Positions 1 through 64,000 of a DNA stretch of 64,000 nt are shown here, one piece after another (position 1 is the first letter of the stretch; each line of letters opens with the position of its first letter). A model generated the notes under the pieces. It ran no database searches, was not told the DNA's origin, and worked only from the letters and a program-made list of their open reading frames with translations. This DNA is from Streptomyces erythrochromogenes. GTDB taxonomy: Bacteria; Actinomycetota; Actinomycetes; Streptomycetales; Streptomycetaceae. The stretch covers positions 6,793,501-6,857,500 of the forward strand of contig NZ_CP108036.1 of the NCBI RefSeq assembly GCF_036170895.1, written 5' to 3'. A program made the position numbers and the translations under genes.

Positions 1-185
1 GGGACAAGAAGAAGCTCGGCCCGGCCTTCCAGGACTCGGCGGACGGCCAGTACCTGCACGTTCTGCAGGAGAGCTACGGGATCCGCTACACCCTGTCCGC
101 GGCCGACGAGCTGCGGCTTCCGGCCGCCTCGAGCCTGATCGTACGTACAGCCACAGCAGCAGAGCAGCAGAAGGGTGCATCGTGA
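1..185 (+). CDS. DUF881 family protein (C-terminal fragment)
   Basis: Only the last 60 or so codons are in the window; the reading frame begins at base 3 and ends with TGA at 183-185. The visible tail, with YGIRYTLSAADELRLPAA followed by a strand ending IVRT, resembles the C-terminal end of DUF881 proteins, the same family as the gene two places downstream. Two DUF881 genes flanking a small basic membrane protein is the arrangement of Rv1823-Rv1825 in mycobacteria. The stop overlaps the next GTG start (GTGA), so the two are translationally coupled. Molecular function of the family is not established; membrane association and a link to cell envelope or division is inferred from the neighbours. 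Confidence 0.75.
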   Translation, partial: DKKKLGPAFQDSADGQYLHVLQESYGIRYTLSAADELRLPAASSLIVRTATAAEQQKGAS

Positions 186-514
186 TCGCGGTACTGGGCC
201 TCTTGGCCGGAGTGGTGGTCGGACTTCTGGTCCGGCCCGAGGTACCGGCCGTGGTGGAGCCTTATCTGCCCATCGCCGTGGTGGCGGCGCTGGACGCGGT
301 GTTCGGCGGTCTGCGCGCCATGCTGGACGGCATCTTCGTCGACAAGGTCTTCGTGGTGTCGTTCCTGTCGAACGTCGTCGTGGCCGCGCTGATCGTCTTC
401 CTCGGCGACAAGCTGGGCGTCGGCTCGCAGCTGTCGACCGGCGTGGTCGTCGTCCTCGGCATCCGCATCTTCTCCAACGCCGCGGCCATCCGCCGGCACG
501 TGTTCCGGGCGTGA
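182..514 (+). CDS. Small basic membrane protein (DUF1290/Sbp family)
   Basis: A 110-residue hydrophobic protein with three predicted membrane segments: roughly residues 2-20, a middle pair around 28-45 and 57-80, and a C-terminal hydrophobic stretch ending in basic residues (RRHVFRA). Size and pattern fit the small basic protein family (DUF1290), which lies between two DUF881 genes in actinobacteria and near ftsZ in Bacillus. The start is the GTG at 182, overlapping the TGA of the upstream DUF881 gene; its own TGA (512-514) overlaps the next start. No biochemical role is known, and the tight coupling suggests it works in a membrane complex with the DUF881 partners. Confidence 0.85.
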   Translation: MIAVLGLLAGVVVGLLVRPEVPAVVEPYLPIAVVAALDAVFGGLRAMLDGIFVDKVFVVSFLSNVVVAALIVFLGDKLGVGSQLSTGVVVVLGIRIFSNAAAIRRHVFRA

Positions 515-1329
515 TGGCCATGAGCGCGAACGACACCCCTGCCGAGGAACCGAACGTCCCGGAACAGCCTCTTGAACAGGGAAAGACACAGGCCGAGCCG
601 GTTGCCGAGGAGACCGGACGGCAGCGGCTGGCGGCGGGACTGTGGCCGCCGAGGGTCAGCCGGGCCCAACTGATCGTCGCCCTGCTGCTGTTCGTCCTGG
701 GCCTGGGCCTGGCCATCCAGGTCCGGTCGAACAGCGACTCCAGCGCGCTGCGCGGGGCGCGTCAGGAGGACCTCGTACGGATCCTCGACGAGCTCGACGG
801 GCGGACCAAGCGGCTGGAGGACGAGAAGCAGCGGTTGGAGGACCAGCGCCGGGAGCTGGAGAGCAGCTCCAACCAGGCCGAGGAGGCCCGCAAGCAGACC
901 GTGGAGAAGGAGCGTCAACTCGGCATCCTGGCCGGTACGGTGGCAGCACAGGGACCGGGCATCACGCTCAAGATCACTGATCCCACCGGCCAGGTGCAGT
1001 CCGACCAGCTGCTGGACACGCTCCAGGAGCTGCGGGCCGCCGGGGCCGAGGCGATCCAGATCAACGGGGTGCGCATCGTGGCGGGCTCGTACTTCTCGGA
1101 CGAGAACGGTGGGGTCGGGATCGACGGCAAGAAGATCACACAACCCTATGAGTTCAAGGTGATCGGCAAGCCCCAGGATCTGGAGCCCGCGCTCAACATC
1201 CCGGGCGGCGTCGTCCAGACGCTGGAGAAGGAGCAGGCCACGGTCGCCGTCACACGGTCGGCGAAGATCGTTGTGGATGCCTTGCGGGCTGCGAAGCAGC
1301 CTGACTACGCTCGGTCGTCATCGGGGTGA
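514..1329 (+). CDS. DUF881 family membrane-anchored coiled-coil protein
   Basis: A 271-residue protein: acidic, proline-rich cytoplasmic N-terminus (about 1-48), one transmembrane helix near residues 50-70 (QLIVALLLFVLGLGLAIQ), a long charged coiled coil around 80-135 rich in heptad Leu/Glu/Arg, then the conserved DUF881 domain with GPGITLKITDP and AIQINGVRIVAGSYF. It would be a single-pass membrane protein with the DUF881 domain outside. ATG at 514 overlaps the preceding stop (TGATG); GTG 511 and ATG 520 are alternative starts in the same frame with no better ribosome site. Together with the two upstream genes it forms a coupled three-gene unit. Function unknown; an envelope or divisome role is an inference from the association with ftsR and garA homologues. 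Confidence 0.85.
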   Translation: MAMSANDTPAEEPNVPEQPLEQGKTQAEPVAEETGRQRLAAGLWPPRVSRAQLIVALLLFVLGLGLAIQVRSNSDSSALRGARQEDLVRILDELDGRTKRLEDEKQRLEDQRRELESSSNQAEEARKQTVEKERQLGILAGTVAAQGPGITLKITDPTGQVQSDQLLDTLQELRAAGAEAIQINGVRIVAGSYFSDENGGVGIDGKKITQPYEFKVIGKPQDLEPALNIPGGVVQTLEKEQATVAVTRSAKIVVDALRAAKQPDYARSSSG

Positions 1330-1525
1330 AGATGAAGCGGAGTGGAGGGTGGAGCGGCTCACACGGGCTGATGCCTGCGGGGGGTCGCCGCACCGAAGTT
1401 GCGGTGCGTGGTGGAAACTGTCTGGTGGTTACGGACGTTGTGAGAATGTCCGGGTCGGCAGGTGTCTGCATTCGGAGTTCGTCCTGCCCCACGGGCGGGT
1501 CTGTTTCAGTCAAGGGGAATCGCCC
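1330..1525 (+). other. Intergenic region between DUF881 and garA-like genes
   Basis: About 196 bases with no convincing gene. It contains a perfect 7-bp hairpin, CGCACCG at 1389-1395 and CGGTGCG at 1402-1408 with a 6-nt loop, which is probably a terminator or processing site, and an AAGGGGAA ribosome site just before the next start. In Mycobacterium this is the place of gcvH; no lipoyl-domain coding sequence is present here. Confidence 0.5.
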
Positions 1526-2356
1526 GTGAAGTTGTTTGAGAAGTTGTTCGGCAAGAAGAACCGCGAGGAGAGCGGCGCGGCGAGGCACCGCGCCGGGGGT
1601 GCGGAAGGCCAGGGCGACCGGCCGCTCTTCCGCGACGAGGTCGCCGGCGCGGGCGAGGTTCCGGGTGCCCCCGGCGCGTCGTCTGTTGACCCTGCCGGTA
1701 CCGGCCGCATAGGTTTCGGTGAACCATCAACCTCAAGTGCGGGTGGAGGGTTTGCCCCCGACCCGTATGCCACCAATGCCTCCGCGGGGCAGCCGCGGCG
1801 CGAGGAGCCGTCCATGTCGGCCGAGCAGGTTTGCAGCAGGTGCGGACACCGTAGCGATGCGGCCAGCCGGTTCTGCTCCAACTGCGGAGCGCCGCTGCGG
1901 GCGGGTCTGACGCCGGAGCGTGCCTCGGAGACCACGTCCACCATCTCGATCTCGGGCCTCGAGGCCTACGAGGCCGAGGTGACGGGACAGACGCACGTGT
2001 CGTCCTCGCTGTCCCCCGAGGCCCAGGCCGCGGTGGAGGCACTGCCGCCCGGTTCCGCCCTGCTCATCGTGCGGCGCGGACCCAACTCCGGCAGCCGCTT
2101 CCTGCTGGACGGCGAACTGACCACGGCCGGCCGGCACCCGCAGAGCGACATCTTCCTGGACGACGTCACCGTCTCCCGGCGCCATGTCGAATTCCGCAGG
2201 AGCCAGGACGGCGGCTTCACCGTGGCCGACGTAGGCAGTCTCAACGGCACGTACGTCAACCGTGAACCGATCGACTCCGTCGCCCTTCACAACGGCGACG
2301 AGGTGCAGATCGGCAAGTACCGGTTGGTCTTCTACGCGAGCCTGCGGGGCGTCTGA
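1526..2356 (+). CDS. garA: GarA/OdhI-like FHA protein with N-terminal zinc ribbon
   Basis: A 276-residue phosphothreonine-sensor protein. From the GTG at 1526 (AAGGGGAA 7 nt upstream) it has a low-complexity N-terminus, a zinc-ribbon with Cys103, Cys106, Cys117 and Cys120 (CSRCG...CSNCG), an ETTS motif at 135-138, and a C-terminal FHA domain with AGRHPQSDIFLDD, VSRRHVEF and SLNGTYVN. GarA of mycobacteria and OdhI of corynebacteria carry the same ETTS site, phosphorylated by PknB/PknG, and their FHA domain binds 2-oxoglutarate dehydrogenase and glutamate enzymes; by homology this protein may gate the 2-oxoglutarate node. The zinc ribbon is an addition relative to GarA. A second in-frame ATG at 1814 has a perfect GAGGAG site 6 nt upstream and would yield a 180-residue form starting just before the ribbon. 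Confidence 0.88.
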   Translation: MKLFEKLFGKKNREESGAARHRAGGAEGQGDRPLFRDEVAGAGEVPGAPGASSVDPAGTGRIGFGEPSTSSAGGGFAPDPYATNASAGQPRREEPSMSAEQVCSRCGHRSDAASRFCSNCGAPLRAGLTPERASETTSTISISGLEAYEAEVTGQTHVSSSLSPEAQAAVEALPPGSALLIVRRGPNSGSRFLLDGELTTAGRHPQSDIFLDDVTVSRRHVEFRRSQDGGFTVADVGSLNGTYVNREPIDSVALHNGDEVQIGKYRLVFYASLRGV

Positions 2357-2360
2357 CCCT

Positions 2361-2381
2361 CCCCCGGACCCGGTCCGGGGG
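2361..2381 (+). other. Perfect GC hairpin between garA-like and ftsR-like genes
   Basis: CCCCCGGACC and GGTCCGGGGG are perfect 10-base arms around a single central C, only 5 bases after the stop codon of the FHA gene and ending 19 bases before the next ATG. It lacks a U-tract. It could act as a partial terminator or a stabilising 3' structure that uncouples levels of the two genes. Confidence 0.55.
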
Positions 2382-2399
2382 CACCCGAGGGAAGGTCCC

Positions 2400-3170
2400 A
2401 TGCTGCGCAATCCGACAGGCGGCGCCGGAAACGGCACCGCCGGCTCGGCCGGGCGGCTGGTGAGCATCGGCACGGTGCTCACCACGCTGCGTGACGAGTT
2501 CCCCGAAGTCACGATCTCGAAGATCCGTTTTCTGGAGGCGGAGGGGCTGGTCGAGCCCCGGCGCACACCTTCCGGGTACCGCAAGTTCAGCACGGAGGAC
2601 GTGGAGCGCCTCGCCCGCATCCTGCGGCTGCAGCGTGACCACTACCTGCCGCTGAAGGTCATCCGCGAGCAGCTCGACGCGCTCGCACGCGGGGAGCAGA
2701 TCCGCATCCCGGCGCCCACGGCGCACGGCGACACCGCCGATCCGTCCGACCCGGCCGTCTCCGCCGCCGTATACGGCGAGGTGGGGCAGGAGCGGCCCCC
2801 CGCGGCCCGTGTGGGGCGGCCGGAGCTGCTGGAGGCCGTCGGCGTGGACGAGGAGCAGCTCGTCGAGTGGGAGTCGTACGGGCTGCTCGCCGAGGCGCCG
2901 GGCGGCGGGTTCGACGCCGATGCGGTCACGGTGGCCCGGCTCGTGGCCGACCTGGGGCGTTTCGGCCTGGAGCCGCGGCACCTGCGCGCCATGAAGGCGG
3001 CCGCCGACCGGGAGGCGGGTCTGGTGGAACAGGTCGTGGCACCGCTGCGCCGGCACCGCAACCCGCAGACCAGGGCCCATGCGGAGGCCACGATGAAGGA
3101 GCTCGCGGGGCTCTCCGTACGGCTGCACGAGGCCTTGGTGCAGACGGCTCTCGGCGTCCGGTTGCGCTGA
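2400..3170 (+). CDS. ftsR: MerR-family regulator, FtsR-like
   Basis: A 256-residue regulator. The N-terminal winged helix (about residues 20-80) has ISKIRFLEAEGLVEPRRTPSGYRKF, a variant of the MerR DNA-binding domain, followed by a helix with LRLQRDHYLPLKVIREQL and a longer effector or dimerisation half. It matches the family of Rv1828 and Corynebacterium glutamicum FtsR, which activates ftsZ expression; position after the GarA-like gene is the conserved context. ATG 2400 is preceded by GAGGGAAGG at 2387-2395. The C-terminal half contains no Cys or metal pattern, so it is unlikely to be a metal sensor. A role in cell-division gene control is inferred from homology. Confidence 0.85.
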   Translation: MLRNPTGGAGNGTAGSAGRLVSIGTVLTTLRDEFPEVTISKIRFLEAEGLVEPRRTPSGYRKFSTEDVERLARILRLQRDHYLPLKVIREQLDALARGEQIRIPAPTAHGDTADPSDPAVSAAVYGEVGQERPPAARVGRPELLEAVGVDEEQLVEWESYGLLAEAPGGGFDADAVTVARLVADLGRFGLEPRHLRAMKAAADREAGLVEQVVAPLRRHRNPQTRAHAEATMKELAGLSVRLHEALVQTALGVRLR

Positions 3171-3221
3171 CCTCGGCGGTCGAGGTGGAGCCCCGACTAC
3201 CCAAACCTGCCGAGCAGGTCC

Positions 3222-3233
3222 TAGGGTTGCTGT
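3222..3233 (+). promoter_or_regulatory. Leaderless -10 (TAGGGT) of DUF151 gene
   Basis: TAGGGT at 3222-3227 is followed by 6 bases and then GTG at 3234. There is no Shine-Dalgarno sequence between them, so transcription would begin at or next to the start codon. No clear -35 hexamer was found. Confidence 0.6.
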
Positions 3234-3707
3234 GTGAACGAGCTCGACGTTGTGGGTGTCCGGGTGGAAATGCCCTCCAACCAACCGATCGTGCTCCTGC
3301 GTGAAGTGGGAGGCGATCGGTACCTCCCCATCTGGATCGGTCCGGGGGAGGCGACGGCCATTGCCTTCGCCCAGCAGGGGATGGCGCCTGCCCGGCCGCT
3401 GACGCACGACCTCTTCAAGGACGTGCTGGAGGCGGTCGGTCAGGAGCTCACCGAGGTCCGGATCACGGATCTGCGGGAGGGCGTCTTCTACGCGGAGCTC
3501 GTCTTCGCCAGCGGGGTCGAGGTGAGCGCGCGGCCTTCCGACGCCATAGCCCTCGCCCTGCGGACGGGGACGCCGATCTACGGCAGTGACGGCGTCCTGG
3601 ACGATGCCGGAATCGCCATCCCGGACGAGCAGGAGGACGAGGTGGAGAAGTTCCGCGAGTTCCTCGACCAGATCTCACCCGAGGACTTCGGCACCGGCCC
3701 GCAGTGA
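3234..3707 (+). CDS. DUF151 bifunctional nuclease family protein
   Basis: A 157-residue protein with the DUF151 fold signature: PIVLLREVGGDRYLPIWIG, the EA.AIAF helix, and SARPSDAIALALRTGTPIY. Members of this family include the plant bifunctional nuclease and Rv1829; several carry an acidic tail as seen here (DEQEDEVEKFREFLDQ). Its place between the two MerR regulators is conserved in actinobacteria. The GTG start sits 6 nt behind a TAGGGT -10 with no ribosome binding site, suggesting a leaderless message separate from the upstream ftsR-like gene. Enzymatic activity in bacteria is poorly defined, so the nuclease label is a family name more than a demonstrated function. Confidence 0.85.
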   Translation: MNELDVVGVRVEMPSNQPIVLLREVGGDRYLPIWIGPGEATAIAFAQQGMAPARPLTHDLFKDVLEAVGQELTEVRITDLREGVFYAELVFASGVEVSARPSDAIALALRTGTPIYGSDGVLDDAGIAIPDEQEDEVEKFREFLDQISPEDFGTGPQ

Positions 3708-3800
3708 GGCACCGTCTGCGTCGTCCACGGTGTGGCTCCAGCCCATTCGAGTAGCCTTTCCCCGCAAACGGATACGGGAAACCACTCTCAGGGTGATTAT

Positions 3801-3868
3801 CACTCGGCGTGCCGAGTGTGGCGATCGTTGACGCACCCCTGGTGACTGCCTACCTTCGAGGTGGGCAG
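3801..3868 (+). promoter_or_regulatory. Promoter with two dyads upstream of second MerR gene
   Basis: TTGACG (3828-3833) and TACCTT (3851-3856) are separated by 17 bases, a strong vegetative-type promoter. A perfect dyad CACTCGGC-GT-GCCGAGTG (3801-3818) lies just upstream of the -35. A second dyad, CTGCCTACCT (3846-3855) and AGGTGGGCAG (3859-3868) with one mismatch, covers the -10 and the start region. Both are operator candidates; the second would block polymerase if bound. Confidence 0.65.
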
Positions 3869-3888
3869 GTCAAGGACGGAGGGTCGGC

Positions 3889-4527
3889 GTGAGGATCACG
3901 GGCGACGGTACGACCGGGGGCACCCCCGTACGGAGTGGCACCGGGCCGTACCCGCTGCACGGTGGTGCGGTCGGATCCGCGCACCGTCAGCCGGAGTCGA
4001 CGCCGGTCGGGCCGGTGGACGGCGAGCCGGCGCCCGAACAGGTCGGCTACCGCGGGCCGACGGCGTGCGCCGCGGCCGGCATCACCTACCGGCAGCTCGA
4101 CTACTGGGCGCGCACCGGGCTGGTGGAGCCCAGCGTGCGGCCCGCCTACGGGTCCGGGACTCAGCGCCTCTACAGCTTCCGCGACGTCGTCGTCCTCAAG
4201 ATCGTCAAGCGCTTCCTGGACACCGGTGTGGCGCTGCAGAACATCCGCACGGCCGTCCGGCACCTGCACGACCGCGACCTCGCGGACCTCGAGCGGATGA
4301 CGCTGATGAGCGACGGCGCCACCGTGTACGAGTGCACCTCGCCGGACCAGGTCGTCAGCCTCCTCCAGGGCGGGCAGGGCGTCTTCGGCATCGCCGTGGG
4401 CGTGGTGTGGCGCGACGTGCAGAGCGCGCTGTCGCAGCTGCACGGGGAGCGGGTGGACACCGGCGAGACCCTGGTCGGGCACAACCCGACGGACGAGCTG
4501 GCCGCCCGCCGCAACCGCGCCGTCTGA
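3889..4527 (+). CDS. MerR-family regulator (Rv1830-like)
   Basis: A 212-residue regulator starting at GTG 3889 with GGAGGG at 3877-3882. After a flexible 45-residue leader it has the MerR helix-turn-helix GPTACAAAGITYRQLDYWARTGLVEPS and a wing with QRLYSFRDVVVLKIVKRFLDTG, then helices with LQNIRTAVRHL. It resembles Rv1830, a growth and division regulator of mycobacteria, in both sequence pattern and locus. No effector-binding cysteines are visible. The promoter contains two inverted repeats, one over the -10, consistent with autoregulation. The downstream neighbour is DNA polymerase IV, probably separately transcribed. Confidence 0.85.
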   Translation: MRITGDGTTGGTPVRSGTGPYPLHGGAVGSAHRQPESTPVGPVDGEPAPEQVGYRGPTACAAAGITYRQLDYWARTGLVEPSVRPAYGSGTQRLYSFRDVVVLKIVKRFLDTGVALQNIRTAVRHLHDRDLADLERMTLMSDGATVYECTSPDQVVSLLQGGQGVFGIAVGVVWRDVQSALSQLHGERVDTGETLVGHNPTDELAARRNRAV

Positions 4528-4579
4528 GCGGGCCGGCCGAGCCGCGGGAATGTCAGTGGCGTAGGGCAGCATCGGTGCT

Positions 4580-5992
4580 GTGAGAGCCGCTCCGACCATC
4601 CTGCATCTGGACATGGACGCCTTCTACGCCTCCGTCGAGCAGGCGTCGAAGCCGAGCCTGCGCGGCAAGGCCGTCATCGTCGGGGGGCTCGGGCCGCGCG
4701 GGGTCGTCGCCACGGCCTCGTACGAGGCCAGGCGGTTCGGGGTGCACTCGGCGATGCCCACCGCGCAGGCCAGGCGTCTCTGCCCGAACGGCGCCTACCT
4801 CATCCCGCGGTTCACGCTCTACCGGCAGGTCAGCGACGTGGTGATGGCCATGCTGCGAGAGCTGTCGCCGCTGGTGGAGCCGCTCAGCCTGGACGAGGCC
4901 TTCGTGGACCTGGAGGCGGGCGGGGTCGCTTTCGACGCGGGCTCGGCCCGGGCGACGGGCGAGCGGTTGCGGGCCGACATCAGGGCCGCCACCGGGCTCA
5001 GCGGGTCCGTGGGGCTCGCCGGGTCGAAGATGCTGGCCAAGGTGGCCTCGGAGGAGGCCAAGCCCGCCGGGCTGCTGCTGATCGAGCCCGGGACCGAGCG
5101 GGAGCTGCTCGCTCCGATGTCCGTACGGACCCTGCCCGGGGTGGGGCCGGCCACGGGGGAGCACCTGCGCCGCGCCGGGATCACCACGGTGGGGGAGCTG
5201 GTGGAGGCCGGGGAGGACGAGCTGGTCCGGATGGTCGGGCGCGCGCACGGCACGGGGCTGTACCGGATGGCGCTGGGGCTGGACGACCGGCCGGTGGTCG
5301 CGGAGCGGGACGCGAAGTCGGTGTCGGTCGAGGACACCTTCGACGTGGACCTGCACGACCGGGTGCGGATCCGGGGCGAGGTGCAGCGGCTCGCCGACCG
5401 GTGCGTGCAGCGGCTGCGGGGCTCCGGGCACTCGGGGCGCACGATCGTGCTCAAGGTGAGGCGCTACGACTTCTCCACGCTGACGCGGTCCGAGACGCTG
5501 CGCGGGCCCACGGACGACGCGGCGGTGGTGCGCGAGGCCGCCGCGCGGCTGCTGGAGGCGGTGGACACCACGGGCGGGGTGCGGCTGCTGGGGGTGGGCG
5601 TGACCGGCCTGGCGGACTACACGCAGGAGGACCTCTTCGCGCAGTCACTCGCCGCCGAGGCGGAGGCGGCGGACGAGGGGGCCGGAACGGACGGCACGGG
5701 CGGTACGGCCGCGGGAGCCGAGCCGGATGCCGCCGACGGGGGCGCGGGGGCCCAGGAGGGGTCGGAGCCGCCCGCGGAGGCACAGGGGGCTCCCGGGCGC
5801 CGCTGGGTGGCCGGGAGCGACGTACGGCACGTCCTGTACGGGCCGGGGTGGGTGCAGGGCAGCGGGGTCGGACGGGTGACCGTGCGGTTCGAGCAGCCCG
5901 GATCGGAGCCCGGCCGGGTGCGGACCTTCCGGGTGGACGACCCCGAGCTGGAGCCGTCCGACCCGCTGCCGCTGGTGGGGGACACGGACTAG
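4580..5992 (+). CDS. dinB: DNA polymerase IV with extra C-terminal domain
   Basis: A 470-residue Y-family translesion polymerase. Visible motifs: HLDMDAFYASVEQ at the N-terminus with catalytic Asp11, the palm pair Asp105-Glu106 in SLDEAFVD, helix-hairpin-helix TLPGVGPATGEHLRRAGI, and the little-finger domain. A QEDLF motif at 349-353 fits the beta-clamp-binding consensus. Unlike the usual 350-420 residue enzyme, it continues through an Ala/Gly/Glu linker into a domain at about 408-462 with VRHVLYGPGWVQG and VTVRFEQ, resembling the Tudor-like C-terminal domain of UvrD/PcrA. The GTG start lacks a Shine-Dalgarno; CAGCAT at 4567-4572, 7 nt upstream, may be the -10 of a leaderless message. Expected role: bypass of damaged template bases. 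Confidence 0.9.
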   Translation: MRAAPTILHLDMDAFYASVEQASKPSLRGKAVIVGGLGPRGVVATASYEARRFGVHSAMPTAQARRLCPNGAYLIPRFTLYRQVSDVVMAMLRELSPLVEPLSLDEAFVDLEAGGVAFDAGSARATGERLRADIRAATGLSGSVGLAGSKMLAKVASEEAKPAGLLLIEPGTERELLAPMSVRTLPGVGPATGEHLRRAGITTVGELVEAGEDELVRMVGRAHGTGLYRMALGLDDRPVVAERDAKSVSVEDTFDVDLHDRVRIRGEVQRLADRCVQRLRGSGHSGRTIVLKVRRYDFSTLTRSETLRGPTDDAAVVREAAARLLEAVDTTGGVRLLGVGVTGLADYTQEDLFAQSLAAEAEAADEGAGTDGTGGTAAGAEPDAADGGAGAQEGSEPPAEAQGAPGRRWVAGSDVRHVLYGPGWVQGSGVGRVTVRFEQPGSEPGRVRTFRVDDPELEPSDPLPLVGDTD

Positions 5993-6014
5993 GAGGGGTG
6001 CCGGCGGCGGGAGG

Positions 6015-6380
6015 TCAGCCCTCGTCGCCCGCCAGGCGGCCGAAGTCGCGGTGGAAGTCGGACGGAAGGGTCGTGTCCAGGCCGTAGTGGTGGTAGAGCT
6101 GGAGTTCCTGTTCGGGAGAGAGGTGGCGGCCGACGCCGAAGTCCGGTGCGTCCTTGATGAGGGAGCGTTCGAAGGGCACCCGCAGGGTCTCGCCGACCAT
6201 CTCGCTCGGCTCCAGGGGGACGAAGGCGTCCCGGCTGAACAGGCCCGTGCGGACGGCGGCCCATTCCGGGACACCCGTCGCATCGTCGAGGTAGACCTCG
6301 TCGATGGTGCCGATCTTGGCACCGTTGCGGTCGAACGCCTTGCGGCCGATCAGGCTGCGCGGATCGATGTCGGTCTGCAC
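6015..6380 (-). CDS. PRC-barrel domain protein
   Basis: A 121-residue soluble protein transcribed towards dinB. It opens with the PRC-barrel pattern SLIGRKAFDRNGAKIGTIDEVYLDD and continues with the strand AAVRTGLFSRDAFVPL; the C-terminal half is charged and has HLSPEQELQLYHHYGLD. PRC-barrel proteins bind RNA or protein partners in ribosome maturation and photosynthetic complexes, but this stand-alone actinobacterial version has no known partner. The start is GTG at 6380 with a good GGAGGG at 6383-6388; longer in-frame extensions run into the riboswitch region and are not supported. It diverges from the gcvP leader. Confidence 0.82.
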   Translation of the reverse strand: MQTDIDPRSLIGRKAFDRNGAKIGTIDEVYLDDATGVPEWAAVRTGLFSRDAFVPLEPSEMVGETLRVPFERSLIKDAPDFGVGRHLSPEQELQLYHHYGLDTTLPSDFHRDFGRLAGDEG

Positions 6381-6497
6381 GGTCCCTCCAAATGGTCGCA
6401 ACTGCTCCGTAATGACTACAGAAGTGCATTTCCGCAGAGGAGGCCACTCGGGGAGCCCCTTGAACCCCGCTGGTAGTCTGGGTGACGGCTGTCGACC

Positions 6498-6726
6498 CTG
6501 TGCGGGAGAGTCCTCCGAGTGAGCAAGACGGAGGCGCCGAAGGAGCAAATCCTCCCCGGAATCTCTCAGGCATACGTACCGCACGGACGAGGCCACTCTG
6601 GAAAGCAGGGCGGGTACCGGGCGCGCAGTGCCGGTCCCCCTCCTCACCGACGGTGAAAGCCGGATCTCTCGGGAGACCCCCGTGACTCCGGTGAAACTCT
6701 CAGGTGCAGATGACAGAGGGGGAGGC
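6498..6726 (+). promoter_or_regulatory. Tandem glycine riboswitch upstream of gcvP
   Basis: Two consecutive aptamers are recognisable. The first contains CGGGAGAG (6503-6510), GCCGAAGGAGCAAA, GGAATCTCTCAGGCA and CACTCTGGAAAGC. The second contains CACCGACGGTGAAAGCC, GTGAAACTCTCAGGT and ATGACAGAGGGGGAGG ending near 6726. These are the hallmark segments of the glycine riboswitch, and the downstream gene encodes the glycine decarboxylase P-protein, so glycine should switch the gene on. The ribosome site AGGAGG (6772-6777) lies about 45 bases beyond the second aptamer. Confidence 0.93.
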
Positions 6727-6786
6727 CGTCCGGGTGCCCGCGCCGTGGTGCCCCTCGCAGGTCATATGACCAGGAGGCCTCCGTAC

Positions 6787-9672
<2,886 letters not shown>

Positions 9673-9704
9673 GGCGTCCGCCTCTGACGGCAGTCGTATG
9701 ACAT

Positions 9705-9750
9705 GACGAAGGGGCCGGCCCGGGAGACTCTCCCGGCCGGCCCCTTCGTC
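9705..9750 (+). terminator. Strong bidirectional terminator after gcvP
   Basis: Arms GACGAAGGGGCCGGC..CGGGA and TCCCGG..CCGGCCCCTTCGTC form a 20-bp stem with one bulged C and a tiny ACTC loop. It lies between gcvP and the convergent DUF5999 gene and can serve both. Confidence 0.85.
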
Positions 9751-9762
9751 GTCCGCCGCCGT

Positions 9763-10008
9763 CTACGCCGCCGCGAGCGGGCGGTGCGGGGCGATGATCT
9801 GCCCGTCGGGCAGCAGCTCACCGGTGTCCTCGAAGAGCAGGACGCCGTTGCACAGCAGGCTCCAGCCCTGTTCCGGGTGGTTGGCCACCGGGCGAGCGGC
9901 CTCCCGGTCGGCGGATTCGGCAGACGGGCAGGCTGGCTGGTGCTGGCACATGGATGCGTTCTTTCGCTGCGGTGTGGTCTGTGTGCTACGGCTCGATACC
10001 TGGTTCAT
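9763..10008 (-). CDS. DUF5999 family small protein
   Basis: A small protein with the conserved Streptomyces core MCQHQPACPSAESADREAA, then HPEQGWSLLCNGVLLFEDTGELLPDG and a short basic tail; this is the DUF5999 signature. Three Cys and two His in the N-terminal half could bind a metal, which is inference. Two starts are possible: ATG 10008 with AGGGGGA six bases upstream gives 81 residues, while ATG 9951 starts exactly at MCQHQP and gives 62 residues, the length commonly seen, but has only a weak AAAG-type site. I list the longer one because of the ribosome site. Function unknown. Confidence 0.78.
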   Translation of the reverse strand: MNQVSSRSTQTTPQRKNASMCQHQPACPSAESADREAARPVANHPEQGWSLLCNGVLLFEDTGELLPDGQIIAPHRPLAAA

Positions 10009-10212
10009 GGCCGTCCCCCTGGGTCATCCCCGCAGCCGCGGGGCGCTTGCCATCAGTGTTCCCCCACGACAGCCGCTTCGCAGGGATTTCCCGGCAGCTG
10101 TCCTCATGGATTGATGACGCATCACTCGTGCGGGCGGTTCAGGCCAACTCCCCTGTCATTTCGGATGGTTCGCGGGTGGCCCGGGCGGACTAGGCCGAAT
10201 GGGCGAATCGGG

Positions 10213-10833
10213 TCAGGCGGCGGGCGCGGCCAGCGACGGCGGGACCGGCGCCGTCGCGGGGGTGAGCCGGTGGGTCAGCACGGGCAGGAGTTCGGACACC
10301 GGATGCGGCCGGTACGCGGCGATCCCGGGCGGGGCCGGGGCCAGGGGCACCAGCAGGTCCTCGCCGGCGGGCAGTCCGGCGGCGGCGTCCGCGCCCACCG
10401 CCCCGTGCAGCCACAGCGTCAGCATGTAGAGCTCCGGTACGGAGAGCAGCCGGGGCTGGTAGCTGGTGCCGAGCAGCTCGGCCTGGCGCAGGGCGCGCTC
10501 GGTGGCCGCGACGTAGGGGCCCTCGAAGAAATGGGAGAAGGTCCAGCCGTCGGGCGTCAGCCGCGTGTCGGCCGCCGCGACGTGGCGGTCCCCGCTGCGG
10601 ATCAGGAACCGCCAGCCGACGAGCCGGGTGCGGGGCGGCCGGCCGGCGGACGCGAGGTCCGAGAGGTTCAGCCGGTCCAGGACGTGGACCGGAAGGGGGA
10701 GTTCGGCGGTCAGCGGCCCCTGGATGGCGCGCAGGGCCGGAGTGTGCGCCTCGTGGACGGCGGTGGGGGAACCGAGTGCCGCGAGGACGCTGCGCAGGGC
10801 GGGTGCGGGAGCCGGGGGGACATGCAGCGGCAT
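10213..10833 (-). CDS. Conserved hypothetical protein
   Basis: A 206-residue protein with no domain I recognise. Start ATG 10833 has GAGAGG at about 9 nt spacing; the reading frame is open further upstream but with non-coding-like composition. Visible features are a Pro/Ala-rich N-terminus, a central stretch RLVGWRFLIRSGDRHVAAADTRL and SHFFEGPYVAATERALRQAELL, and a hydrophobic Pro-rich C-terminus; no signal peptide or membrane helix is evident. It converges on nothing nearby and appears monocistronic. A TATAAA-containing promoter candidate lies on the minus strand near 10963-10968. Confidence 0.6.
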   Translation of the reverse strand: MPLHVPPAPAPALRSVLAALGSPTAVHEAHTPALRAIQGPLTAELPLPVHVLDRLNLSDLASAGRPPRTRLVGWRFLIRSGDRHVAAADTRLTPDGWTFSHFFEGPYVAATERALRQAELLGTSYQPRLLSVPELYMLTLWLHGAVGADAAAGLPAGEDLLVPLAPAPPGIAAYRPHPVSELLPVLTHRLTPATAPVPPSLAAPAA

Positions 10834-11328
10834 GGTGGGTCGCCTCTCACTTGGGAGACCTGTGGAACGGGGGCAGGTGCGGGACGGCGCTGTCGCATTC
10901 TGGGGCCAGAGGGGGGCCGAGGGGCAATGGCCGCGCGCCAACTCTCTGCCTCGTTTGCGGAGTTTATACGACATGTGTTCACGCAGTGTTTCGGCTAGCC
11001 GTCCCGCCTATTGCCGACAAGGCGCTTACCGGTCCCGCTGACATGGCATTCATGCCGGATGCGCGCGAACGTGCCGCGCTGACCTCGGAGGTTACCGGAA
11101 GGGGGCTCGGCTGGAAAGCACCTGTTTTCAGGAGCGGGCAAATGTCAAGATGAATTTGCATGAGGCGACTTGCCAGGTGAATGTGCCGAAGCGCCCTTCG
11201 GCCAACCCGGCGCGCGCTCCTCGCCACGCACGCCCCCTCCGCGTTATGGATCACGATGCCGGGGCATCATCGACCGTAACGCGCGCCTGGGTGCCCCGGG
11301 CCAGGCCCACTCGAGGAGGGACGCTTCG
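10834..11328. other. 495-base gene-free divergent intergenic region
   Basis: No supportable gene. It separates the minus-strand hypothetical gene from the plus-strand glutamate-cysteine-ligase-type gene. GC content is visibly lower in 10960-11160 than in the genes around it. A near-perfect dyad GATGCC-GG-GGCATC sits at 11255-11268, about 60 bases before the downstream ATG, and may be an operator. A TATAAA hexamer on the minus strand near 10963-10968 may serve the hypothetical gene. Confidence 0.5.
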
Positions 11329-12861
11329 ATGGGGGAGAAGGTCGTGGCGGGCGGATTCGACCTGTCCGATCGGCAGCGGTATCGAAGGAAACTCCACGAG
11401 TGTCTGGAGGGACTGGAGCGACTTCTGGCGGAGAAGAGGTTCGATCGCCCCAAGAACATGATGGGGCTGGAGATCGAGTTGAATCTCGCGGGAACCGACG
11501 GGTTGCCGCGAATGGTGAATGCCCAGGTGCTGGAGCGGATTGCCAGTCCTGATTTCCAGACCGAACTGGGAATGTTCAACCTGGAGGTGAACGTTCTGCC
11601 GCACCGGCTCGGCGGCCGGGTATTCGACCAACTCGCCGAGGAACTCAGCGCGGGGCTGGGATACGCCCACCGGCAGGCCGCGGAGATCGACGCCGGAGTC
11701 GTGATGATCGGCATCCTGCCGACGATCTCCCGCACGGACCTGGTCACCGCGAACCTCTCGGCGGTGGACCGCTACTCCCTGCTGAACGAGCAGATCCTGA
11801 TGATGCGCGGGGAGGACTTCACGCTCGACATCGACGGCGTCGAGCGGCTGATCTGGACCTCCGGGTCCATCGTGCCTGAGGCCGCCTGCACCTCCGTACA
11901 GCTGCACCTGCAGGTGACGCCGGCCCGGTTCTCGGCCGTGTGGAACGCGGCGCAGGCGGCGACCGCGGCGCAGATAGCCGTCGGCGCCAACTCGCCCTTC
12001 CTGTTCGGGCGGGAGCTGTGGCGGGAGTCGCGGCCGCCGCTGTTCACGCAGGCCACCGACACCCGGCCGCCGGAACTCCAGGCGCAGGGAGTGCGGCCGC
12101 GCACCTGGTTCGGCGAGCGGTGGGTGGACTCGGCGTACGAGCTCTTCGCCGAGAACGTCCGCTACTTCCCCTCCCTGCTGCCGATATGCGACGAGGAGGA
12201 GCCCCTGCGGGTGCTGGCCGAGGGCGGGGTGCCGAGCCTGCAGGAGCTGGTCCTGCACAACGGCACCGTCTACCGCTGGAACCGGCCCGTGTACGGGGTG
12301 GCGGACGGGGTGCCGCACCTGAGGGTGGAGAACCGGGTGCTGCCGGCCGGGCCGACGGTCACCGACGTCGTCGCCAACGCCGCCTTCTACTACGGACTCG
12401 TACGCACCCTCGCGGACGAGCCGCGCCCGGTGTGGACCCGGCTGCCCTTCGCCGAGGCGGAGGCGAACTTCGACGCCGCCTGCCGGTACGGGATCGAAGC
12501 CCGGCTGCGGTGGCCGCGCCGGGGCCGGGCCGGCGGCCTCGTCAGCGTGCCGGCGGTACGGCTGGTCCTGGACGAGCTGCTGCCGATGGCGGCGGCGGGC
12601 CTGGACGCCTGGGGCATCGAGCCCGCGGACCGGGACCACTACCTCGGCATCATCGAGGAGCGCTGCCGGCGGCGGGTGAACGGTGCGACGTGGCAGGTGG
12701 ACACCTACCACCGGGCCCTGGCGGCGGGGCTGGAGCGGGACGAGGCGCTGGCCGCGACCACCCGGCGCTACAGCGAGCTCATGCACAAGGGCGACCCCGT
12801 GCACACCTGGCCCGTGGGGCTGACGGAGGAGGTGGGCGCGGCGGTGCCGGTCGTGCGCTGA
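11329..12861 (+). CDS. Glutamate-cysteine ligase family protein (GCS2-like)
   Basis: A 510-residue ATP-dependent carboxylate-amine ligase-type enzyme. The hallmark is MGLEIELNL near residue 45, the acidic ATP/Mg motif of the GCS2 superfamily, followed by ELGMFNLEVNVLPH and TSVQLHLQV. It is longer than YbdK-type GCS2 proteins (about 370 residues) and belongs to the larger actinobacterial group whose substrates are undefined; mycothiol producers do not need glutathione synthesis, so a gamma-glutamyl ligation of another amine is more likely. ATG 11329 has GAGGAGGG at 8 nt spacing. It is monocistronic, followed by a CPBP membrane protein 111 bases downstream. Confidence 0.85.
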   Translation: MGEKVVAGGFDLSDRQRYRRKLHECLEGLERLLAEKRFDRPKNMMGLEIELNLAGTDGLPRMVNAQVLERIASPDFQTELGMFNLEVNVLPHRLGGRVFDQLAEELSAGLGYAHRQAAEIDAGVVMIGILPTISRTDLVTANLSAVDRYSLLNEQILMMRGEDFTLDIDGVERLIWTSGSIVPEAACTSVQLHLQVTPARFSAVWNAAQAATAAQIAVGANSPFLFGRELWRESRPPLFTQATDTRPPELQAQGVRPRTWFGERWVDSAYELFAENVRYFPSLLPICDEEEPLRVLAEGGVPSLQELVLHNGTVYRWNRPVYGVADGVPHLRVENRVLPAGPTVTDVVANAAFYYGLVRTLADEPRPVWTRLPFAEAEANFDAACRYGIEARLRWPRRGRAGGLVSVPAVRLVLDELLPMAAAGLDAWGIEPADRDHYLGIIEERCRRRVNGATWQVDTYHRALAAGLERDEALAATTRRYSELMHKGDPVHTWPVGLTEEVGAAVPVVR

Positions 12862-12972
12862 GGCGGCGCGCCGGGCCCGGCCCTCTCCTGCGACCCTCCC
12901 TCGGTGATCCCCCGTCCGGCCGACGAGGCAGTATGGGGTGGTCGCAACGGGATGGCAGGACGGGAGTCGGGC

Positions 12973-13773
12973 GTGCGGGCTGAGCCGGAGCCGGTGTTCG
13001 TGGAGCTGGGCGAGGAGGGGCGTCGGGACCTCCTGCGCACCGAGACCCTGCTCGTCCTGGCCTTGTCGCTGGGGGCGAGCGGGGTCTCGGCGCTGATCAG
13101 CTTCATCGGCTCGCTGACCAAGCCGGGCGGGCTGAAGGACCAGGCCGCCACGCTCAACGGCTCCTACGCCCCCGGCCGGCCCTGGCTGGACCTGGCCTGG
13201 CAGCTGTTCGGCATCGCGAGCGCGCTGGTCCCCGTACTGCTGGTGGCGCACTTCCTGACGCGCGAGGGCGCCCCCGGGCTGCGGGTGCTGGGCTTCGACC
13301 TCACCCGGCCCCTGCAGGACCTGGGCCGGGGCGTCCTCGTCGCGGCCGGGATCGGGAGCGCCGGGCTGGCCTTCTACCTGGGGTCACGGGCCGCCGGCTT
13401 CAACCTCACGGTGGTGCCGGAGGCCCTGCCCGACGTGTGGTGGAAGTTCCCCGTGCTGATCCTCTCCGCGATCCAGAACTCCGTGGTGGAGGAGGTCATC
13501 GTCCTGGCCTACCTGCTGCGCAGGCTCGACCAGCTCGGCTGGTCGCCGATGGCGGCGCTGGCGGCCAGTGCGGTGCTGCGCGGCTCCTACCACCTCTACC
13601 AGGGCATCGGCGGGTTCATCGGCAACATGGTGATGGGCGTCGTCTTCGTGCTGGCCTACCGCCGCTGGGGACGGGTCGGACCTCTTGTGGTGGCCCACGC
13701 GCTGCTCGACATCGTCGCCTTCGGCGGGTACGCCCTGCTCGCGGGCAAGGTGGGCTGGCTGCCGACGCCGTGA
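12973..13773 (+). CDS. CPBP family intramembrane metalloprotease-like protein
   Basis: A roughly 266-residue multi-pass membrane protein of the CPBP (Abi/CAAX protease 2) family. Motif 1 is VVEEVIVLAYLLRRL with Glu173-Glu174, motif 2 includes SYHLYQGIGGF, and motif 3 is VVAHALLDI; these normally supply the metal or catalytic residues. The arginine usual in EExxxR is replaced by Leu178, as in other actinobacterial members with EEVIV. The start is uncertain: GTG 12973 has GGGAG 6-7 nt upstream, while ATG 12952 and GTG 12904 extend it. About eight hydrophobic segments follow a short acidic N-terminus. Substrates are unknown. Confidence 0.82.
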   Translation: MRAEPEPVFVELGEEGRRDLLRTETLLVLALSLGASGVSALISFIGSLTKPGGLKDQAATLNGSYAPGRPWLDLAWQLFGIASALVPVLLVAHFLTREGAPGLRVLGFDLTRPLQDLGRGVLVAAGIGSAGLAFYLGSRAAGFNLTVVPEALPDVWWKFPVLILSAIQNSVVEEVIVLAYLLRRLDQLGWSPMAALAASAVLRGSYHLYQGIGGFIGNMVMGVVFVLAYRRWGRVGPLVVAHALLDIVAFGGYALLAGKVGWLPTP

Positions 13774-13857
13774 CGCGGCGGCGCACCCGATCGGCCCCGC
13801 AGGGCGGGGCCGCGGGCCGCTGCGGTGCGACGCTGGGGGAGTGAGGAGGCGCGCACG

Positions 13858-14574
13858 GTGGCTGTCATGGACTCCCTGGTGTCGTTCGCCCCGTTCTTCG
13901 TGCCCGTGATCAGCGGCCTGGTGGGCGGGGCCAGCCTCCTCCTCCGGGACCGCCGAGAGGCGCGCAGCGCCGACCACAAGTACCGCAAGCGGCTGGAGAA
14001 GGCCCAGCTGGAGGTCCAGTTCATCACCGGCTGGATCCAGGCCAAGGAACTGGTTCCGGCCGACGGCCCGGACCCCGATCCGGCGCCGGGGCGCTGGTTG
14101 GACGACTGCTACGCGTCGGTGCGCCGGGCCCAGGACGACGCGGGCGGCCACCAGCGGACGGGTCCCGTCTCGCTGCGGCGCCTGCTGCTGCTGGGCGAGG
14201 TGGCGGGCCCGGCGAGGAGCGTGCGGGTCGCGTACTGGATCTCCCTCGCCCTGTTCAACCTGGCGCTCGCGTGGTGGGTGAACGCGCTCGTTTCCGGCGT
14301 ACCCGGCTTCATGCACGAGGAGGGCGTCCCGGAGTCCGAGGAAATCGGCTCCTACCTCCTGACGGCGTTCGTCCTCTTCGTGGTGTCGGCCGTCCTGTGG
14401 CTGTGGACCGTGCGGCTGGGGCGGGCCGAGCCGGGACAGGTCTACCGCAAGCGCATCGACTCGGACGCCTGGGAGGAGAACGAGCGCAAGCGGCGTGCTG
14501 CGGCGCGCGCGAGGGCGGAGGCGAAGGAGGGGGCCAAGGCGGCCCGCGGGGAGCGGGACGGGCCGGCGGGCTGA
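13858..14574 (+). CDS. Hypothetical membrane protein
   Basis: A 238-residue protein from GTG 13858, which has a perfect GAGGAGG at 13843-13849. It has an N-terminal hydrophobic anchor (FAPFFVPVISGLVGGASLLL), a charged cytoplasmic segment RDRREARSADHKYRKRLEKAQLE, two further transmembrane helices near residues 125-145 and 170-190, and a strongly charged Arg/Lys/Glu/Ala tail that is probably helical. No family recognised. It lies 84 bases after the CPBP gene in the same direction and could share its transcript. Confidence 0.7.
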   Translation: MAVMDSLVSFAPFFVPVISGLVGGASLLLRDRREARSADHKYRKRLEKAQLEVQFITGWIQAKELVPADGPDPDPAPGRWLDDCYASVRRAQDDAGGHQRTGPVSLRRLLLLGEVAGPARSVRVAYWISLALFNLALAWWVNALVSGVPGFMHEEGVPESEEIGSYLLTAFVLFVVSAVLWLWTVRLGRAEPGQVYRKRIDSDAWEENERKRRAAARARAEAKEGAKAARGERDGPAG

Positions 14575-14631
14575 CCCGGCTCCGCCGCCCGCGCCCCGTG
14601 CCGGCACTGCCTGCTCACCCCTGACGTCCGG

Positions 14632-15453
14632 TCACGGGGCGGTGAGGAGCTCGCCGTCGACGACGGTGACGGCGTGGCCGGTCAGCAGGGTGCGGTCGCC
14701 CGCCAGGGTCACCCGTACGAGCCCCTGCCGGGCGCCGCCCTGGAGGCCGGTCAGTTCGGCGCGGCCCAGGCGCTGCGCCCAGAACGGGGCGAGCGCGGTG
14801 TGGGCGCTGCCCGTGACCGGGTCCTCGTCGATCCCGAAGGCCGGGAAGAAGCCCCGGGAGACGAAGTCGTACCCGAGGGAGGGGTCCTCGGCGGGGGCGG
14901 TGACGATCACCCCCCGCTTGGCGAAGGCGCGCAGGGCGGCGTGGTCCGGCTCCAGCTCGCGGACGGTCTTCTCGTCGGCGAGTTCGATGACGAGGTCGCC
15001 GATGTGCGCGGCGGTGTCGTGGACGGAGAGGATCGGCACCCCGCCGAGCGCGTGGTCCACGGCGGGCGGCGCCGGGACCGGGGTCAGTGACGACGTCGGG
15101 AAGTCCATCGTGATCGTGCCGTCCGCAGCGGTCTCGGCGGTGAGGACGCCGCAGCGGGCGGTGAAGCGGATCAGCCCCTCGGCGAGTCCGCCGGTGGCCA
15201 GCACGTGCGCCGTGGCGAGGGTGGCGTGGCCGCACATGTCGACCTCGGCGGCCGGGGTGAACCAGCGCAGCGCCCAGTCGGCGTCCCCGCCGGGCGGCAG
15301 GGGGTGGGCGAAGGCGGTCTCGGAGAGGTTCACCTCGGACGCCACCTGCTGCAGCCAGGCGTCCGGGGGGAACCCGCCCTCGAGGAGCAGGACTCCGGCG
15401 GGGTTTCCGTGGAAGGGGCGGTCGGTGAAGGCGTCGACGATTCGGATGCGCAT
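14632..15453 (-). CDS. PhzF family isomerase-like protein
   Basis: A 273-residue protein with the two-lobed diaminopimelate-epimerase-like fold of the PhzF family. It starts MRIRIVDAFTDRPFHGNPAGV, the conserved opening, and has the catalytic-type Glu45 in NLSETAF, DMCGHATLATAHVL, and RGFFPAFGIDEDPVTGSAHTALAPFW. In phenazine producers PhzF isomerises dihydro-hydroxyanthranilate; no phenazine genes are here, so the substrate is unknown and the family name should not be read as phenazine synthesis. It is divergently transcribed from the PadR regulator across a 180-base intergenic region containing that regulator's likely operators. Confidence 0.9.
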   Translation of the reverse strand: MRIRIVDAFTDRPFHGNPAGVLLLEGGFPPDAWLQQVASEVNLSETAFAHPLPPGGDADWALRWFTPAAEVDMCGHATLATAHVLATGGLAEGLIRFTARCGVLTAETAADGTITMDFPTSSLTPVPAPPAVDHALGGVPILSVHDTAAHIGDLVIELADEKTVRELEPDHAALRAFAKRGVIVTAPAEDPSLGYDFVSRGFFPAFGIDEDPVTGSAHTALAPFWAQRLGRAELTGLQGGARQGLVRVTLAGDRTLLTGHAVTVVDGELLTAP

Positions 15454-15541
15454 GGACCGACGTTAGGACGGTTCCTTGATCGTCGACAAAGGCCAATCCG
15501 GGGTGACTGGCCTCCTCCGAGACTGTTCGGTGAATAGTTTC

Positions 15542-15580
15542 CGATATATCGTTGACGGATCGCGATCGCTCATCGATAGT
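15542..15580 (+). promoter_or_regulatory. padR promoter with two palindromes
   Basis: CGATATATCG (15542-15551) is a perfect palindrome abutting TTGACG (-35, 15552-15557); GATCGCGATC (15558-15567) is a second perfect palindrome inside the 17-base spacer; GATAGT (15575-15580) is the -10. The AT-rich core is out of character with the genome and fits a PadR-type operator, making negative autoregulation likely. Confidence 0.7.
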
Positions 15581-15633
15581 GGATGCATCGGAGAACCGAT
15601 GAACGGACACGAAGTGGCGAAAGGAGCGCAGGC

Positions 15634-16257
15634 ATGCGTTCACACGGACAGCACGGACAGCACGGCCACGGGCACGAGCACGGACGGGGCCACGGCCACT
15701 GCGGGCCGGACCGTCGGGAGGGATTCCAGGGATTCCGCGCGGCCTTCGGCCCCTTCGGGCCGCCCTTCGGCGCGGGGCCCTTCGGCGGCCGCGGCGGCCG
15801 CGGGGGACCGCGGGGACGGGCCCGGCGCGGAGACGTGCGCGCCTCGATCCTGGCGCTGCTCGCGGACCGGCCGATGCACGGCTACGAGATGATCCAGGAG
15901 ATCGGCGAGCGCAGCGGCGGGGCCTGGAAGCCCAGCCCGGGCTCGGTCTACCCGACCCTGAGCCTGCTGGAGGACGAGGGGCTCATCAGCAGCGAGAGCG
16001 GGGGCGGCAAGAAGCTGTTCACGCTCACCGAGGCCGGCCGTGCCGAGGCCGAGTCGGGGCCGGACGCCCCCTGGCAGGACGCCGGGCGGGGCTTCGACTT
16101 CGAGGCGATGCACGAGGTCCGGCAGGCCGGCGCCGGCCTGATGGAGGCCTTCGGGCAGGTCTTCAGGACCGGCTCGCCCGAGCAGCGGCAGAAGGCGCTC
16201 GCGGTCCTCAATGACGCCCGCAAGAAGCTCTACCTGATCCTGGCCGACGAGGACTGA
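15634..16257 (+). CDS. PadR family transcriptional regulator with His-rich N-terminus
   Basis: A 207-residue regulator. The first 24 residues contain eight His and one Cys (HGQHGQHGHGHEHGRGHGHC), then a Gly/Phe/Pro/Arg-rich linker to about 65, then a PadR winged helix with ILALLADRPMHGYEMIQEI and KPSPGSVYPTLSLLEDEGLI, and a C-terminal helix for dimerisation. ATG 15634 has AAAGGAG at 7-8 nt spacing. PadR proteins usually repress adjacent exporter or stress genes; the divergent partner here is the PhzF-like gene. The His cluster could bind nickel, zinc or copper, which is an inference. Two palindromes overlap its promoter. Confidence 0.88.
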   Translation: MRSHGQHGQHGHGHEHGRGHGHCGPDRREGFQGFRAAFGPFGPPFGAGPFGGRGGRGGPRGRARRGDVRASILALLADRPMHGYEMIQEIGERSGGAWKPSPGSVYPTLSLLEDEGLISSESGGGKKLFTLTEAGRAEAESGPDAPWQDAGRGFDFEAMHEVRQAGAGLMEAFGQVFRTGSPEQRQKALAVLNDARKKLYLILADED

Positions 16258-16293
16258 GCCCGGCCGGCCGGCCCGCCCGTACGGCGGCGGCGA

Positions 16294-16318
16294 GCCCCGC
16301 GACATCTCGTCGCGGGGC
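16294..16318 (+). terminator. Terminator between padR and SRPBCC gene
   Basis: GCCCCGCGAC and GTCGCGGGGC pair perfectly over 10 bp around an ATCTC loop, between two convergent genes. Confidence 0.8.
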
Positions 16319-16354
16319 GCGCCGCCCTCCGTGCGCCGGTGGCTGCGGGCCGGG

Positions 16355-16783
16355 TCAGGCGACCAGGCCGGCGAGCTTGCGCAGCGACTCGTTCAGGGCG
16401 GCGGTGGCCGAGTCCTTCAGCTTGCCCGCCATCAGCGAGACGGCGGCCCCGGTGAACTCGCCGTCGATGCGGACGGTGGTGGCCCCGCCGTCCGGCGTCA
16501 GGGTGTAGCGGGTGAGGACGGCGACACCCATCGGGCCCTTGCCGGTGATGGCGAAGAGGCGTTCGTCCTCCAGCTCCGAGACGGTCCAGACGACCTCGGC
16601 CGGGAATCCCATCATCTTCATGTTCTCGGCGAAGGTCGATCCGACCGCCAGGGTCTGCGGACCGCCCTGCGGGAAGTTCGTGTGGGTCATGCTCCACTGC
16701 CCGTACGCGTCCCAGTCCGTCAGCTGGGACCAGAGCTGCGCGGCGGACGCCTCGATGCGTGATTCCGCGGTGACTTCAGCCAT
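16355..16783 (-). CDS. SRPBCC (START-like) family protein
   Basis: A 142-residue single-domain protein of the polyketide cyclase/START-like fold: N-terminal strand AEVTAESRIEASAAQLWSQL followed by DWDAYGQWSMT, the long central sheet with YTLTPDGGATTVRIDGEF, and the amphipathic C-terminal helix ATAALNESLRKLAGLV. These proteins bind hydrophobic ligands. Nothing in the neighbourhood fixes the ligand. It is convergent with padR and divergent from the EamA exporter at 16954, from which it is separated by 170 bases. Confidence 0.85.
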   Translation of the reverse strand: MAEVTAESRIEASAAQLWSQLTDWDAYGQWSMTHTNFPQGGPQTLAVGSTFAENMKMMGFPAEVVWTVSELEDERLFAITGKGPMGVAVLTRYTLTPDGGATTVRIDGEFTGAAVSLMAGKLKDSATAALNESLRKLAGLVA

Positions 16784-16918
16784 GCGACCACCCCTTCTCG
16801 TCGGGTACGTGCGCGGAAGGTAGCCCCGGCGGCGGAAACATTCAATACTGACGACCTGTCAGATCCGGTGGGGGCGGGCGGGCGTGATCTCAGGTCTGTC
16901 TCAACAGGTGTCACCGCA

Positions 16919-16953
16919 GTGACGCTCCTGACCGGCCCTGTCATGATGGCCGG
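16919..16953 (+). promoter_or_regulatory. Probable leaderless promoter of EamA gene
   Basis: GTGACG (16919-16924) and CATGAT (16942-16947) are 17 bases apart, and ATG 16954 follows the -10 by 6 bases. No ribosome binding site is present. Confidence 0.6.
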
Positions 16954-17916
16954 ATGCAAGCGTCAGGGAAAAACGCCGGACTGGGCCTCGCCCTCGTCTC
17001 GGCGTTCGCGTTCGGTGGTTCCGGAGTGGCTGCGAAGCCGCTGATCGAGGCGGGTCTCGACCCCCTCCACATGGTCTGGCTCAGGGTGGCCGGCGCGGCA
17101 CTCGTGCTGTCCCCGCTGGCCTGGCGCCACCGCGACCTCCTCCTGCGCAGGCCCGCGCTGCTCGCCGGCTTCGGCCTGGTCGCCGTCGCGGGCGTGCAGG
17201 CCTTCTACTTCGCCTCCCTGTCCCGGATCCCGGTCGGCGTGGCCCTGCTGCTGGAGTACCTGGGCCCCGCGCTGCTGCTCGGCTACATCCGTTTCGTGCA
17301 GCGCAAGCCCGTGACGCGCGGGGCCGCCGCCGGTGCGGCCGTGGCCGTCGTCGGCCTGGCCTGCGTGGTCGAGATCTGGGCCGGGCTGAGCCTGGACCTG
17401 CTCGGTGTGCTCTTCGGTCTCGCCGCGGCCTGCTGCCAGGCCTTCTACTTCGTCTTCGCCGACCAGGGCGCCGACGGCGAGGACGCCCCCGACCCGCTCG
17501 GGGTGATCGCCTACGGGATGCTCATCGGCGCGCTGGTGATGACGGTGATCGCCCGGCCGTGGGAGATCGACTGGCAGGTACTGGGAGGGGACGCCTCCGT
17601 CGGCGGCACGATGGTGCCCGCGCCAGTGCTGCTCGGCTGGGTCGTGCTCGTCGCGACCGTCTTCGCCTATGTGACCGGCGTGGTCTCGGTGCGCAGGCTC
17701 TCGCCCCAGGTCGCGGGCGTGGTGGCCTTCCTGGAGGCCGTCGTCGCCACCGTGCTGGCCTGGATCCTGCTCGGCGAGTACCTCTCGACCTGGCAGATCG
17801 TCGGCGGAGCCCTGGTGCTGGGCGGTGCCTTCATCGCACAGTCCTCCCGGCCGACCCCGCAGCCCGCGGCCGAACCGGTCCCGGCGGACCGCGAACCCGC
17901 GAAAGCCCCGCTGTAG
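16954..17916 (+). CDS. EamA/DMT family transporter
   Basis: A 320-residue integral membrane protein with ten predicted helices arranged as two EamA repeats. The first repeat includes FGGSGVAAKPLIEAGLDPLHMVWLRVAGAALVL and SRIPVGVALLLEYLGP; the second ends in VVAFLEAVVATVLAWILLGE, the typical EamA tail, and a Pro-rich cytoplasmic end. Family members export amino acids, metabolites or drugs; the substrate here is not evident. The start lies 6 nt behind a CATGAT -10. Its stop codon overlaps the -10 of the uORF preceding a second EamA gene, so the two exporters are adjacent but independently promoted. Confidence 0.88.
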   Translation: MQASGKNAGLGLALVSAFAFGGSGVAAKPLIEAGLDPLHMVWLRVAGAALVLSPLAWRHRDLLLRRPALLAGFGLVAVAGVQAFYFASLSRIPVGVALLLEYLGPALLLGYIRFVQRKPVTRGAAAGAAVAVVGLACVVEIWAGLSLDLLGVLFGLAAACCQAFYFVFADQGADGEDAPDPLGVIAYGMLIGALVMTVIARPWEIDWQVLGGDASVGGTMVPAPVLLGWVVLVATVFAYVTGVVSVRRLSPQVAGVVAFLEAVVATVLAWILLGEYLSTWQIVGGALVLGGAFIAQSSRPTPQPAAEPVPADREPAKAPL

Positions 17917-17919
17917 GGT
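17914..17919 (+). promoter_or_regulatory. -10 (TAGGGT) of the uORF transcript
   Basis: TAGGGT overlaps the stop codon of the upstream EamA gene and lies 7 bases before ATG 17927, with no Shine-Dalgarno, the same spacing seen at several other starts in the window. Confidence 0.6.
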
Positions 17920-17926
17920 GGCGGGC

Positions 17927-17962
17927 ATGCATTCGACCGTGCTTCCGCCTCCCGCGTCCTAG
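17927..17962 (+). CDS. 11-residue leader peptide (uORF) with Pro-Pro-Pro
   Basis: ATG CAT TCG ACC GTG CTT... encodes MHSTVLPPPAS followed by TAG at 17960-17962. It is probably translated from a leaderless RNA, since TAGGGT sits 7 bases upstream and there is no ribosome site. Three consecutive prolines are the classic context for ribosome pausing relieved by EF-P. The stop codon touches the first base of a long structured hairpin, so a stalled or terminating ribosome would directly affect folding. I interpret it as a regulatory leader for the EamA gene at 18077; expression is inferred, not shown. Confidence 0.55.
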   Translation: MHSTVLPPPAS

Positions 17963-18026
17963 CGGGCGGCGCCCCCACGACGACGACCCGGCCCGGGGAG
18001 TACCCGGGCGGGTCGGTGCTGCCCGC
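17962..18026 (+). promoter_or_regulatory. Two-tier leader hairpin before EamA gene
   Basis: Outer arms GCGGGCGGCGCC (17962-17973) and GGTGCTGCCCGC (18015-18026) pair over 12 positions including two G-U. Inner arms GACCCG-g-CCCGGG (17985-17997) and CCCGGGCGGGTC (18003-18014) pair over 12 bp with one bulged G and a GAGTA loop. An 11-base one-sided internal loop joins the tiers. The directly preceding uORF suggests ribosome-controlled attenuation or translation control. Confidence 0.65.
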
Positions 18027-18076
18027 GAAGCGATGACCCGATCCACTCATCCTTCACGCACGCGCGGAGAACACAC

Positions 18077-19093
18077 GTGTCGAACCACTCGCCCGCTGCC
18101 GGGCGCAGTCTGCTGTACCTCGTCGTCGCCGGAGCCGCCTGGGGCACCGCCGGGGCGGCCGCCTCCCTCCTCTTCCTGGCCAGTGACCTCGGCCCGCTCG
18201 CCCTGTCGTTCTGGCGGTGCGCGGGCGGGCTCGTCGTGCTGCTCGGGGTGCTCGCCGTACGGCGGGCCCACTCCGGGCGGGGGCGGGCCAGGCCTGCTGC
18301 GGGTGTGGCCTCGCCGGGTTCGCCCTCGGCGGGCTCGCTGATCGTCACCGGGCTGCTGTTCACCCTCTTCCAGGCCGCCTACTTCGCCGCGGTCCGCGAG
18401 ACCGGGCTGGCCGTCGGCACCGTGGTCACCCTCGGCGCCGGGCCCGTGCTCATCGCGCTCGGCGCGCGCTCCTGGATGGGGGAACGACTCGGCCGCGGCG
18501 GTGCGCTCGCCGTCGCGGGGGCGCTCGCCGGACTCGCCGTCCTGGTCCTGGGCAGCGGTGGCGCCGAGGTGCGCCCGCTCGGCGTCGGCTGGGCGCTGCT
18601 GTCGGCGGCCGGGTACGCCGGGATGACCCTGCGGGCCCGCCGGCTCGGGCAGCGCGGGGCGGCCGGCGATCCGCTGGTGACCACCGCCTGGTCCGTGGCG
18701 GTGGGCGCGGTGTGCCTGCTGCCGCTCGCCGCGGCGGAGGGGCTGCTGCCGCACACCGCGGACCTGGGCCGGGTGCTCTGGCTGCTGCTGTACGTCGCCA
18801 CCGTGCCGACGGCGCTGGCGTACGCGCTCTACTTCACGGGCGCCGCGGCCGTGCGCGCCGCGACCGTCTCGGTGATCATGCTGATCGAGCCGGTGAGCGC
18901 GGCGGCGATCGCCGTCCTCGTCCTCGGGGAGCGGCTGACCGGCGCCGTGGTGCTGGGCACCGTACTGCTGCTGACGGCGGTCGGTGCGCTGATCGCCGCG
19001 GAGTCCCGCCGTCCAGCGGGCGGACCCGCTGGGCCCGCCGAGCCGGCCGGATCCGCCGCCGTACGGCCGGCTCCTCAGAGCGCGGCGAGGTAG
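18077..19093 (+). CDS. EamA/DMT family transporter with structured leader
   Basis: A 338-residue ten-helix transporter starting at GTG 18077 with GGAGAA 6-8 nt upstream. The first EamA repeat has [19 protein letters not shown] and [19 protein letters not shown], the second [20 protein letters not shown] followed by a Gly/Pro/Ala tail. It is preceded by the Pro-Pro-Pro uORF and two-tier hairpin, so its expression is probably set post-initiation. Its last 19 bases overlap the convergent PPOX gene. Substrate unknown; a compound whose level influences translation of the leader would fit. Confidence 0.87.
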
Positions 19094-19773
19094 TCCGGCA
19101 GGGCGATGCCGGGGTCCAGGTCGGCGGCGGGCACGGGGGTCCCGTACGTCGTGCCGACCGGGACCACGCCCGCCCAGTGCGGCAGGCCCAGGTCCTCGGC
19201 GTCGTCGTTCGACGGTCCCGTACGGAGCTTCGCGGACACCTCGTCCAGGTCCACCCGGATCACCGCGGTGGCGGCGAGCTCCTTGGCGTTGGCCGGCCGC
19301 ACGTCGCCGGAACGGCCCGGGGCGACGGCGTCGATCATGGCGTCCAGGGCCGTCCGGCACTCCTCCTCGTCGGTCACCTGGTGGGCGGTGCCGTGGACGA
19401 CCACCGAGCGGTAATTGAGCGAGTGGTGGAAGGCCGAGCGGGCCAGCACCAGGCCGTCCACGTGGGTGACGGTGACGCAGACGGGCAGGCCCGGGTCGGT
19501 GCGGCCGGCCGCGAGCAGCGGGCGGGATCCGGTGGAACCGTGCATGTAGAGCGCTTCCCCGACCCGGGCGAACAGCGTCGGCAGGACAACCGGCGCGCCG
19601 TCGCGGACGTAGCCGAGGTGGCAGATGTAGGCCTCGTCGAGTATCGAGTGCACCGTCTCGCGGTCGTAGCGCGCCCGGTCGCGGGAGCGGGTGGGGACCG
19701 TGCGGTCGGTGGGATCGTACGCACCGGTCGTCCCGGTACTGTCCGTCGTCTCCGTGGCAGGCGTGGCGGTCAT
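19075..19773 (-). CDS. Pyridoxamine 5'-phosphate oxidase family protein
   Basis: A 232-residue split-barrel flavoprotein of the PPOX superfamily (COG3467-like). The core has [37 protein letters not shown], then [33 protein letters not shown], the FMN-binding pattern of this branch. ATG 19773 has GGAG 8 nt upstream. It is divergent from a MocR-type regulator 28 bases away, the arrangement typical of MocR-controlled vitamin-B6 or flavin genes, so it is probably that regulator's main target. The C-terminus overlaps the convergent EamA gene by 19 bases. Confidence 0.87.
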
Positions 19774-19787
19774 GGTGCGAACTCCAT

Positions 19788-19804
19788 TGCACTAGTGCAT
19801 AATG
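19788..19804. promoter_or_regulatory. Shared MocR/PPOX operator-promoter palindrome
   Basis: TGCACTAGTGCA (19788-19799) is a perfect 12-bp palindrome at the centre of the 28-base divergent intergenic region. On the plus strand CATAAT (19798-19803) and on the minus strand CATTAT (19804-19799) are overlapping -10 elements at its edge. A further half-site GTGCTAG lies at 19811-19817. Confidence 0.7.
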
Positions 19805-21145
19805 TGGTTTGTGCTAGGAGAGTATCGGATCGCAGGGCGTCGCACATCTGAAATCGCGGCCAGCGTCGAGGCGGGCGTCGCGTCGGGCGAACTGCCGCCC
19901 GGATCGCTGCTGCCGCCGATGCGGGAGCTGGCGGGCGTGCTGGGCGTCAATCCCAACACCGTGGCGGCCGCCTACAGGACACTGCGCGAGCGCGGGGTCA
20001 TCGAAACGGACGGGCGGCGCGGGAGCCGCGTGCGCTCCCGCCCGGCGAGCACCCCGCGGGACGCGCTGCGGATGGTGGTGCCGGCGGGCGTGCGCGACAT
20101 CGCGGAGGGCAATCCGGACGTGTCGCTGCTCCCCGCGCTGGACGGGGCGCTGGCGGCCGCCGCCCTCCGCCACGGGCGTTCGCCCACCCTCTACGGCGCG
20201 GACCCGGTCGCGCCCGACCTGGCGCGGATCGCCCGCGCCGACTTCGACGCGGACGGGGTGCCGCCCGGGCCGGTCGCGGTGACCTCGGGTGCACTGGACG
20301 CCATCGAACGGGTCCTGGCCGCCCACCTGAGGCCCGGCGACGCGGTGGCGGTCGAGGATCCGGGCTGGGGCGGCTCGCTCGACCTGGTCCCCGCCCTCGG
20401 GCTGCGGGTGCTGCCGGTGGCGGTGGACGACGACGGGCCACAGGCCGACGCGGTGGCCCGGGCCCTCGACGCAGGGGCGCGGGCACTGGTGGTGACCTCC
20501 CGGGCGCAGAACCCGACCGGCGCGGCGGTGGGCGCGCAGCGGGCGGGGGAGCTGCGGGAGCTGCTGGCGCGCCATCCCGGCGTGCTGCTGATCGAGGACG
20601 ACCACGGGCACGGGATCGTCGACCTGCCGGTCCATCCGCTGGGCGGGGTGACCCGGCACTGGGTGATGATCCGGTCCACGGCCAAGGCGTACGGGCCCGA
20701 CCTGCGGCTCGCCGTGCTGACCGGCGACGAGGTGACCCTGGACCGGGTGCGGGGACGCCAACGGCTGGGCCCGGGGTGGGTGAGCCGGCTGCTGCAACAC
20801 GCGGTGGTCGAGCTGTGGACCTCGCACGCCGTCGACCGGACGGCGGTCGCGCGGGCCTATGGGGAGCGGCGGGACGCCCTGGTCGAGGCCCTGCGGGAGC
20901 GGGGGGTGCGGGCGCACGGGCGGACCGGGTTGAACGTGTGGGTGCCGGTGGCCGACGAGACGGTGGTGGTCACGAGGCTGCTCGCCGCGGGGTGGGGGGT
21001 GGCACCCGGGGCCATCTTCCGTGTCGAGGCGGGACCGGGGGTGCGGCTGACGGTGTCCCAGCTGGCGGTGGCGGAGGTGCCGGCGCTGGCCGACGCCGTG
21101 GCCGCGGCGGTCCGGCCCGGCCTGCCGGGCGGGCGCAACGACTGA
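19802..21145 (+). CDS. MocR-type GntR/aminotransferase regulator
   Basis: A 447-residue fusion of a GntR winged helix and an aspartate-aminotransferase-like domain. The HTH spans about residues 10-75 (RRTSEIAASVEAGV, SLLPPMRELAGVLGVNPNTVAAAYRTL); the large domain binds PLP through Lys295 in RSTAKAYGPDLRL and keeps SRAQNPTGA. Such proteins sense PLP or amino-acid adducts. ATG 19802 is listed, but it overlaps a CATAAT -10 (19798-19803); the GTG at 19811, 7 bases beyond that -10, may be the true leaderless start, removing three residues. The divergent PPOX-family gene is the likely target. A 19-bp terminator stem follows at 21196-21237. Confidence 0.9.
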   Translation: MWFVLGEYRIAGRRTSEIAASVEAGVASGELPPGSLLPPMRELAGVLGVNPNTVAAAYRTLRERGVIETDGRRGSRVRSRPASTPRDALRMVVPAGVRDIAEGNPDVSLLPALDGALAAAALRHGRSPTLYGADPVAPDLARIARADFDADGVPPGPVAVTSGALDAIERVLAAHLRPGDAVAVEDPGWGGSLDLVPALGLRVLPVAVDDDGPQADAVARALDAGARALVVTSRAQNPTGAAVGAQRAGELRELLARHPGVLLIEDDHGHGIVDLPVHPLGGVTRHWVMIRSTAKAYGPDLRLAVLTGDEVTLDRVRGRQRLGPGWVSRLLQHAVVELWTSHAVDRTAVARAYGERRDALVEALRERGVRAHGRTGLNVWVPVADETVVVTRLLAAGWGVAPGAIFRVEAGPGVRLTVSQLAVAEVPALADAVAAAVRPGLPGGRND

Positions 21146-21195
21146 CCGCGGGTCCCGTCGGCGGGAGGGCGAGCCCCTGAGAGCCGGCCCTGCCC

Positions 21196-21237
21196 GCCCG
21201 CTCCGGTGGTCCTGCCGACAGGACCACCGGAGCGGGC
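21196..21237 (+). terminator. Perfect 19-bp terminator stem
   Basis: GCCCGCTCCGGTGGTCCTG and its exact complement are joined by a CCGA loop, between the convergent MocR and EamA genes. Confidence 0.88.
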
Positions 21238-21270
21238 TGGAGGCTGTGGACGCGGCCCCGCAGGCGCCGG

Positions 21271-22263
21271 TCAGGCCGGCTTGCGGGGGGCGGTTCGGGT
21301 CTGGGTGAGGGCGGCGCCCGCCAGGACGATCGCGGCCCCGACCGGGGTGTTCCAGTGCAACTGCTCGCCGAGGACCAGCACGCCGGCCGTCGTGGCGATG
21401 ACGGGGATGAAGTAGGTGACCATCTGGGCGGTGGTCGGGCCGACCTCCGTCACCAGGCCGTACTGCATCTGCAGGGCCATGCCGGTGCCGAGGGCGCCCA
21501 GCGCGATCACCGACACGGTGGGCCAGAGCGGGAACGAGGTCGGGGCCGAGGTGAACAGGGCGCTTACCAGCGCGAGCTGGAGCGTGGAGACCGTGAGCTG
21601 CCCGCCGGTCAGGGCCACCGGGGAGCCGGGGGTGCCGGCCAGCGTGCGGCGGACGTAGATCCAGCCGATGGGGTAGCAGAGCGAGGCCAGCAGGGCGAAC
21701 GCGGTGCCCTTGGCGTCGACGCCGGAGAAGCCCTGCCAGGCGCCGAGCACGGTCAGCACGCCGAGGAACCCCAGGCCCAGGCCGGCGAAGCGGCGGCGCG
21801 TCGGGCGGTCCTCGGAGAGGGCGACCAGCGACAGCGCCATGCCCCACAGCGGGGACGTGGCGTTGCAGATGCCGGCCAGGCTGGAGGGGATGCTCAGCTC
21901 CGCGTACGCGAAGAGCGAGAAGGGCGCGGTGTTGAGCAGGAGCGCCGCCACGGTGAGGTGGCCCCAGGTGCGCAGACCCCGGGGGAGCGGCTCGCGGCGC
22001 ACCAGTAGCACGGCCATGAGGGCGAGCGCCCCGAACAGGACCCGGCCCAGGGCCACCTGGAAGGGCGCGTACGCCTCGGTGCCGACCTTGATCAGCAGGA
22101 AGCTGAAGCCCCAGACCACCGAGAGGATCGCGAACCGCACGCGCCAGTCGAGGACGCCGCGCCGACGGGTGACCGCGGCCGAGCCGGGCGCCGCCGCGGC
22201 CGCGGCGGCGGAGCCGGTGGAGGGGGTCGGAAGGGTCGGCCGAGGGGCTGCGGGTGCGCTCAT
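21271..22263 (-). CDS. EamA/DMT family transporter
   Basis: A 330-residue ten-helix exporter from ATG 22263; the frame extends to a TTG at 22299 that is unlikely to be used. After a low-complexity Pro/Ala leader it has FAILSVVWGFSFLLIKVGTEAYAPFQVALGRVL and LNTAPFSLFAYAELSIPSSLAGICNATSPLWG, and the second repeat ends TTAQMVTYFIPVIATTAGVLVLGEQLHW. This resembles the group of DMT exporters paired with LysR regulators. It is divergent from the LysR gene at 22338 across 74 bases, and is probably activated by it in response to the exported compound. Confidence 0.88.
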   Translation of the reverse strand: MSAPAAPRPTLPTPSTGSAAAAAAAPGSAAVTRRRGVLDWRVRFAILSVVWGFSFLLIKVGTEAYAPFQVALGRVLFGALALMAVLLVRREPLPRGLRTWGHLTVAALLLNTAPFSLFAYAELSIPSSLAGICNATSPLWGMALSLVALSEDRPTRRRFAGLGLGFLGVLTVLGAWQGFSGVDAKGTAFALLASLCYPIGWIYVRRTLAGTPGSPVALTGGQLTVSTLQLALVSALFTSAPTSFPLWPTVSVIALGALGTGMALQMQYGLVTEVGPTTAQMVTYFIPVIATTAGVLVLGEQLHWNTPVGAAIVLAGAALTQTRTAPRKPA

Positions 22264-22324
22264 GACCTTTACTGTGCTCGTATCAACTTCGTAGGACAAG
22301 CGAAAGTTTCTCGTGGTGACGGCG

Positions 22325-22337
22325 TAGCATCGCTTAC
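22325..22337 (+). promoter_or_regulatory. Leaderless -10 (TAGCAT) of lysR gene
   Basis: TAGCAT (22325-22330) is followed by 7 bases and ATG 22338; there is no ribosome binding site. Confidence 0.6.
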
Positions 22338-23246
22338 ATGTTGAACCTGGAGCGCCTGCGCACCCTCGACGCCCTCGCCCGCCACGGCTCGGTCAGCGGC
22401 GCGGCCGACGGGCTCCACGTCACCACCTCCGCCGTGTCCCAGCAGATGGCCAAGCTGGAGCGCGAGGTCGGCCAGCCGCTGCTGGCGAAGAACGGCCGCG
22501 GGGTCCGCCTCACCGACGCCGGACGGCTGCTCGCCGACCACGCGGCCCGGATCATCTCCCAGGTGGAGCAGGCCCAGGCCGACGTCGAGGCCCAGCGCGG
22601 GTGCGCCGTCGGTGAGCTGCGCATCGGCGCCTTCCCGACCGCCATGCGCGGCCTGCTGCCCCAGGCCCTGACCGCGCTGCGCACCGGCCACCCGGACCTG
22701 CGGGTCCGGGTGCGCGAGCAGGAACCCGAGGAGAGCATGGCGGCCGTCGTGCGCGGCGACCTCGACATGGCGCTCGCGATCGACTGGCACAACAAGCGGA
22801 TGCCGGTGCCCGCGGAGCTCACCCGGACGCACCTGCTGGACGACTCCGTCGACATCGCGGTCCCGGCCGGCCACCGGCTGGCGGACCGGGCCGCGATCTC
22901 CCTCGCCGAGTTCGCGGACGACGAATGGATCTCCTGGAACGAGGGCCAGTTCTGCCACGAGTGGCTGGTCTTCACCCTGCGCGGTACGGGGATCGAGCCG
23001 CGCATCGCGCACATCGCCGAGGAGCACCACACCCAGCTCGCCTTCGTCGAGGCCGGGCTCGGGGTGTGCGTCGCGCCGAAGCTGGGCCGCGGCCCGGTGC
23101 CGCCGGGGGTGCGGCTGCTGCCCGTCTGCGACGCCGTACGCCGCCACGTGTACGCCGTCTGGCGCGCGGACGCCGATCGCCGGCCCTCCATCCGGGCCGC
23201 GGTCTACGCCCTCCGGACGACCTCCGCCGAGCTCCAGCACGCGTAG
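22338..23246 (+). CDS. LysR family transcriptional regulator
   Basis: A 302-residue LysR-type regulator. The N-terminal HTH is classical: LNLERLRTLDALARHGSVSGAADGLHVTTSAVSQQMAKLEREVGQPLL, here cut at recognised segments only; the linker helix and an effector domain beginning ELRIGAFPTAMRGLLPQAL follow. It is of normal family length. The effector domain has no features that identify the ligand. The likely target is the divergent EamA exporter. The message appears leaderless. The gene converges on a PPOX-family gene 22 bases downstream. Confidence 0.9.
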   Translation: MLNLERLRTLDALARHGSVSGAADGLHVTTSAVSQQMAKLEREVGQPLLAKNGRGVRLTDAGRLLADHAARIISQVEQAQADVEAQRGCAVGELRIGAFPTAMRGLLPQALTALRTGHPDLRVRVREQEPEESMAAVVRGDLDMALAIDWHNKRMPVPAELTRTHLLDDSVDIAVPAGHRLADRAAISLAEFADDEWISWNEGQFCHEWLVFTLRGTGIEPRIAHIAEEHHTQLAFVEAGLGVCVAPKLGRGPVPPGVRLLPVCDAVRRHVYAVWRADADRRPSIRAAVYALRTTSAELQHA

Positions 23247-23268
23247 GTGCCCTCGGTCCCGCCGGGCG

Positions 23269-23727
23269 TCAGATCTTGCGGAAGTCCCAGGAGACGACCG
23301 TGTCCGGGGTGAGGCGGATCCACGCGTGCCGGCCGTCGTGCGGCATCTCCTCGATCCCGAAGTTCTTGACCGGGAAGATCCGCTCCGCCTCGGCCAGTTC
23401 GGGGCAGGGCTCGCCCGTGCGCGGGGCCTCGCCCACGAAGACCGCGCTGCCGGACAGTTCCACGCCGCGCAGCTCGTCGTACGACTCGCCGGCGTCCACG
23501 ACCACCGAGATCCGCGGGTCCTTGCGCAGGTCCGCCCAGCGCCGACTGCGGGTGATCGAGTACAGCCACAGCGAGCTGCCGTCCCACGCGAACCACAGGG
23601 CGCCCACGTGCGGGCGCCCGTCGGGCGACACCGTCGCCACCCGGCAGGTCCGCTGCTCCCGCAGGAACGCGTCCACTTCCGCCCCGCTCATCATGATGCG
23701 GCGGCCCCGCCGCTGAGTCTCGTCCAT
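23269..23727 (-). CDS. Pyridoxamine 5'-phosphate oxidase family protein (F420/FMN split barrel)
   Basis: A 152-residue split-barrel protein smaller than the one at 19075. It has FLREQRTCRVATVSPDGRPHVGALWFAWDG, then LWLYSITRSRRWADLRKDPRISVVVD and a C-terminal VSWDFRKI. This composition is shared by F420- or FMN-dependent reductases and general stress proteins of the PPOX clan; the cofactor cannot be decided from sequence alone. The frame starts at ATG 23727, 77 bases from the divergent hydrolase gene at 23804. Confidence 0.83.
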   Translation of the reverse strand: MDETQRRGRRIMMSGAEVDAFLREQRTCRVATVSPDGRPHVGALWFAWDGSSLWLYSITRSRRWADLRKDPRISVVVDAGESYDELRGVELSGSAVFVGEAPRTGEPCPELAEAERIFPVKNFGIEEMPHDGRHAWIRLTPDTVVSWDFRKI

Positions 23728-23803
23728 CGGTCCCGCGCCCCTTCACATCTGACTGTGTGTCAGGAATCATGAGGGCTCTTCCGACGCCACGCCAGGGGGA
23801 GTC

Positions 23804-24418
23804 ATGCCGGATCTCGATCCCGCCACGACCGCGCTGCTCACCGTCGAGTGCCAGAACGGCGTCGTGGGCGAGGAGGGTGCGCTGCCCGAACTCGCCAAGG
23901 AGGCGCGGGACTCCGGGATGCTGGGGCGGGTGGCCGCGCTGGTCGACGCCGCGCGCGGGGCCGGCGTACAGGTGCTGCACGCGGTCGCCGAGCGGCGGCC
24001 GGACGGGCTCGGGGCCAACACCAACGCACGGCTCTTCCGGGCCGCCGGAAAGCTGCCGGTGCGGCAGCTGACCGGGAGCCGCGCGGTGGAGGTGGCCGCG
24101 CCCATCACGGTGGCCGAGCGGGACCTCGTCGTACGCCGGCTGCACGGACTCTCGCCCATGGCCGGCACCGACCTGGACGCGCTCCTGCGCAATCTCGGGA
24201 TCCGCACCCTCGTCGTCACCGGGGTCTCCTCCAACATCGCCATCCCGAACACCGTCTTCGACGCCGTGAACCTCGGATACCAGGTCGTGGTCCCGGCCGA
24301 CGCCATCGCCGGAGTGCCCGCCTCCTGCACCGCCGAGGTGATCCGCAACTCGCTCGCGCTGGTGGCGGCCATCACCACGGCCGAGGCGCTGCTCGACCAG
24401 TGGGCCCCCACGGGCTGA
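23804..24418 (+). CDS. Isochorismatase/cysteine-hydrolase fold protein lacking catalytic Cys
   Basis: A 204-residue protein with the isochorismatase-like fold: N-terminal TTALLTVECQNGVVG, a middle with LRNLGIRTLVVTGVSSNIAIPNTVFDAVNLGYQVVVPADA. Active hydrolases use Asp, Lys and Cys; here the first Asp is Glu in VECQNG and the Cys position after GVSSN is Ala (GVSSNIAIPNT). So it may be a non-canonical enzyme, like EntB-type isochorismatases that also lack the Cys, or a catalytically silent member. The gene is divergent from the small PPOX protein and followed by 325 bases without a gene. Confidence 0.83.
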   Translation: MPDLDPATTALLTVECQNGVVGEEGALPELAKEARDSGMLGRVAALVDAARGAGVQVLHAVAERRPDGLGANTNARLFRAAGKLPVRQLTGSRAVEVAAPITVAERDLVVRRLHGLSPMAGTDLDALLRNLGIRTLVVTGVSSNIAIPNTVFDAVNLGYQVVVPADAIAGVPASCTAEVIRNSLALVAAITTAEALLDQWAPTG

Positions 24419-24743
24419 GCGCCGTCGGGGCCGGCGCGGAGCGTGCACTTCCGGACAAGCTGGGTAGCCGTCCGGTGAACCCGGGGCGCCCGCGAGCGGT
24501 GCGGCGTCCGCAACGTCGCACGTCACCGTCCGGGACCTTCGATGGTCGCGCGGAGTGACGGAACCATCGCACCCTGTCTGAGCTGCTCGAATGACCATTC
24601 GATCTCCGTTATGCGAACAGGGTGTCCGTAAATCGGTCGTCGATGTGCAATGCCCCTTGGACTCCGCGAGGCTTTGGTGCAACGGAACGCGATACCGAAA
24701 GTAATGGTCGCGTTCAACCATTGAATCGAAAGTGAGTCTTCCC
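24419..24743. other. 325-base gene-free region upstream of protease inhibitor
   Basis: No gene is supportable. Three dyads are visible: CGATGGT/ACCATCG (24540-24546, 24563-24569), TCGAATG-AC-CATTCGA (24587-24602, perfect) and TTCAA-CCA-TTGAA (24713-24725). From 24590 to 24735 the sequence is clearly less GC-rich than the surroundings. This is probably the control region of the secreted inhibitor gene. Confidence 0.55.
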
Positions 24744-25172
24744 GTGCGTCACCGTCGCTCAGCCGCCGTCTCCGCCGCCGCACTCCTCTGTCTGGCCGGT
24801 GCCACCGGCATCGCGCAGGCCCAGCCCGAAAGCCTGTACGCCCCCTCGGCCATGGTCTTCAGCGTCGCCCAGGGCGACGACGTGACCGCGCCCACCGTCC
24901 TGCGCGCCACCACGGTCAGCTGCGCGCCCGGTGCCCAGGGGACGCACCCCGACCCCAAGGCCGCCTGCGCGGCCCTCAAGTCCACCGGCGGCACCTTCGA
25001 CCGGCTGCTGTCCACGCCCGACCCGGACCGGGCGTGCCCGATGCACTACGCGCCCGTCACCGTGTCCGCGGTCGGCGTGTGGGAGGGCCGCCGCGTGGCC
25101 TGGGACCACACCTTCTCCAACTCCTGCACCATGGGCGCGACCCTGAACGGCAACGCGGTCTTCGCGTTCTGA
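24744..25172 (+). CDS. Subtilisin inhibitor-like (SSI) secreted protein
   Basis: A 142-residue precursor with a Sec signal peptide (RHRRSAAVSAAALLCLAGATG, cleavage after AQA at residue 26) and a mature part of about 116 residues, the usual SSI size. It begins SLYAPSAMVFSV, has the four disulfide cysteines, and ends SNSCTMG...NAVFAF. The reactive-site loop reads CPMHYAPV, so P1 is Met as in classical SSI (CPMVYDPV), but P1' is His and the following Asp is Ala. It should inhibit subtilisin-type serine proteases outside the cell. GTG 24744 has GTGAG at suitable spacing; GTG 24732 adds four residues. Confidence 0.93.
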   Translation: MRHRRSAAVSAAALLCLAGATGIAQAQPESLYAPSAMVFSVAQGDDVTAPTVLRATTVSCAPGAQGTHPDPKAACAALKSTGGTFDRLLSTPDPDRACPMHYAPVTVSAVGVWEGRRVAWDHTFSNSCTMGATLNGNAVFAF

Positions 25173-25185
25173 TCCGACCTGCCCC

Positions 25186-25223
25186 GCCGGACGGCGCCGC
25201 GGGGGGAGGGGGCGCCGTCCGGC
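25186..25223 (+). terminator. Bidirectional terminator after inhibitor gene
   Basis: GCCGGACGGCGCC and GGCGCCGTCCGGC form a perfect 13-bp stem around a purine-rich 12-base loop, between the convergent SSI and DUF2252 genes. Confidence 0.85.
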
Positions 25224-25242
25224 CGCGTCCGGGCCGCCGCGG

Positions 25243-26673
25243 TCAGGCCGCCGGAAGTTCTTCGGCGGGCAGCCGGCCCGCCCGCACCGCGTCGACCAGG
25301 GCCTGGTGATCGCGCTCGTTCTGGTCGGCGTACGCCTCGGCGAACTCGGCGAGGGCCCGGTCGAAGACGTCGCCCCGGCCGAGGTACGCGGCGATCGCCA
25401 CCCGGTCGCCTGACCGCGCGTGCGCGCGGGCCAGGGTCATCCCGCAGGCGTTGCCGAAGGTCTCCAGCTGCGCGGGCGGCATCGTCTCCGGCATCGCGAT
25501 GCCCTTCCAGTCGCGCAGCTGCCGGATGTAAAAGTCCCGCTTCCTGCCGTCGATGCCGTCCACCCGCTCCCAGCCGAGGAAGATGTCGCTCGCCGCCTGC
25601 ATCAACCGCTGTCCCGAGACCACGCGTTCACCCTGGTTCCCGTAGAGGCTGGCGCCGACGTGGTCGGCGAGCACGGAGGTGTCGGCCTCCTTGGCCTGGA
25701 GGAAGAGCGGGTCGCGGCCGTCCCTGCCGAGCAGGAGCAGGATCCAGCACCGGGTGCCGACACTGCCGACGCCGACCACCTTGCGGGCGACGTCCACCAG
25801 GCGGTAGTCCTCCAGCAGCGCCCGCCGGTTGCTCTCCAGTGTGTGTCCGTAGTGGCCGACCAGTGCGCCCAGCCGGTCCACGAGCTCGTCGCGCTCGGAA
25901 TCCGGCAGCAGGTCGGCGAGCGGGACCAGGAGCGGGGGGTCCGCCGCGATCCTCGGCCGGCCGTCGACCACCTCGGTGAGCTTGTCGAAGACCTGCAGGC
26001 TGTCACGGGACCGGGCCTTCGCCATCGCCGTGGCCAGCTTCTTGCGGCCGCGCTTGTCGAGCTGTTCGGTGACGAGGGCCTTCAGGCCCTCCGCGTCGAT
26101 CTTCGCGTACCAGACGTCGAGATTGCCCATCCCGGCGAAGCCGGACATCGCTTCGCGGTACGAGCGCACCGCGGAGTTCACGATGCGGGCGCGCTCGCCC
26201 TCGTCGAAGCCGTTCGCCCGGGCGGCGATGACGAGACTCGCGGACAGCCGCTTGACGTCCCACTCCCAGGGGCCGGGCAGCGTCTCGTCGAAGTCGTTGA
26301 TGTCGAACATCAGCCGCCGCTCCGGCGAGGCCAGCAGGCGGAAGTTCAGCAGGTGCGCGTCACCGCAGAGCTGTACCGAGATGCCCGAGTCCGGGCTGCC
26401 GGCCAGGTCGGACGCCATGATCGCGGCGGCACCACGGTAGAAGCGGAACGGGGACTCCGTCATCCGGGCGTAGCGGATCGGGACCAGCTCGGACACCCGC
26501 GTCGCGGACTGCGCCTCCAGGATCGCCAAGGGGTCCGGCCGGTCGGGAGACGGCTGGTACACGGCGTGCCCCGACCTGGGGCAGCGGCGTCGGGCCTCCC
26601 TGCCCATCGCCATGCGCTCCTCGGGCGTGGCATCGGGCACCGCGCGCATCGCGGTGATCGCACTCCGGGACAT
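25243..26673 (-). CDS. DUF2252 family protein
   Basis: A 476-residue protein of the DUF2252 family, whose fold resembles aminoglycoside phosphotransferase-like kinases. It has RMTESPFRFYRGAAAIMASDLA, then QLCGDAHLLNFRLLASPERRLMFDINDFDE, which resembles a kinase catalytic loop and metal-binding Asp, and VGSVGTRCWILLLLG. Start ATG 26673 has AGGAGGG five bases upstream; the frame continues upstream without coding character. Actual substrates and activity are unknown. It is convergent with the protease-inhibitor gene and follows the small AhpD-like gene in the same direction after 168 bases. Confidence 0.88.
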   Translation of the reverse strand: MSRSAITAMRAVPDATPEERMAMGREARRRCPRSGHAVYQPSPDRPDPLAILEAQSATRVSELVPIRYARMTESPFRFYRGAAAIMASDLAGSPDSGISVQLCGDAHLLNFRLLASPERRLMFDINDFDETLPGPWEWDVKRLSASLVIAARANGFDEGERARIVNSAVRSYREAMSGFAGMGNLDVWYAKIDAEGLKALVTEQLDKRGRKKLATAMAKARSRDSLQVFDKLTEVVDGRPRIAADPPLLVPLADLLPDSERDELVDRLGALVGHYGHTLESNRRALLEDYRLVDVARKVVGVGSVGTRCWILLLLGRDGRDPLFLQAKEADTSVLADHVGASLYGNQGERVVSGQRLMQAASDIFLGWERVDGIDGRKRDFYIRQLRDWKGIAMPETMPPAQLETFGNACGMTLARAHARSGDRVAIAAYLGRGDVFDRALAEFAEAYADQNERDHQALVDAVRAGRLPAEELPAA

Positions 26674-26841
26674 GGAGCCCTCCTGACTGCCGGCCGGACC
26701 GACTGGTCTGCCTGCTTGCCTGTCTACCGGCTGCCCGTGCCGCTGACCGGCTGACGGTCCGCGGTTCGTACGCACGCCGCCCGCACCCCGGGAACAGCGG
26801 CCGGGCGGGCCCCGGGGTGACCTGCGGGCGTTCGCTCCGCC

Positions 26842-27180
26842 TCAGCCCATGGCGTCCATCCGGGCCTCGGCCTCCGCCTCGGCGACGGCTATGGCCACGC
26901 CGAGCGCCCGGGTGATGTTGCCCGCCGCCGTCATCACGCGGGCGGTGCCGACGATGGGGGCGATGGCGACCAGTACGTCCTGCAACTGCTCCGCCGTCAG
27001 ACCGGCCTTGAGGGCGGGGTCGATGTGCGCGGCGTAGGAGATCGGGGGAGCGTCCGACGCGGCGAGGGCCGCGATGCGGACGAGCAGCAGCGTGCCCGGG
27101 TCCATCCCACAGCGCTCGAGCGAATCGCCCGTCATGGCGGCAAGGGTGTCCAGAACCGGGGTTTCAGATGCAGTGGACAT
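26842..27180 (-). CDS. Carboxymuconolactone decarboxylase (AhpD-like) family protein
   Basis: A 112-residue all-helical protein: LERCGMDPGTLLLVRIAALAASDAPP, then AHIDPALKAGLTAEQLQDVLVAIAPIVG and a helical tail AIAVAEAEAEARM. This is the CMD domain fold. The CxxC redox pair of AhpD peroxidases is missing, so alkyl-hydroperoxidase activity is unlikely. ATG 27180 has AGGAGG nine bases upstream. It is divergent from the CinY-like secreted protein across 303 bases. Confidence 0.87.
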   Translation of the reverse strand: MSTASETPVLDTLAAMTGDSLERCGMDPGTLLLVRIAALAASDAPPISYAAHIDPALKAGLTAEQLQDVLVAIAPIVGTARVMTAAGNITRALGVAIAVAEAEAEARMDAMG

Positions 27181-27483
27181 GTCGCATGTCCTCCTGGGGT
27201 GTTGCCGCGCCGGGCGCGGGGGTTGGGGCTGAGCGCCGAGGGAGCGGCCGCCCCGAGTCCCGGCACGCAGCCTCGCCCTCAACTCTAGGTCTGCCGACCG
27301 CCGGGCGCGCGAGGGCGCGGGGCGGTCACCGTACGGGGTGGGCGCGGTACGCAGGGGCACCTCCGGGAGGGCGTGCGGGTTGGTCGCGGGCCGCCGGTGC
27401 GGGTGCGGGTGCAGGTGCGGGGACGGAGGGCGGTGCGCAGCATGGAAGCACCCCGTCCGACGATCCCGCGCCGGGAGCATCCC
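27181..27483. other. 303-base divergent intergenic region with hexamer repeat
   Basis: No gene is supportable. It contains four tandem GGTGCG-type hexamers at 27396-27419 and otherwise Gly/Arg-like GC-rich sequence; no clear promoter was identified for either flanking gene. Confidence 0.5.
27396..27419 (+). repeat. GGTGCG hexamer tandem repeat (4 copies)
   Basis: GGTGCG GGTGCG GGTGCA GGTGCG, the third copy differing by one base. Located 65 bases before the CinY-like start; a slippage-prone simple repeat. Confidence 0.85.
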
Positions 27484-28467
27484 GTGAAGAGACCGAGCAC
27501 GAGCCCCGCACCGTCGGCCCGCGCCGCCGCGACCCTCCTGGCGGCCGCTCTCGCCGCCCTCGTCGTCCTGCCGGGCGGCCCGGCCCAGGCGTTCACCGGC
27601 GACAACCACGAGGACATCACCCGTGGCGCCCTGCCCTGGCAGCCCGCCACGCTCGCGCAGATGGCCGACGCCCGGGACGGGGCGATCAACGCCAACGACA
27701 AGCGCCCGTACTTCGACCTCGGCCCCCTGCACTGCGACAACGCCGACTACCTGGCGCCGCGCCACGACCCCCACTACCCCCGCACCCGGGACGAGGCCAC
27801 CACCGAGCTCATCGCCTGCGTCGGCACGTCCGTGGCGCGCTTCCGCAATGCCGTACGGGCGGCCGACGGCCTCGTCGACGCCGACGGCAGGGTCCGTGCG
27901 GACCAGACCGACCTGTCCGCGCCCTGCACCTGGGACGAGCGGCCGGGACCGGCCAAGTGCGACGTCCTCGAACAGCTCGGCCGCGGCTGGCACCAGCTCG
28001 AGGACTTCTACTCGCACTCCAACTGGGCCGACGAGGCGGCCCCCGGCGCGGTCGGGGTCGCCAACCCGCCGGGGCTGGGCCGTACCGGCGTCGCACCGTT
28101 CTTCGACATCCGCCGCTACAGCGGGATGAAGGACGCCGACTGGAACCGGGAGGTCCGGGCCCTGGTCCCCGAGGACCTCGCGACCGGCTGCTACCCGGAC
28201 TTCGACTCCGCCGGGGTCAAACCCGCCGACTGCGAAGGCCGCGTCGCCCACAACCGCGACCTGAACAAGGACACCCCCGCGTCCGCCCGGGCCGCGACGG
28301 GCGACAACTTCCGCCACGCCACCGCGGGGGCCACCGCCGAGATCACCCGCCAGTGGAACGCCTTCAAGGACGAACTCCTCTCCGCCCATCCCGAGCGCGG
28401 GCGCGGCGCCCAGATGGTCTGCGCCCTCGTCCACGACGACCCGGTGGCCGACTGCCCGGCCGGCTGA
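27484..28467 (+). CDS. CinY-like secreted protein (VWA7/phospholipase C-like fold)
   Basis: A 327-residue exported protein starting at GTG 27484 with GGGAG upstream; the signal peptide runs to PAQA (about residue 36). The mature part begins FTGDNHEDITRGALPW and contains HCDNADY, HDPHYPR and the highly conserved WHQLEDFYSHSNW, a His/Asp-rich signature shared with CinY proteins of Streptomyces and the N-terminal region of vertebrate VWA7/G7c, related to zinc phospholipase C/P1-nuclease folds. Several His and Asp could bind metal. CinY was named from the cinnamycin cluster, but no lantibiotic genes are here. The stop lies in the first unit of a 12-nt tandem repeat. Confidence 0.85.
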   Translation: MKRPSTSPAPSARAAATLLAAALAALVVLPGGPAQAFTGDNHEDITRGALPWQPATLAQMADARDGAINANDKRPYFDLGPLHCDNADYLAPRHDPHYPRTRDEATTELIACVGTSVARFRNAVRAADGLVDADGRVRADQTDLSAPCTWDERPGPAKCDVLEQLGRGWHQLEDFYSHSNWADEAAPGAVGVANPPGLGRTGVAPFFDIRRYSGMKDADWNREVRALVPEDLATGCYPDFDSAGVKPADCEGRVAHNRDLNKDTPASARAATGDNFRHATAGATAEITRQWNAFKDELLSAHPERGRGAQMVCALVHDDPVADCPAG

Positions 28468-28531
28468 CCGGCCGGCTGACCGTCCGGCTGACCGGCAGGT
28501 TGTCCGCCGGATTGTCCGTCCGGCTGACTCC
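28460..28531 (+). repeat. 12-nt tandem repeat with in-frame stops (6 units)
   Basis: Six diverging units of CCGGCTGACCGG at 28460, 28472, 28484, 28496, 28508 and 28520. The first unit contains the TGA that ends the CinY-like gene (28465-28467), and because the period is a multiple of three, the same-frame TGA recurs at 28477 and 28489. Confidence 0.85.
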
Positions 28532-28579
28532 CGGGCGGGTCGTCCGGCCGCTCCCGCAACAGGCTGGAAGCATGCCCCC

Positions 28580-30211
28580 ATGACATCCAGGGCAGGGACG
28601 GCGACCGGGAACCCGGCGAAGGCGCGACTCGTCCTGATGACACTCGCGTCGGGCCAGTTCCTGATGGCGCTCGACAGCTCCGTCATGAACGTCTCCATCG
28701 CCACGGTCGCCGACGACATCGGTACGACCGTCACCGGGATCCAGGGCGCCATCACGGCCTACACCCTCGTGATGGCCATGCTCATGATCCCCGGCGGCAA
28801 GGTCGGGGTGCTGATCGGCCGCAAACGCGCCTTCCTCATCGGCTGCGTCATCTACGGCTGCGGCTCCCTCGTCACCTCGCTCGCACCCAATCTGACGGTG
28901 CTGCTGATCGGCTGGTCCTTCCTGGAAGGAGTCGGGGCGGCACTCATCCTGCCCGCGATCGTCGCGCTCGTCGCCGGCAACTTCCCCGTCGAACGCCGGC
29001 CCGCCGCCTACGGTCTCGTCGCGGCGGCCGGCGCGATCGCCATCGCGCTCGGGCCCCTCATCGGCGGGATCGCCACGACCTACTTCTCCTGGCGGTGGGT
29101 CTTCGCCGGCGAGGTGCTGGTGGTGGCCGGCATCCTCCTGCTCGCCCGCCCCATCGCGGACGCCGTGAGCGAGGAACGTCCGCGCATCGACCTCGTCGGC
29201 GTCGTCCTGTCGGCGCTCGGGCTCGGGATCTTCGTGTACGGCGTGCTCCGCTCCGACGAGTGGGGCTGGTTCCGGCCGAAGACGGGCGGGCCGGCCTGGT
29301 TCGGGGTCTCCCTGACCGTCTGGCTCATGCTCCTCGGGATCCTCCTGGTCTGGCTCTTCCTCTGCTGGGAGCACCGTCTCGTGAGGCGGGGCCGGGAACC
29401 CCTCGTCGACCCGGCCATGCTGGAGAACAAGCAGCTCACCGGCGGGCTGACCATGTTCTTCTTCCAGTACCTGGTGATGATGGGCATCTTCTTCGTCGTC
29501 CCGCTCTACCTGTCGGTGGCCCTCGGACTGTCGGCACTGGCCACCGGAGCCCGGCTGCTGCCCCTGTCGGTGACCCTGCTGGCCGCCGCCGTCCTGATCC
29601 CGCGGTTCCTCCCCGACGTGTCGCCGCGCCGCGTGGTCCGGCTCGGGACCCTGGCCCTGCTCGTGGGAGCGGTGATCCTCATGGCGGCGCTCGACGCGGA
29701 CGCCGGGGCGGAGGTGGTCACCGTCCCCCTGCTGCTGATCGGGCTCGGGATGGGCGCGCTGGCGTCCCAGCTCGGAGCGGTCACCGTCTCCGCGGTGCCG
29801 CAATCGCAGTCCGCGGAGGTCGGCGGCGTCCAGAACGCCGTCACCAACCTCGGCTCCTCCATCGGCACGGCACTCGCAGGATCGATCATGATCGCGGCGC
29901 TCACGTCCTCCTTCCTGACGAGCGTCCAGGCGAACCCGGCCGTCCCGAGCAGCGTCAAGAGCCAGGCGACCGTGCAGCTCGCGAGCGGCGCGCCCTTCCT
30001 GTCGGACGCCCAGCTGGAGAGCGCGCTCGCCGAAGCGGGCGTCAGCCCGGAGGTGGCCGAGGCCGCGCTGGGGGCGAACGAGGAGGCGAGGCTGGACGGC
30101 TTGCGGGCGGCCCTCGCCATCCTGTCCTTCGCCGCGCTCATCGCGCTGTTCTTCACCCAGCGCATCCCGACGGCCCAGCCCTCCTCGGCGGAGGCGGACG
30201 CCCCGGCGTGA
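28580..30211 (+). CDS. DHA2-type MFS transporter, 14 helices
   Basis: A 543-residue major-facilitator exporter. Motifs: ASGQFLMALDSSVMNVSIATVADD (start of helix 1 and the D1-type motif), MIPGGKVGVLIGRKRAFLIG (motif A), GVGAALILPAIVALVAGNFP, and AVPQSQSAEVGGVQNAVTNLGSSIGTALAGSI. Length and the late hydrophobic segments fit the 14-transmembrane DHA2 drug-proton antiporters. ATG 28580 has GGAAG about 10 nt upstream; an intervening ATG at 28572 makes a 3-codon frame (M-P-P-stop) whose TGA overlaps this ATG. No regulator is adjacent. Substrate unknown. Confidence 0.9.
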   Translation: MTSRAGTATGNPAKARLVLMTLASGQFLMALDSSVMNVSIATVADDIGTTVTGIQGAITAYTLVMAMLMIPGGKVGVLIGRKRAFLIGCVIYGCGSLVTSLAPNLTVLLIGWSFLEGVGAALILPAIVALVAGNFPVERRPAAYGLVAAAGAIAIALGPLIGGIATTYFSWRWVFAGEVLVVAGILLLARPIADAVSEERPRIDLVGVVLSALGLGIFVYGVLRSDEWGWFRPKTGGPAWFGVSLTVWLMLLGILLVWLFLCWEHRLVRRGREPLVDPAMLENKQLTGGLTMFFFQYLVMMGIFFVVPLYLSVALGLSALATGARLLPLSVTLLAAAVLIPRFLPDVSPRRVVRLGTLALLVGAVILMAALDADAGAEVVTVPLLLIGLGMGALASQLGAVTVSAVPQSQSAEVGGVQNAVTNLGSSIGTALAGSIMIAALTSSFLTSVQANPAVPSSVKSQATVQLASGAPFLSDAQLESALAEAGVSPEVAEAALGANEEARLDGLRAALAILSFAALIALFFTQRIPTAQPSSAEADAPA

Positions 30212-30261
30212 GAGCCGGAACGGCCGGATCCGCCGGATTCCGCCCAGAGCGGGAAAACCCT

Positions 30262-30298
30262 TTGATCGTGCACCTTGTTCGCCCGATAGCCTGGGAAA
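30262..30298 (+). promoter_or_regulatory. Leaderless promoter of HipA-like operon
   Basis: TTGATC (30262-30267) and TAGCCT (30287-30292) are 19 bases apart and the ATG follows the -10 by 6 bases. No ribosome site. Confidence 0.62.
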
Positions 30299-31147
30299 AT
30301 GCTCACAGAAGTGATCGCGACCCGCTATGTGACGCCCCTGCGTGAGGGCGGCTCGCTTCCCGGGATCGTCGAGGCCGACGACCTCGGTACCTACGTCATG
30401 AAGTTCACCGGAGCCGGCCAGGGCCGCAAGACCCTGGTCGCCGAGGTCATCTGCGGCCGCCTCGCCCAGCGGCTGGGCCTGAGGGTCCCCACGCTGGTGC
30501 AGATGCAGCTCGACCCCGTGATCGGGCTCGCCGAGCCCGACCAGGAGGTCCAGGAGCTGCTCAAGGCCAGCGGCGGCCTCAACCTCGGCATGGACTACCT
30601 GCCGGGCTCCATCGGTTTCGACCCGCTCGCGTACCGGGTGGATGCGGCCGAGGCGGGGCGCGTGATCTGGTTCGACGCCCTGATCAACAACGTCGACCGC
30701 TCGTGGCGCAACCCGAACATGCTGGTCTGGCACGGGGACCTGTGGCTCATCGACCACGGCGCCACCATGATCTGGCACCACAACTGGCCCACGGCCCAGG
30801 CCGCCGCCGCCAAGCCCTACAACGCCTCCGACCACGTACTGGCCCCCGTGGGCCCGGACATCGAGGCCGCGGCCGCCGCGCTCGCGCCGCTGGTCACCGA
30901 GGAGCTGCTCATCGAGGTCACCGCCGAGGTGCCGGACGAGTGGCTGGTCGACGAGCCGGGATTCGACTCCACGGACGCGCTGCGCCGTGCCTACGTGGAG
31001 GCGTTGCTGCCGCGCGCGGCCACGATCCACGAGAGGATCTCGCTGGAGGCCGAGGTGAAGGCGCCGGCCGGGCCTCCCGGCTGGCTCACCGACCACCTGC
31101 CGGAATGGCCCCACAAGACCCACAAGAAGAAGAGCGGCGACGAGTGA
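30299..31147 (+). CDS. HipA-like kinase domain protein
   Basis: A 282-residue protein resembling the HipA kinase fold but much shorter than E. coli HipA (about 440 residues) and lacking its N-terminal subdomain. Visible: GTYVMKFTGAGQGRKTLVAEVICGRLAQRLGL (nucleotide-binding lobe with Lys), LGMDYLPGS, WFDALINNVDRSWRNPNML and LWLIDHGATM, where Asp replaces the metal-binding Asp of the DFG-like motif. No HipB-type antitoxin lies beside it. It overlaps the next gene by 4 bases (GTGA), so the pair is a unit. Transcription seems leaderless. Target protein unknown; a role as toxin is not supported by context. Confidence 0.83.
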   Translation: MLTEVIATRYVTPLREGGSLPGIVEADDLGTYVMKFTGAGQGRKTLVAEVICGRLAQRLGLRVPTLVQMQLDPVIGLAEPDQEVQELLKASGGLNLGMDYLPGSIGFDPLAYRVDAAEAGRVIWFDALINNVDRSWRNPNMLVWHGDLWLIDHGATMIWHHNWPTAQAAAAKPYNASDHVLAPVGPDIEAAAAALAPLVTEELLIEVTAEVPDEWLVDEPGFDSTDALRRAYVEALLPRAATIHERISLEAEVKAPAGPPGWLTDHLPEWPHKTHKKKSGDE

Positions 31148-31527
31148 CCAAGCGGGACGTGTTCGAGTACGCGCTGGTGCGCGTGGTGCCCCGGATGGAA
31201 CGCGGAGAGTGTTTCAACGCCGGTGTGATCGTCTACTGCCGGGCGCATTCCTACGTCGCCGCGCGCACCCACCTCGACGAGGCGAAGCTCCTCGCGCTGG
31301 ACCCGGGGGCCGACGTGGCCGGCGTACGGGCCGCCCTGCGCGGGGTCGAGGGCGTGTGCGGCGGCGGCGAGGCGGCGGGACAGGCGGCGGGTGACGACGC
31401 GGGACGCCGGTTCCGCTGGCTGATCGCCCCGCGCAGCACGGTGGTGCAGCCGGGGCCGGTGCACACCGGCCTGACGGCCGATCCCGCGGCGGAGGTGGAA
31501 CGGCTGCTGGACCTCCTCGTCCGCTAG
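31144..31527 (+). CDS. DUF3037 family protein
   Basis: A 127-residue protein coupled to the HipA-like gene by GTGA. It has the DUF3037 opening FEYALVRVVPRMERGECFNAGVIVYCRA, followed by YVAARTHLDEAKLLALDPGAD and a C-terminal RFRWLIAPRSTVVQPGPVHTGLT. DUF3037 proteins regularly sit next to HipA-like kinases in actinobacteria and proteobacteria, suggesting a partner or substrate relation. Function unknown. A short GCCGGT/ACCGGC stem follows at 31540-31556, immediately before the next promoter. Confidence 0.83.
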   Translation: MTKRDVFEYALVRVVPRMERGECFNAGVIVYCRAHSYVAARTHLDEAKLLALDPGADVAGVRAALRGVEGVCGGGEAAGQAAGDDAGRRFRWLIAPRSTVVQPGPVHTGLTADPAAEVERLLDLLVR

Positions 31528-31561
31528 CGGGTGTCCGCGGCCGGTGTCGAACCGGCGGCCG

Positions 31562-31639
31562 TTGACACGGGGTGCCATGGCTCCTAGCGTCTCCTCAGCT
31601 GAAGCTACTAAGCGGTTGCTCACCTCCGGGTGACCGCTT
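31562..31639 (+). promoter_or_regulatory. Promoter and 5' hairpin of fabG-like gene
   Basis: TTGACA (31562-31567) and TAGCGT (31585-31590) are 17 bases apart. The leader then has TAAGCGGTTGCTCA (31609-31622), a TetR-operator-like imperfect dyad, and a hairpin AAGCGG-TTGC-TCACC-tccg-GGTGA-CCGCTT (31610-31639), 11 bp with a bulge, ending 14 bases before GAGGAG. It could be an operator at the DNA level or a leader structure at the RNA level. Confidence 0.65.
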
Positions 31640-31660
31640 CTCAAGGGCGAGGAGAACAGC

Positions 31661-32422
31661 ATGTCCACCACCGAGCAGCGCGTCGCGATCGTGACCGGGG
31701 CGGCCCGGGGCATCGGCGCGGCCACCGCCGTGCGCCTGGCCGCCGAGGGCCGGGCCGTCGCCGTACTCGATCTCGACGAGGCGGCCTGCAAGGACACCGT
31801 GGAGGCCATCACGGCGGCCGGCGGCCGGGCCCTGGCGGTCGGCTGCGACGTCTCGGACGGCGCCCAGGTGGAGGCGGCCGTCGAGCGCGTCGCCGCCGAA
31901 CTCGGCGCCCCCACCATCCTGGTGAACAACGCGGGTGTGCTGCGCGACAACCTGCTCTTCAAGATGAGCGAGACCGACTGGGACACGGTCATGAACGTGC
32001 ACCTGCGCGGCGCCTTCCTGATGTCGAAGGCGTGTCAGAAGTACATGGTGGAGGCCAAGTTCGGCCGCATCGTGAACCTCTCCAGCAGCTCGGCGCTCGG
32101 CAACCGCGGCCAGGTCAACTACTCGGCCGCCAAGGCCGGTCTGCAGGGCTTCACCAAGACCCTGGCCATCGAGCTCGGCAAGTTCGGCGTCACGGCCAAC
32201 GCCGTCGCCCCCGGCTTCATCGTCACCGAGATGACCGCCCAGACGGCCGCCCGCGTCGGCATGGGCTTCGAGGACTTCCAGGCGGCCGCGGCCACCCAGA
32301 TCCCCGTCCAGCGCGTCGGCCGCCCGGACGACATCGCCAACGCCATCGCCTTCTTCGCCGGCGACGCCGCCGGCTTCGTCTCCGGCCAGGTCATGTACGT
32401 GGCCGGCGGCCCCCTCAACTGA
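31661..32422 (+). CDS. fabG: SDR oxidoreductase, FabG-like 3-ketoacyl reductase
   Basis: A 253-residue short-chain dehydrogenase. The NAD(P)-binding TGAARGIG, NNAG, catalytic YSAAK and the Ser of LSSSSALG are intact, and the C-terminus GRPDDIANAIAFFAGDAAGFVSGQVMYVAGG is typical of FabG. It most probably reduces a 3-oxoacyl thioester or similar keto compound; being outside the fab operon it is likely a secondary FabG. RBS GAGGAG precedes ATG 31661. It is followed 28 bases later by a second SDR in the same direction, forming an operon under a strong TTGACA/TAGCGT promoter. Confidence 0.9.
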   Translation: MSTTEQRVAIVTGAARGIGAATAVRLAAEGRAVAVLDLDEAACKDTVEAITAAGGRALAVGCDVSDGAQVEAAVERVAAELGAPTILVNNAGVLRDNLLFKMSETDWDTVMNVHLRGAFLMSKACQKYMVEAKFGRIVNLSSSSALGNRGQVNYSAAKAGLQGFTKTLAIELGKFGVTANAVAPGFIVTEMTAQTAARVGMGFEDFQAAAATQIPVQRVGRPDDIANAIAFFAGDAAGFVSGQVMYVAGGPLN

Positions 32423-32450
32423 CACGACGACGAGAGGCAGGGCGTACGTC

Positions 32451-33212
32451 ATGACGTACAGCGGTACCGACAGCGGCAAGGTCGCGCTGATCACCGGGGC
32501 GAGCCGGGGCATCGGCTACGGCATCGCCGAGGCGCTGGTCGCCCGGGGCGACCGGCTCTGCATCACCGGACGCAACGAGGAGGCCCTCAAGGAGGCCGTG
32601 GAGCGCCTCGGCGCGGACCGGGTGATCGGGGTGGCCGGGAAGGCGCACGACGAGGCCCACCAGGCCCACGCGGTCGAGCGCACGATGGAGGCCTTCGGCC
32701 GGGTCGACTTCCTGGTGAACAACGCGGGCACCAATCCGGTCTTCGGTCCGATCGCGGACCTGGACCTCGGGGTCGCGCGGAAGGTCTTCGAGACCAACGT
32801 GATCTCGGCGCTCGGCTTCGCGCAGCGGACCTGGCACGCGTGGCAGAAGGAGAACGGCGGCGCGATCGTGAACATCGCGTCGATCGCCGGCGTCTCCGCC
32901 TCGCCCTTCATCGGCGCGTACGGGATGAGCAAGGCCGCCATGGTCAACCTCACCCTCCAGCTCGCCCACGAGATGGCGCCGGGGGTCCGGGTCAACGCGA
33001 TCGCCCCGGCGGTGGTCAAGACGAAGTTCGCCCAGGCGCTCTACGAGGGCCGCGAGCAGGAGGCCGCGGCGGCCTATCCGCTCGGCCGGCTCGGGCTCCC
33101 GGAGGACATCGGAGGGGCCGCGGCGTTTCTTACATCTGCACAAGCGGAATGGATCACGGGGCAAACTCTGGTCGTCGACGGTGGGATGTTCCTCAATGCC
33201 GGGGTGCACTGA
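32451..33212 (+). CDS. SDR family oxidoreductase
   Basis: A 253-residue short-chain dehydrogenase paired with the FabG-like gene 28 bases upstream. TGASRGIG, NNAG and YGMSK (Tyr-x-x-x-Lys) are present, with Ser in NIASIAGVS; the end is WITGQTLVVDGGMFLNAG. Fatty acyl or steroid-type alcohol substrates are possible. The last part (33124-33175) uses unusual AT-ending codons (CTT ACA TCT GCA CAA ... GAA, CAA ACT), unlike the rest of the gene. A palindrome and a terminator-like hairpin follow directly after the stop. Confidence 0.9.
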   Translation: MTYSGTDSGKVALITGASRGIGYGIAEALVARGDRLCITGRNEEALKEAVERLGADRVIGVAGKAHDEAHQAHAVERTMEAFGRVDFLVNNAGTNPVFGPIADLDLGVARKVFETNVISALGFAQRTWHAWQKENGGAIVNIASIAGVSASPFIGAYGMSKAAMVNLTLQLAHEMAPGVRVNAIAPAVVKTKFAQALYEGREQEAAAAYPLGRLGLPEDIGGAAAFLTSAQAEWITGQTLVVDGGMFLNAGVH

Positions 33213-33251
33213 CCGATAATCGGACGTATTTGCCTCCGAAAGGGAGGTAAA
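33213..33251 (+). terminator. Palindrome and hairpin after SDR operon
   Basis: CCGAT-A-ATCGG (33213-33223) follows the stop immediately; TTTGCCTCC (33229-33237) and GGAGGTAAA (33243-33251) then form a 9-bp stem with one mismatch and a GAAAG loop. The second is probably the terminator. Confidence 0.55.
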
Positions 33252-33280
33252 TGTGTATCGAATAGGCACGGAACCGGTCA

Positions 33281-33330
33281 AGTGCCTCACGAAACCAACC
33301 CATTGGATTCGTGGGGCACTGCGGTAGGGT
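33281..33330 (+). promoter_or_regulatory. Operator-promoter of binding-protein gene
   Basis: AGTGCCTCACGAA (33281-33293) and TTCGTGGGGCACT (33308-33320) form a 13-bp dyad with one mismatch and a 14-base centre. Its right half overlaps the spacer between TTGGAT (33303-33308) and TAGGGT (33325-33330), which are 16 bases apart. Geometry fits a repressor operator. Confidence 0.65.
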
Positions 33331-33364
33331 CTGCCGCACCCCTGGCTGATCGAGGAGCGTGCAC

Positions 33365-34948
33365 GTGTTCAACCGGACCAGATGCCTGCAGATCACTGCG
33401 GCCCTTGCGTCCATATCCCTGCTCGCCGGTTGCGGCCTGCTGTCGGATGACGACGGCGACGAAGCGAAGAGGATCGTCGTCGGGACCACGAGCGCGCCGA
33501 GCACCCTCGACCCCGCCGCGGCGTGGGACGGTTCCTGGGAGCTGTACCGGAACGTCTACCAGACCCTGCTGGCGTTCCCCACGGGCTCCACCAAGCCCCA
33601 GCCGGACGCCGCCCAGAACTGCGAGTTCACCGACGGCGCGAGCCAGGCCTACCGGTGCACCCTGCGCAAGGGTCTGAAGTTCTCCAACGGCGAGCCCCTC
33701 GACTCCAAGGCCGTCAAGCACTCCCTCGACCGGATCAGGACGATCGGCTCCAAGGTCGGCCCGAAGGACCTCTTCGGCAGCCTCGACAAGATCGAGACCC
33801 CGGACGCGCTGACCGTCGTCTTCCACCTGAAGACCTCGGACGCCACCTTCCCGTACGTCCTCGGCTCGCCGGCGGCCTCGCTGGTCGCCCCCAAGGACTA
33901 CCCCGCGGACAAGGTGCGGGAGGACGGCAAGATCACCGGCTCGGGCCCCTACCTGCTGGACTCGTACAAGGAGGGCGGCGAGGCCGTCCTGTCCGAGTAC
34001 AAGGGCTACTCCGGCTTCGCGAACCGCCAGAACAAGGCCGTGACGATCCGCTACTTCGCGGACTCCGAGAAGATGGTCGCGGCCCTGAAGGCCAAGGAGC
34101 TGGACGCCACCTACCGAGGCCTGTCCGCCCCGCAGATCACCGACCTCCAGAGCCCCGCCGCGCAGGCGCTGGGCGTCCAGGTCGTCGAGAACGTCGGCGC
34201 CGAGATCCGCTACCTGGTCTTCAACCCGAAGGACGCGGCGGTCAGCAAGCTCGCGGTCCGCCAGGCCATCGCCCAGGTCATCGACCGCGGCACCCTCGTC
34301 TCCAAGGTCTACCAGGGCACCGCGGAGCCGCTGTACTCGATGGTCCCCAAGGGCGTCGTCGGCCACAAGACGCCGTTCTACGACAAGTACGGCGCCGCGG
34401 ACGTGGGCAAGGCCAAGAAGATCCTCAAGGAGGCCGGGATCAACCAGCCGGTCGACCTGACCTTCTGGTACACCACCGACCGCTACGGCTCCTCCACCGC
34501 CGAGGAGTTCACCGAGATCAAGCGGCAGCTCGACGAGAGCGACCTCTTCCGGATCACCCTGCGCAGCCAGCCCTGGAAGACCTTCCAGGAGGGCTACAAG
34601 GGCCAGGAGTACCCGGTCTTCGGCCGAGGCTGGTTCCCCGACTTCCCCGACCCGGACAACTTCATCGCGCCGTTCGTCGGCAAGGAGAACGCGGTCGGCA
34701 CCCCGTACGAGCAGAACGAGATCCTGACCGACCTGCTGCCCAAGTCCCGCCGCGACAGCGACCGCTCCTCCGGGGTCCAGGAGTTCGAGAAGGCCCAGCA
34801 GATCTTCGCCGAGGACGTCCGGCTGCTGCCCCTGTGGCAGGGCAAGCTGCACGTAGCCGCACGCGAGGACATCGCGGGCGCCGAGCGGGCCCTCGACCCG
34901 CAGACCGCCATGCAGATGTGGGAGCTGTACCGCAAGACCAGCTGGTAG
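33365..34948 (+). CDS. Family 5 extracytoplasmic solute-binding lipoprotein
   Basis: A 527-residue lipoprotein from GTG 33365 with GAGGAG at 33352-33357. The signal peptide ends in the lipobox LLAGC, and the mature part has the peptide/nickel-binding protein (SBP_bac_5) pattern: GTTSAPSTLDPAAAWD, YRCTLRKGLKFSNGEPLDSKAVKHSLDRI, TGSGPYLLDSYKEG and RQAIAQVIDRGTLV. It should capture oligopeptides or similar ligands outside the membrane and pass them to an ABC importer. No permease or ATPase genes are adjacent, so it is an orphan. It has its own dyad-covered promoter and a perfect terminator palindrome at 34956-34981. Confidence 0.92.
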   Translation: MFNRTRCLQITAALASISLLAGCGLLSDDDGDEAKRIVVGTTSAPSTLDPAAAWDGSWELYRNVYQTLLAFPTGSTKPQPDAAQNCEFTDGASQAYRCTLRKGLKFSNGEPLDSKAVKHSLDRIRTIGSKVGPKDLFGSLDKIETPDALTVVFHLKTSDATFPYVLGSPAASLVAPKDYPADKVREDGKITGSGPYLLDSYKEGGEAVLSEYKGYSGFANRQNKAVTIRYFADSEKMVAALKAKELDATYRGLSAPQITDLQSPAAQALGVQVVENVGAEIRYLVFNPKDAAVSKLAVRQAIAQVIDRGTLVSKVYQGTAEPLYSMVPKGVVGHKTPFYDKYGAADVGKAKKILKEAGINQPVDLTFWYTTDRYGSSTAEEFTEIKRQLDESDLFRITLRSQPWKTFQEGYKGQEYPVFGRGWFPDFPDPDNFIAPFVGKENAVGTPYEQNEILTDLLPKSRRDSDRSSGVQEFEKAQQIFAEDVRLLPLWQGKLHVAAREDIAGAERALDPQTAMQMWELYRKTSW

Positions 34949-34955
34949 CCGTGGT

Positions 34956-34981
34956 GCCGCCCGGGAGATCTCCCGGGCGGC
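34956..34981 (+). terminator. Perfect 26-bp terminator palindrome
   Basis: GCCGCCCGGGAGA followed directly by TCTCCCGGGCGGC, an exact palindrome with no spacer, 7 bases after the binding-protein stop. Confidence 0.85.
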
Positions 34982-35050
34982 CGACGCGTTGTCAGTGGCC
35001 CCCGGTAGGTTCTGGAGCAGTTGCACGAACATGTACCGGAGGTTGTCGCC

Positions 35051-35728
35051 GTGACCCAGATGCTGCCCGAGTCCTGGCTCCCCGTCCTCGGCGGGGAGCT
35101 GGACCAGCCCTACTTCAAAGAGCTCACCGAGTTCGTCGAGAAGGAGCGGGCGAACGGGCCGGTCTACCCGCCCCGCGAGCAGGTGTTCGCGGCTCTGGAC
35201 GCCACGCCCTTCGAGCAGGTGAAGGTGCTCGTCCTCGGCCAGGACCCCTACCACGGCGCCGGCCAGGGCCACGGCCTGTGCTTCTCCGTGCAGCCCGGGG
35301 TCAAGACCCCGCCCTCGCTGCGCAACATCTACAAGGAGATGAAGGAGGAGCTCGGCCTTCCCGTCCCGGACAACGGCTACCTGATGCCGTGGGCCCAGCA
35401 GGGCGTCCTGCTGCTCAACGCGGTGCTCACCGTCCGGGAGGCCGAGCCGAACTCGCACAAGGGCAAGGGCTGGGAGAAGTTCACCGACGCCGTGATCCGC
35501 GCGGTGTCCGAGCGCCCCGACCCGGCCGTCTTCGTCCTGTGGGGCGCCTACGCCCAGAAGAAGATCCCGCTCATCGACGAGGAGCGGCACGTGATCGTCA
35601 AGGGTGCCCACCCCTCCCCGCTGTCGGCCAAGAAGTTCTTCGGCTCCCGGCCCTTCACGCAGATCAACGAGGCCATCGCCGCCCAGGGCCATGAGCCGAT
35701 CGACTGGCGGATCCCGGACCTCGGCTGA
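35051..35728 (+). CDS. ung: Uracil-DNA glycosylase, family 1
   Basis: A 225-residue Ung. The water-activating motif is VLGQDPYHGAGQGHGLCFSV with Asp65, and the minor-groove leucine loop is HPSPLSAKKFFGSRPF; NAVLTVREAEPNSHKGKGWEKF is also typical. It removes uracil from DNA and starts base-excision repair. GTG 35051 has GGAGG at 35038-35042, while the frame opens 30 bases earlier at a TTG without a site. In a 70%-plus GC genome with frequent cytosine deamination such an enzyme is important. It is monocistronic. Confidence 0.96.
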   Translation: MTQMLPESWLPVLGGELDQPYFKELTEFVEKERANGPVYPPREQVFAALDATPFEQVKVLVLGQDPYHGAGQGHGLCFSVQPGVKTPPSLRNIYKEMKEELGLPVPDNGYLMPWAQQGVLLLNAVLTVREAEPNSHKGKGWEKFTDAVIRAVSERPDPAVFVLWGAYAQKKIPLIDEERHVIVKGAHPSPLSAKKFFGSRPFTQINEAIAAQGHEPIDWRIPDLG

Positions 35729-35823
35729 CGCCCCACCGCGCCTCGGCGCCACAGCCGGTGCCTCCGGCTAGCTTCGTGACGACCGGACCGGAGCAGGTCC
35801 GGCAGAGCAAGCCGGAGGCCGCC

Positions 35824-36354
35824 GTGACCGAGCAGCAGGAGGCGTCGGAGGACGCCGTCATGACGAGGATCGGCCAGGCGGTCATCCTGCTGCACGCCGG
35901 GGACCGGGAGGAGGCCCGCAACCGGCTCGGCGAGATCTGGCAGGAGATCGGCGAGGAGGGGGACTCCCTGCACCGGTGCACCCTCGCCCATTACATGGCC
36001 GACGCCCAGGACGATCCCGCCGACGAGCTGGCCTGGGACCTGCGGGCCCTGACCGCCGCCGACGCCCTGGGCGACGGGCCCGGGAGCGGGGACGGGCGCC
36101 GGGCGCAGCGGGAACCGCTTCCCGCGATGCGCGTGTTCTACCCGTCCCTGCACCTGAGCCTGGCCGCCGACTACCTGAAGCTCCAGCGGCCGGAGGCCGC
36201 CCGGGTCCACCTGGCGCGGGCCCGCGCGGCCGCCGGGGCCCTGTCCGACGACGGCTACGGCAACGGCGTACGGGCGGCCATCGCCCGACTGGAGCGCCGC
36301 CTCGCCGCGGATCCGGGCGCCGGCCGTCCCCGGCCCTTCCCCGAACAGTCGTAA
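35824..36354 (+). CDS. Hypothetical TPR-like helical protein
   Basis: A 176-residue mainly helical protein from GTG 35824 with GGAGG six bases upstream. It contains AVILLHAGDREEARNRLGEIWQEIGEEGD and HLSLAADYLKLQRPEAARVHLARARAAAG, which look like tetratricopeptide-type helix pairs, and a Pro-rich tail. No signal peptide or membrane segment. Homologues in streptomycetes are annotated as hypothetical. A triple 14-15 nt repeat follows the stop. Confidence 0.72.
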   Translation: MTEQQEASEDAVMTRIGQAVILLHAGDREEARNRLGEIWQEIGEEGDSLHRCTLAHYMADAQDDPADELAWDLRALTAADALGDGPGSGDGRRAQREPLPAMRVFYPSLHLSLAADYLKLQRPEAARVHLARARAAAGALSDDGYGNGVRAAIARLERRLAADPGAGRPRPFPEQS

Positions 36355-36358
36355 GGGT

Positions 36359-36402
36359 GTCCGGCCGCTCACCGTCCGGCCGCTCCCGTCCGGCCGCTCC
36401 TC
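36359..36402 (+). repeat. GTCCGGCCGCTC tandem repeat (3 copies)
   Basis: Three 14-15 base copies of GTCCGGCCGCTC plus 2-3 variable bases fill the gap between two convergent genes; the last copy reaches the stop codon of the lipoprotein gene. Confidence 0.85.
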
Positions 36403-36940
36403 AGCCGCCGTGGACGCCCGCGCAGATCCGGGCCTCCGGGCTGTCGGGGTGCCAGCGGCCGTGGCGCCGGCCCAGCGCGCAGACGTCGGCCGGCCGCACC
36501 GGCAGCTTCCGCATCAGCTCACGTTCCGCCTCGGCGTCGGGCCGGGCATGGCGCCGGGGGCCGTCAGGACGCCCCTGGGCGGGCTCGGCGGCCCGTCGGG
36601 GCTCCGGGATGTCGGGGACCGGCGGAGCGTCCGGTACGGGCCCGCCGGGGGCGCCCTGGCCCGGGCGCTCCGCGGTCCGTACGGCGGGTGCCTCGGCCGC
36701 CGGGCGCGCGGGCTGCTCCGGGGCCGCCTCGACCGCCTCCAGCGCCTCCAGGGCGGGTGCCCGGACGGCCACGGGGGCGGCCCCGGGCCCGCCGCGCGGC
36801 TCGTGCCGGGGCGGGACCCCGGCGGCGGGGGCCGCCGCGGGCTGCACGGGTCCGGGGCTCACATTGACACAGCCGGAGACCGCCGAAACGGCGCAGGCGA
36901 CTCCGAGCAGCAGCTTTGTCGTGGTTCGCGTGGGATGCAC
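36401..36940 (-). CDS. Hypothetical Pro/Ala-rich lipoprotein
   Basis: A 179-residue probable lipoprotein. GTG 36940 gives HPTRTTTKLLLGVACAVSAVSGC, a signal peptide with lipobox VSGC; no strong ribosome site is visible. The middle is long, disordered Pro/Ala/Glu-rich sequence and the end has ADVCALGRRHGRWHPDSPEARIC, a compact motif with two Cys and two His conserved in similar streptomycete proteins. It is anchored outside the membrane. Function unknown. Longer readings of the frame through upstream DinB-like sequence are antisense artefacts. Confidence 0.65.
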   Translation of the reverse strand: MHPTRTTTKLLLGVACAVSAVSGCVNVSPGPVQPAAAPAAGVPPRHEPRGGPGAAPVAVRAPALEALEAVEAAPEQPARPAAEAPAVRTAERPGQGAPGGPVPDAPPVPDIPEPRRAAEPAQGRPDGPRRHARPDAEAERELMRKLPVRPADVCALGRRHGRWHPDSPEARICAGVHGG

Positions 36941-37068
36941 CCGCGCAACTCTGCTGTGCGAGGACCCCGTTGTGGAAACCGGGAGCCCATATTCACCCCG
37001 CACGGGTGACGGGTGACGGGCGGCGGGGTGACCGGCGGATCGCGGGCCGCCCCGGGCCGCCCGCCGGC

Positions 37069-37593
37069 TCATTCGCCGGTGGCGCCGTCTATCTGCTCGC
37101 GCAGCAGGTCCGCGTGGCCGTTGTGGCGCGCGTACTCCTCGATCATGTGGGTGTAGACCCAGCGCAGGCTGAACACCTCGCCGCGGTGGTGGCTCTCGGC
37201 CTTCGACACCAGGTCCAGCGACCGGCCCGCGGCGGCCTGCCGTGCCCGTTCGACCTCCGTCCGCCACACCTGCTCGGCCTCGGCCCAGGTGGCCGCCTCG
37301 GTGAAGTGGAAGTCGCCGTCCCGGTCCTCGTCCGTGACGTACAGCTCGGGCAGGTCCTCGCCCAGCATGATCTCCCGGAACCAGTACCGCTCCACCTCCG
37401 CCATGTGCCGTACGAGCCCCAGGAGGCTCAACTCGGAAGGCGCGAGCGGGGTCCTGCGCAGCTCTTCGTCCTGCAGTCCCTCGCACTTCCACAGGAGGGT
37501 GGCGCGGTGGTAGTCGAGCCAGCCGTCGAGCATCTCCCGTTCGGCGGCGGTGGTGGAGGGTTCGGTGCGGTGTGATCCTGAACTGGTGGTCAT
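37069..37593 (-). CDS. DinB/DUF664 family protein
   Basis: A 174-residue four-helix-bundle protein of the DinB/YfiT type: EMLDGWLDYHRATLLWKCEGLQDEELRRTPL, SLLGLVRHMAEVERYWFREIMLGED, then WVYTHMIEEYARHNGHADLLREQIDG. The three His that bind a metal in thiol-transferase DinB proteins are present in HMAEVE, HMIEEYARHNGH. In mycothiol organisms such proteins act as mycothiol-dependent S-transferases or isomerases. ATG 37593 has AGGATGGGG upstream; ATG 37602 is an alternative. Divergent from the Gfo/Idh gene. Confidence 0.86.
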   Translation of the reverse strand: MTTSSGSHRTEPSTTAAEREMLDGWLDYHRATLLWKCEGLQDEELRRTPLAPSELSLLGLVRHMAEVERYWFREIMLGEDLPELYVTDEDRDGDFHFTEAATWAEAEQVWRTEVERARQAAAGRSLDLVSKAESHHRGEVFSLRWVYTHMIEEYARHNGHADLLREQIDGATGE

Positions 37594-37676
37594 GGGGCCC
37601 ATCCTGAGCGAACCGGGCCCCGGTCACCAGGGATTAAGCTGCCAAGATCCCACAAGGACCGAACTTGGAGGCCCCG

Positions 37677-38591
37677 GTGAAGGTCGGCTGCATCGGACTC
37701 GGCGACATCGCGCAGAAGGCGTACCTGCCCGTCCTCACCACCCGCGCGGACATCGAACTGCACCTGCAGACCCGTACTCCCGAAACGCTGGAACGCGTCG
37801 GCGCGGTCCACCGGGTCCCCGCCGCACACCGGCACACCGATCTCGACACCCTCCTCGCCGAGGGGCTCGACGCGGCCTTCGTGCACGCACCGACCGGTGC
37901 CCACCCCGAGATCGTCTCCCGGCTGCTGGAGGCCGGTGTGGCGACGTACGTGGACAAGCCGCTCACCTACGAGTTGGCGGCGTCACGGCGCCTCGTCGAG
38001 CTGGCCGAGGAGCGCGGGGTCTCTCTCGCCGTCGGCTTCAACCGCCGCTTCGCGCCCGGGTACGCGCAGTGCGCCGACCACCCGCGCGACCTGATCGTCA
38101 TGCAGAAGAACCGGGTCGGCCTGCCCGAGGACCCGCGCACCCTGGTGCTCGACGACTTCATCCACGTCGTCGACACCCTGCGCTTCCTGCTGCCCGGCGA
38201 GGTCGAGCACACCGACGCGCGGGCGGTGATGCGCGACGGACTGATGTGCCAGGTGGTCCTGCACCTCTCCGGCGCCGGCTTCAGCGCGCTCGGCATCATG
38301 AACCGCCTGTCCGGCTCCAACGAGGAGGTCCTGGAGGTCTCCGGGACGGACACCAAGCGGCAGGTCGTCAACCTCGCCGAGGTCATCGACCACAAGGGCC
38401 AGCCCACCGTGCGCCGCCGCGGGGACTGGGTGTCCGTCGCCCGCCAGCGCGGCATCGAGCAGGTGGTGGACCACTTCCTGCAGGCGGTCGCGGCGGGACG
38501 GACCCTCAGCGCACGCGACGCGCTGCTCACCCACGAGCTGTGCGAGCTGGTGGTGAACTCGGCTCTGGAACAGGCGGCGAAGGCCTCCTGA
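37677..38591 (+). CDS. Gfo/Idh/MocA family oxidoreductase
   Basis: A 304-residue NAD(P)-dependent sugar or cyclitol dehydrogenase. The Rossmann fold opens VKVGCIGLGDIAQKAYLPVL; the family motif usually EKP is DKPLTYE, and the C-terminal domain has DDFIHVVDTLRFL. GTG 37677 has GGAGG five bases upstream. Its 3' end overlaps the convergent lnt gene by 65 bases, long for a convergent pair. Substrate unknown. Confidence 0.9.
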   Translation: MKVGCIGLGDIAQKAYLPVLTTRADIELHLQTRTPETLERVGAVHRVPAAHRHTDLDTLLAEGLDAAFVHAPTGAHPEIVSRLLEAGVATYVDKPLTYELAASRRLVELAEERGVSLAVGFNRRFAPGYAQCADHPRDLIVMQKNRVGLPEDPRTLVLDDFIHVVDTLRFLLPGEVEHTDARAVMRDGLMCQVVLHLSGAGFSALGIMNRLSGSNEEVLEVSGTDTKRQVVNLAEVIDHKGQPTVRRRGDWVSVARQRGIEQVVDHFLQAVAAGRTLSARDALLTHELCELVVNSALEQAAKAS

Positions 38592-40101
38592 GCGAACGGG
38601 CGCCCGCCGCACCGCAGTAGAAGGCCAGGGCGGCGAGGGCCGCGGTCACCGGCCAGTCCCCGAAGCGGACGTAGAGGGTCGAGCCCCGGGCGAGCGGCAC
38701 CTCGTACACCTCGGCGGTCCGCGCCGACGTGGGCAGTGCGGAGCCGATGCGCTCGCCCGACGGGCCGTTCACGACGCTGACCCCGGTCAGGGTCGCGTGG
38801 ACCATCGGGCGCCCGTTCTCGGCCGCGCGCAGGGCCGCCAGGGAGGCGTGCTGGGCCGGTGCCCAGCTCTCCTGGAAGGTGGAGGTCGCCGACTGGGCGA
38901 TCAGCAGGGAGGCGCCGTCGCGGGTGAGGCGCCGGCTCATGTCGGGGAACGCGGACTCGAAGCAGACCAGCGGGCCGAGACGGACGGCCGGGCCCCCCTC
39001 GCGCTGTCCCGGCAGGTCCATGACCACCGGGGCGTCCCCCTGCATCCGGTCCTCGCCGGCCGCCCTGCCGACCGAGGTGGCCCAGCCCAGCAGCGCCCGG
39101 GCCGGCACGTACTCCCCGAACGGGACCAGCCGCATCTTGTCGTACCGGTCGCCCGTCGGGCCGCCCGGCCCGACGAGCACCGCGCTCTTGTAGATCCCGG
39201 GGCGGTCCGCACTCCGCGCGTCGACGTTCACCAGCAGCGGAGCCCCGACCTCCGCGGACAGCGCCGCCAGCCGGCGGGCCAGGTCCGGGCGGGCCGACAG
39301 GTCCTCGCCCACGCTGCTCTCGCCCCACACCACCAGGTCGACCCGCTGCCCGGCCAAGGGCCGGGTCAGCCGCTCACCGGCCGCGAACCGCCGCTCCGCA
39401 CTGTCGGGGCCGTCGGGCACCGGCCCCGGCTGTACGACGGCCACCCGCAGCCCGCCCGACTCCGCGGGCCGCACCGCCCCCACCCACACCGCGCCCGTCA
39501 GCAGCGCACAACCCGCGAGCCCGGCCACCGCCGGGACCCGTGCCCCGGGCACGGCGACCAGCAGCACCAAGGCGCAGTTCACCGCCACCAGCAGCAGACT
39601 GACCAGCCACACCCCGCCCACCGAGGCCAGCCGGAGCGCCGGCGGGACCTGCCACTGACTGGCTCCCAGCAGCCCCCACGGCCCGCCCAGCCCCTGCCAG
39701 GAGCGGACCAGCTCCGACAACAGCCACCCCGCCGGTACGAGGACCACCGCGCAGGCCGCCCGGCCCGCCGACGGGCGGCCTCCGAGCAGCTCCCGCACCA
39801 GCAGCGCCCAGGGGATCCACAGCACCCCCAGCAGAGCCGCCACCGGGATCAGGAACACGTGCAGGCTCGGCAGCAGCCAGTGGTGCACGGCCAGGATGAA
39901 CCCTGCGCCGCCCAGCCAGCCCTCCAGGGCCGCCCGCCGCCCGCCGGGGGCCGAGCGCAGCAGCAGCATCCAGGGCACGAGGGCCACGTAGGCGAACCAC
40001 CACAGCGCGGGGGCGGGGAACGCGAGGGCGGGCAGCGCCCCGGCGGCGACCGCGGCGGGCGCGCGCCAGCGGCGGGACCACCCGTCGTGCTTCGGGATCA
40101 T
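38527..40101 (-). CDS. lnt: Apolipoprotein N-acyltransferase
   Basis: A 524-residue integral membrane enzyme adding the third acyl chain to lipoproteins. The catalytic triad of the nitrilase domain is Glu261 (VWGESSVGED), Lys322 (YDKMRLVPFGEYVP) and Cys380 (VCFESAFPDM); about eight N-terminal helices precede it. Streptomyces carry two Lnt homologues and this is one of them. ATG 40101 is the start. The last 22 codons are antisense to the convergent Gfo/Idh gene. Lipoproteins in this window (SBP, 36401, GH3) would be clients. Confidence 0.93.
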   Translation of the reverse strand: MIPKHDGWSRRWRAPAAVAAGALPALAFPAPALWWFAYVALVPWMLLLRSAPGGRRAALEGWLGGAGFILAVHHWLLPSLHVFLIPVAALLGVLWIPWALLVRELLGGRPSAGRAACAVVLVPAGWLLSELVRSWQGLGGPWGLLGASQWQVPPALRLASVGGVWLVSLLLVAVNCALVLLVAVPGARVPAVAGLAGCALLTGAVWVGAVRPAESGGLRVAVVQPGPVPDGPDSAERRFAAGERLTRPLAGQRVDLVVWGESSVGEDLSARPDLARRLAALSAEVGAPLLVNVDARSADRPGIYKSAVLVGPGGPTGDRYDKMRLVPFGEYVPARALLGWATSVGRAAGEDRMQGDAPVVMDLPGQREGGPAVRLGPLVCFESAFPDMSRRLTRDGASLLIAQSATSTFQESWAPAQHASLAALRAAENGRPMVHATLTGVSVVNGPSGERIGSALPTSARTAEVYEVPLARGSTLYVRFGDWPVTAALAALAFYCGAAGARSLRRPSPPVPEPSSPPARTARG

Positions 40102-40153
40102 GGCGCGCCTCCGCTTCCAGTGTGGCAGTGCAGGGCGGAACCGCCCTCCGGTA

Positions 40154-40181
40154 CCGCGCGAACGGGTCCGCGCGAACGGGC
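40154..40181 (+). repeat. CCGCGCGAACGGG direct repeat (2 copies)
   Basis: Two adjacent 14-base copies, 13 of 14 identical, lie in the lnt upstream region. Confidence 0.7.
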
Positions 40182-40195
40182 CCGCGGGGACGCGC

Positions 40196-40663
40196 TCACG
40201 CGGTCATGTGCCGCCACTTCTCGTGCACGGTGACGCGGGTGAGCCGCCAGCCGTCCGGGGTGCGGGCCAGCGCGAAGGTGTAGCGGCCGGCGGCCACGAA
40301 ATTGGGGGAGGTGACCGTACCGTCGGCCTCCGGGCCCTCCAGCCGCATCGGGTTGAGGAAGTCCGCCCGGACCTCGGCGCTGTCACCGGGCGAGCCGGCG
40401 ACGTCCTCCAGCCGGATCAGCCGGTTGACGATCAGGTGCTGACGCACGGGGAAGAGCGTCATGGTCTGCTCCAGCCACTCCGCGACCTGCGCCACCGGAC
40501 CCTCGATCCCGCCGGCCGAGCTGTAGTCGGCCCGCCCACCGGCGGTGAACAGGGCCCGGTAGGCGGCCCAGTCGCCGTCGTCGACGGCCACCGCGTAGCC
40601 GGTGACCACGTCGTCGATCGCCAACCGGTCCATTACCGTCGCGAGATCCACACGCTGCGTCAT
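40196..40663 (-). CDS. NTF2/SnoaL-like family protein
   Basis: A 155-residue cone-shaped alpha+beta protein: AIDDVVTGYAVAVDDGDWAAYRALFT, then VRQHLIVNRLIRLED and TFALARTPDGWRLTRVTVHEKW. This fold occurs in SnoaL-type cyclases, ketosteroid isomerases and dehydratases, with Asp/His in the cavity. Nothing nearby specifies the ligand. Start ATG 40663. It is transcribed in the same direction as lnt, 94 bases before it. Confidence 0.87.
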   Translation of the reverse strand: MTQRVDLATVMDRLAIDDVVTGYAVAVDDGDWAAYRALFTAGGRADYSSAGGIEGPVAQVAEWLEQTMTLFPVRQHLIVNRLIRLEDVAGSPGDSAEVRADFLNPMRLEGPEADGTVTSPNFVAAGRYTFALARTPDGWRLTRVTVHEKWRHMTA

Positions 40664-40732
40664 CGGGTCAGTGTGGGGCTGCGCGGGCGCGAGGCCAAGG
40701 GGCGTGCGCCGACCGGATCCCCGCGCGTCCCG

Positions 40733-40909
40733 TCAGTGACCGGAACGTGCCTCCCGCTGCCGGACCACGACGAGGAACGCGTCGCTCGCGAGATCCATGA
40801 CCACCTCGGCCGGTACGCCCTCGCGCATCCGCTGCGCCGCGTACTCCTCGGCGGGCCAGCTCCCCCGCGGACTTCCGGCCGGAAAACGCTCCAGTACCAC
40901 TCGCCCCAT
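40733..40909 (-). CDS. Small conserved hypothetical protein (58 residues)
   Basis: A 58-residue protein starting at ATG 40909 with GGGGGTG upstream. It reads GRVVLERFPAGSPRGSWPAEEYAAQRM and ends MDLASDAFLVVVRQREA, with no signal or membrane segment; it is found as a small conserved protein in streptomycetes to my recollection. The longer frame to 41155 crosses a terminator and uppP and is not supported. Function unknown. Confidence 0.65.
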   Translation of the reverse strand: MGRVVLERFPAGSPRGSWPAEEYAAQRMREGVPAEVVMDLASDAFLVVVRQREARSGH

Positions 40910-40958
40910 GGGACACCCCCTGCTGCTTGCCTTCCGCTCTCTTCGTGAACAACGACGC

Positions 40959-40992
40959 GGAGGCCGCCCGGGAACGTTCCCGAGCGGCCTCC
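40959..40992 (-). terminator. Terminator after uppP
   Basis: GGAGGCCGC and GCGGCCTCC plus CGGGAAC and GTTCCCG form a 16-bp stem with one mismatch and no loop bases beyond the turn; it lies between the uppP stop and the 58-residue gene. Confidence 0.75.
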
Positions 40993-41022
40993 GATTCACG
41001 CGAAGTGGTGGAATCCGGCGCG

Positions 41023-41901
41023 CTACGAGCCGGACTCGCCGGCGTGCGGGCTCAGCACGTCCGTGCCGATCAGCACGAAGAGCAGGATGCCGAGCAGGAT
41101 GCGGTAGATCACGAAGGGCATGAAGCTCTTGGTGGTGATGAACTTCATGAACCACGCGATCACGGCGTAGCCCACGAAGAAGGCGATGACCGTCGCGAAG
41201 ACCGTCGGACCCCAGGAGATGTGGCCCGGCTCCTCGATCACGTCCTTGATCTCGAAAGCGCCCGAGGCCAGCACGGCCGGGATGGCGAGGAGGAAGGAGT
41301 AGCGGGCGGCGGCCTCGCGGGTGAAGCCCAGCAGCAGACCGCCGGAGATCGTCGCACCGGAGCGGGAGACGCCCGGGATCAGGGCCATCGCCTGGCAGAA
41401 GCCGAAGATCAGACCGTCCTTGACGCCCAGCTGCTGGAGCGTCTTGCGCTCGCGGATCGCCCGGTGCCGGCCGCCCTCCTCGTCGCGCGCGGCCAGCCGG
41501 TCGGCGATGCCCAGCACGATGCCCATCACGATCAGGGTCGTGGCCGTCAGCCGCAGGTCACGGGCCGGGCCGACGATCGCGTCCTTGAAGACGAGGCCGA
41601 GGATGCCGATCGGAAGCGAGCCGACGATCACCAGCCAGCCCATCTTGGCGTCCTGTTCGGAGCGCAGGGCCTTCGTGTACAGGGACCGGAACCAGGTGGA
41701 GACGATCCGAGCGATGTCCTTGCGGAAGTAGATCAGAACGGCGGCCTCGGTGCCGATCTGGGTGATGGCCGTGAAGGCCGCTCCTGGGTCGTGCCAGCCG
41801 GCGAATGCCGCGGTCAGCCGCAGGTGGGCGCTGGAGGAGATCGGGAGGAACTCCGTAAGCCCCTGGACGAGACCGAGGATTAGGGATTCGAACCAGCTCA
41901 T
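41023..41901 (-). CDS. uppP: Undecaprenyl-diphosphate phosphatase
   Basis: A 292-residue multi-pass enzyme (BacA/UppP) that recycles undecaprenyl pyrophosphate for cell-wall synthesis. The conserved GLVQGLTEFLPISSSAHL near the N-terminus and IPGVSRSGATISGGLLLGF carry the catalytic Glu, Ser and Arg. It has eight or so helices. It may confer basal bacitracin resistance. ATG 41901. Nothing adjacent is cell-wall biosynthetic except lnt upstream. Confidence 0.95.
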   Translation of the reverse strand: MSWFESLILGLVQGLTEFLPISSSAHLRLTAAFAGWHDPGAAFTAITQIGTEAAVLIYFRKDIARIVSTWFRSLYTKALRSEQDAKMGWLVIVGSLPIGILGLVFKDAIVGPARDLRLTATTLIVMGIVLGIADRLAARDEEGGRHRAIRERKTLQQLGVKDGLIFGFCQAMALIPGVSRSGATISGGLLLGFTREAAARYSFLLAIPAVLASGAFEIKDVIEEPGHISWGPTVFATVIAFFVGYAVIAWFMKFITTKSFMPFVIYRILLGILLFVLIGTDVLSPHAGESGS

Positions 41902-41949
41902 GTCGGGGTGCGCTCGTCCTTGTGATCGTCGGGCAGTTCGGGTCCGATG

Positions 41950-42678
41950 CTAGGGCCCGTGCGAAGCACCGCTGACCACTGGGGGGTGCTGTGAGGTCAG
42001 TTCATACGCCGGACCGCCGGTACGAGGGGGTGCCAGGCGGTGCCTCTTGCGCCAGCCGACGATCCCCGCGGCCACCACGGAGACCACGATGAAGCCGAAC
42101 GAGATGAGGAACGCGGGAGAGCCGGGGGAGGACGCGCTGGCCCCGGCGATCACGTACGCCGTGGTGTTCGGGACCACGCCGAGCGCCGTCGCGAGCAGGA
42201 ACGGAGCCCAGCCGCAGCGGGACACCGCCGCGCAGTAGTTGGCCACCACGAAGGGCACACCGGGGAAGAGCCGCACCGCCAGCATCGAGCGGAACCCGTG
42301 CCGGCTCAGCTGCCCGTCGGCCGCTTCCAGCCAGCGCCCGCGCAGCAACGGACGCAAAGCCTCCTGACCCATCACCCGACCGAGCCCGAAGGCGATCCCG
42401 GCACCCAGCACGGTGCCCCCGACCGCCGCGACGAGCCCGAACTGCGTGCCGAAGACGGCTCCCGCAGCCAGGTTGAGCAGGGGACGCGGCACGAACGCCG
42501 CCGAGCACACGCCGTACACGGCTGCGAACAACAGGACAGCCGCGCCCACCGGGAGACCCGGGGGCCAGCCCTCCGAGAGGATCCGCTGGGGTTCGTAGAC
42601 CAGCACGCACACACCGGCCGCCGCGAGCAGCACGACGAGCAGCGCCAGCCGGGCCCACGGCGCGAGGAGGAGGGACAT
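41950..42678 (-). CDS. TVP38/TMEM64 (VTT domain) family membrane protein
   Basis: A 242-residue membrane protein with the VTT/SNARE-associated domain: FVPRPLLNLAAGAVFGTQFGLVAAVGGTVLGAGIAFGLGR, then RLFPGVPFVVANYCAAVSRCGWAPFLLATALGVVPNTTAYV, the family pattern. It shares architecture with the DedA protein at 52766 and the UppP-like lipid-flipping machinery; family members are probably lipid scramblases or undecaprenyl phosphate translocases. Start ATG 42678. Divergent from the AlkD-like gene. Confidence 0.88.
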   Translation of the reverse strand: MSLLLAPWARLALLVVLLAAAGVCVLVYEPQRILSEGWPPGLPVGAAVLLFAAVYGVCSAAFVPRPLLNLAAGAVFGTQFGLVAAVGGTVLGAGIAFGLGRVMGQEALRPLLRGRWLEAADGQLSRHGFRSMLAVRLFPGVPFVVANYCAAVSRCGWAPFLLATALGVVPNTTAYVIAGASASSPGSPAFLISFGFIVVSVVAAGIVGWRKRHRLAPPRTGGPAYELTSQHPPVVSGASHGP

Positions 42679-42714
42679 CCCGGGAGACTAGCCCAGCTAT
42701 GCGGCATCGCGCCG

Positions 42715-42727
42715 TAATCTGGGCCTC
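42715..42727 (+). promoter_or_regulatory. Leaderless -10 (TAATCT) of AlkD-like gene
   Basis: TAATCT (42715-42720), then 7 bases, then ATG 42728; no ribosome binding site. Confidence 0.6.
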
Positions 42728-43444
42728 ATGCTGTCGAACGACGGGCGGCCCCCCAGGGTTCCCCGCAGCACCCTCGCGGACACCCTGCTGGAGCGGCTGA
42801 CCGGAACGTACGCACCCGCGGCCGATCCCGCGCGGGCCGAGGCCATGACCGCGTACATGAAGCACGTCGCGCCCTTCCTCGGCATCCCCACACCGCTGCG
42901 CCGCGAACTGTCGAAGGCAGTGACCAAGAACACTCCCCGGCCGTCCGGGACGGACGTCGCGGCGCTCGCGCTGCGCTGCTGGCGGCTCCCCGAGCGCGAG
43001 TACCACTACTTCGCGGTGGACTACCTGCGCCGCCACGTCGACACGTGCTCCTCCGGGCTCCTCCCGGTCGCCCGGCACCTGATCACCACCGTTCCCTGGT
43101 GGGACACCGTCGACCTGCTCGCCGCGCACACCGTCGGCCCGCTGGTGGCCGCAGACCCCGGCCTCGCCCTCGTGATGGACGAATGGATCGCCGGCGAGGA
43201 CCTGTGGCTCGCCCGCACCGCCCTCCTCCACCAACTCCGCTACAAGGACGCCACCGACACCGGCCGGCTCTTCGCCTACTGCCGCCGCCAGGCCGGCCAC
43301 CCGGACTTCTTCCTCCGCAAGGCCATCGGCTGGTCCCTGCGCGAGTACGCGAAGACGGACCCCGACGCGGTGCGGGCCTTCGTCGACGCCGAACGCGCCG
43401 CCCTGTCCCCGCTTTCCGTGCGCGAAGCGCTCAAGAACCTCTGA
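42728..43444 (+). CDS. DNA alkylation repair (AlkD-like) protein
   Basis: A 238-residue all-helical HEAT-repeat protein: RAEAMTAYMKHVAPFLGIPTPLRREL, WRLPEREYHYFAVDYLRRH, TVPWWDTVDLLAAHTVGPLV, and FFLRKAIGWSLREYAKTDPDAVRAFV. This is the AlkC/AlkD glycosylase pattern, including the Trp and Asp of WWDTVD. It would excise N3/N7-alkylpurines without base flipping. The message appears leaderless. It is divergent from the TVP38 gene and followed by tuf3 after 264 bases. Confidence 0.92.
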   Translation: MLSNDGRPPRVPRSTLADTLLERLTGTYAPAADPARAEAMTAYMKHVAPFLGIPTPLRRELSKAVTKNTPRPSGTDVAALALRCWRLPEREYHYFAVDYLRRHVDTCSSGLLPVARHLITTVPWWDTVDLLAAHTVGPLVAADPGLALVMDEWIAGEDLWLARTALLHQLRYKDATDTGRLFAYCRRQAGHPDFFLRKAIGWSLREYAKTDPDAVRAFVDAERAALSPLSVREALKNL

Positions 43445-43508
43445 GCGCCCGCGGGTTCACCCGGTAAATCATTCGACGGACGCGGGACGGTCCGGCAGGA
43501 TCGGGGAC

Positions 43509-43619
43509 ATGTCCCGGTACGCCTTCCCCGCAGCGCCGTCCGCAGTCGCGGACGCGCCGAAGGCTGCCGAATTCGCGGACGCACCCGTCTTCGCCGCATT
43601 CGACGGCGCACGAAGCTGA
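43509..43619 (+). CDS. Candidate 36-residue ORF upstream of tuf3
   Basis: ATG 43509 to TGA 43617-43619 could encode 36 residues beginning [17 protein letters not shown], with an internal repeat [18 protein letters not shown]. About three quarters of third positions are G or C, compatible with coding. A GGATCGGGGAC stretch precedes the ATG. It could be a leader or a small secreted-type peptide, or chance; there is no independent support. Confidence 0.3.
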
Positions 43620-43708
43620 CCCTTCCCGGATCGTCCGGCGGACCCCGCAGGGGGAGGGTCGGCTCGGTTCAGGGGTCCCGTCCACGCTTCGAGCAACGGG
43701 AAGAGATC

Positions 43709-44890
43709 ATGGCCAAGACGGCCTTCGTGCGGACCAAGCCGCACCTCAACATCGGCACCATGGGTCACGTCGACCACGGCAAGACCACCCTCACCGCCGC
43801 CATCACCAAGGTCCTCGCCGAGCGCGGGGGCGCCTCCTTCGTGCCCTTCGACCGCATCGACCGGGCCCCCGAGGAGGCCCGGCGGGGCATCACCATCAAC
43901 CTCACGCACGTCGAGTACGAGACCGACACCCGCCACTACGCCCACGTCGACATGCCCGGTCACGCCGACTACATCAAGAACATGGTCACGGGAGCGGCGC
44001 AGCTCGACGGCGCGATCCTCGTCGTCTCCGCGCTCGACGGGGTCATGCCACAGACCGCCGAGCACGTGCTCCTCGCCCGCCAAGTCGGCGTCGACCACAT
44101 CGTCGTCGCGCTCAACAAGGCCGACGCCGGGGACCCCGAGCTGACCGACCTGGTCGAGCTGGAGGTCCGCGAGCTGCTGACCGCGCACGGGTACGGCGGT
44201 GACGGCGCACCCGTCGTCCGGGTCTCCGGGCTCGGGGCGCTGGAGGGCGACCCACGGTGGACGGGGGCGATCGAGGCGCTGCTGGACGCGGTGGACACGT
44301 ACGTGCCGACGCCCGTGCGGTACACGGACGCGCCGTTCCTGCTGCCCGTGGAGAACGTGCTGACCATCACCGGGCGCGGGACGGTCGTGACCGGCGCCGT
44401 CGAGCGGGGCAGCGTACGCATCGGCGACCGCGTCGCCCTCCTGGGCGGCGACGGCGAGCCGCTCGAGACGGTCGTCACCGGCCTGGAGACCTTCGGGAAG
44501 CCGATGGAGTCCGCCGAGGCCGGGGACAACGTCGCGCTGCTGCTGCGCGGGGTGCCGCGCGACGGCGTGCGCCGTGGGCACGTGGTGGCCGCCCCCGGCA
44601 GCGTGACGCCGAAGCGGCGCTTCAGTGCGCAGGTGTACGTGCTCTCCGGGCGCGAGGGCGGCCGTACGACGCCGGTCGCCAGCGGCTACCGGCCGCAGTT
44701 CTACATCCGCACCGCCGACGTGGTGGGGGACGTGGACCTCGGCCTTGCGGGCGTCGCCCGGCCCGGCGAGACGGTCGCGATGACCGTCGAGCTGGGACGG
44801 GACGTCCCGCTGGAGGCGGGCCTCGGCTTCGCGATCCGTGAGGGCGGACGGACCGTCGGCGCCGGGACGGTGACGGCCGTCCTGGGCTGA
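43709..44890 (+). CDS. tuf3: Divergent elongation factor Tu (EF-Tu3)
   Basis: A 393-residue EF-Tu. The GTPase motifs are intact: GHVDHGKT (19-26), [17 protein letters not shown] and NKAD, with His in PGHADY. It differs strongly from housekeeping EF-Tu: GTMGHVDHG for GTIGHIDHG, DMPGH for [20 protein letters not shown], and divergent domains 2 and 3. This is the tuf3 type known in S. coelicolor and S. ramocissimus, where EF-Tu3 is kirromycin-resistant and stress-induced. It stands alone, without fusA or rps genes. RBS GGGAAGAG. A 14-bp terminator stem follows. Confidence 0.93.
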
Positions 44891-44911
44891 CCCGCCCGAC
44901 CGGGACCCCGC

Positions 44912-44954
44912 TGTGGTGGCGGCAGGAAGGCTGCGCCAGACTGCCGTCACCACA
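44912..44954 (+). terminator. Terminator after tuf3
   Basis: TGTGGTGGCGGCAG (44912-44925) and CTGCCGTCACCACA (44941-44954) pair over 14 positions with one mismatch. Confidence 0.8.
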
Positions 44955-44983
44955 GACATGCGCACGACGGAGGGGCGGGCGGA

Positions 44984-45841
44984 ATGGGCGGCGGCACGGC
45001 ACTGGTGCTCGGCGGCGGCGGACTGACCGGCATCGGCTGGGAGTGCGGAATCCTCTACGGGCTCGCCCGCGCGGGCGTGGACCTCACCACCGCGGACCTG
45101 GTGGTGGGCACCTCGGCCGGCTCGGTGGTCGGCGCCCAGCTCACCTCCGGACGACTCAGCGCACAGGAGCTGTACGAGCGCCAGCTCGGCGACGCGGCGG
45201 GGGAGAGCGCCGCGAAGCTGGGGGCGGGCGTCTTCGCCCGGTACGCGCTGGCGATGGTGCGTTCGCGCAGCGACGCGGCCGCGTACCGCCGGCGGGTGGG
45301 GGCGATGGCCCTGGCCGCGGACACCGGCCCCGAGGCCGAGCGCCGCAAGGTGCTGGCGGCCCGCCTGGTCTCGCACGAGTGGCCCGAGCGGCGGCTCGTG
45401 GTCACCGCGGTGGACGCGCTCACCGGTGAGCTCGAGGCCTTCGACCGCGAGAGCGGCAGCGGGCTGGTCGACGCGGTGGCGGCGAGCTGCGCGGTGCCCG
45501 GGGTGTGGCCCCCGGTGACGGTCGGCGAACGCCGCTTCATCGACGGAGGCATCCGCTCCGCCACCAACGCCGACCTCGCCGCCGACTACGCGCGCGTGGT
45601 GATCATCGCCCCGATCGCACTCGGCTCCGGGCTCGTCCCCTCACCGGCCGCGCAGGCGGCCCGGCTGCGCGAGGCCGGGGCGAAGGTCCTGCTCATCACC
45701 CCGTCGGCCACGGCCCGGAAGGCCTTCGGGCGCAACGTCCTGGACCCGGCCCGGCGGGACCCGGCGGCCCGCGCCGGCCTGGCGCAGGCCGCGGCGCACG
45801 CCTCCGAGGCGGCTGCCGTCTGGTCGGGCGCGACGGACTGA
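44984..45841 (+). CDS. Patatin-like phospholipase family protein
   Basis: A 285-residue patatin-type acyl hydrolase. The oxyanion loop is LVLGGGGLTGIGWE, the nucleophile elbow GTSAGSVVG, and the catalytic Asp lies in FIDGGIRSATNADLA, giving the Ser-Asp dyad. No signal peptide, so it acts in the cytoplasm or at the inner membrane face. ATG 44984 has GGAGGGGCGGGCGGA upstream. Probably monocistronic. Confidence 0.92.
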   Translation: MGGGTALVLGGGGLTGIGWECGILYGLARAGVDLTTADLVVGTSAGSVVGAQLTSGRLSAQELYERQLGDAAGESAAKLGAGVFARYALAMVRSRSDAAAYRRRVGAMALAADTGPEAERRKVLAARLVSHEWPERRLVVTAVDALTGELEAFDRESGSGLVDAVAASCAVPGVWPPVTVGERRFIDGGIRSATNADLAADYARVVIIAPIALGSGLVPSPAAQAARLREAGAKVLLITPSATARKAFGRNVLDPARRDPAARAGLAQAAAHASEAAAVWSGATD

Positions 45842-45907
45842 GGCGCGCGGGCCGGGCGACCTGAGGCCCCCGCTCCGGTAGCCCGGCGCCTGCCGGACAA
45901 TGGAGCG

Positions 45908-46756
45908 GTGAGCGACGAACGGATCCCGGTGATACGGGACGTGGGCCAGGGCACCGCCAAGCTGATGCCGGACGTCGACGGGGAACGGGCCTGGCTGCTG
46001 ACCGTCGACGGGGCCCCGCAGTCCTATGTGGACCTGGACGATCCGCAGCACCTGGAATTCGAGTACGTACGCCGCCTCGCGCACGTCCTGGACTGCGCGG
46101 CGCAGCCGGGGCTCCCGCTGGACCTGCTGCACCTGGGCGGCGGCGCGCTCACCCTGCCCCGCTACGCCGCGGCAACCCGGCCCGGATCCCGGCAGTCGGT
46201 GGTGGAGTTCGACGCCGGCCTGGTCGAGTTGGTCGCCGAGCACCTGCCGCTGCCGGAGGGGGCCGGGATCACCGTGCACACCGCCGACGCCCGGGCCTGG
46301 CTGGAGGCGGCGCCCGCGGGCAGCGCGGACGTGGTGGTGGCCGACGTGTTCGGCGGCTCACGGGTGCCGGCGCAGCTGACCTCGCTGGAGTACGCGCGGG
46401 AGGCCGCACGGGTGCTGCGGCCCGGCGGGCTGTACGCGGCGAACCTGGCGGACGGGGCGCCCTTCGAGTTCCTGCGGACGCAACTGGCGAACTTCGCCGC
46501 CGCCTTCGCGGAGCTCGCCCTCGTCGCCGAGCCGTCCGTGCTGAGGGGGCGGCGCTTCGGGAACGCCGTGCTGCTGGCCTCCGACGCCCCGCTGGACGTG
46601 GGGGCGCTGGCCCGGCGGTGCGCGTCCGACGCCTTTCCCGCCCGAGTCGAGTACGGTGACGGCCTGGCCCGCTTCGTCAGGGGCGCGGCCACCGTCTCCG
46701 ACGCGGACGCGGCCCCCTCGCCGGCTCCGCCGGAGGGCGCCTTCAGCCTGGGGTGA
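45908..46756 (+). CDS. Spermidine synthase-like protein
   Basis: A 282-residue class I methyltransferase-fold protein of the spermine/spermidine synthase family: SYVDLDDPQHLEFEYVRRLAHVLD, LDLLHLGGGALTLPRYAAATRPGSRQSVVEFD, HTADARAWL and ADVVVADVFGGSRVPAQL. It is shorter than bacterial SpeE; catalytic residues for amine binding are not clearly conserved, so it may act on another substrate. GTG 45908 is preceded by GACAAT six bases upstream and may be leaderless; a GGAG is too close to function. Its end overlaps the convergent MFS gene by 14 bases. Confidence 0.83.
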   Translation: MSDERIPVIRDVGQGTAKLMPDVDGERAWLLTVDGAPQSYVDLDDPQHLEFEYVRRLAHVLDCAAQPGLPLDLLHLGGGALTLPRYAAATRPGSRQSVVEFDAGLVELVAEHLPLPEGAGITVHTADARAWLEAAPAGSADVVVADVFGGSRVPAQLTSLEYAREAARVLRPGGLYAANLADGAPFEFLRTQLANFAAAFAELALVAEPSVLRGRRFGNAVLLASDAPLDVGALARRCASDAFPARVEYGDGLARFVRGAATVSDADAAPSPAPPEGAFSLG

Positions 46757-48095
46757 GGCCGGACGAGGACGGCGAGGACACCGCGGGGGCCGCGGCAGCG
46801 GCGGGGTCGGACGCGAGCGGACCCCCGGTCTTGTGGACGGACGGCTTGCGCGTCATGCGGCGCACGTCCGGGACCAGCAGGACCAGAGCGGTGACCAGGA
46901 CGACCAGGGCCGCGCAGCCCCACAGCGCCTCGGTGCGGCCGAAGGCCGATTCGACCGGCCCGGCCAGGGCCGTGGCGAGCGGGAGCATCGAGACCGAGCC
47001 GAACCAGTCGTAGGCGGAGACCCGGGAGAACTTCTCCTCCGGGATCTCCTGGTGCATCGTCGTCATCCAGTTCACGCCGAAGACCTCGATCGCGGCTCCG
47101 CTGACGAACATCACCGCGCACAGCCCCCACACGGGGAGCGGCACGGCCAGTCCGGCCGACGGCAGCGCCAGCGGGAACACGCACAGCGTCCCGACCAGCA
47201 GCAGCCGCCGCGGCTTCCACGCGACCATCAGGACGGCCCCGGCGATGGTGCCGACGCCGAACAGCGCCAGGGCCAGGCCCCAGGGCGCCGGCCCGCCCAG
47301 CTGGTCCCGGGCGACCAGCGGCCCGTAGACCGCCTCCGCGGCGCCGACGACGGCGACGACGACGGAGAACTGGAGCACGATGCTCCACAGCCAGGGCCGG
47401 GTGCGGAACTCCACCCAGCCCTCCCGCAGGTCGGCCAGGAGACCGCCGCCGGGTGCCCGGTCGGGCGTGTGGCTGACGTCGAGGAAGGCGCGCAGCGCCC
47501 CGGCGATCGCGAAGGCGGCGGCGTCCACGGCCAGCACCCAGCCCGGGCCCATCGCGGCGATCATCGCCCCGCCGAGGGCCGCCCCGCCGATGCCGGCGCC
47601 GTTCATGGCCATGCGGAAGAGGGCGAAGGCGCGGTTGGCGTGTTCGCCGGAGACCGTGGAGAGCAGCATGCCTTCGGCCGCAGGGTTGAAGAAGGCCGTA
47701 CCGGTGCCGCACAGGGCCGTCAGCAGCATCATCTGCCACAGCTGCGGGTCGCCGGTGAGGACGAGCAGCGCGAAGACGGCCTGCGAGATGCAGTTCAGGG
47801 CGTTGGCGGCGACCATCACGCGGTGGCGCGGCAGCCGATCGGCCACGGCTCCGCCGACGAGCAGGAAGAGGACGAGCGGCAGCGTGCGGGCGGCCGCGAC
47901 CAGGCCCACGTCGCCGCCCGAGCCGCCGGCTTCCAGGACGGCGAAGGCGGAGGCGATGAGCGCCCCGTGACTGCCGAGGTTCGTCACCACTGCCGCACCC
48001 GTGAGCAGGGTGTAGTTGCGGCCGGCCCACTCCGGCCGGCTGCGGCGGGGGCGGGGCGCGCGTGTGCGGTGCGGTGCGTCGGGTGGAGAGCTCAC
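46743..48095 (-). CDS. MFS transporter
   Basis: A 450-residue major-facilitator protein with about 12 helices: GRNYTLLTGAAVVTNLGSHGALIASAFAVLE, GDVGLVAAARTLPLVLFLLVGGAVADRLPRHRVMV (motif A-like), and EVFGVNWMTTMHQEIPEEKFSRVSAYDW. This resembles the enterobactin-exporter-like group of actinobacterial MFS. GTG 48095 is chosen because a minus-strand promoter TTGGAT (48126-48131) and GATAGT (48102-48107) with an 18-base spacer leaves exactly 6 bases before it; the upstream TTG is part of the -35. Substrate unknown. Confidence 0.88.
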   Translation of the reverse strand: MSSPPDAPHRTRAPRPRRSRPEWAGRNYTLLTGAAVVTNLGSHGALIASAFAVLEAGGSGGDVGLVAAARTLPLVLFLLVGGAVADRLPRHRVMVAANALNCISQAVFALLVLTGDPQLWQMMLLTALCGTGTAFFNPAAEGMLLSTVSGEHANRAFALFRMAMNGAGIGGAALGGAMIAAMGPGWVLAVDAAAFAIAGALRAFLDVSHTPDRAPGGGLLADLREGWVEFRTRPWLWSIVLQFSVVVAVVGAAEAVYGPLVARDQLGGPAPWGLALALFGVGTIAGAVLMVAWKPRRLLLVGTLCVFPLALPSAGLAVPLPVWGLCAVMFVSGAAIEVFGVNWMTTMHQEIPEEKFSRVSAYDWFGSVSMLPLATALAGPVESAFGRTEALWGCAALVVLVTALVLLVPDVRRMTRKPSVHKTGGPLASDPAAAAAPAVSSPSSSGLTPG

Positions 48096-48101
48096 CCCCG
48101 G

Positions 48102-48131
48102 ACTATCCCCGCCCCGGGCCGAGAAATCCAA
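48102..48131 (-). promoter_or_regulatory. Leaderless promoter of MFS gene
   Basis: On the minus strand TTGGAT (48126-48131) and GATAGT (48102-48107) are 18 bases apart; the GTG start (48095) follows the -10 by 6 bases. Confidence 0.65.
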
Positions 48132-48171
48132 ATGGATTACCGGTCCGGTCCGGGGCGGGTTCAGCCGGTGA

Positions 48172-49209
48172 TCATCCGGTGCTGAGCCGGATGGAGCTGA
48201 GGATCTTGTCGGAGATGTCCGTCGGGACCTCTTCCTTCACACCGGCGGCGGTGACCAGGGCGAAGCTGGCGAAGTCACCGGCGGCGTTCTTGAAGGCGAA
48301 GCCGACCGCCTTGCCGTCGGTGGAGCACTTGTGCTCCTTCTTCACGTTCGGCGCGGTCGCGACGACCATGTGGCCCTTGATCCCGGAGGCGGTCGTGAAC
48401 TCCTTGGGGTCGGTCACCTTGACCGTTCCCTTGGGCTCCTTCTGGGCGAAGCCCGCCCACACCCACGTGCCGGTGTTGTCGGTCGCGGCCTGGGCGGTGT
48501 CCTTGGCTCCCTGGGCGCCCTTGACGCCGGCGTCAGCGATCGAGAACTTCTCGAGGTTGCCGTCGGCGTCCTTGTCGACCGTGCACCACTCCTGCTTGAG
48601 GGTGGCGGTGCCGGACATGGTGATGACCGGCTTGCCGTCGTTCTTGACGTCGTCGTCGTAGAAGAGGGAGACGCCGGGGTCGTTGACGTTCCACTCCGGG
48701 GGCACGTCGTAGGCGACGTTGTACTTCGTGTTGGTGACGACCTTCCAGCCCGGGATGACGGGCTGCATGGCGCCGCCGGCCCGCGGGTTGGCGCTGCTGC
48801 CGGCCGGGGCGGGTGCCTCCACCGGTGCCGAGGAGCTCGCGGCCGGCTTGTCGTTGGCCTCGGTGTTCTTGTCGTCCCGGGTCAGGACGTACGCGCCGGT
48901 CGCGGCGGCCGCCACGACCACCGCGGCGGCCGCGACGATGGCCACTGTCCTCGTCGAGTACGGGCTCCCGCCGGAGGGCTGGGGCTGCTGGGGCGGCTGG
49001 GGCTGGGCCCAGGGCTGGCCCGGGGCGGCCTGGGGCTGCTGGTAGCCCGGTTGCTGCGGGTAGCCGGGCTGCTGCGGGTATCCGTAACCCGGCTGCTGCT
49101 GGTACGGGTTCGGCTGCGCCGGCTGTCCCGGCGGCTGCGCGTACGGGTTCTGATGCGCGTCCTGGGGGTTCTGCTCGCCCCCGGGCGGCTGCTGCTGTCC
49201 TGGCCACAT
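48172..49209 (-). CDS. Q/P-rich membrane-anchored protein
   Basis: A 345-residue protein: N-terminal Gln/Pro/Tyr/Gly-rich tail with repeated GYPQQP units (about 1-85), one transmembrane helix (TVAIVAAAAVVVAAAATGAYVL, about residues 90-112), a Pro/Ala/Ser linker and an extracellular domain with WKVVTNTKYNVAYDVPPEWNVNDPG and two Cys (EWCTVDK, HKCSTDG), probably disulfide-bonded. Low-complexity cytoplasmic tails of this kind occur in many streptomycete membrane proteins. ATG 49209 sits 8 bases after TATCGT (49218-49223, minus strand) and lacks a ribosome site. Confidence 0.78.
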   Translation of the reverse strand: MWPGQQQPPGGEQNPQDAHQNPYAQPPGQPAQPNPYQQQPGYGYPQQPGYPQQPGYQQPQAAPGQPWAQPQPPQQPQPSGGSPYSTRTVAIVAAAAVVVAAAATGAYVLTRDDKNTEANDKPAASSSAPVEAPAPAGSSANPRAGGAMQPVIPGWKVVTNTKYNVAYDVPPEWNVNDPGVSLFYDDDVKNDGKPVITMSGTATLKQEWCTVDKDADGNLEKFSIADAGVKGAQGAKDTAQAATDNTGTWVWAGFAQKEPKGTVKVTDPKEFTTASGIKGHMVVATAPNVKKEHKCSTDGKAVGFAFKNAAGDFASFALVTAAGVKEEVPTDISDKILSSIRLSTG

Positions 49210-49217
49210 GGCCGGTA

Positions 49218-49223
49218 ACGATA
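49218..49223 (-). promoter_or_regulatory. -10 (TATCGT) of Q/P-rich protein gene
   Basis: TATCGT on the minus strand, 8 bases before ATG 49209; leaderless candidate. Confidence 0.5.
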
Positions 49224-49291
49224 GTGGGAGCGGTGCCGGGGAGCCACGGCCGCCCCCTGAAGAGCTCTGGCCAATCCTGTCTACTCGCGGG

Positions 49292-49305
49292 TAACATCGC
49301 GTTTC
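49292..49305 (+). promoter_or_regulatory. Leaderless -10 (TAACAT) of thioesterase gene
   Basis: TAACAT (49292-49297), then 8 bases to ATG 49306; no ribosome binding site. Confidence 0.55.
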
Positions 49306-49758
49306 ATGAGCGCAGATCAGATGAACGTGGGCGAACTGCTCGCCGCGACCGTGCCGATGGCCCGGACCCTGAACCTCGAGTTCCTGGAGACCACCCCCGA
49401 GCGTGCGGTCGTCCGCCTTCCGGACCAGCCCGACTACCACAACCACGTCGGCGGCCCGCACGCCGGCGCCATGTTCACCCTCGCCGAGTCCGCGAGCGGC
49501 GCCATCGTCCTGGCCGCCTTCGGCGACCAGCTCTCCCGGGCCGTGCCCCTCGCCGTGAAGGCGGAGATCGGCTACAAGAAGCTCGCCAAGGGCGTCGTCA
49601 CCGCCACCGCCACCCTCGGCCGCCCGGCCGCCGACGTCGTGGCCGAACTCGACGCGGGCGGCCGCCCCGAGTTCCCGGTCACCATCGCCATCCAGCGCGA
49701 GGACGAGGCCGTGACCGGCGAGATGACGGTCGTCTGGACCCTGCGCCCCAACGCGTAA
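49306..49758 (+). CDS. Hotdog-fold thioesterase-like protein (DUF4442/PaaI)
   Basis: A 150-residue hotdog protein: RAVVRLPDQPDYHNHVGGPHAGAMFTLAESASGAIVL, the segment containing the catalytic-site Asn-His and following helix, then YKKLAKGVVTATATLG and VTIAIQREDEAVTGEMTVVW. It probably hydrolyses an acyl-CoA. Start ATG 49306, likely leaderless. A strong terminator follows at 49773-49804. Physiological substrate unknown. Confidence 0.86.
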   Translation: MSADQMNVGELLAATVPMARTLNLEFLETTPERAVVRLPDQPDYHNHVGGPHAGAMFTLAESASGAIVLAAFGDQLSRAVPLAVKAEIGYKKLAKGVVTATATLGRPAADVVAELDAGGRPEFPVTIAIQREDEAVTGEMTVVWTLRPNA

Positions 49759-49772
49759 CGCCCGGCCCGGTA

Positions 49773-49804
49773 CGTGCCCGCCGCCCCATGGGGCGGCGGG
49801 CACG
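49773..49804 (+). terminator. Strong terminator after thioesterase
   Basis: CGTGCCCGCCGCCCC and GGGGCGGCGGGCACG form a perfect 15-bp stem with an AT turn. Confidence 0.88.
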
Positions 49805-49852
49805 TCCTGCTTCCGGCGCTAGAGTCCTGGCACGACGATGGAGGGGGTACCC

Positions 49853-50053
49853 GTGGCCAAGGTCAACATCAGCCTCGACGCCGAGCTCGTGGTGGAGGTG
49901 ATGGTGCTCGCCGGGGTCGGCTCCCCGCAGGACGCGGTGGAGGCCGTCGTACGGGACTACATCGCGCGCGGACACCGCACCGAGGCCCGTGTCCAGCGTC
50001 AGGACGAGCCCCGGCGCACCACCGACAGCCTGCCGCCCCTGCCGGAGGGCTGA
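49853..50053 (+). CDS. Orphan VapB-like antitoxin-type protein
   Basis: A 66-residue protein with the ribbon-helix-helix-like VapB/DUF2191 pattern AKVNISLDAELVVEVMVLAGVGSPQDAVEAVVRDYIAR and a charged tail. GTG 49853 has GGAGGGGG at 49840-49847. A VapC toxin gene is expected downstream but the next gene is the GH3 lipoprotein, so it is orphan: either a solitary regulator or an antitoxin whose toxin lies elsewhere. Confidence 0.78.
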   Translation: MAKVNISLDAELVVEVMVLAGVGSPQDAVEAVVRDYIARGHRTEARVQRQDEPRRTTDSLPPLPEG

Positions 50054-50169
50054 ACCTGGGCGCCCCCGGTGGCGCGTCTCGGCAGGGCCCGGGGGCCCGC
50101 GGCGCACAGTGGCACGGGGAGCGGTCCGGCGCGGGCCGCTCCCGCCGACCCACGCCGCAGGGAGCACCC

Positions 50170-52707
50170 ATGAGCGAGGACGTGTCCAGACGTTCGGCGA
50201 TGAGGCTGATCGCGGCGGCGGGCACTGCGGGTGCTTCCCTCGCCGCCGGAGGCTGCGCCCCGACCGTGCCGCCGCCCGGCGCCGTCCCGCGGGGGTCCGC
50301 CGGCGGCGCACCGGGCGCACCCGCCGCCGGGAGCGGTACCGGCACCGGCACGGGAGGCGCCGCCCGGATCGACGCCCTGCTGGAGCGGCTCACCCTCGAG
50401 GAGAAGACCGCCCTGCTGCACGGGGCCGCCGACCCCGCCCCCCGGGGCCAGGCCGGATACGTGCCCGGCGTACCGCGGCTGGGCATCCCGGCCCTGCGCC
50501 TGGCCGACGGGCCCGCCGGGGTGCGGGTCGACCGGCCCGCCACCGCACTGCCCGCGCCGGTGCTGCTCGCCTCCGCCTTCGACCCGGCGCTGGCCCGCGA
50601 GTACGGACGCGTCATCGGCCGCGAGGGCCGGGCCCTCGGCCAGGACGTCGTCCTGGCCCCCATGGTCAACCTCATCCGCACCCCGTACGCCGGCCGGAAC
50701 TTCGAGACCTTCTCCGAGGACCCGCGCCTGACCGCCGACCTGGTCGGCGAGCTGGTCCGCGGCATCCAGGACGAGGGACTCATCGCCACCGTCAAGCACT
50801 TCGCCCTCAACAACCAGGAACAGGGCCGCGACACCGTCGACGTGACCGTCGGCGAGCAGACCCTGCGCGAGACCGAGCTGCGGGGCTTCGAGGCCGCCGT
50901 CGCCGCCGGCGCGGGCGCCGTCATGGGCTCCTACAACAAGGTCAACGGCGTCCACGCCTGCGAGAGCGGGCCCCTGCTCGACGAACTGCTGCGGGGGAGC
51001 TGGGGGTTCGACGGCTGGGTGGTCTCCGACTGGGGTGCCGCCCACAGCACCGTCGCCGCCATCCGCGCCGGCCTCGACATGGAAATGCCCGGAGGCACCC
51101 ACTTCGGCGAGCCGCTGCGCGAGGCGGTGCGCGGCGGCTCGGTACCGGAGGCCGCCGTGGACCAGGCCGTGCACCGGATCCTGACCACCATGGACCGCTT
51201 CGGGCTGCTCGCGGCCCGGCAATCCGCCCGGCCCCCGCGCGACGCCGCGGCCGGGGCCCGCGTCGCCCGCAAGGTGGCCACCGCCGGGGCGGTGCTCCTG
51301 CGCAACGAGCACGGCACCCTGCCGCTGACCGGGGCCGCGGCCCGCTCGATCGCGGTGATCGGGCCCACCGCCCAGGTGCCGTTCACCGGCGGCGGGGGCA
51401 GCTCGCACGTGGTCCCCGACGGCGCGGCCGCCCCGCTCACCGCCATCCGGCGGCGGGCCGGGAACGGAGGGGCCGTGCACCACGCCCTCGGCGAGGACCT
51501 CTACGGGCGGCCGCTCCCCGCGAAGCTGCTGACTCCGGCCGCGGACCTGGAGGCCCGCGAGGTCGGCCCCGGGCGCGTGTGGACGTACGAGGGCGAGTTC
51601 CGCCTGGCGGCGGACGACGAGTGGACCCTGCTGGTCCACTACACCGGGAAGCGGCCCGGCGTACGCCTCGACGGGGAGGAGCTGTTCCCCGTCCGGCCGG
51701 GCATGGCCGAGCACTACGCGGGCGGACTGCTCGGCTCCGCACCCGACGGGATGGCCGTGCGCCGCCGCACCCTCGCGCTCAAGGCGGGCACCCACCGGCT
51801 CGCCCTGACCGCCGCCGGCGGGGACAAGGGCCAGCGCCTGCGCCTGCGCCACATCACCGGGGCGATCCGGGCCGCGGACCTCGCCGAGGCGGTGCGCACC
51901 GCGAAGGCGGCCCGCAGCGTGGTCCTGTTCGCCTACGAGGACTCCACCGAGGGCAGGGACCGCACCTCGCTCGCGCTCCCCGGCGGGCAGGAGCGGCTGA
52001 TCGAGGCGGTGGCCGCCGCGAACCCCCGTACGACGGTCGTGCTCAACACCTCGTCCGCCACCACCATGCCGTGGCTCTCCCGTACCGGAGCCGTCCTCCA
52101 GATGTACTACCCGGGGCAGGAGGGTGCCGGAGCCACCGCCGACGTGCTCTTCGGCGACGTGGACCCCGGGGGCCGCCTCACCCAGACCTTCCCGGCCGAC
52201 GAGCGGACGACCCCGGTCGGCTCGGACCCGTCGCGCTACCCGGGGGTGGGCGGCCGACAGGAGTACGCAGAGGGCGTCCACGTGGGCCACCGCTGGTACG
52301 ACACCGAGCGGGAGACCCCGCTCTTCCCCTTCGGGCACGGCCTGTCCTACACGACCTGGCAGTACGAGAAGCTCACGGTCCGGCCGCAGCGCGGCGGGCT
52401 GCGCGTGGAGTTCACGGTCCGCAACACCGGCCGGCGCAAGGGCACGGACGTGGCCCAGGTGTATGTCGGCCCCTCCGAGGAGCTCCGGCTCGACCAGCCG
52501 GTGCGCGCACTCGCCGGCTACCGGCGGATCACCCTCGCGCCGGGCGCGGCGCAGCGCGTCACCGTCGACATCGATGCCCGGACGCTGTCGTCGTGGGACC
52601 CGGACAAGCACGCCTGGGTGCGGGGCACCGGCCGCCGCGAGGTGTTCGCGGGACGTTCCTCGCGGGAACTGCCTCTGAGGTCAAAGGTCGTGCCGGCGAG
52701 CCGATAG
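50170..52707 (+). CDS. GH3 beta-glucosidase-like lipoprotein with PA14-like insert
   Basis: An 845-residue glycoside hydrolase family 3 enzyme. The N-terminus SRRSAMRLIAAAGTAG is a Tat-type signal with an AGGC lipobox, so it is a Tat-exported lipoprotein. The GH3 N domain ends with the catalytic nucleophile Asp287 in GWVVSDWGAAHS; KHFALNNQE and GSYNKVNG are also present. The second domain has a PA14-like insert around EGEFRLAADDEWTLLVHYTG, and the C-terminus is a fibronectin III-like domain (VEFTVRNTGRRKGTDVAQVYVG). It should cleave beta-linked glucosides outside the cell. Start ATG 50170 with GGGAG. Confidence 0.92.
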   Translation: MSEDVSRRSAMRLIAAAGTAGASLAAGGCAPTVPPPGAVPRGSAGGAPGAPAAGSGTGTGTGGAARIDALLERLTLEEKTALLHGAADPAPRGQAGYVPGVPRLGIPALRLADGPAGVRVDRPATALPAPVLLASAFDPALAREYGRVIGREGRALGQDVVLAPMVNLIRTPYAGRNFETFSEDPRLTADLVGELVRGIQDEGLIATVKHFALNNQEQGRDTVDVTVGEQTLRETELRGFEAAVAAGAGAVMGSYNKVNGVHACESGPLLDELLRGSWGFDGWVVSDWGAAHSTVAAIRAGLDMEMPGGTHFGEPLREAVRGGSVPEAAVDQAVHRILTTMDRFGLLAARQSARPPRDAAAGARVARKVATAGAVLLRNEHGTLPLTGAAARSIAVIGPTAQVPFTGGGGSSHVVPDGAAAPLTAIRRRAGNGGAVHHALGEDLYGRPLPAKLLTPAADLEAREVGPGRVWTYEGEFRLAADDEWTLLVHYTGKRPGVRLDGEELFPVRPGMAEHYAGGLLGSAPDGMAVRRRTLALKAGTHRLALTAAGGDKGQRLRLRHITGAIRAADLAEAVRTAKAARSVVLFAYEDSTEGRDRTSLALPGGQERLIEAVAAANPRTTVVLNTSSATTMPWLSRTGAVLQMYYPGQEGAGATADVLFGDVDPGGRLTQTFPADERTTPVGSDPSRYPGVGGRQEYAEGVHVGHRWYDTERETPLFPFGHGLSYTTWQYEKLTVRPQRGGLRVEFTVRNTGRRKGTDVAQVYVGPSEELRLDQPVRALAGYRRITLAPGAAQRVTVDIDARTLSSWDPDKHAWVRGTGRREVFAGRSSRELPLRSKVVPASR

Positions 52708-52765
52708 GCTGCCCGTTCGGCGTGTCACAGGGGGCGCGCCGGGGACGATTCGGGAGGACGTACCG

Positions 52766-53437
52766 GTGCACATCCAGGAATGGCTGGAGACGATTCCGGC
52801 GGTCAGCATCTATCTCCTGGTGGGTCTGGTCATCGGCCTGGAGAGCCTCGGCATCCCGCTGCCCGGCGAGATCGTCCTGGTCAGCTCGGCGCTGCTGGCC
52901 TCGCAGCACGGGGAGATCGACCCCGTCGTACTGGGGCTCTGCGCGATCACCGGCGCCATCGTGGGCGACTCGATCGGCTACGCCATCGGGCGCAGGGGCG
53001 GCAAGCCGCTGCTGGACCGGCTGGGCCGGCGCTTCCCGAAGCACTTCGGACCCCAGCAGGTGGCCCTGGCGGAACGCTCCTTCGAGAAGTGGGGCATGTG
53101 GGCCGTCTTCTTCGGCCGGTTCGTGGCGCTGCTGCGGATCTTCGCCGGGCCGCTGGCGGGCGTGCTGCAGATGCCGTACTGGCGGTTCCTCGTCGCCAAC
53201 GTCCTCGGCGGGATCCTCTGGGCGGGCGGAACGACCGCCGTCATCTACTCGGTCGGCATCGTCGCTGAGCCCTGGCTGAAGCGGTTCTCCTGGCTGGCCC
53301 TGGGCCTCGCCGTGGTGTTCGGGCTCGTCGTGACCCTGGTGGTGCGCAGCCGGATGAAGAAGGCGGCCGAGGCCGCCGGGGCAGCCGGCGCGGAGATCCC
53401 CGCGCAGTCGGCGGCCCGCGCCACCGTCGGCGACTGA
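52766..53437 (+). CDS. DedA family membrane protein
   Basis: A 223-residue DedA/VTT-domain protein: ESLGIPLPGEIVLVSSALLAS with the Glu and Pro motif, GAIVGDSIGYAIGRRGGKPL, and FFGRFVALLRIFAGPLAGVLQMPYWRFLVANVLGGILWA with conserved Arg. DedA proteins probably flip undecaprenyl phosphate or phospholipids and affect membrane potential and antimicrobial-peptide resistance. GTG 52766 has GGGAGGA. It parallels the TVP38 protein at 41950. Confidence 0.93.
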   Translation: MHIQEWLETIPAVSIYLLVGLVIGLESLGIPLPGEIVLVSSALLASQHGEIDPVVLGLCAITGAIVGDSIGYAIGRRGGKPLLDRLGRRFPKHFGPQQVALAERSFEKWGMWAVFFGRFVALLRIFAGPLAGVLQMPYWRFLVANVLGGILWAGGTTAVIYSVGIVAEPWLKRFSWLALGLAVVFGLVVTLVVRSRMKKAAEAAGAAGAEIPAQSAARATVGD

Positions 53438-53571
53438 CGGCGGCGGAGACGCCGGGGCCGGACCGGCCGGCCGGAGTGGTCGGACGGGGGCCGGGAGGGC
53501 TCTCGCACGCGGCGCCGCCCCACCGAGCGGACGGTTCGGGAAGGGCGGGAGCGGCATCCGGGGACGGCGTC

Positions 53572-54117
53572 CTAGGCGTCCGGGGTGACCGAGGCGCGGT
53601 GCTGCTTGGCCAGCTCCACGTACATCAGGGCGTTGATGCGGATGTGCTCGCGCTCCTCCTCGGTCAGCTCGCGCCGCACCTTCGCGGGGACGCCCGCGAC
53701 GAGCGAGCCGGGCGGGACGACCATGCCCTGCGGGACCAGCGCCTGCGCGGCGACCAGGGAACCGGCGCCGATGACCGCGCCGTTCAGGATGGTGGCGCCC
53801 ATGCCGATCAGGCAGTCGTCCTCGACGGTGCAGCCGTGCACGACGGCGTTGTGGCCGATGGAGACGCGCTCCCCGATGGACACGGGGAAGCCCGGGTCCA
53901 CGTGGAGCGTGCAGTTGTCCTGCACGTTGCTGTCGGCGCCGAGGGCGATCGGGCCGCAGTCGGCGCGCAGCACCGCCGAGTACCAGATGCTGGCGCCGGC
54001 GGCGAGGGTGACGTCGCCGACCGCGACCGAGGTGGGCGCGGTGAAGGCCGTGGGGTCGATGTCCGGGGTCTTTCCGCCGACACCCGCCACGAGTGCCTGG
54101 GCCGCCTGGTGCGTCAT
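53572..54117 (-). CDS. Gamma-carbonic anhydrase family protein
   Basis: A 181-residue left-handed beta-helix protein. Hexapeptide repeats run through VQDNCTLHVDPG and IGHNAVVHGC, placing the zinc His72, His89 and His94 exactly as in gamma-CA/CaiE proteins, followed by IGMGATILNGAVIGAGSLVAAQALV and a C-terminal helix. Start ATG 54117 with GAGGAAGAG. Either a carbonic anhydrase or a CoA-dependent activator. Confidence 0.9.
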   Translation of the reverse strand: MTHQAAQALVAGVGGKTPDIDPTAFTAPTSVAVGDVTLAAGASIWYSAVLRADCGPIALGADSNVQDNCTLHVDPGFPVSIGERVSIGHNAVVHGCTVEDDCLIGMGATILNGAVIGAGSLVAAQALVPQGMVVPPGSLVAGVPAKVRRELTEEEREHIRINALMYVELAKQHRASVTPDA

Positions 54118-54265
54118 GTTCTCTTCCTCTGCCGTCCGTCGTCTGTGGTCAGTGGTCTGTCGTCCTGGTGCCGCGCCAACAGCACGGTAGGGCACACGGC
54201 CCACCGCTCCCGCGATGGGGTGAAGATCACAGGATCGTCGTCCGGCCGACCGGGGCCCGGCGCAC

Positions 54266-54277
54266 TACCGTGGCCGG
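54266..54277 (+). promoter_or_regulatory. Leaderless -10 (TACCGT) of acyltransferase gene
   Basis: TACCGT (54266-54271), 6 bases, then GTG 54278; no ribosome binding site. Confidence 0.55.
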
Positions 54278-55141
54278 GTGCCGAAGAAACAGAACACGTT
54301 CTCATCTGTGGCGGCCCTGCGCCGCAGGCTGGCGAGCCGCGTGGTCCACACCGGCTGGCGCTGGATGCAGCAGGCCGGCGCCGTGACCGCGCAGACTCCG
54401 GGCCGGCTGCGGTTCGGTGCGATCGGGGACGGCACCCGGCTCGCGTTCCCGCAGGGCACGGTCTTCGGCGAGCGGTGGATCCGGCTCGGCGGGCACTGCA
54501 TCATCGGCGAGCAGGTCACCCTGACCGCCGGCATGATGCCGGACCTCGACCTGGGCGCCGAACCGATGCTGGTGCTCGGCGACGGGGTGGTCATCGGCCG
54601 GGACAGTCACGTCATCGCGGACGCCCGCATCACGATCGGGTCGAACACCTTCTGCGGGCCCGGCGTCTACATCACGTCCACGAACCACAGCTACGACGAT
54701 CCGCACGAGCCCATCGGGCGGCAGTGGCCGCGCAGTGCACCGGTGGAGATCGGCTCCGGCTGCTGGCTCGGCACCGGTTCGGTGATCCTGCCGGGCGCGC
54801 GACTGGGTCGCAACGTCGTCGTGGCCGCGGGGGCCGTGGTACGGGGCGAAGTGCCCGATCACGCCGTGGTCGCGGGGGCGCCGGCGCGCATCGTACGGCG
54901 CTGGACGCCGGAGACGGGCTGGCAGCCGCCGCTGCGGACCCCGGCGCCCGTTCCGATCCCGGACGGCATGACATCGCAGCAGCTGCGGGGGCTGGCCGAG
55001 CTCACCGAGGCCGAGCTGGCCGAGGTCGAGCACGCGGGGGCCGAGCACGCGGAGGTCGAGCACGCGGAGGCCGAGCACGCGGAGGCCGGGCGCGCGGGGG
55101 CCGGGCACGCGGGGGCCGAGCTCGCCGAGGCCGAGAAGTAG
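54278..55141 (+). CDS. LbH acyltransferase with His/Glu pentapeptide repeat tail
   Basis: A 287-residue hexapeptide-repeat acyltransferase of the maltose/xenobiotic acetyltransferase type, with hexapeptides at LGDGVVIGRDSHVIADARITIG, GPGVYITSTNHSYDDPHEPIG (catalytic His-type loop) and ARLGRNVVVAAGAVVRGEVPDHAVVAGAPARIV. After about residue 240 follows an unusual tail of eight-plus five-residue units (Glu-Ala/Val-Glu-His-Ala type) encoded by a 15-nt tandem repeat. The tail is likely helical and may bind metal through His. The gene is divergent from gamma-CA. Confidence 0.85.
   Translation: MPKKQNTFSSVAALRRRLASRVVHTGWRWMQQAGAVTAQTPGRLRFGAIGDGTRLAFPQGTVFGERWIRLGGHCIIGEQVTLTAGMMPDLDLGAEPMLVLGDGVVIGRDSHVIADARITIGSNTFCGPGVYITSTNHSYDDPHEPIGRQWPRSAPVEIGSGCWLGTGSVILPGARLGRNVVVAAGAVVRGEVPDHAVVAGAPARIVRRWTPETGWQPPLRTPAPVPIPDGMTSQQLRGLAELTEAELAEVEHAGAEHAEVEHAEAEHAEAGRAGAGHAGAELAEAEK
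55007..55138 (+). repeat. 15-nt tandem repeat encoding pentapeptides
   Basis: Eight full units plus one partial of GAGGYCGAGCACGCG-type sequence, in frame with the acyltransferase gene and ending at its stop codon; consecutive units differ by one to four bases. Copy number is expected to vary between strains. Confidence 0.9.
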
Positions 55142-55159
55142 GGCGCCCGTAGGGAAGCC

Positions 55160-56026
55160 TCAGCCGGCGGCCAGCAGGACCGTTCCCGCGAGGGCCAGGC
55201 CGGCACCCGCCGCCTGGACGGTGCGCAGTCGCTCCTTGAGGAAGGCGAAGGCGGCGAGCGCGGTGATCACCGGGTAGAGCGAGGACAGTACGGCGGCCAT
55301 GGTGACGGGGCCGTTCTGGGCGGCGACGGAGTACGTGCCGTTCGCCGCGACGTCCGCCAGGCCGACGAAGGCCAGCGCGGGCAGCAGCCCCCACAGGATC
55401 CGCGGGCCGGTGCCCTCCGGGAGGGCGGGGACACCGCGCCGGGACTGCACCCAGAGGGCTGCGCCGCCGACGGCGACGTTGGTGACCCGCTGGACGAACA
55501 GGGCGAGGAAGAGCCCGGTGAGGGTGGTGGAGGCCTGCGCTATCAGGGCCATCACGGCGCCGAAGCCGAAGGCCGCGACCAGGGTGAGGACCACGGCCTG
55601 CCGCTGGACGGGGGCGCCGCGCAGTTCGGGTCCGCCGGCGAGGACGATGCCGACGACGGCCACGGCGATACCGGCGAACTGGCCCGGGCCGGGCCGCTCG
55701 CCCAGCATCAGCCCGGCGGCGACGGGCACGACCACGCCGAGGGAGCCGAGCGGCGAGACCACGCCCATCGGGCCGAGGGCCAGCGCCTTGTAGAAGCTGA
55801 GCATGGCGACCGGTCCGACCAGGCCGGCGGCGACGGCGAACCACAGCCGGGGGTCGGCCTCGTGCCAGGCGCCGGTGCCGAGGACCACGGCGCCCAGCAC
55901 GACGACGGCGACGACCTGCGAGACGACGACCACCGTGAGCGCCGGTATCTTGCGGGTCAGCAGCCCGCCGCCGAAGTCGGCGAGGCCCCACAGCACGGCT
56001 GTGGCCAGGGCGAAGAGGGCGGTCAT
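55160..56026 (-). CDS. EamA/DMT family transporter
   Basis: A 288-residue exporter, the fourth in the window: ALATAVLWGLADFGGGLLTRKIPALTVVVVSQVV, SFYKALALGPMGVVSPLGSLGVVVPVAAGLMLGERP and, in the second repeat, LADVAANGTYSVAAQNGPVTMAAVLSSLYPVITALAAFAFLKERL. Start ATG 56026 with GAGG 6-7 nt upstream. It is divergent from an XRE-cupin regulator, whose binding sites probably are the AGTGCA hexamers in between. Substrate unknown. Confidence 0.88.
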   Translation of the reverse strand: MTALFALATAVLWGLADFGGGLLTRKIPALTVVVVSQVVAVVVLGAVVLGTGAWHEADPRLWFAVAAGLVGPVAMLSFYKALALGPMGVVSPLGSLGVVVPVAAGLMLGERPGPGQFAGIAVAVVGIVLAGGPELRGAPVQRQAVVLTLVAAFGFGAVMALIAQASTTLTGLFLALFVQRVTNVAVGGAALWVQSRRGVPALPEGTGPRILWGLLPALAFVGLADVAANGTYSVAAQNGPVTMAAVLSSLYPVITALAAFAFLKERLRTVQAAGAGLALAGTVLLAAG

Positions 56027-56044
56027 CGGGAGGCCTCGCAGTAC

Positions 56045-56094
56045 AGTGCAGTGAACGCCGGAGTGCAGCATCGAATACGGAACACGTTAGTGCA
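56045..56094. promoter_or_regulatory. Three AGTGCA hexamers between eamA and XRE gene
   Basis: AGTGCA occurs at 56045-56050, 56062-56067 and 56089-56094, all on the plus strand, spaced 17 and 27 bases. The promoter of the eamA gene must lie here. Confidence 0.5.
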
Positions 56095-56130
56095 CCCTGT
56101 TGGACCGTGTCATCCAGGATATTGGACGGA

Positions 56131-56769
56131 ATGGTGTCGGATCTCGAACAGCTCAGCCAGGCGCTCGCCCGGAACCTCAAGAGGTGGCGCGGAGAGCGCG
56201 GCTTCACGCTGGACTCCCTGGCGGCCCGCGCCGGCGTGAGCCGCGGGATGATCATCCAGATCGAGCAGGCCCGTACGAACCCCAGCGTGGGCACCACGGT
56301 CCGGCTGGCCGACGCGCTGGGCGTCAGCATCTCCGCGCTCCTGGACTACGACCGCGGCCCCCAGGTCCGGGTCGTCCCACCGGAGCAGGTGGTGCGGATC
56401 TGGTCGAGCGAGGCGGGCAGCTCCACGACCATGCTGATCGGCACCGACGAGCGCGGGCCCATGGAGCTGTGGACCTGGCACCTGGTACCGGGGGAGGGCA
56501 CGGACTCCGTCCCGCACCCCTCCGGCACCATCGAGATGCTGCACGTCACCGCCGGGGAGCTGACCCTGGTGGTCGGCGAGGAGGAGTTCCGCGTCCCCAC
56601 CGGAGCCGCGGCCGCCTTCGAGGCCAACCTCCCGCACTCCTACCGCAACGAAGGCTCCGTGCCGATGGAGATGACCCTCGCGGTGTCGGTCCCGCCGGTG
56701 TCCGCGCCGGTCCCCGCGACCGCGACCGCGCACGCACACGGCGGCACGGCCGCGGGCCGGGAAGGTTAA
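56131..56769 (+). CDS. XRE-family regulator with cupin domain
   Basis: A 212-residue regulator with an XRE helix-turn-helix (LARNLKRWRGERGFTLDSLAARAGVSRGMIIQIEQARTNPSVGTTVRLADAL) and a C-terminal cupin (VPHPSGTIEMLHVTAGELTLVVGEEEFRVPTG), the architecture of amino-acid or polyamine-linked regulators. ATG 56131 is preceded by GATATT (56118-56123), 7 bases away, and may be leaderless; the frame is open to GTG 56107. Divergent EamA gene is the probable target. Its stop codon shares a TTAA with the stop of the convergent CoA-binding gene. Confidence 0.88.
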   Translation: MVSDLEQLSQALARNLKRWRGERGFTLDSLAARAGVSRGMIIQIEQARTNPSVGTTVRLADALGVSISALLDYDRGPQVRVVPPEQVVRIWSSEAGSSTTMLIGTDERGPMELWTWHLVPGEGTDSVPHPSGTIEMLHVTAGELTLVVGEEEFRVPTGAAAAFEANLPHSYRNEGSVPMEMTLAVSVPPVSAPVPATATAHAHGGTAAGREG

Positions 56770-57170
56770 AGGGCCGGGATCTCGATCGCCGGGCAGCGGT
56801 CCATCACCATCGTCAGCCCGGCCTCGCGGGTCCGGTCGAAGGCGGCCTCGTCGATCACGCCGAGCTGGAACCAGACGGCCTCGGCGCCGACGGCGGCCGC
56901 CTGGTCGGCCACGGCCCCGGCCAGCTCGCTGTTCACGAAGACGTCCACCACGTCCACCTTGAACGGGATCGCCTCCAGCGAGGCGTACCCCGGCTCGCCG
57001 TGCACGGTCTCGGCCTTGGGGTGCACGGGGACCACGCGCTTGCCGTACTGCTGGAGCACACGGGCCACCCCGTAGGCCGCCCGGTCCCGGTTGTTCGAGA
57101 GGCCCACCACGGCCCAGGTGTCGCCGAGCTCGGTGAGGATCTTGCGAATGGTTGCCGGATCGCCGTACAC
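56766..57170 (-). CDS. CoA-binding domain protein (YccU-like)
   Basis: A 134-residue Rossmann-like CoA-binding protein: TWAVVGLSNNRDRAAYGVARVLQQYGKRVVPVHPKAETVHGEPGYASLEAIP, then VDVVDVFVNSELAGAVADQAAAVGAEAVWFQLGV and MDRCPAIE with a Cys near the end. This is the YccU family, perhaps an acyl-CoA or CoA-sensor. Start ATG 57170. The stop overlaps the XRE gene by four bases (TTAA). Confidence 0.88.
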   Translation of the reverse strand: MYGDPATIRKILTELGDTWAVVGLSNNRDRAAYGVARVLQQYGKRVVPVHPKAETVHGEPGYASLEAIPFKVDVVDVFVNSELAGAVADQAAAVGAEAVWFQLGVIDEAAFDRTREAGLTMVMDRCPAIEIPAL

Positions 57171-57340
57171 GCGTGCCGCCTCCTGCTGCTGTCTGCCGTC
57201 GTCTGCTGCTCAGCCGCATCAACCGAAATCCCGCACCCCCGATTCCCGCTGGCCGCTCGGCACACACCCCGCCCGGCAGGCCGGGCCCGCCCGGGAAGGC
57301 GGTGCCGCAGCGGGGCGCCGGGGCCTGAGCGGCCACGGAC

Positions 57341-57352
57341 TAGGGTGGAGCG
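57341..57352 (+). promoter_or_regulatory. Leaderless -10 (TAGGGT) of yigZ-like gene
   Basis: TAGGGT (57341-57346), 6 bases, then GTG 57353, the same element and spacing as upstream of the DUF151 gene. A GGAG inside the spacer is only 2 bases from the start. Confidence 0.6.
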
Positions 57353-57979
57353 GTGAAGGCAGACCAGTACGTGACGGTGGCCCGTGAGGGCGTGCACGAG
57401 TCGGAGATCAACCGCTCGCGCTTCCTGTGCTCGCTCGCGCCCGCCGCGACCGAGCGGGAGGCGCAGGAGTTCGTCGCACGCATCCGCAAGGAGCACCCCA
57501 CCGCCTCGCACAACTGCTACGCCTACGTCATCGGCGCCGACGCAGCCGTCCAGAAGGCCAGTGACGACGGGGAGCCCGGCGGTACCGCCGGGGTGCCCAT
57601 GCTGCAGATGCTCATGCGCCGGGACGTCCGCTACGCCGTCGCCGTCGTCACCCGCTACTACGGAGGCGTCAAGCTCGGCGCAGGCGGGCTGATCCGGGCC
57701 TACGGCGGCGTCGTCGGCGAGGCGCTCGACGAACTCGGCACCGTGACCCGGCGGCGCTACCGGCTGGCCACCGTCACCGTCGACCACCAGCGGGCCGGCA
57801 AGACCCAGAACGACCTGCGCTCCACCGGCCGGACCGTGGTGGACCTGCGCTACGGGGCCGCCGTGGAGATCGAGGTCGCCCTCCCCGAGGCGGATCTGCC
57901 CGCCTTCGAGGCCTGGCTCGCCGACAGCACGGCCGGTACGGCCGCCCTCACCCTCGGCGGGGAGACGTACGCGCCCTGA
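57353..57979 (+). CDS. YigZ/IMPACT family protein
   Basis: A 208-residue protein of the UPF0029 (IMPACT) family: SRFLCSLAPAATEREAQEFVARIRKEHPTASHNCYAYVIG, DDGEPGGTAGVPMLQML, AVVTRYYGGVKLGAGGLIRAYGGVV, then a C-terminal YigZ domain. The RYYGGVKLGAGGL core is diagnostic. Family members modulate translation in eukaryotes; bacterial function is unclear. Probably leaderless from TAGGGT. Confidence 0.92.
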   Translation: MKADQYVTVAREGVHESEINRSRFLCSLAPAATEREAQEFVARIRKEHPTASHNCYAYVIGADAAVQKASDDGEPGGTAGVPMLQMLMRRDVRYAVAVVTRYYGGVKLGAGGLIRAYGGVVGEALDELGTVTRRRYRLATVTVDHQRAGKTQNDLRSTGRTVVDLRYGAAVEIEVALPEADLPAFEAWLADSTAGTAALTLGGETYAP

Positions 57980-57997
57980 GCGCCCCCGGGGACGGGT

Positions 57998-58064
57998 TAG
58001 CGTAGTGGGGTTCAGCGAGCGGGAGACGACCAGGGGGAGACGGCATGTGCGGCGGGGCCGGCGA
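57998..58064 (+). promoter_or_regulatory. sbcD leader with a 7-codon uORF
   Basis: A TAGCGT -10 candidate lies at 57998-58003. AGGGGGAG (58032-58039) precedes ATG 58045, which opens a frame of seven codons (MCGGAGE) ending in TGA at 58066-58068. That stop overlaps the sbcD GTG start (58065) as GTGA, so translation of sbcD is likely coupled to this short uORF rather than to its own ribosome site. Confidence 0.6.
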
Positions 58065-59234
58065 GTGAAGTTCCTGCACACCTCCGACTGGCACCTCGGC
58101 CGGGCCTTCCACCGGGTGAACCTGCTCGGCGCCCAGGCCGCCTTCGTGGACCACCTCGTCGAGACGGTCCGCGCGCACGAGGTCGACGCCGTCCTCGTCG
58201 CCGGCGACGTCTACGACCGTGCCGTGCCCCCGCTGCCCGCCGTCGAGCTGTACGACCGGGCCCTGCACCGGCTTGCCGGGCTCGGGGTGCCCACCGTCAT
58301 GATCTCCGGCAACCACGACTCCGCGCGCCGGCTCGGGGTCGGGGCCGGGCTGATCGGCCGCGCCGGGATCCACCTGCGGACCGACCCGGCCGGCTGCGCC
58401 GACCCCGTCGTGCTGGCCGACGTACACGGTGACGTGGCGCTGTACGGGCTGCCCTACCTGGAGCCGGCCCTGGTCAAGGACGAGTTCGCCGCGCGGAAGG
58501 TCAGCCACGAGGCGGTCCTGGGCGCGGCCATGGACCGGATCCGGGCCGACCTCGCCACCCGCCCGCCCGGCACCCGCTCCGTCGTCCTGGCGCACGCCTT
58601 CGTCACCGGCGGGCAGGCCAGCGACAGCGAGCGCGACATCAGCGTCGGCGGCGTCGAGGCCGTGCCCGCCTCCGTCTTCGACGGGGTGGACTACGCCGCC
58701 CTCGGCCACCTCCACGGCTGCCAGACGATCAACGAACGGGTCCGCTACTCCGGTTCCCCGCTCGCCTACTCCTTCTCCGAGGCGGACCACCGCAAGACCA
58801 TGTGGCTGATCGAACTGGGGGCGCAGGGAGAGATCGCCGCCGCCGAGCGCATCGACACCCCCGTGCCGCGCGCCCTCGCGAGGCTGCGCGGACGGATCGA
58901 CGACCTGCTCGACGACCCCGCGTACGCCGTGCACGAGGACGCGTGGGTGGAGGCCACCCTCACCGACCCGGTCCGTCCCGAGGATCCCATGGCCCGCCTC
59001 GCCGCCCGCTTCCCGCACACCCTCACCCTCGCCTTCGACCCCGAGGGCCGCCAGGAGGAGACCGGCGCCTCCTACGCCCAGCGGCTGCGCGGCCGCACCG
59101 ACCAGCAGATCGCCGAGGACTTCGTCGCCCACGTGCGCGGCGGCGGACACCCGGACGAGGCCGAACGGGCCGTCCTCCAGGGCGCCTTCGACGACGTACG
59201 CGCCGACGACAGCCGCCGGGAGACCCACCGATGA
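58065..59234 (+). CDS. sbcD: Exonuclease SbcCD subunit D
   Basis: A 389-residue Mre11-type nuclease. Metallophosphatase motifs: TSDWHLGRAF, GDVYDRAVPP, SGNHDSARRL and LGHLHGCQT, with the intervening LAHAFVTGG. It works with SbcC to trim DNA hairpins and covalently blocked ends. GTG 58065 has no ribosome site of its own but overlaps the stop of a 7-codon uORF that does. Its last bases ATGA overlap the sbcC start, so the pair is coupled. Confidence 0.95.
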   Translation: MKFLHTSDWHLGRAFHRVNLLGAQAAFVDHLVETVRAHEVDAVLVAGDVYDRAVPPLPAVELYDRALHRLAGLGVPTVMISGNHDSARRLGVGAGLIGRAGIHLRTDPAGCADPVVLADVHGDVALYGLPYLEPALVKDEFAARKVSHEAVLGAAMDRIRADLATRPPGTRSVVLAHAFVTGGQASDSERDISVGGVEAVPASVFDGVDYAALGHLHGCQTINERVRYSGSPLAYSFSEADHRKTMWLIELGAQGEIAAAERIDTPVPRALARLRGRIDDLLDDPAYAVHEDAWVEATLTDPVRPEDPMARLAARFPHTLTLAFDPEGRQEETGASYAQRLRGRTDQQIAEDFVAHVRGGGHPDEAERAVLQGAFDDVRADDSRRETHR

Positions 59235-62200
59235 GGCTGCACCGGCTGGCCGTCACCGCCTTCGGGCCCTTCGCCGACCCACAGGAGATCGACTTCGACG
59301 CCCTGTCCGGCGCCGGGATCTTCCTGCTGCACGGCCCCACGGGCGCGGGCAAGACCTCCGTGCTCGACGCCGTCTGCTACGCCCTCTACGGTTCCGTGCC
59401 CGGCGCCCGGCAGGCTCCCGGCACCAGCCTGCGCAGCGACCACGCCGCCGCCGGCACGCCCACCGAGGTCACCCTCGAACTCACCGCGGGCGGCCGCCGC
59501 CTGGAGATCACCCGCCGCCCCGAACAGGAGCGTCCGAAGAAGCGGGGCACGGGCACCACCAAGGACAAGGCGCAGAGTTGGCTGCGCGAGCACACCGGCG
59601 AGGGCTGGGAGGCGCTCAGCCGCTCCCACCAGGAGATCGGTGAGGAGGTCGAGCAGCTGCTCGGCATGAGCCGCGAGCAGTTCTGCCAGGTCGTGCTGCT
59701 GCCGCAGGGGGAGTTCGCCCGGTTCCTGCGCGCCGACGAGGCGGCCCGCGGCCGGCTCCTCGGCCGGCTCTTCGACACCCGCCGGTTCGCCGCGGTCGAG
59801 ACCCTGCTCGGGGAGCGGCGCCGCGCCGCCGAGGCCAGGGTCCGGGCCGGCGACGAGAAGGTGCTCCACACCGCCCAGCGGCTCGCCCAGGCCGCCGGGG
59901 ACAGCGCCGATCTGCGGGCCTGGCCGCTGCCCGGACACCAGCCGGGAGACCCCGGGCTGGCCGGGGCGGTCCGCGCCTGGGCGGCCGTCGCCCGCTGCTC
60001 GGCCCGGGAACGGCTCGACGTCGCCGAGTACGCGCTGGCCGCCGTCGAAAGCCGGCACGCCGCCGCCCGGCTGGCCGCCGAGGACGCGCGCGAGCTCGAC
60101 CGGCTCCAGCGCCGGCACGCGGAGACCGCCCGCCGCGCCGCCCTGCTCGCCGAGGCGGGGCCCGAGCGCGAGCGCGTGCGCGGCCTGCTGGACGGGGCCC
60201 GGCGGGGCGCCCTGGTGGCCCCCGCCCTGGAACTGCGCGGCGCGGCCTCCTCGGCGCACCTCGCCGCCGCGCACGCCGAGACGGCCGCGCGGGCGGAACT
60301 GCCGCCCCCGCTGCGGGAGGCGGGCGCCGAGCAGCTCGCCACCGTCGAGCAGCGGCTGCGCGAGGAGCTGGGCGCGCTCGGCGCCGCCCACCGCGCCGAG
60401 CAGCGCTGCGCCGGGATCGGCCGTGAACGGGCCGACCTGGAACGGGAGTCGCGGGCCGCCGAGGAGCAGCACCAGGAGTCCGCCGAGTGGCTGGAGCGCT
60501 GGCAGGAGACCCGCACCGCCCTCCAGGAGCGGGTGGACGCCGCGCAGCAGGCCGCCACGCTGGCCGAGCAGCTCGCGGGCCGGCTGGAACCGGCCCGGAT
60601 GAACCTGAACGCCGCCCGCAGGCGGGACGAGTTCGCCGCCGACGCCGAACGTGCCGAGGGCGAACTGCTCGACCTGCGCGAGGAGTCGGCCGCCGCGCGC
60701 GAAAGCTGGCTGGAGCTCAAGGAGGCCCGGCTGCGCGGAATCGCCGCCGAGCTCGCCGAGGCACTGGTGGCCGGAGAGGCCTGCACCGTGTGCGGATCCG
60801 CGGAGCACCCCGCTCCGGCCCGCCCCGCCCCCGGCCACGTGGACCGGGCCGCCGAGGACGCCGCCCACGCCGCCTTCGAAGAGGCCGAGCAGGCCCGGGC
60901 CGCCGTCGAGCGCCGCCTGGCCGCCGCCCGGGAAGCCCGCGCCGAGGCGGCCTCCGCCGCCGGGGACGCCACCACCGCCGAACTCCTGGCCCTGACCGCG
61001 GACCTGAGTGCCCGCCACGCCGCCGCCCACGCGGCGGCCGCCGGCCTGCACGCCGCCCGCGAGCAGCTCGCCCGGGCCGAACGGGAGCACTCCGCGCGCA
61101 GTGCCGACCGGCTCGACGCCGAGACCCGGGCCGCCGCCCGCGCCTCCCGCCGCGAGGCCCTGGACCGGGAGCAGGCCTCGCTGGAGGCCGAACTCGCCCT
61201 CGTACGCCGCGACGCGCCCACCGTCGCGGCCCGTGCCCGGACCCTGGAGGACCGGGTCCGCATCGTCGCCGGGGCCGCGGCCTGCCTGCGCCGGGCCGAG
61301 ACGGCCGCCGCCCGGCTGAAGGAGGCCGACGACCAGCTCGCCGACGCCGCCTTCAAGGCCGGCTTCGACACCATCGAGGCCGCCGCCGACGCCGTCCTCC
61401 CCGAGTACGAACGCACCGCGCTCCAGCACCGGTCGGACGCCTGGCAGGCGGAGGAGGCCCTCCTGGCGGACCGCCTCGGCGAGAGCGGCACCGCCGAGGC
61501 GGCGGCGCTGCCTCCGGCCGCACCGGACGCGGCCGAGGCGTACGCGGTACGGGCCGCGGCGAAGCTTCGTACGGCAGGCTCCGCCTGTGACGCGGCCCGG
61601 GTCCGCTGCACCGAGCTGGACCGGCTCTCCCGGCAGATGGAGCAGGAACTGCGCGCGCTCGGCCCGCTGCGGGAGGCCTACGACCGGGTGGCCCGGCTGG
61701 CCGGCCTGACCGCGGGCACCTCCGCCGACAACGAGCGCAGGATGCGCCTGGAGGCCTACGTACTGGCCGCCCGCCTGGAGCAGGTTGCCGCCGCCGCGAC
61801 GGTACGGCTGCTGCGCATGTCCGGTGGCCGCTACACCCTGGTCCACTCCGACGCGCGAGCGGGTGGACGGGGGCGTTCCGGCCTCGGGCTGCACGTGGTC
61901 GACGCCTGGACCGGCAGCGAGCGGGACACCGCCACCCTGTCCGGCGGCGAGACCTTCTTCGCCTCGCTCGCCCTCGCGCTGGGCCTCGCCGACGTGGTCA
62001 CCGACGAGGCGGGCGGCACGCGCCTCGACACCCTCTTCATCGACGAGGGTTTCGGCAGCCTCGACGACCAGGCGCTGGACGAGGTGCTCGACGTGCTGGA
62101 CTCGCTGCGCGAGCGGGACCGCAGTGTCGGCATCGTCAGCCACGTCGCCGACCTGCGGACCCGGGTCCAGGCCCAGCTGGAGATCGTCAAGCAGCGCGGC

Positions 62201-62242
62201 GGCTCGGTGGTGCGCCACCGCACGGCGGCCCTCACGGACTGA
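59231..62242 (+). CDS. sbcC: Exonuclease SbcCD subunit C (SMC-like ATPase)
   Basis: A 1003-residue Rad50-type ATPase. N-terminal Walker A is LLHGPTGAGKTS (Lys41), the Q-loop region and REQFCQVVLLPQGEFARFLRA follow, two long Ala/Arg/Glu-rich coiled coils flank a zinc hook with Cys518 and Cys521 (ACTVCGSAEHP), and the C-terminus holds the signature TLSGGETFFASLALALGLADVV and Walker B TLFIDEGFG (Asp938-Glu939). The coils are Ala-rich but of normal length. ATG 59231 overlaps sbcD (ATGA). The complex repairs hairpins and double-strand breaks, important for palindrome-rich high-GC DNA. Confidence 0.96.
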   Translation: MRLHRLAVTAFGPFADPQEIDFDALSGAGIFLLHGPTGAGKTSVLDAVCYALYGSVPGARQAPGTSLRSDHAAAGTPTEVTLELTAGGRRLEITRRPEQERPKKRGTGTTKDKAQSWLREHTGEGWEALSRSHQEIGEEVEQLLGMSREQFCQVVLLPQGEFARFLRADEAARGRLLGRLFDTRRFAAVETLLGERRRAAEARVRAGDEKVLHTAQRLAQAAGDSADLRAWPLPGHQPGDPGLAGAVRAWAAVARCSARERLDVAEYALAAVESRHAAARLAAEDARELDRLQRRHAETARRAALLAEAGPERERVRGLLDGARRGALVAPALELRGAASSAHLAAAHAETAARAELPPPLREAGAEQLATVEQRLREELGALGAAHRAEQRCAGIGRERADLERESRAAEEQHQESAEWLERWQETRTALQERVDAAQQAATLAEQLAGRLEPARMNLNAARRRDEFAADAERAEGELLDLREESAAARESWLELKEARLRGIAAELAEALVAGEACTVCGSAEHPAPARPAPGHVDRAAEDAAHAAFEEAEQARAAVERRLAAAREARAEAASAAGDATTAELLALTADLSARHAAAHAAAAGLHAAREQLARAEREHSARSADRLDAETRAAARASRREALDREQASLEAELALVRRDAPTVAARARTLEDRVRIVAGAAACLRRAETAAARLKEADDQLADAAFKAGFDTIEAAADAVLPEYERTALQHRSDAWQAEEALLADRLGESGTAEAAALPPAAPDAAEAYAVRAAAKLRTAGSACDAARVRCTELDRLSRQMEQELRALGPLREAYDRVARLAGLTAGTSADNERRMRLEAYVLAARLEQVAAAATVRLLRMSGGRYTLVHSDARAGGRGRSGLGLHVVDAWTGSERDTATLSGGETFFASLALALGLADVVTDEAGGTRLDTLFIDEGFGSLDDQALDEVLDVLDSLRERDRSVGIVSHVADLRTRVQAQLEIVKQRGGSVVRHRTAALTD

Positions 62243-62273
62243 GCGGATCACGGACCGAGCGGGCCCGGAAGGC

Positions 62274-62720
62274 TCACGGGCTGAGCGGGCGGCGGGGCAG
62301 CGGCGAGGAGTAGACGATGCTCGTCGTCACCGAGCCGAGTCCCGAGATCCGGCCGGTGACCTCCTCCAGGTGCCCCATCGAGCGGGTCGCGACCTTGAGG
62401 ACGAAGCAGTCGTCGCCCGTGACGTGATGGGCCTCCAGGATCTCCGGGGTGGCCTCCAGGAAGTCGTGGAACGGCTTGTAGTTGCCGTGCGGATAGCGCA
62501 GCCGCACCAGCGCCAGGATCGACTTGCCGAGCTTCTCCGGGTCCACCACGGCCGTGTAGCCGGTGATCACTCCGGCCTCCTCCAGCCGGCGGACCCGCTC
62601 GGTGACGGCGCTCGCGGACATGGACACGGAGCGGGCGAGCTCGGTGAAACTGGCGCGGCCGTCCCGCTGGAGCGCTTCGAGGATCCGCCAGTCGGTGGCG
62701 TCAGGGGAATAGTCGGTCAT
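62274..62720 (-). CDS. Lrp/AsnC family regulator
   Basis: A 148-residue regulator: N-terminal helix-turn-helix DWRILEALQRDGRASFTELARSVSMSASAVTERVRRLEEAGVI, then an effector-binding RAM domain with RLRYPHGNYKPFHDFLEATPEILEAHHVTGDDCFVLKVATR. Typical length. It is divergent from a rhodanese gene and a dyad GGGGATTCCCC lies in between (62736-62746), so it probably autoregulates and controls the rhodanese. Ligand unknown. Confidence 0.92.
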   Translation of the reverse strand: MTDYSPDATDWRILEALQRDGRASFTELARSVSMSASAVTERVRRLEEAGVITGYTAVVDPEKLGKSILALVRLRYPHGNYKPFHDFLEATPEILEAHHVTGDDCFVLKVATRSMGHLEEVTGRISGLGSVTTSIVYSSPLPRRPLSP

Positions 62721-62801
62721 GTGGCAGGTCTAGCAGGGGATTCCCCGGTGAGACAAGGAGAAGGCCGGGGAAACCGACTTCCAGGGATGATCAACAGATC
62801 G

Positions 62802-62814
62802 TAGATTTCTGGCC
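62802..62814 (+). promoter_or_regulatory. Leaderless -10 (TAGATT) of rhodanese gene
   Basis: TAGATT (62802-62807), 7 bases, then ATG 62815; no ribosome binding site. The dyad GGGGATTCCCC at 62736-62746 lies further upstream in the same intergenic region and may bind the AsnC protein. Confidence 0.6.
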
Positions 62815-63330
62815 ATGACGACGACGCAGAACGCCTCCTCCGCCCCCGCCGCCACCAACCCGGTGCTCCGCGTGCCCCCGGCCTCCCCGGCCGCGGCCGC
62901 CGCGTACTTCGCTGCCAGCCTGGCTTTCCACGCGGACGTCTCGGACGTCGCGAGCGCCTTCAAGGCCCACCGCGAGACGGGCGCCGAGCTGGGCTTCCAG
63001 CTCGTCGACTCCCGCTCCACGCCCTCCTGGGACCAGGCGCACGTGCCCGGTGCGATCCACCTGCCCACCGCCCTGGTCCCGGAGCAGGCCGAGCGGCTCC
63101 TGGACAAGGACCTCCCCGTGGTGACGTACTGCTGGGGCCCCGGCTGCAACGGCGGCACCCGCTCCGCCCTCGCCCTGGCCGAACTGGGCTTCCAGGTCAA
63201 GGAGATGCTCGGCGGCATCGAGTACTGGATCCGGGAGGGCTTCGAGGTCGAGACCTGGCAGGGCACGCAGCAGCGCGGCGAGGCCGACCCGCTGACCGCG
63301 CCGACCGACTCGGACGACTGCGGCTGCTGA
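62815..63330 (+). CDS. Rhodanese-like sulfurtransferase
   Basis: A 171-residue protein with a rhodanese domain: FQLVDSRSTPSWDQAHVPGAIHLP and a catalytic loop VTYCWGPGCNGGTRSALALAELGF with Cys106 and a second Cys111, so the loop is longer than the six-residue CxxGxR form; it ends EMLGGIEYWIREGFEV and a Cys pair. The AsnC regulator beside it and the extra Cys suggest a role in sulfur or amino-acid metabolism. A terminator hairpin follows at 63349-63385. Confidence 0.88.
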   Translation: MTTTQNASSAPAATNPVLRVPPASPAAAAAYFAASLAFHADVSDVASAFKAHRETGAELGFQLVDSRSTPSWDQAHVPGAIHLPTALVPEQAERLLDKDLPVVTYCWGPGCNGGTRSALALAELGFQVKEMLGGIEYWIREGFEVETWQGTQQRGEADPLTAPTDSDDCGC

Positions 63331-63348
63331 TGTGCCCGCCCCACGCGC

Positions 63349-63385
63349 ACGGGCCGCCCGCTCCCGGGGGAGAGGAGCGGCCCGT
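63349..63385. terminator. Terminator after rhodanese / DUF885 gene
   Basis: ACGGGCCGC (63349-63357) and GCGGCCCGT (63377-63385) form a perfect 9-bp outer stem with additional CTCC/GGAG pairing inside, between convergent genes. Confidence 0.75.
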
Positions 63386-63414
63386 ACCTCGTCCGGCAGC
63401 CGGCTGCGGTGCCG

Positions 63415-64000
63415 TCAGAGCTTCGAGAGCTCGTCCAGCAGGTCGTCCAGCCCCAGCGAACCCTGCGACAGCGCCGCCATGTGCCAGGCCTTCAGGTCGA
63501 AGGAATCGCCGTGCGCGGCACGTGCGTTGTCCCGGCCCAGCAGCCAGGTGCGCTCGCCCAGCTTGTAGCCGATCGCCTGCCCCGGCATGGACAGGTAGCG
63601 GGTCAGCTCGCTCTCCACGAACTCCGCCGGCCGGCCGCTGTGCAGGCCGAAGAACTCCTGCGCGAGGTCCACGGTCCACGTCTCGCCCGGGTGGAACGGC
63701 GAATCCGCCGGGATCTCCAGGCCCAGGTGCATGCCGATGTCGACGATGACCCGCGCCGCGCGCATCATCTGGCAGTCCAGGTAGCCCAGGCGCTGCTCGG
63801 CGTCCTTGAGGTAGCCCAGTTCGTCCATCAGCCGCTCCGCGTACAGCGCCCAGCCCTCGCAGTTGGCGCTGACCCAGCCGACGGTGGCCTGGTAGCGGGA
63901 GAGCTGGTCCGCCACGTGCGTCCACTGCGCGAGCTGCAGGTGGTGGCCCGGCACGCCCTCGTGGTACCAGGTGGACACCAGGTCGTAGACCGGGAAGCGG
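63415..64000 (-). CDS. DUF885 family peptidase-like protein (C-terminal part)
   Basis: The C-terminal 195 or so residues of a gene that continues beyond the window; the frame is open to base 64000 and the ATG at 63978 is internal. It has YHEGVPGHHLQLAQWTH, an HExxxGHH zinc motif of the DUF885 family, then GWALYAERLMDELGYL and RVIVDIGMHLGLEIP with further conserved Arg and His, and GRDNARAAHGDSFDLKAWHMAALSQGSL near the end. Related proteins are dipeptidases or stress-associated hydrolases of unknown substrate, usually 550-600 residues long. Confidence 0.88.
   Translation of the reverse strand, partial: RFPVYDLVSTWYHEGVPGHHLQLAQWTHVADQLSRYQATVGWVSANCEGWALYAERLMDELGYLKDAEQRLGYLDCQMMRAARVIVDIGMHLGLEIPADSPFHPGETWTVDLAQEFFGLHSGRPAEFVESELTRYLSMPGQAIGYKLGERTWLLGRDNARAAHGDSFDLKAWHMAALSQGSLGLDDLLDELSKL

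Follow-up and report, generated by a model that had tools for sequence, protein, structure and literature searches.

The locus considered here raises the question of whether ribosomes travelling over a very short, proline-rich upstream open reading frame (uORF) decide if the exporter gene behind it is translated. The window (the whole stretch of DNA analysed, 64,000 nucleotides from Streptomyces erythrochromogenes) contains a tandem pair of EamA genes, 16954-17916 and 18077-19093, and the leader under study lies between them. We consider this leader to be, more likely than not, a translational attenuator: a ribosome retained on the uORF would cover codons complementary to the exporter Shine-Dalgarno sequence (anti-SD codons) and thereby free the exporter ribosome binding site (RBS). 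Its parts, in order along the forward strand, are:

16954-17916, + strand: upstream EamA paralog (PF00892), with its TAG stop inside the -10 hexamer
17914-17919, + strand: TAGGGT, -10 hexamer of the proposed leaderless promoter, seven bases before the uORF ATG
17927-17962, + strand: leaderless uORF of 11 codons, MHSTVLPPPAS, with ATG at 17927 and stop TAG at 17960-17962; conserved at the codon level across 129 leaders
17936-17947, + strand: Thr-Val-Leu-Pro1 codons, the proposed anti-SD, from the fit of the Val codon to the exporter SD region
17945-17953, + strand: Pro-Pro-Pro codons, the proposed pause site; the amino acids Pro2 and Pro3 are invariant (126/126)
17948-17956, + strand: element 1, the Pro2-Pro3-Ala codons, predicted to pair with the post-stop bases (Pro3 fit; Pro2 z of -3.1)
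17962-17973, + strand: element 2, the 5' arm of the 12-position outer stem, GCGGGCGGCGCC, opposite element 3; from the window sequence, the minimum-energy fold and the folded representatives
17985-18014, + strand: inner stem and loop, with arms GACCCGGCCCGGG (17985-17997) and CCCGGGCGGGTC (18003-18014)
18015-18026, + strand: element 3, the 3' arm of the outer stem, GGTGCTGCCCGC; the SD context can also lie opposite its CCCGC (18022-18026)
18066-18069, + strand: exporter SD, GGAG, read from the window sequence and hidden in the full-length fold of the window leader
18077-19093, + strand: EamA/DMT exporter gene with a GTG start (PF00892); relatives are named DMT or EamA family transporter

The positions originally given for TAGGGT, the uORF and both stems agree with the window sequence, and the two-tier hairpin begins at the G of the uORF stop TAG. 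From the hexamer and its spacing, transcription is predicted to start at 17927. The nearest named relatives of the exporter belong to Streptomyces erythrochromogenes (96% identity). It scores below the cut-off of named amino-acid exporter models and is assigned to the EamA family only; a sequence search for a solved relative returned none at E 1. The only Rfam match in the window is a glycine riboswitch aptamer elsewhere (6493-6591, + strand, 68 bits); nothing approaches threshold in 17880-18100. The neighborhood also includes a protein on the minus strand (16355-16783) above the NCBIfam cut-off for an Rv0910-family “type II toxin” model, a name that may be loose given that Pfam places the protein among polyketide cyclase/START-like proteins. 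On the 3' side of the exporter (19075-21145) lie a pyridoxamine-phosphate-oxidase-like gene (- strand) and a GntR/aminotransferase (MocR-type) regulator (+ strand), and a link of these genes to the exporter is possible.

The leader is found well beyond this genome. A blastn search with 17880-18140 gave matches in 37 of 100 relatives at E ≤0.001, weak ones included, and in divergent genomes the matches span approximately 17914-18026 (query positions 35-147 or so). A leader profile, R1, was built from an alignment of 42 leaders on which RNAalifold predicts 5 pairs only; this consensus fold is uninformative, and R1 is therefore in effect a sequence profile. Within the genus it matches 78 of 101 genomes; for the family the count is 42 of 81, spread over 10 of 17 genera (E up to 0.01). 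The loci assembled number 139, comprising 115 recovered with the leader model and 24 named ones, some of which repeat G genomes. Since the 24 were reached through the exporter protein, the downstream exporter counts as a finding for the 115 only, and there an ortholog follows the leader in 114, the exception being a weak match. An EamA homolog is also present upstream in 121 of the 139 loci; no upstream paralog is seen in the remaining 18, for some of which the stretch is short. Twenty-three genus genomes have no R1 match, and 17 of the 20 searched for the exporter do not have it at 1e-20. Genomes G037 and G017 carry an exporter homolog with a diverged Pro-Pro uORF missed by R1, and G032 has a distant homolog without such a uORF. 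As far as these genomes can tell, leader and exporter go together across the genus.

At the level of the class, R1 extended little past the family: it matched 9 of 98 genomes, of which 5 belong to the genus and 3, from family f19, were confirmed as leaders (f19 to f30 are family labels assigned by the tool); a match in G094 (E 0.0088) has neither uORF nor exporter. The exporter query reached further, with matches in 75 of 296 genomes, including 51 that do not belong to the genus. Upstream regions were read in 47 of these 51 (all save G275, G312, G324 and G359), and 34 have a short Pro-Pro uORF before the distant EamA homolog, preceded in 32 cases by TANNNT 5-8 bases before the start. The 13 homologs lacking the uORF form an incomplete count of absences, because at least three of the matches (L235, L241, L253) begin inside the gene. 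Distant uORFs include MPLIVSPPPAR, MSSTVLSPPAA, MHRTHPITPPPAL, MHRCFPITPPPRS, and VNSRVLPLGILPPPVV, and those of Streptomyces glaucescens and Embleya scabrispora, also before distant EamA homologs, read VDQYRITCPPPRS and MHHTWAVCPPPRH, respectively. The genus, family and class searches thus bear out the leader as a real, conserved element with a range wider than the genus, and other actinobacterial families have Pro-Pro uORFs whose RNA sequence is different.

The uORF itself was compared in 129 distinct leaders, which are the 139 loci minus identical leaders and dropped rows: G210 (the weak match without an exporter), two loci with no usable exporter start, and one with no TANNNT. The spacer between TANNNT and the start is 7 bases in 107 leaders, 6 in 16, and 8 in 6, and a -35-like sequence is present in 88. 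The uORFs are 10-16 codons long and end in TAG (64), TGA (54), or TAA (11), and in 126 of the 129 the spacing between Pro-Pro and the stop is constant. Among these 126 in-register leaders, the first two bases of the Pro2 and Pro3 codons never vary. The third base is free, being T in 72, G in 41, and C in 13 for Pro2 and C in 78, G in 31, and T in 17 for Pro3, and the combination of fixed and free positions indicates selection on the peptide. This selection acts on Pro-Pro more than on the Pro-Pro-Pro motif of the original prediction: the pair is invariant, whereas the first position is Pro in 117 leaders and is replaced by Ser (7), Ala (1), or Leu (1) in the other 9. Pairwise differences within the L-P-P-P-A codons amount to 15603 synonymous against 2284 nonsynonymous. 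That the uORF behaves as a coding sequence is strongly supported by these comparisons. As a background check on the fetched loci, a leaderless-looking uORF of 6-24 amino acids precedes 169 of 543 SD-bearing ORFs, and one ending in xPP near the stop precedes 166 of 543; among the 60 uORF endings listed, all but one resemble exporter leaders, the exception being an antisense ORF in L003.

Several uORFs have features of their own. Genome G025 has two exporter copies (L140, L143), each with a four-proline uORF, MQLCLTPPPPAA and MQLFLTPPPPAS. In L231 (genome G314), the uORF runs past the usual stop position to 24 amino acids, apparently owing to a Pro run that is one base short compared with relatives; this may be either a natural variant or a sequencing error. 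In 85 of the 126 leaders, Pro2 (17948-17950 in the window) is CCU or CCC followed by C, a sequon linked with +1 frameshifting according to excerpts of PMC8129111.

The stems recur as well. The minimum-energy RNA fold of 17928-18076 includes both the outer and the inner stem, and its stability corresponds to a z of -3.92 against dinucleotide shuffles, none of 200 being equally stable. Leaders were also folded as one representative (the first member) for each of 51 of 54 clusters, 3 longer ones being left out. At least 5 pairs of the outer stem (mean 10.9) and at least 5 of the inner stem form in 51 of 51, the set leaning towards the stem because every member was chosen for a TGCC[CT]G 3' arm. 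The mean z is -2.46 against mononucleotide shuffles, with z below -1 in 46 of 51. Fifteen diverse leaders share an arrangement despite differing sequences, in which the Pro codons pair with post-stop bases and the stop lies at or near the loop. The core of the outer stem is invariant and gives no covariation signal in duplex energies upon swapping of arms among the 54 clusters, where the mean fraction for elements 2 and 3 is 0.485. Sixteen of the 129 leaders were set aside in the analysis of the 3' arm, 11 for having no such arm by the strict pattern, though a near variant or other sequence is present, and the rest for length, a missing SD, or a cut end. The expectation that orthologs would keep both the uORF and intact stems is thus mainly borne out, with the reservation that some leaders have lost the 3' arm. 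Likewise, the two tiers of the proposed hairpin do recur in relatives, but the hairpin would be only one of alternative states.

Two other pairings were considered and set aside. Pairing of TTCGAC in the uORF with GTCGAA at the exporter start, seen in the window fold, was rejected as a general rule on cluster counts: both halves are present in only 4 of the 54 clusters, one or the other in 6 and 13, and neither in 31. Visual inspection of several lineages also suggested a local hairpin at element 3 (GTCGC..GCGAC), for which the signal upon arm swapping is weak (0.416). Among unusual leaders, L099 (genome G122) has additional sequence, including a separate inverted repeat, inserted after the uORF stop and ahead of the outer stem, placing the 3' arm 115 bases from the stop against the usual 60 or so. 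In loci of family f21 (e.g., L225-L230), the uORF is followed by a strong GC-rich hairpin and then CTTCTTCG, which looks more terminator-like than anything seen in Streptomyces leaders.

Synonymous codon choice bears on the alternative states. Leu is CTT in 79 of 126 leaders, Val is GTT in 48, and Pro2 is CCT in 72, compared with 1.4%, 1.7%, and 4.3%, respectively, in exporter genes, so that the Leu and Val codons at the proposed SD-pairing positions are very rare ones. A codon-fit test asked if, among synonymous alternatives, the codon in use is the one that pairs best with a given partner, partners being permuted 1000 times, in 171 of 174 leaders (68 clusters; L231 not included). Against the SD region of its own exporter, the Val codon ranks first or equal first in 47 of 68 clusters, with a mean rank of 0.227 against 0.379 permuted, and Pro3 has a mean rank of 0.145 against 0.285 with the post-stop bases; in neither case was any of 1000 permutations as low. 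Crossed controls show no such fit, as 851 of 1000 permutations are as good for Val with the post-stop bases and 555 of 1000 for Pro3 with the SD region. Two further fits point the same way, that of Pro2 to the post-stop bases (z of -3.1) and that of the Thr position to the SD region (z of -2.6). Fits are weak for Leu and Pro1 with the SD region (z of -1.7 and -1.3), the two Ala positions with the post-stop bases have z of -1.7 (Ala1) and -1.3 (Ala2), and Pro2 with the SD region fits slightly worse than swapped partners (z of +2.1). The Val and Pro3 results survive the total of thirteen tests; the permutations ignore the kinship that remains after clustering, which the crossed controls share. 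An earlier test restricted to Streptomycetaceae agrees, with 37 of 49 clusters best or tied and a mean rank of 0.153 against 0.354 (sd 0.040).

Element 3 offers a further route to the SD. A context of GCGGAG or GYGGGAG, which fits the CCCGC of the 3' arm, surrounds the SD in 39 of 54 clusters and in 35 of 210 control SDs. When 200 of these controls were used for ranking, the own SD fell in the best fifth for 35 of 54 clusters; the context does not fit element 3 in 15 of 54. The codon statistics show two pairings that are apparently written in synonymous codons, Val with the exporter SD and Pro3 with the post-stop bases. Translational attenuators are recognized by (i) a conserved, translated short uORF upstream of the gene, (ii) alternative pairings, one of which hides the SD of that gene, and (iii) a change in expression of the gene when ribosomes stall; on comparative grounds the leader appears to have the first two, with translation of the uORF predicted from codon-level conservation and leaderless spacing, and it would be expected to show the third. 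RNA pairing would here override codon bias within a uORF whose peptide is itself constrained, and searches for this signature could reveal more leaders.

The proposed mechanism follows from these pairings. Transcription would begin at or beside the uORF ATG, and the ribosome would therefore enter the uORF without an SD. On an empty uORF, the Thr-Val-Leu-Pro codons would pair with the exporter SD and the Pro-Pro-Ala codons with element 2 just after the stop, leaving element 3 able to pair with the SD context as well, and the exporter would be OFF. Given a ribosome footprint of about 15 bases to either side, placing Pro2 in the P site would cover both halves of the uORF, and slowing or stalling at Pro-Pro would mask both codon sets; the SD would be released from the uORF, element 2 would capture element 3, and the exporter would be translated. 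A fast-passing ribosome would let the SD be hidden again. With the SD free of the uORF and element 2 free for element 3, a slow ribosome should mean ON, and since uORF codons can hide the exporter RBS, slowing of ribosomes on the uORF is probably what leads to exporter synthesis. We infer a stall at Pro-Pro, a slow ribosome as the ON state, and translation as the level of control. The original prediction was that ribosome position on the uORF could decide how the leader folds, and it described a two-tier hairpin. The former is strongly supported by comparison, namely by codon-level conservation of the peptide, recurring stems, and codon fit; the latter would be one state among others, and the likely OFF state consists of uORF codons and the 3' arm paired with the exporter SD.

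Folding with a ribosome in place is consistent with occupancy as the determinant. For the window leader, the modelled accessibility of the SD is 0.02 naked, 0.74 with the uORF removed, and 0.64 with a ribosome at the stop. Over 126 leaders, the means for the naked, stalled, and terminating states are 0.16, 0.27, and 0.25, and folding separates occupied from naked leaders but not stalled from terminating ones, with 25 of the 126 favoring the stall and 18 termination. In 62 leaders, mean accessibility is 0.187 naked, 0.28-0.31 with the ribosome at -5 to +3 codons from Pro2, and about 0.20 after the ribosome has moved beyond the stop. A ribosome at Pro2 raises accessibility by more than 0.1 in 29 of the 62 and lowers it by more than 0.1 in 5. 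Modelled opening is about equal at any uORF position in these 62 leaders, and Pro-Pro is not singled out.

Since uORF position has no clear effect, a general sensor of translation stress or antibiotics, of the toiL or erm kind, remains a serious rival even though we hold it to be doubtful. Ribosomes parked by an inhibitor at any codon would open the SD, with Pro-Pro as a built-in slow step; the downstream gene is an exporter, and toiL operates in such a way (PMC12121999). Such a sensor has no need of a Pro-Pro motif kept at constant spacing from the stop, which is nonetheless the most conserved feature and recurs in unrelated leaders. The three adjacent Pro codons also recall a classical amino-acid attenuator, in which a shortage of prolyl-tRNA stalls the ribosome and reports low proline, and leaderless amino-acid leaders are known from S. 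lividans (PMC8079986, in part). This explanation is quite unlikely, however, as exporting a scarce amino acid makes little sense, the first Pro is replaceable (9/126), and the exporter does not reach the cut-off of any named model for amino-acid exporters.

Control could instead lie in transcription, with the alternative hairpins acting as terminator and antiterminator. The pairing of element 2 with either element 1 or element 3 resembles trp-type leaders, and the f21 loci have their strong hairpin followed by CTTCTTCG. We regard this as unlikely, because no T run follows any stem in the window and because a terminator would have no need for codons fitted to the SD region as such; the combination of GC-rich hairpin and T run that marks an intrinsic terminator is thus absent from the window, and f21 may differ. 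The stem is GC-rich and begins 46 bases past the stop of the upstream EamA gene, as would suit a mere terminator of that gene with an incidental uORF. Conservation of the uORF at the codon level makes this very improbable, as does the association of the element with the downstream gene in 114 of 115 loci, the upstream paralog not being seen in 18 of 139 (some stretches short).

For the translational attenuator that we prefer, possible signals are a drop in EF-P activity, a shortage of prolyl-tRNA, and an inhibitor. A broader proposal, which we advance tentatively and with less than even confidence, is that the leader is a widespread actinobacterial sensor of polyproline translation capacity (EF-P or prolyl-tRNA) that controls a family of EamA exporters. 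With the anti-SD placed in synonymous codons of a Pro-Pro uORF, the same few codons would be both sensor and lock. Such a sensor would add a leader class with polyproline synthesis as its input and would give an EamA exporter a testable signal. Streptomyces proteins average more than one Pro-Pro motif each, as stated in excerpts of PMC8129111, and in Actinobacteria EF-P accumulates in early stationary phase (partial text of PMC11611912), which makes an EF-P signal testable.

Known systems share parts of this design, toiL and mgtQ coming closest in the way they work. In the erm and cat translational attenuators, a ribosome stalled with bound drug on a leader peptide frees a sequestered SD. The same stall-frees-SD logic would apply here, the difference being a drug-bound stall in erm and cat versus an intrinsically slow Pro-Pro. 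In the E. coli topAI-yjhQ leader, ribosomes stalled on the toiL uORF refold a hidden RBS such that the next gene is translated (PMC12121999), much as proposed here; unlike toiL, the present leader has a leaderless start, Pro-Pro near the stop, an anti-SD within the uORF codons, and an exporter as its target. The mgtQ uORF of Salmonella mgtB is similar in that translation of a very short ORF releases the RBS of a transporter, but it needs its Asp and Glu codons rather than its Pro codon, is located within an operon, and acts on a gene for a Mg2+ transporter (PMC8092293). RAPP-like arrest peptides are likewise regulatory and have Pro-Pro near the end; as covered in excerpts of PMC12992588, they carry R-A-P-P-like motifs before protein-localization genes, whereas the uORFs described here are of 10-16 residues and end in x-L-P-P-P-A-x-stop before an exporter. 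With x-L-P-P-P-A before an EamA gene, these uORFs fall outside the RAPP-like group.

The leaderless amino-acid leaders of S. lividans also consist of a leaderless short ORF followed by hairpins in Streptomyces. They precede genes for amino-acid biosynthesis, tRNA ligases, or import, and the eight listed in PMC8079986 include neither a Pro leader nor one that stands before an EamA gene. A survey reports eight uORF candidates, and its main text never mentions “EamA” (PMC11109978). No paper describing a Pro-Pro uORF before an EamA gene was found among open-licence PMC texts. We file the locus under a known kind of regulation, leader-uORF attenuation; the new part is the Pro-Pro uORF, whose codons themselves would supply the anti-SD and which is associated with a family of EamA exporters.
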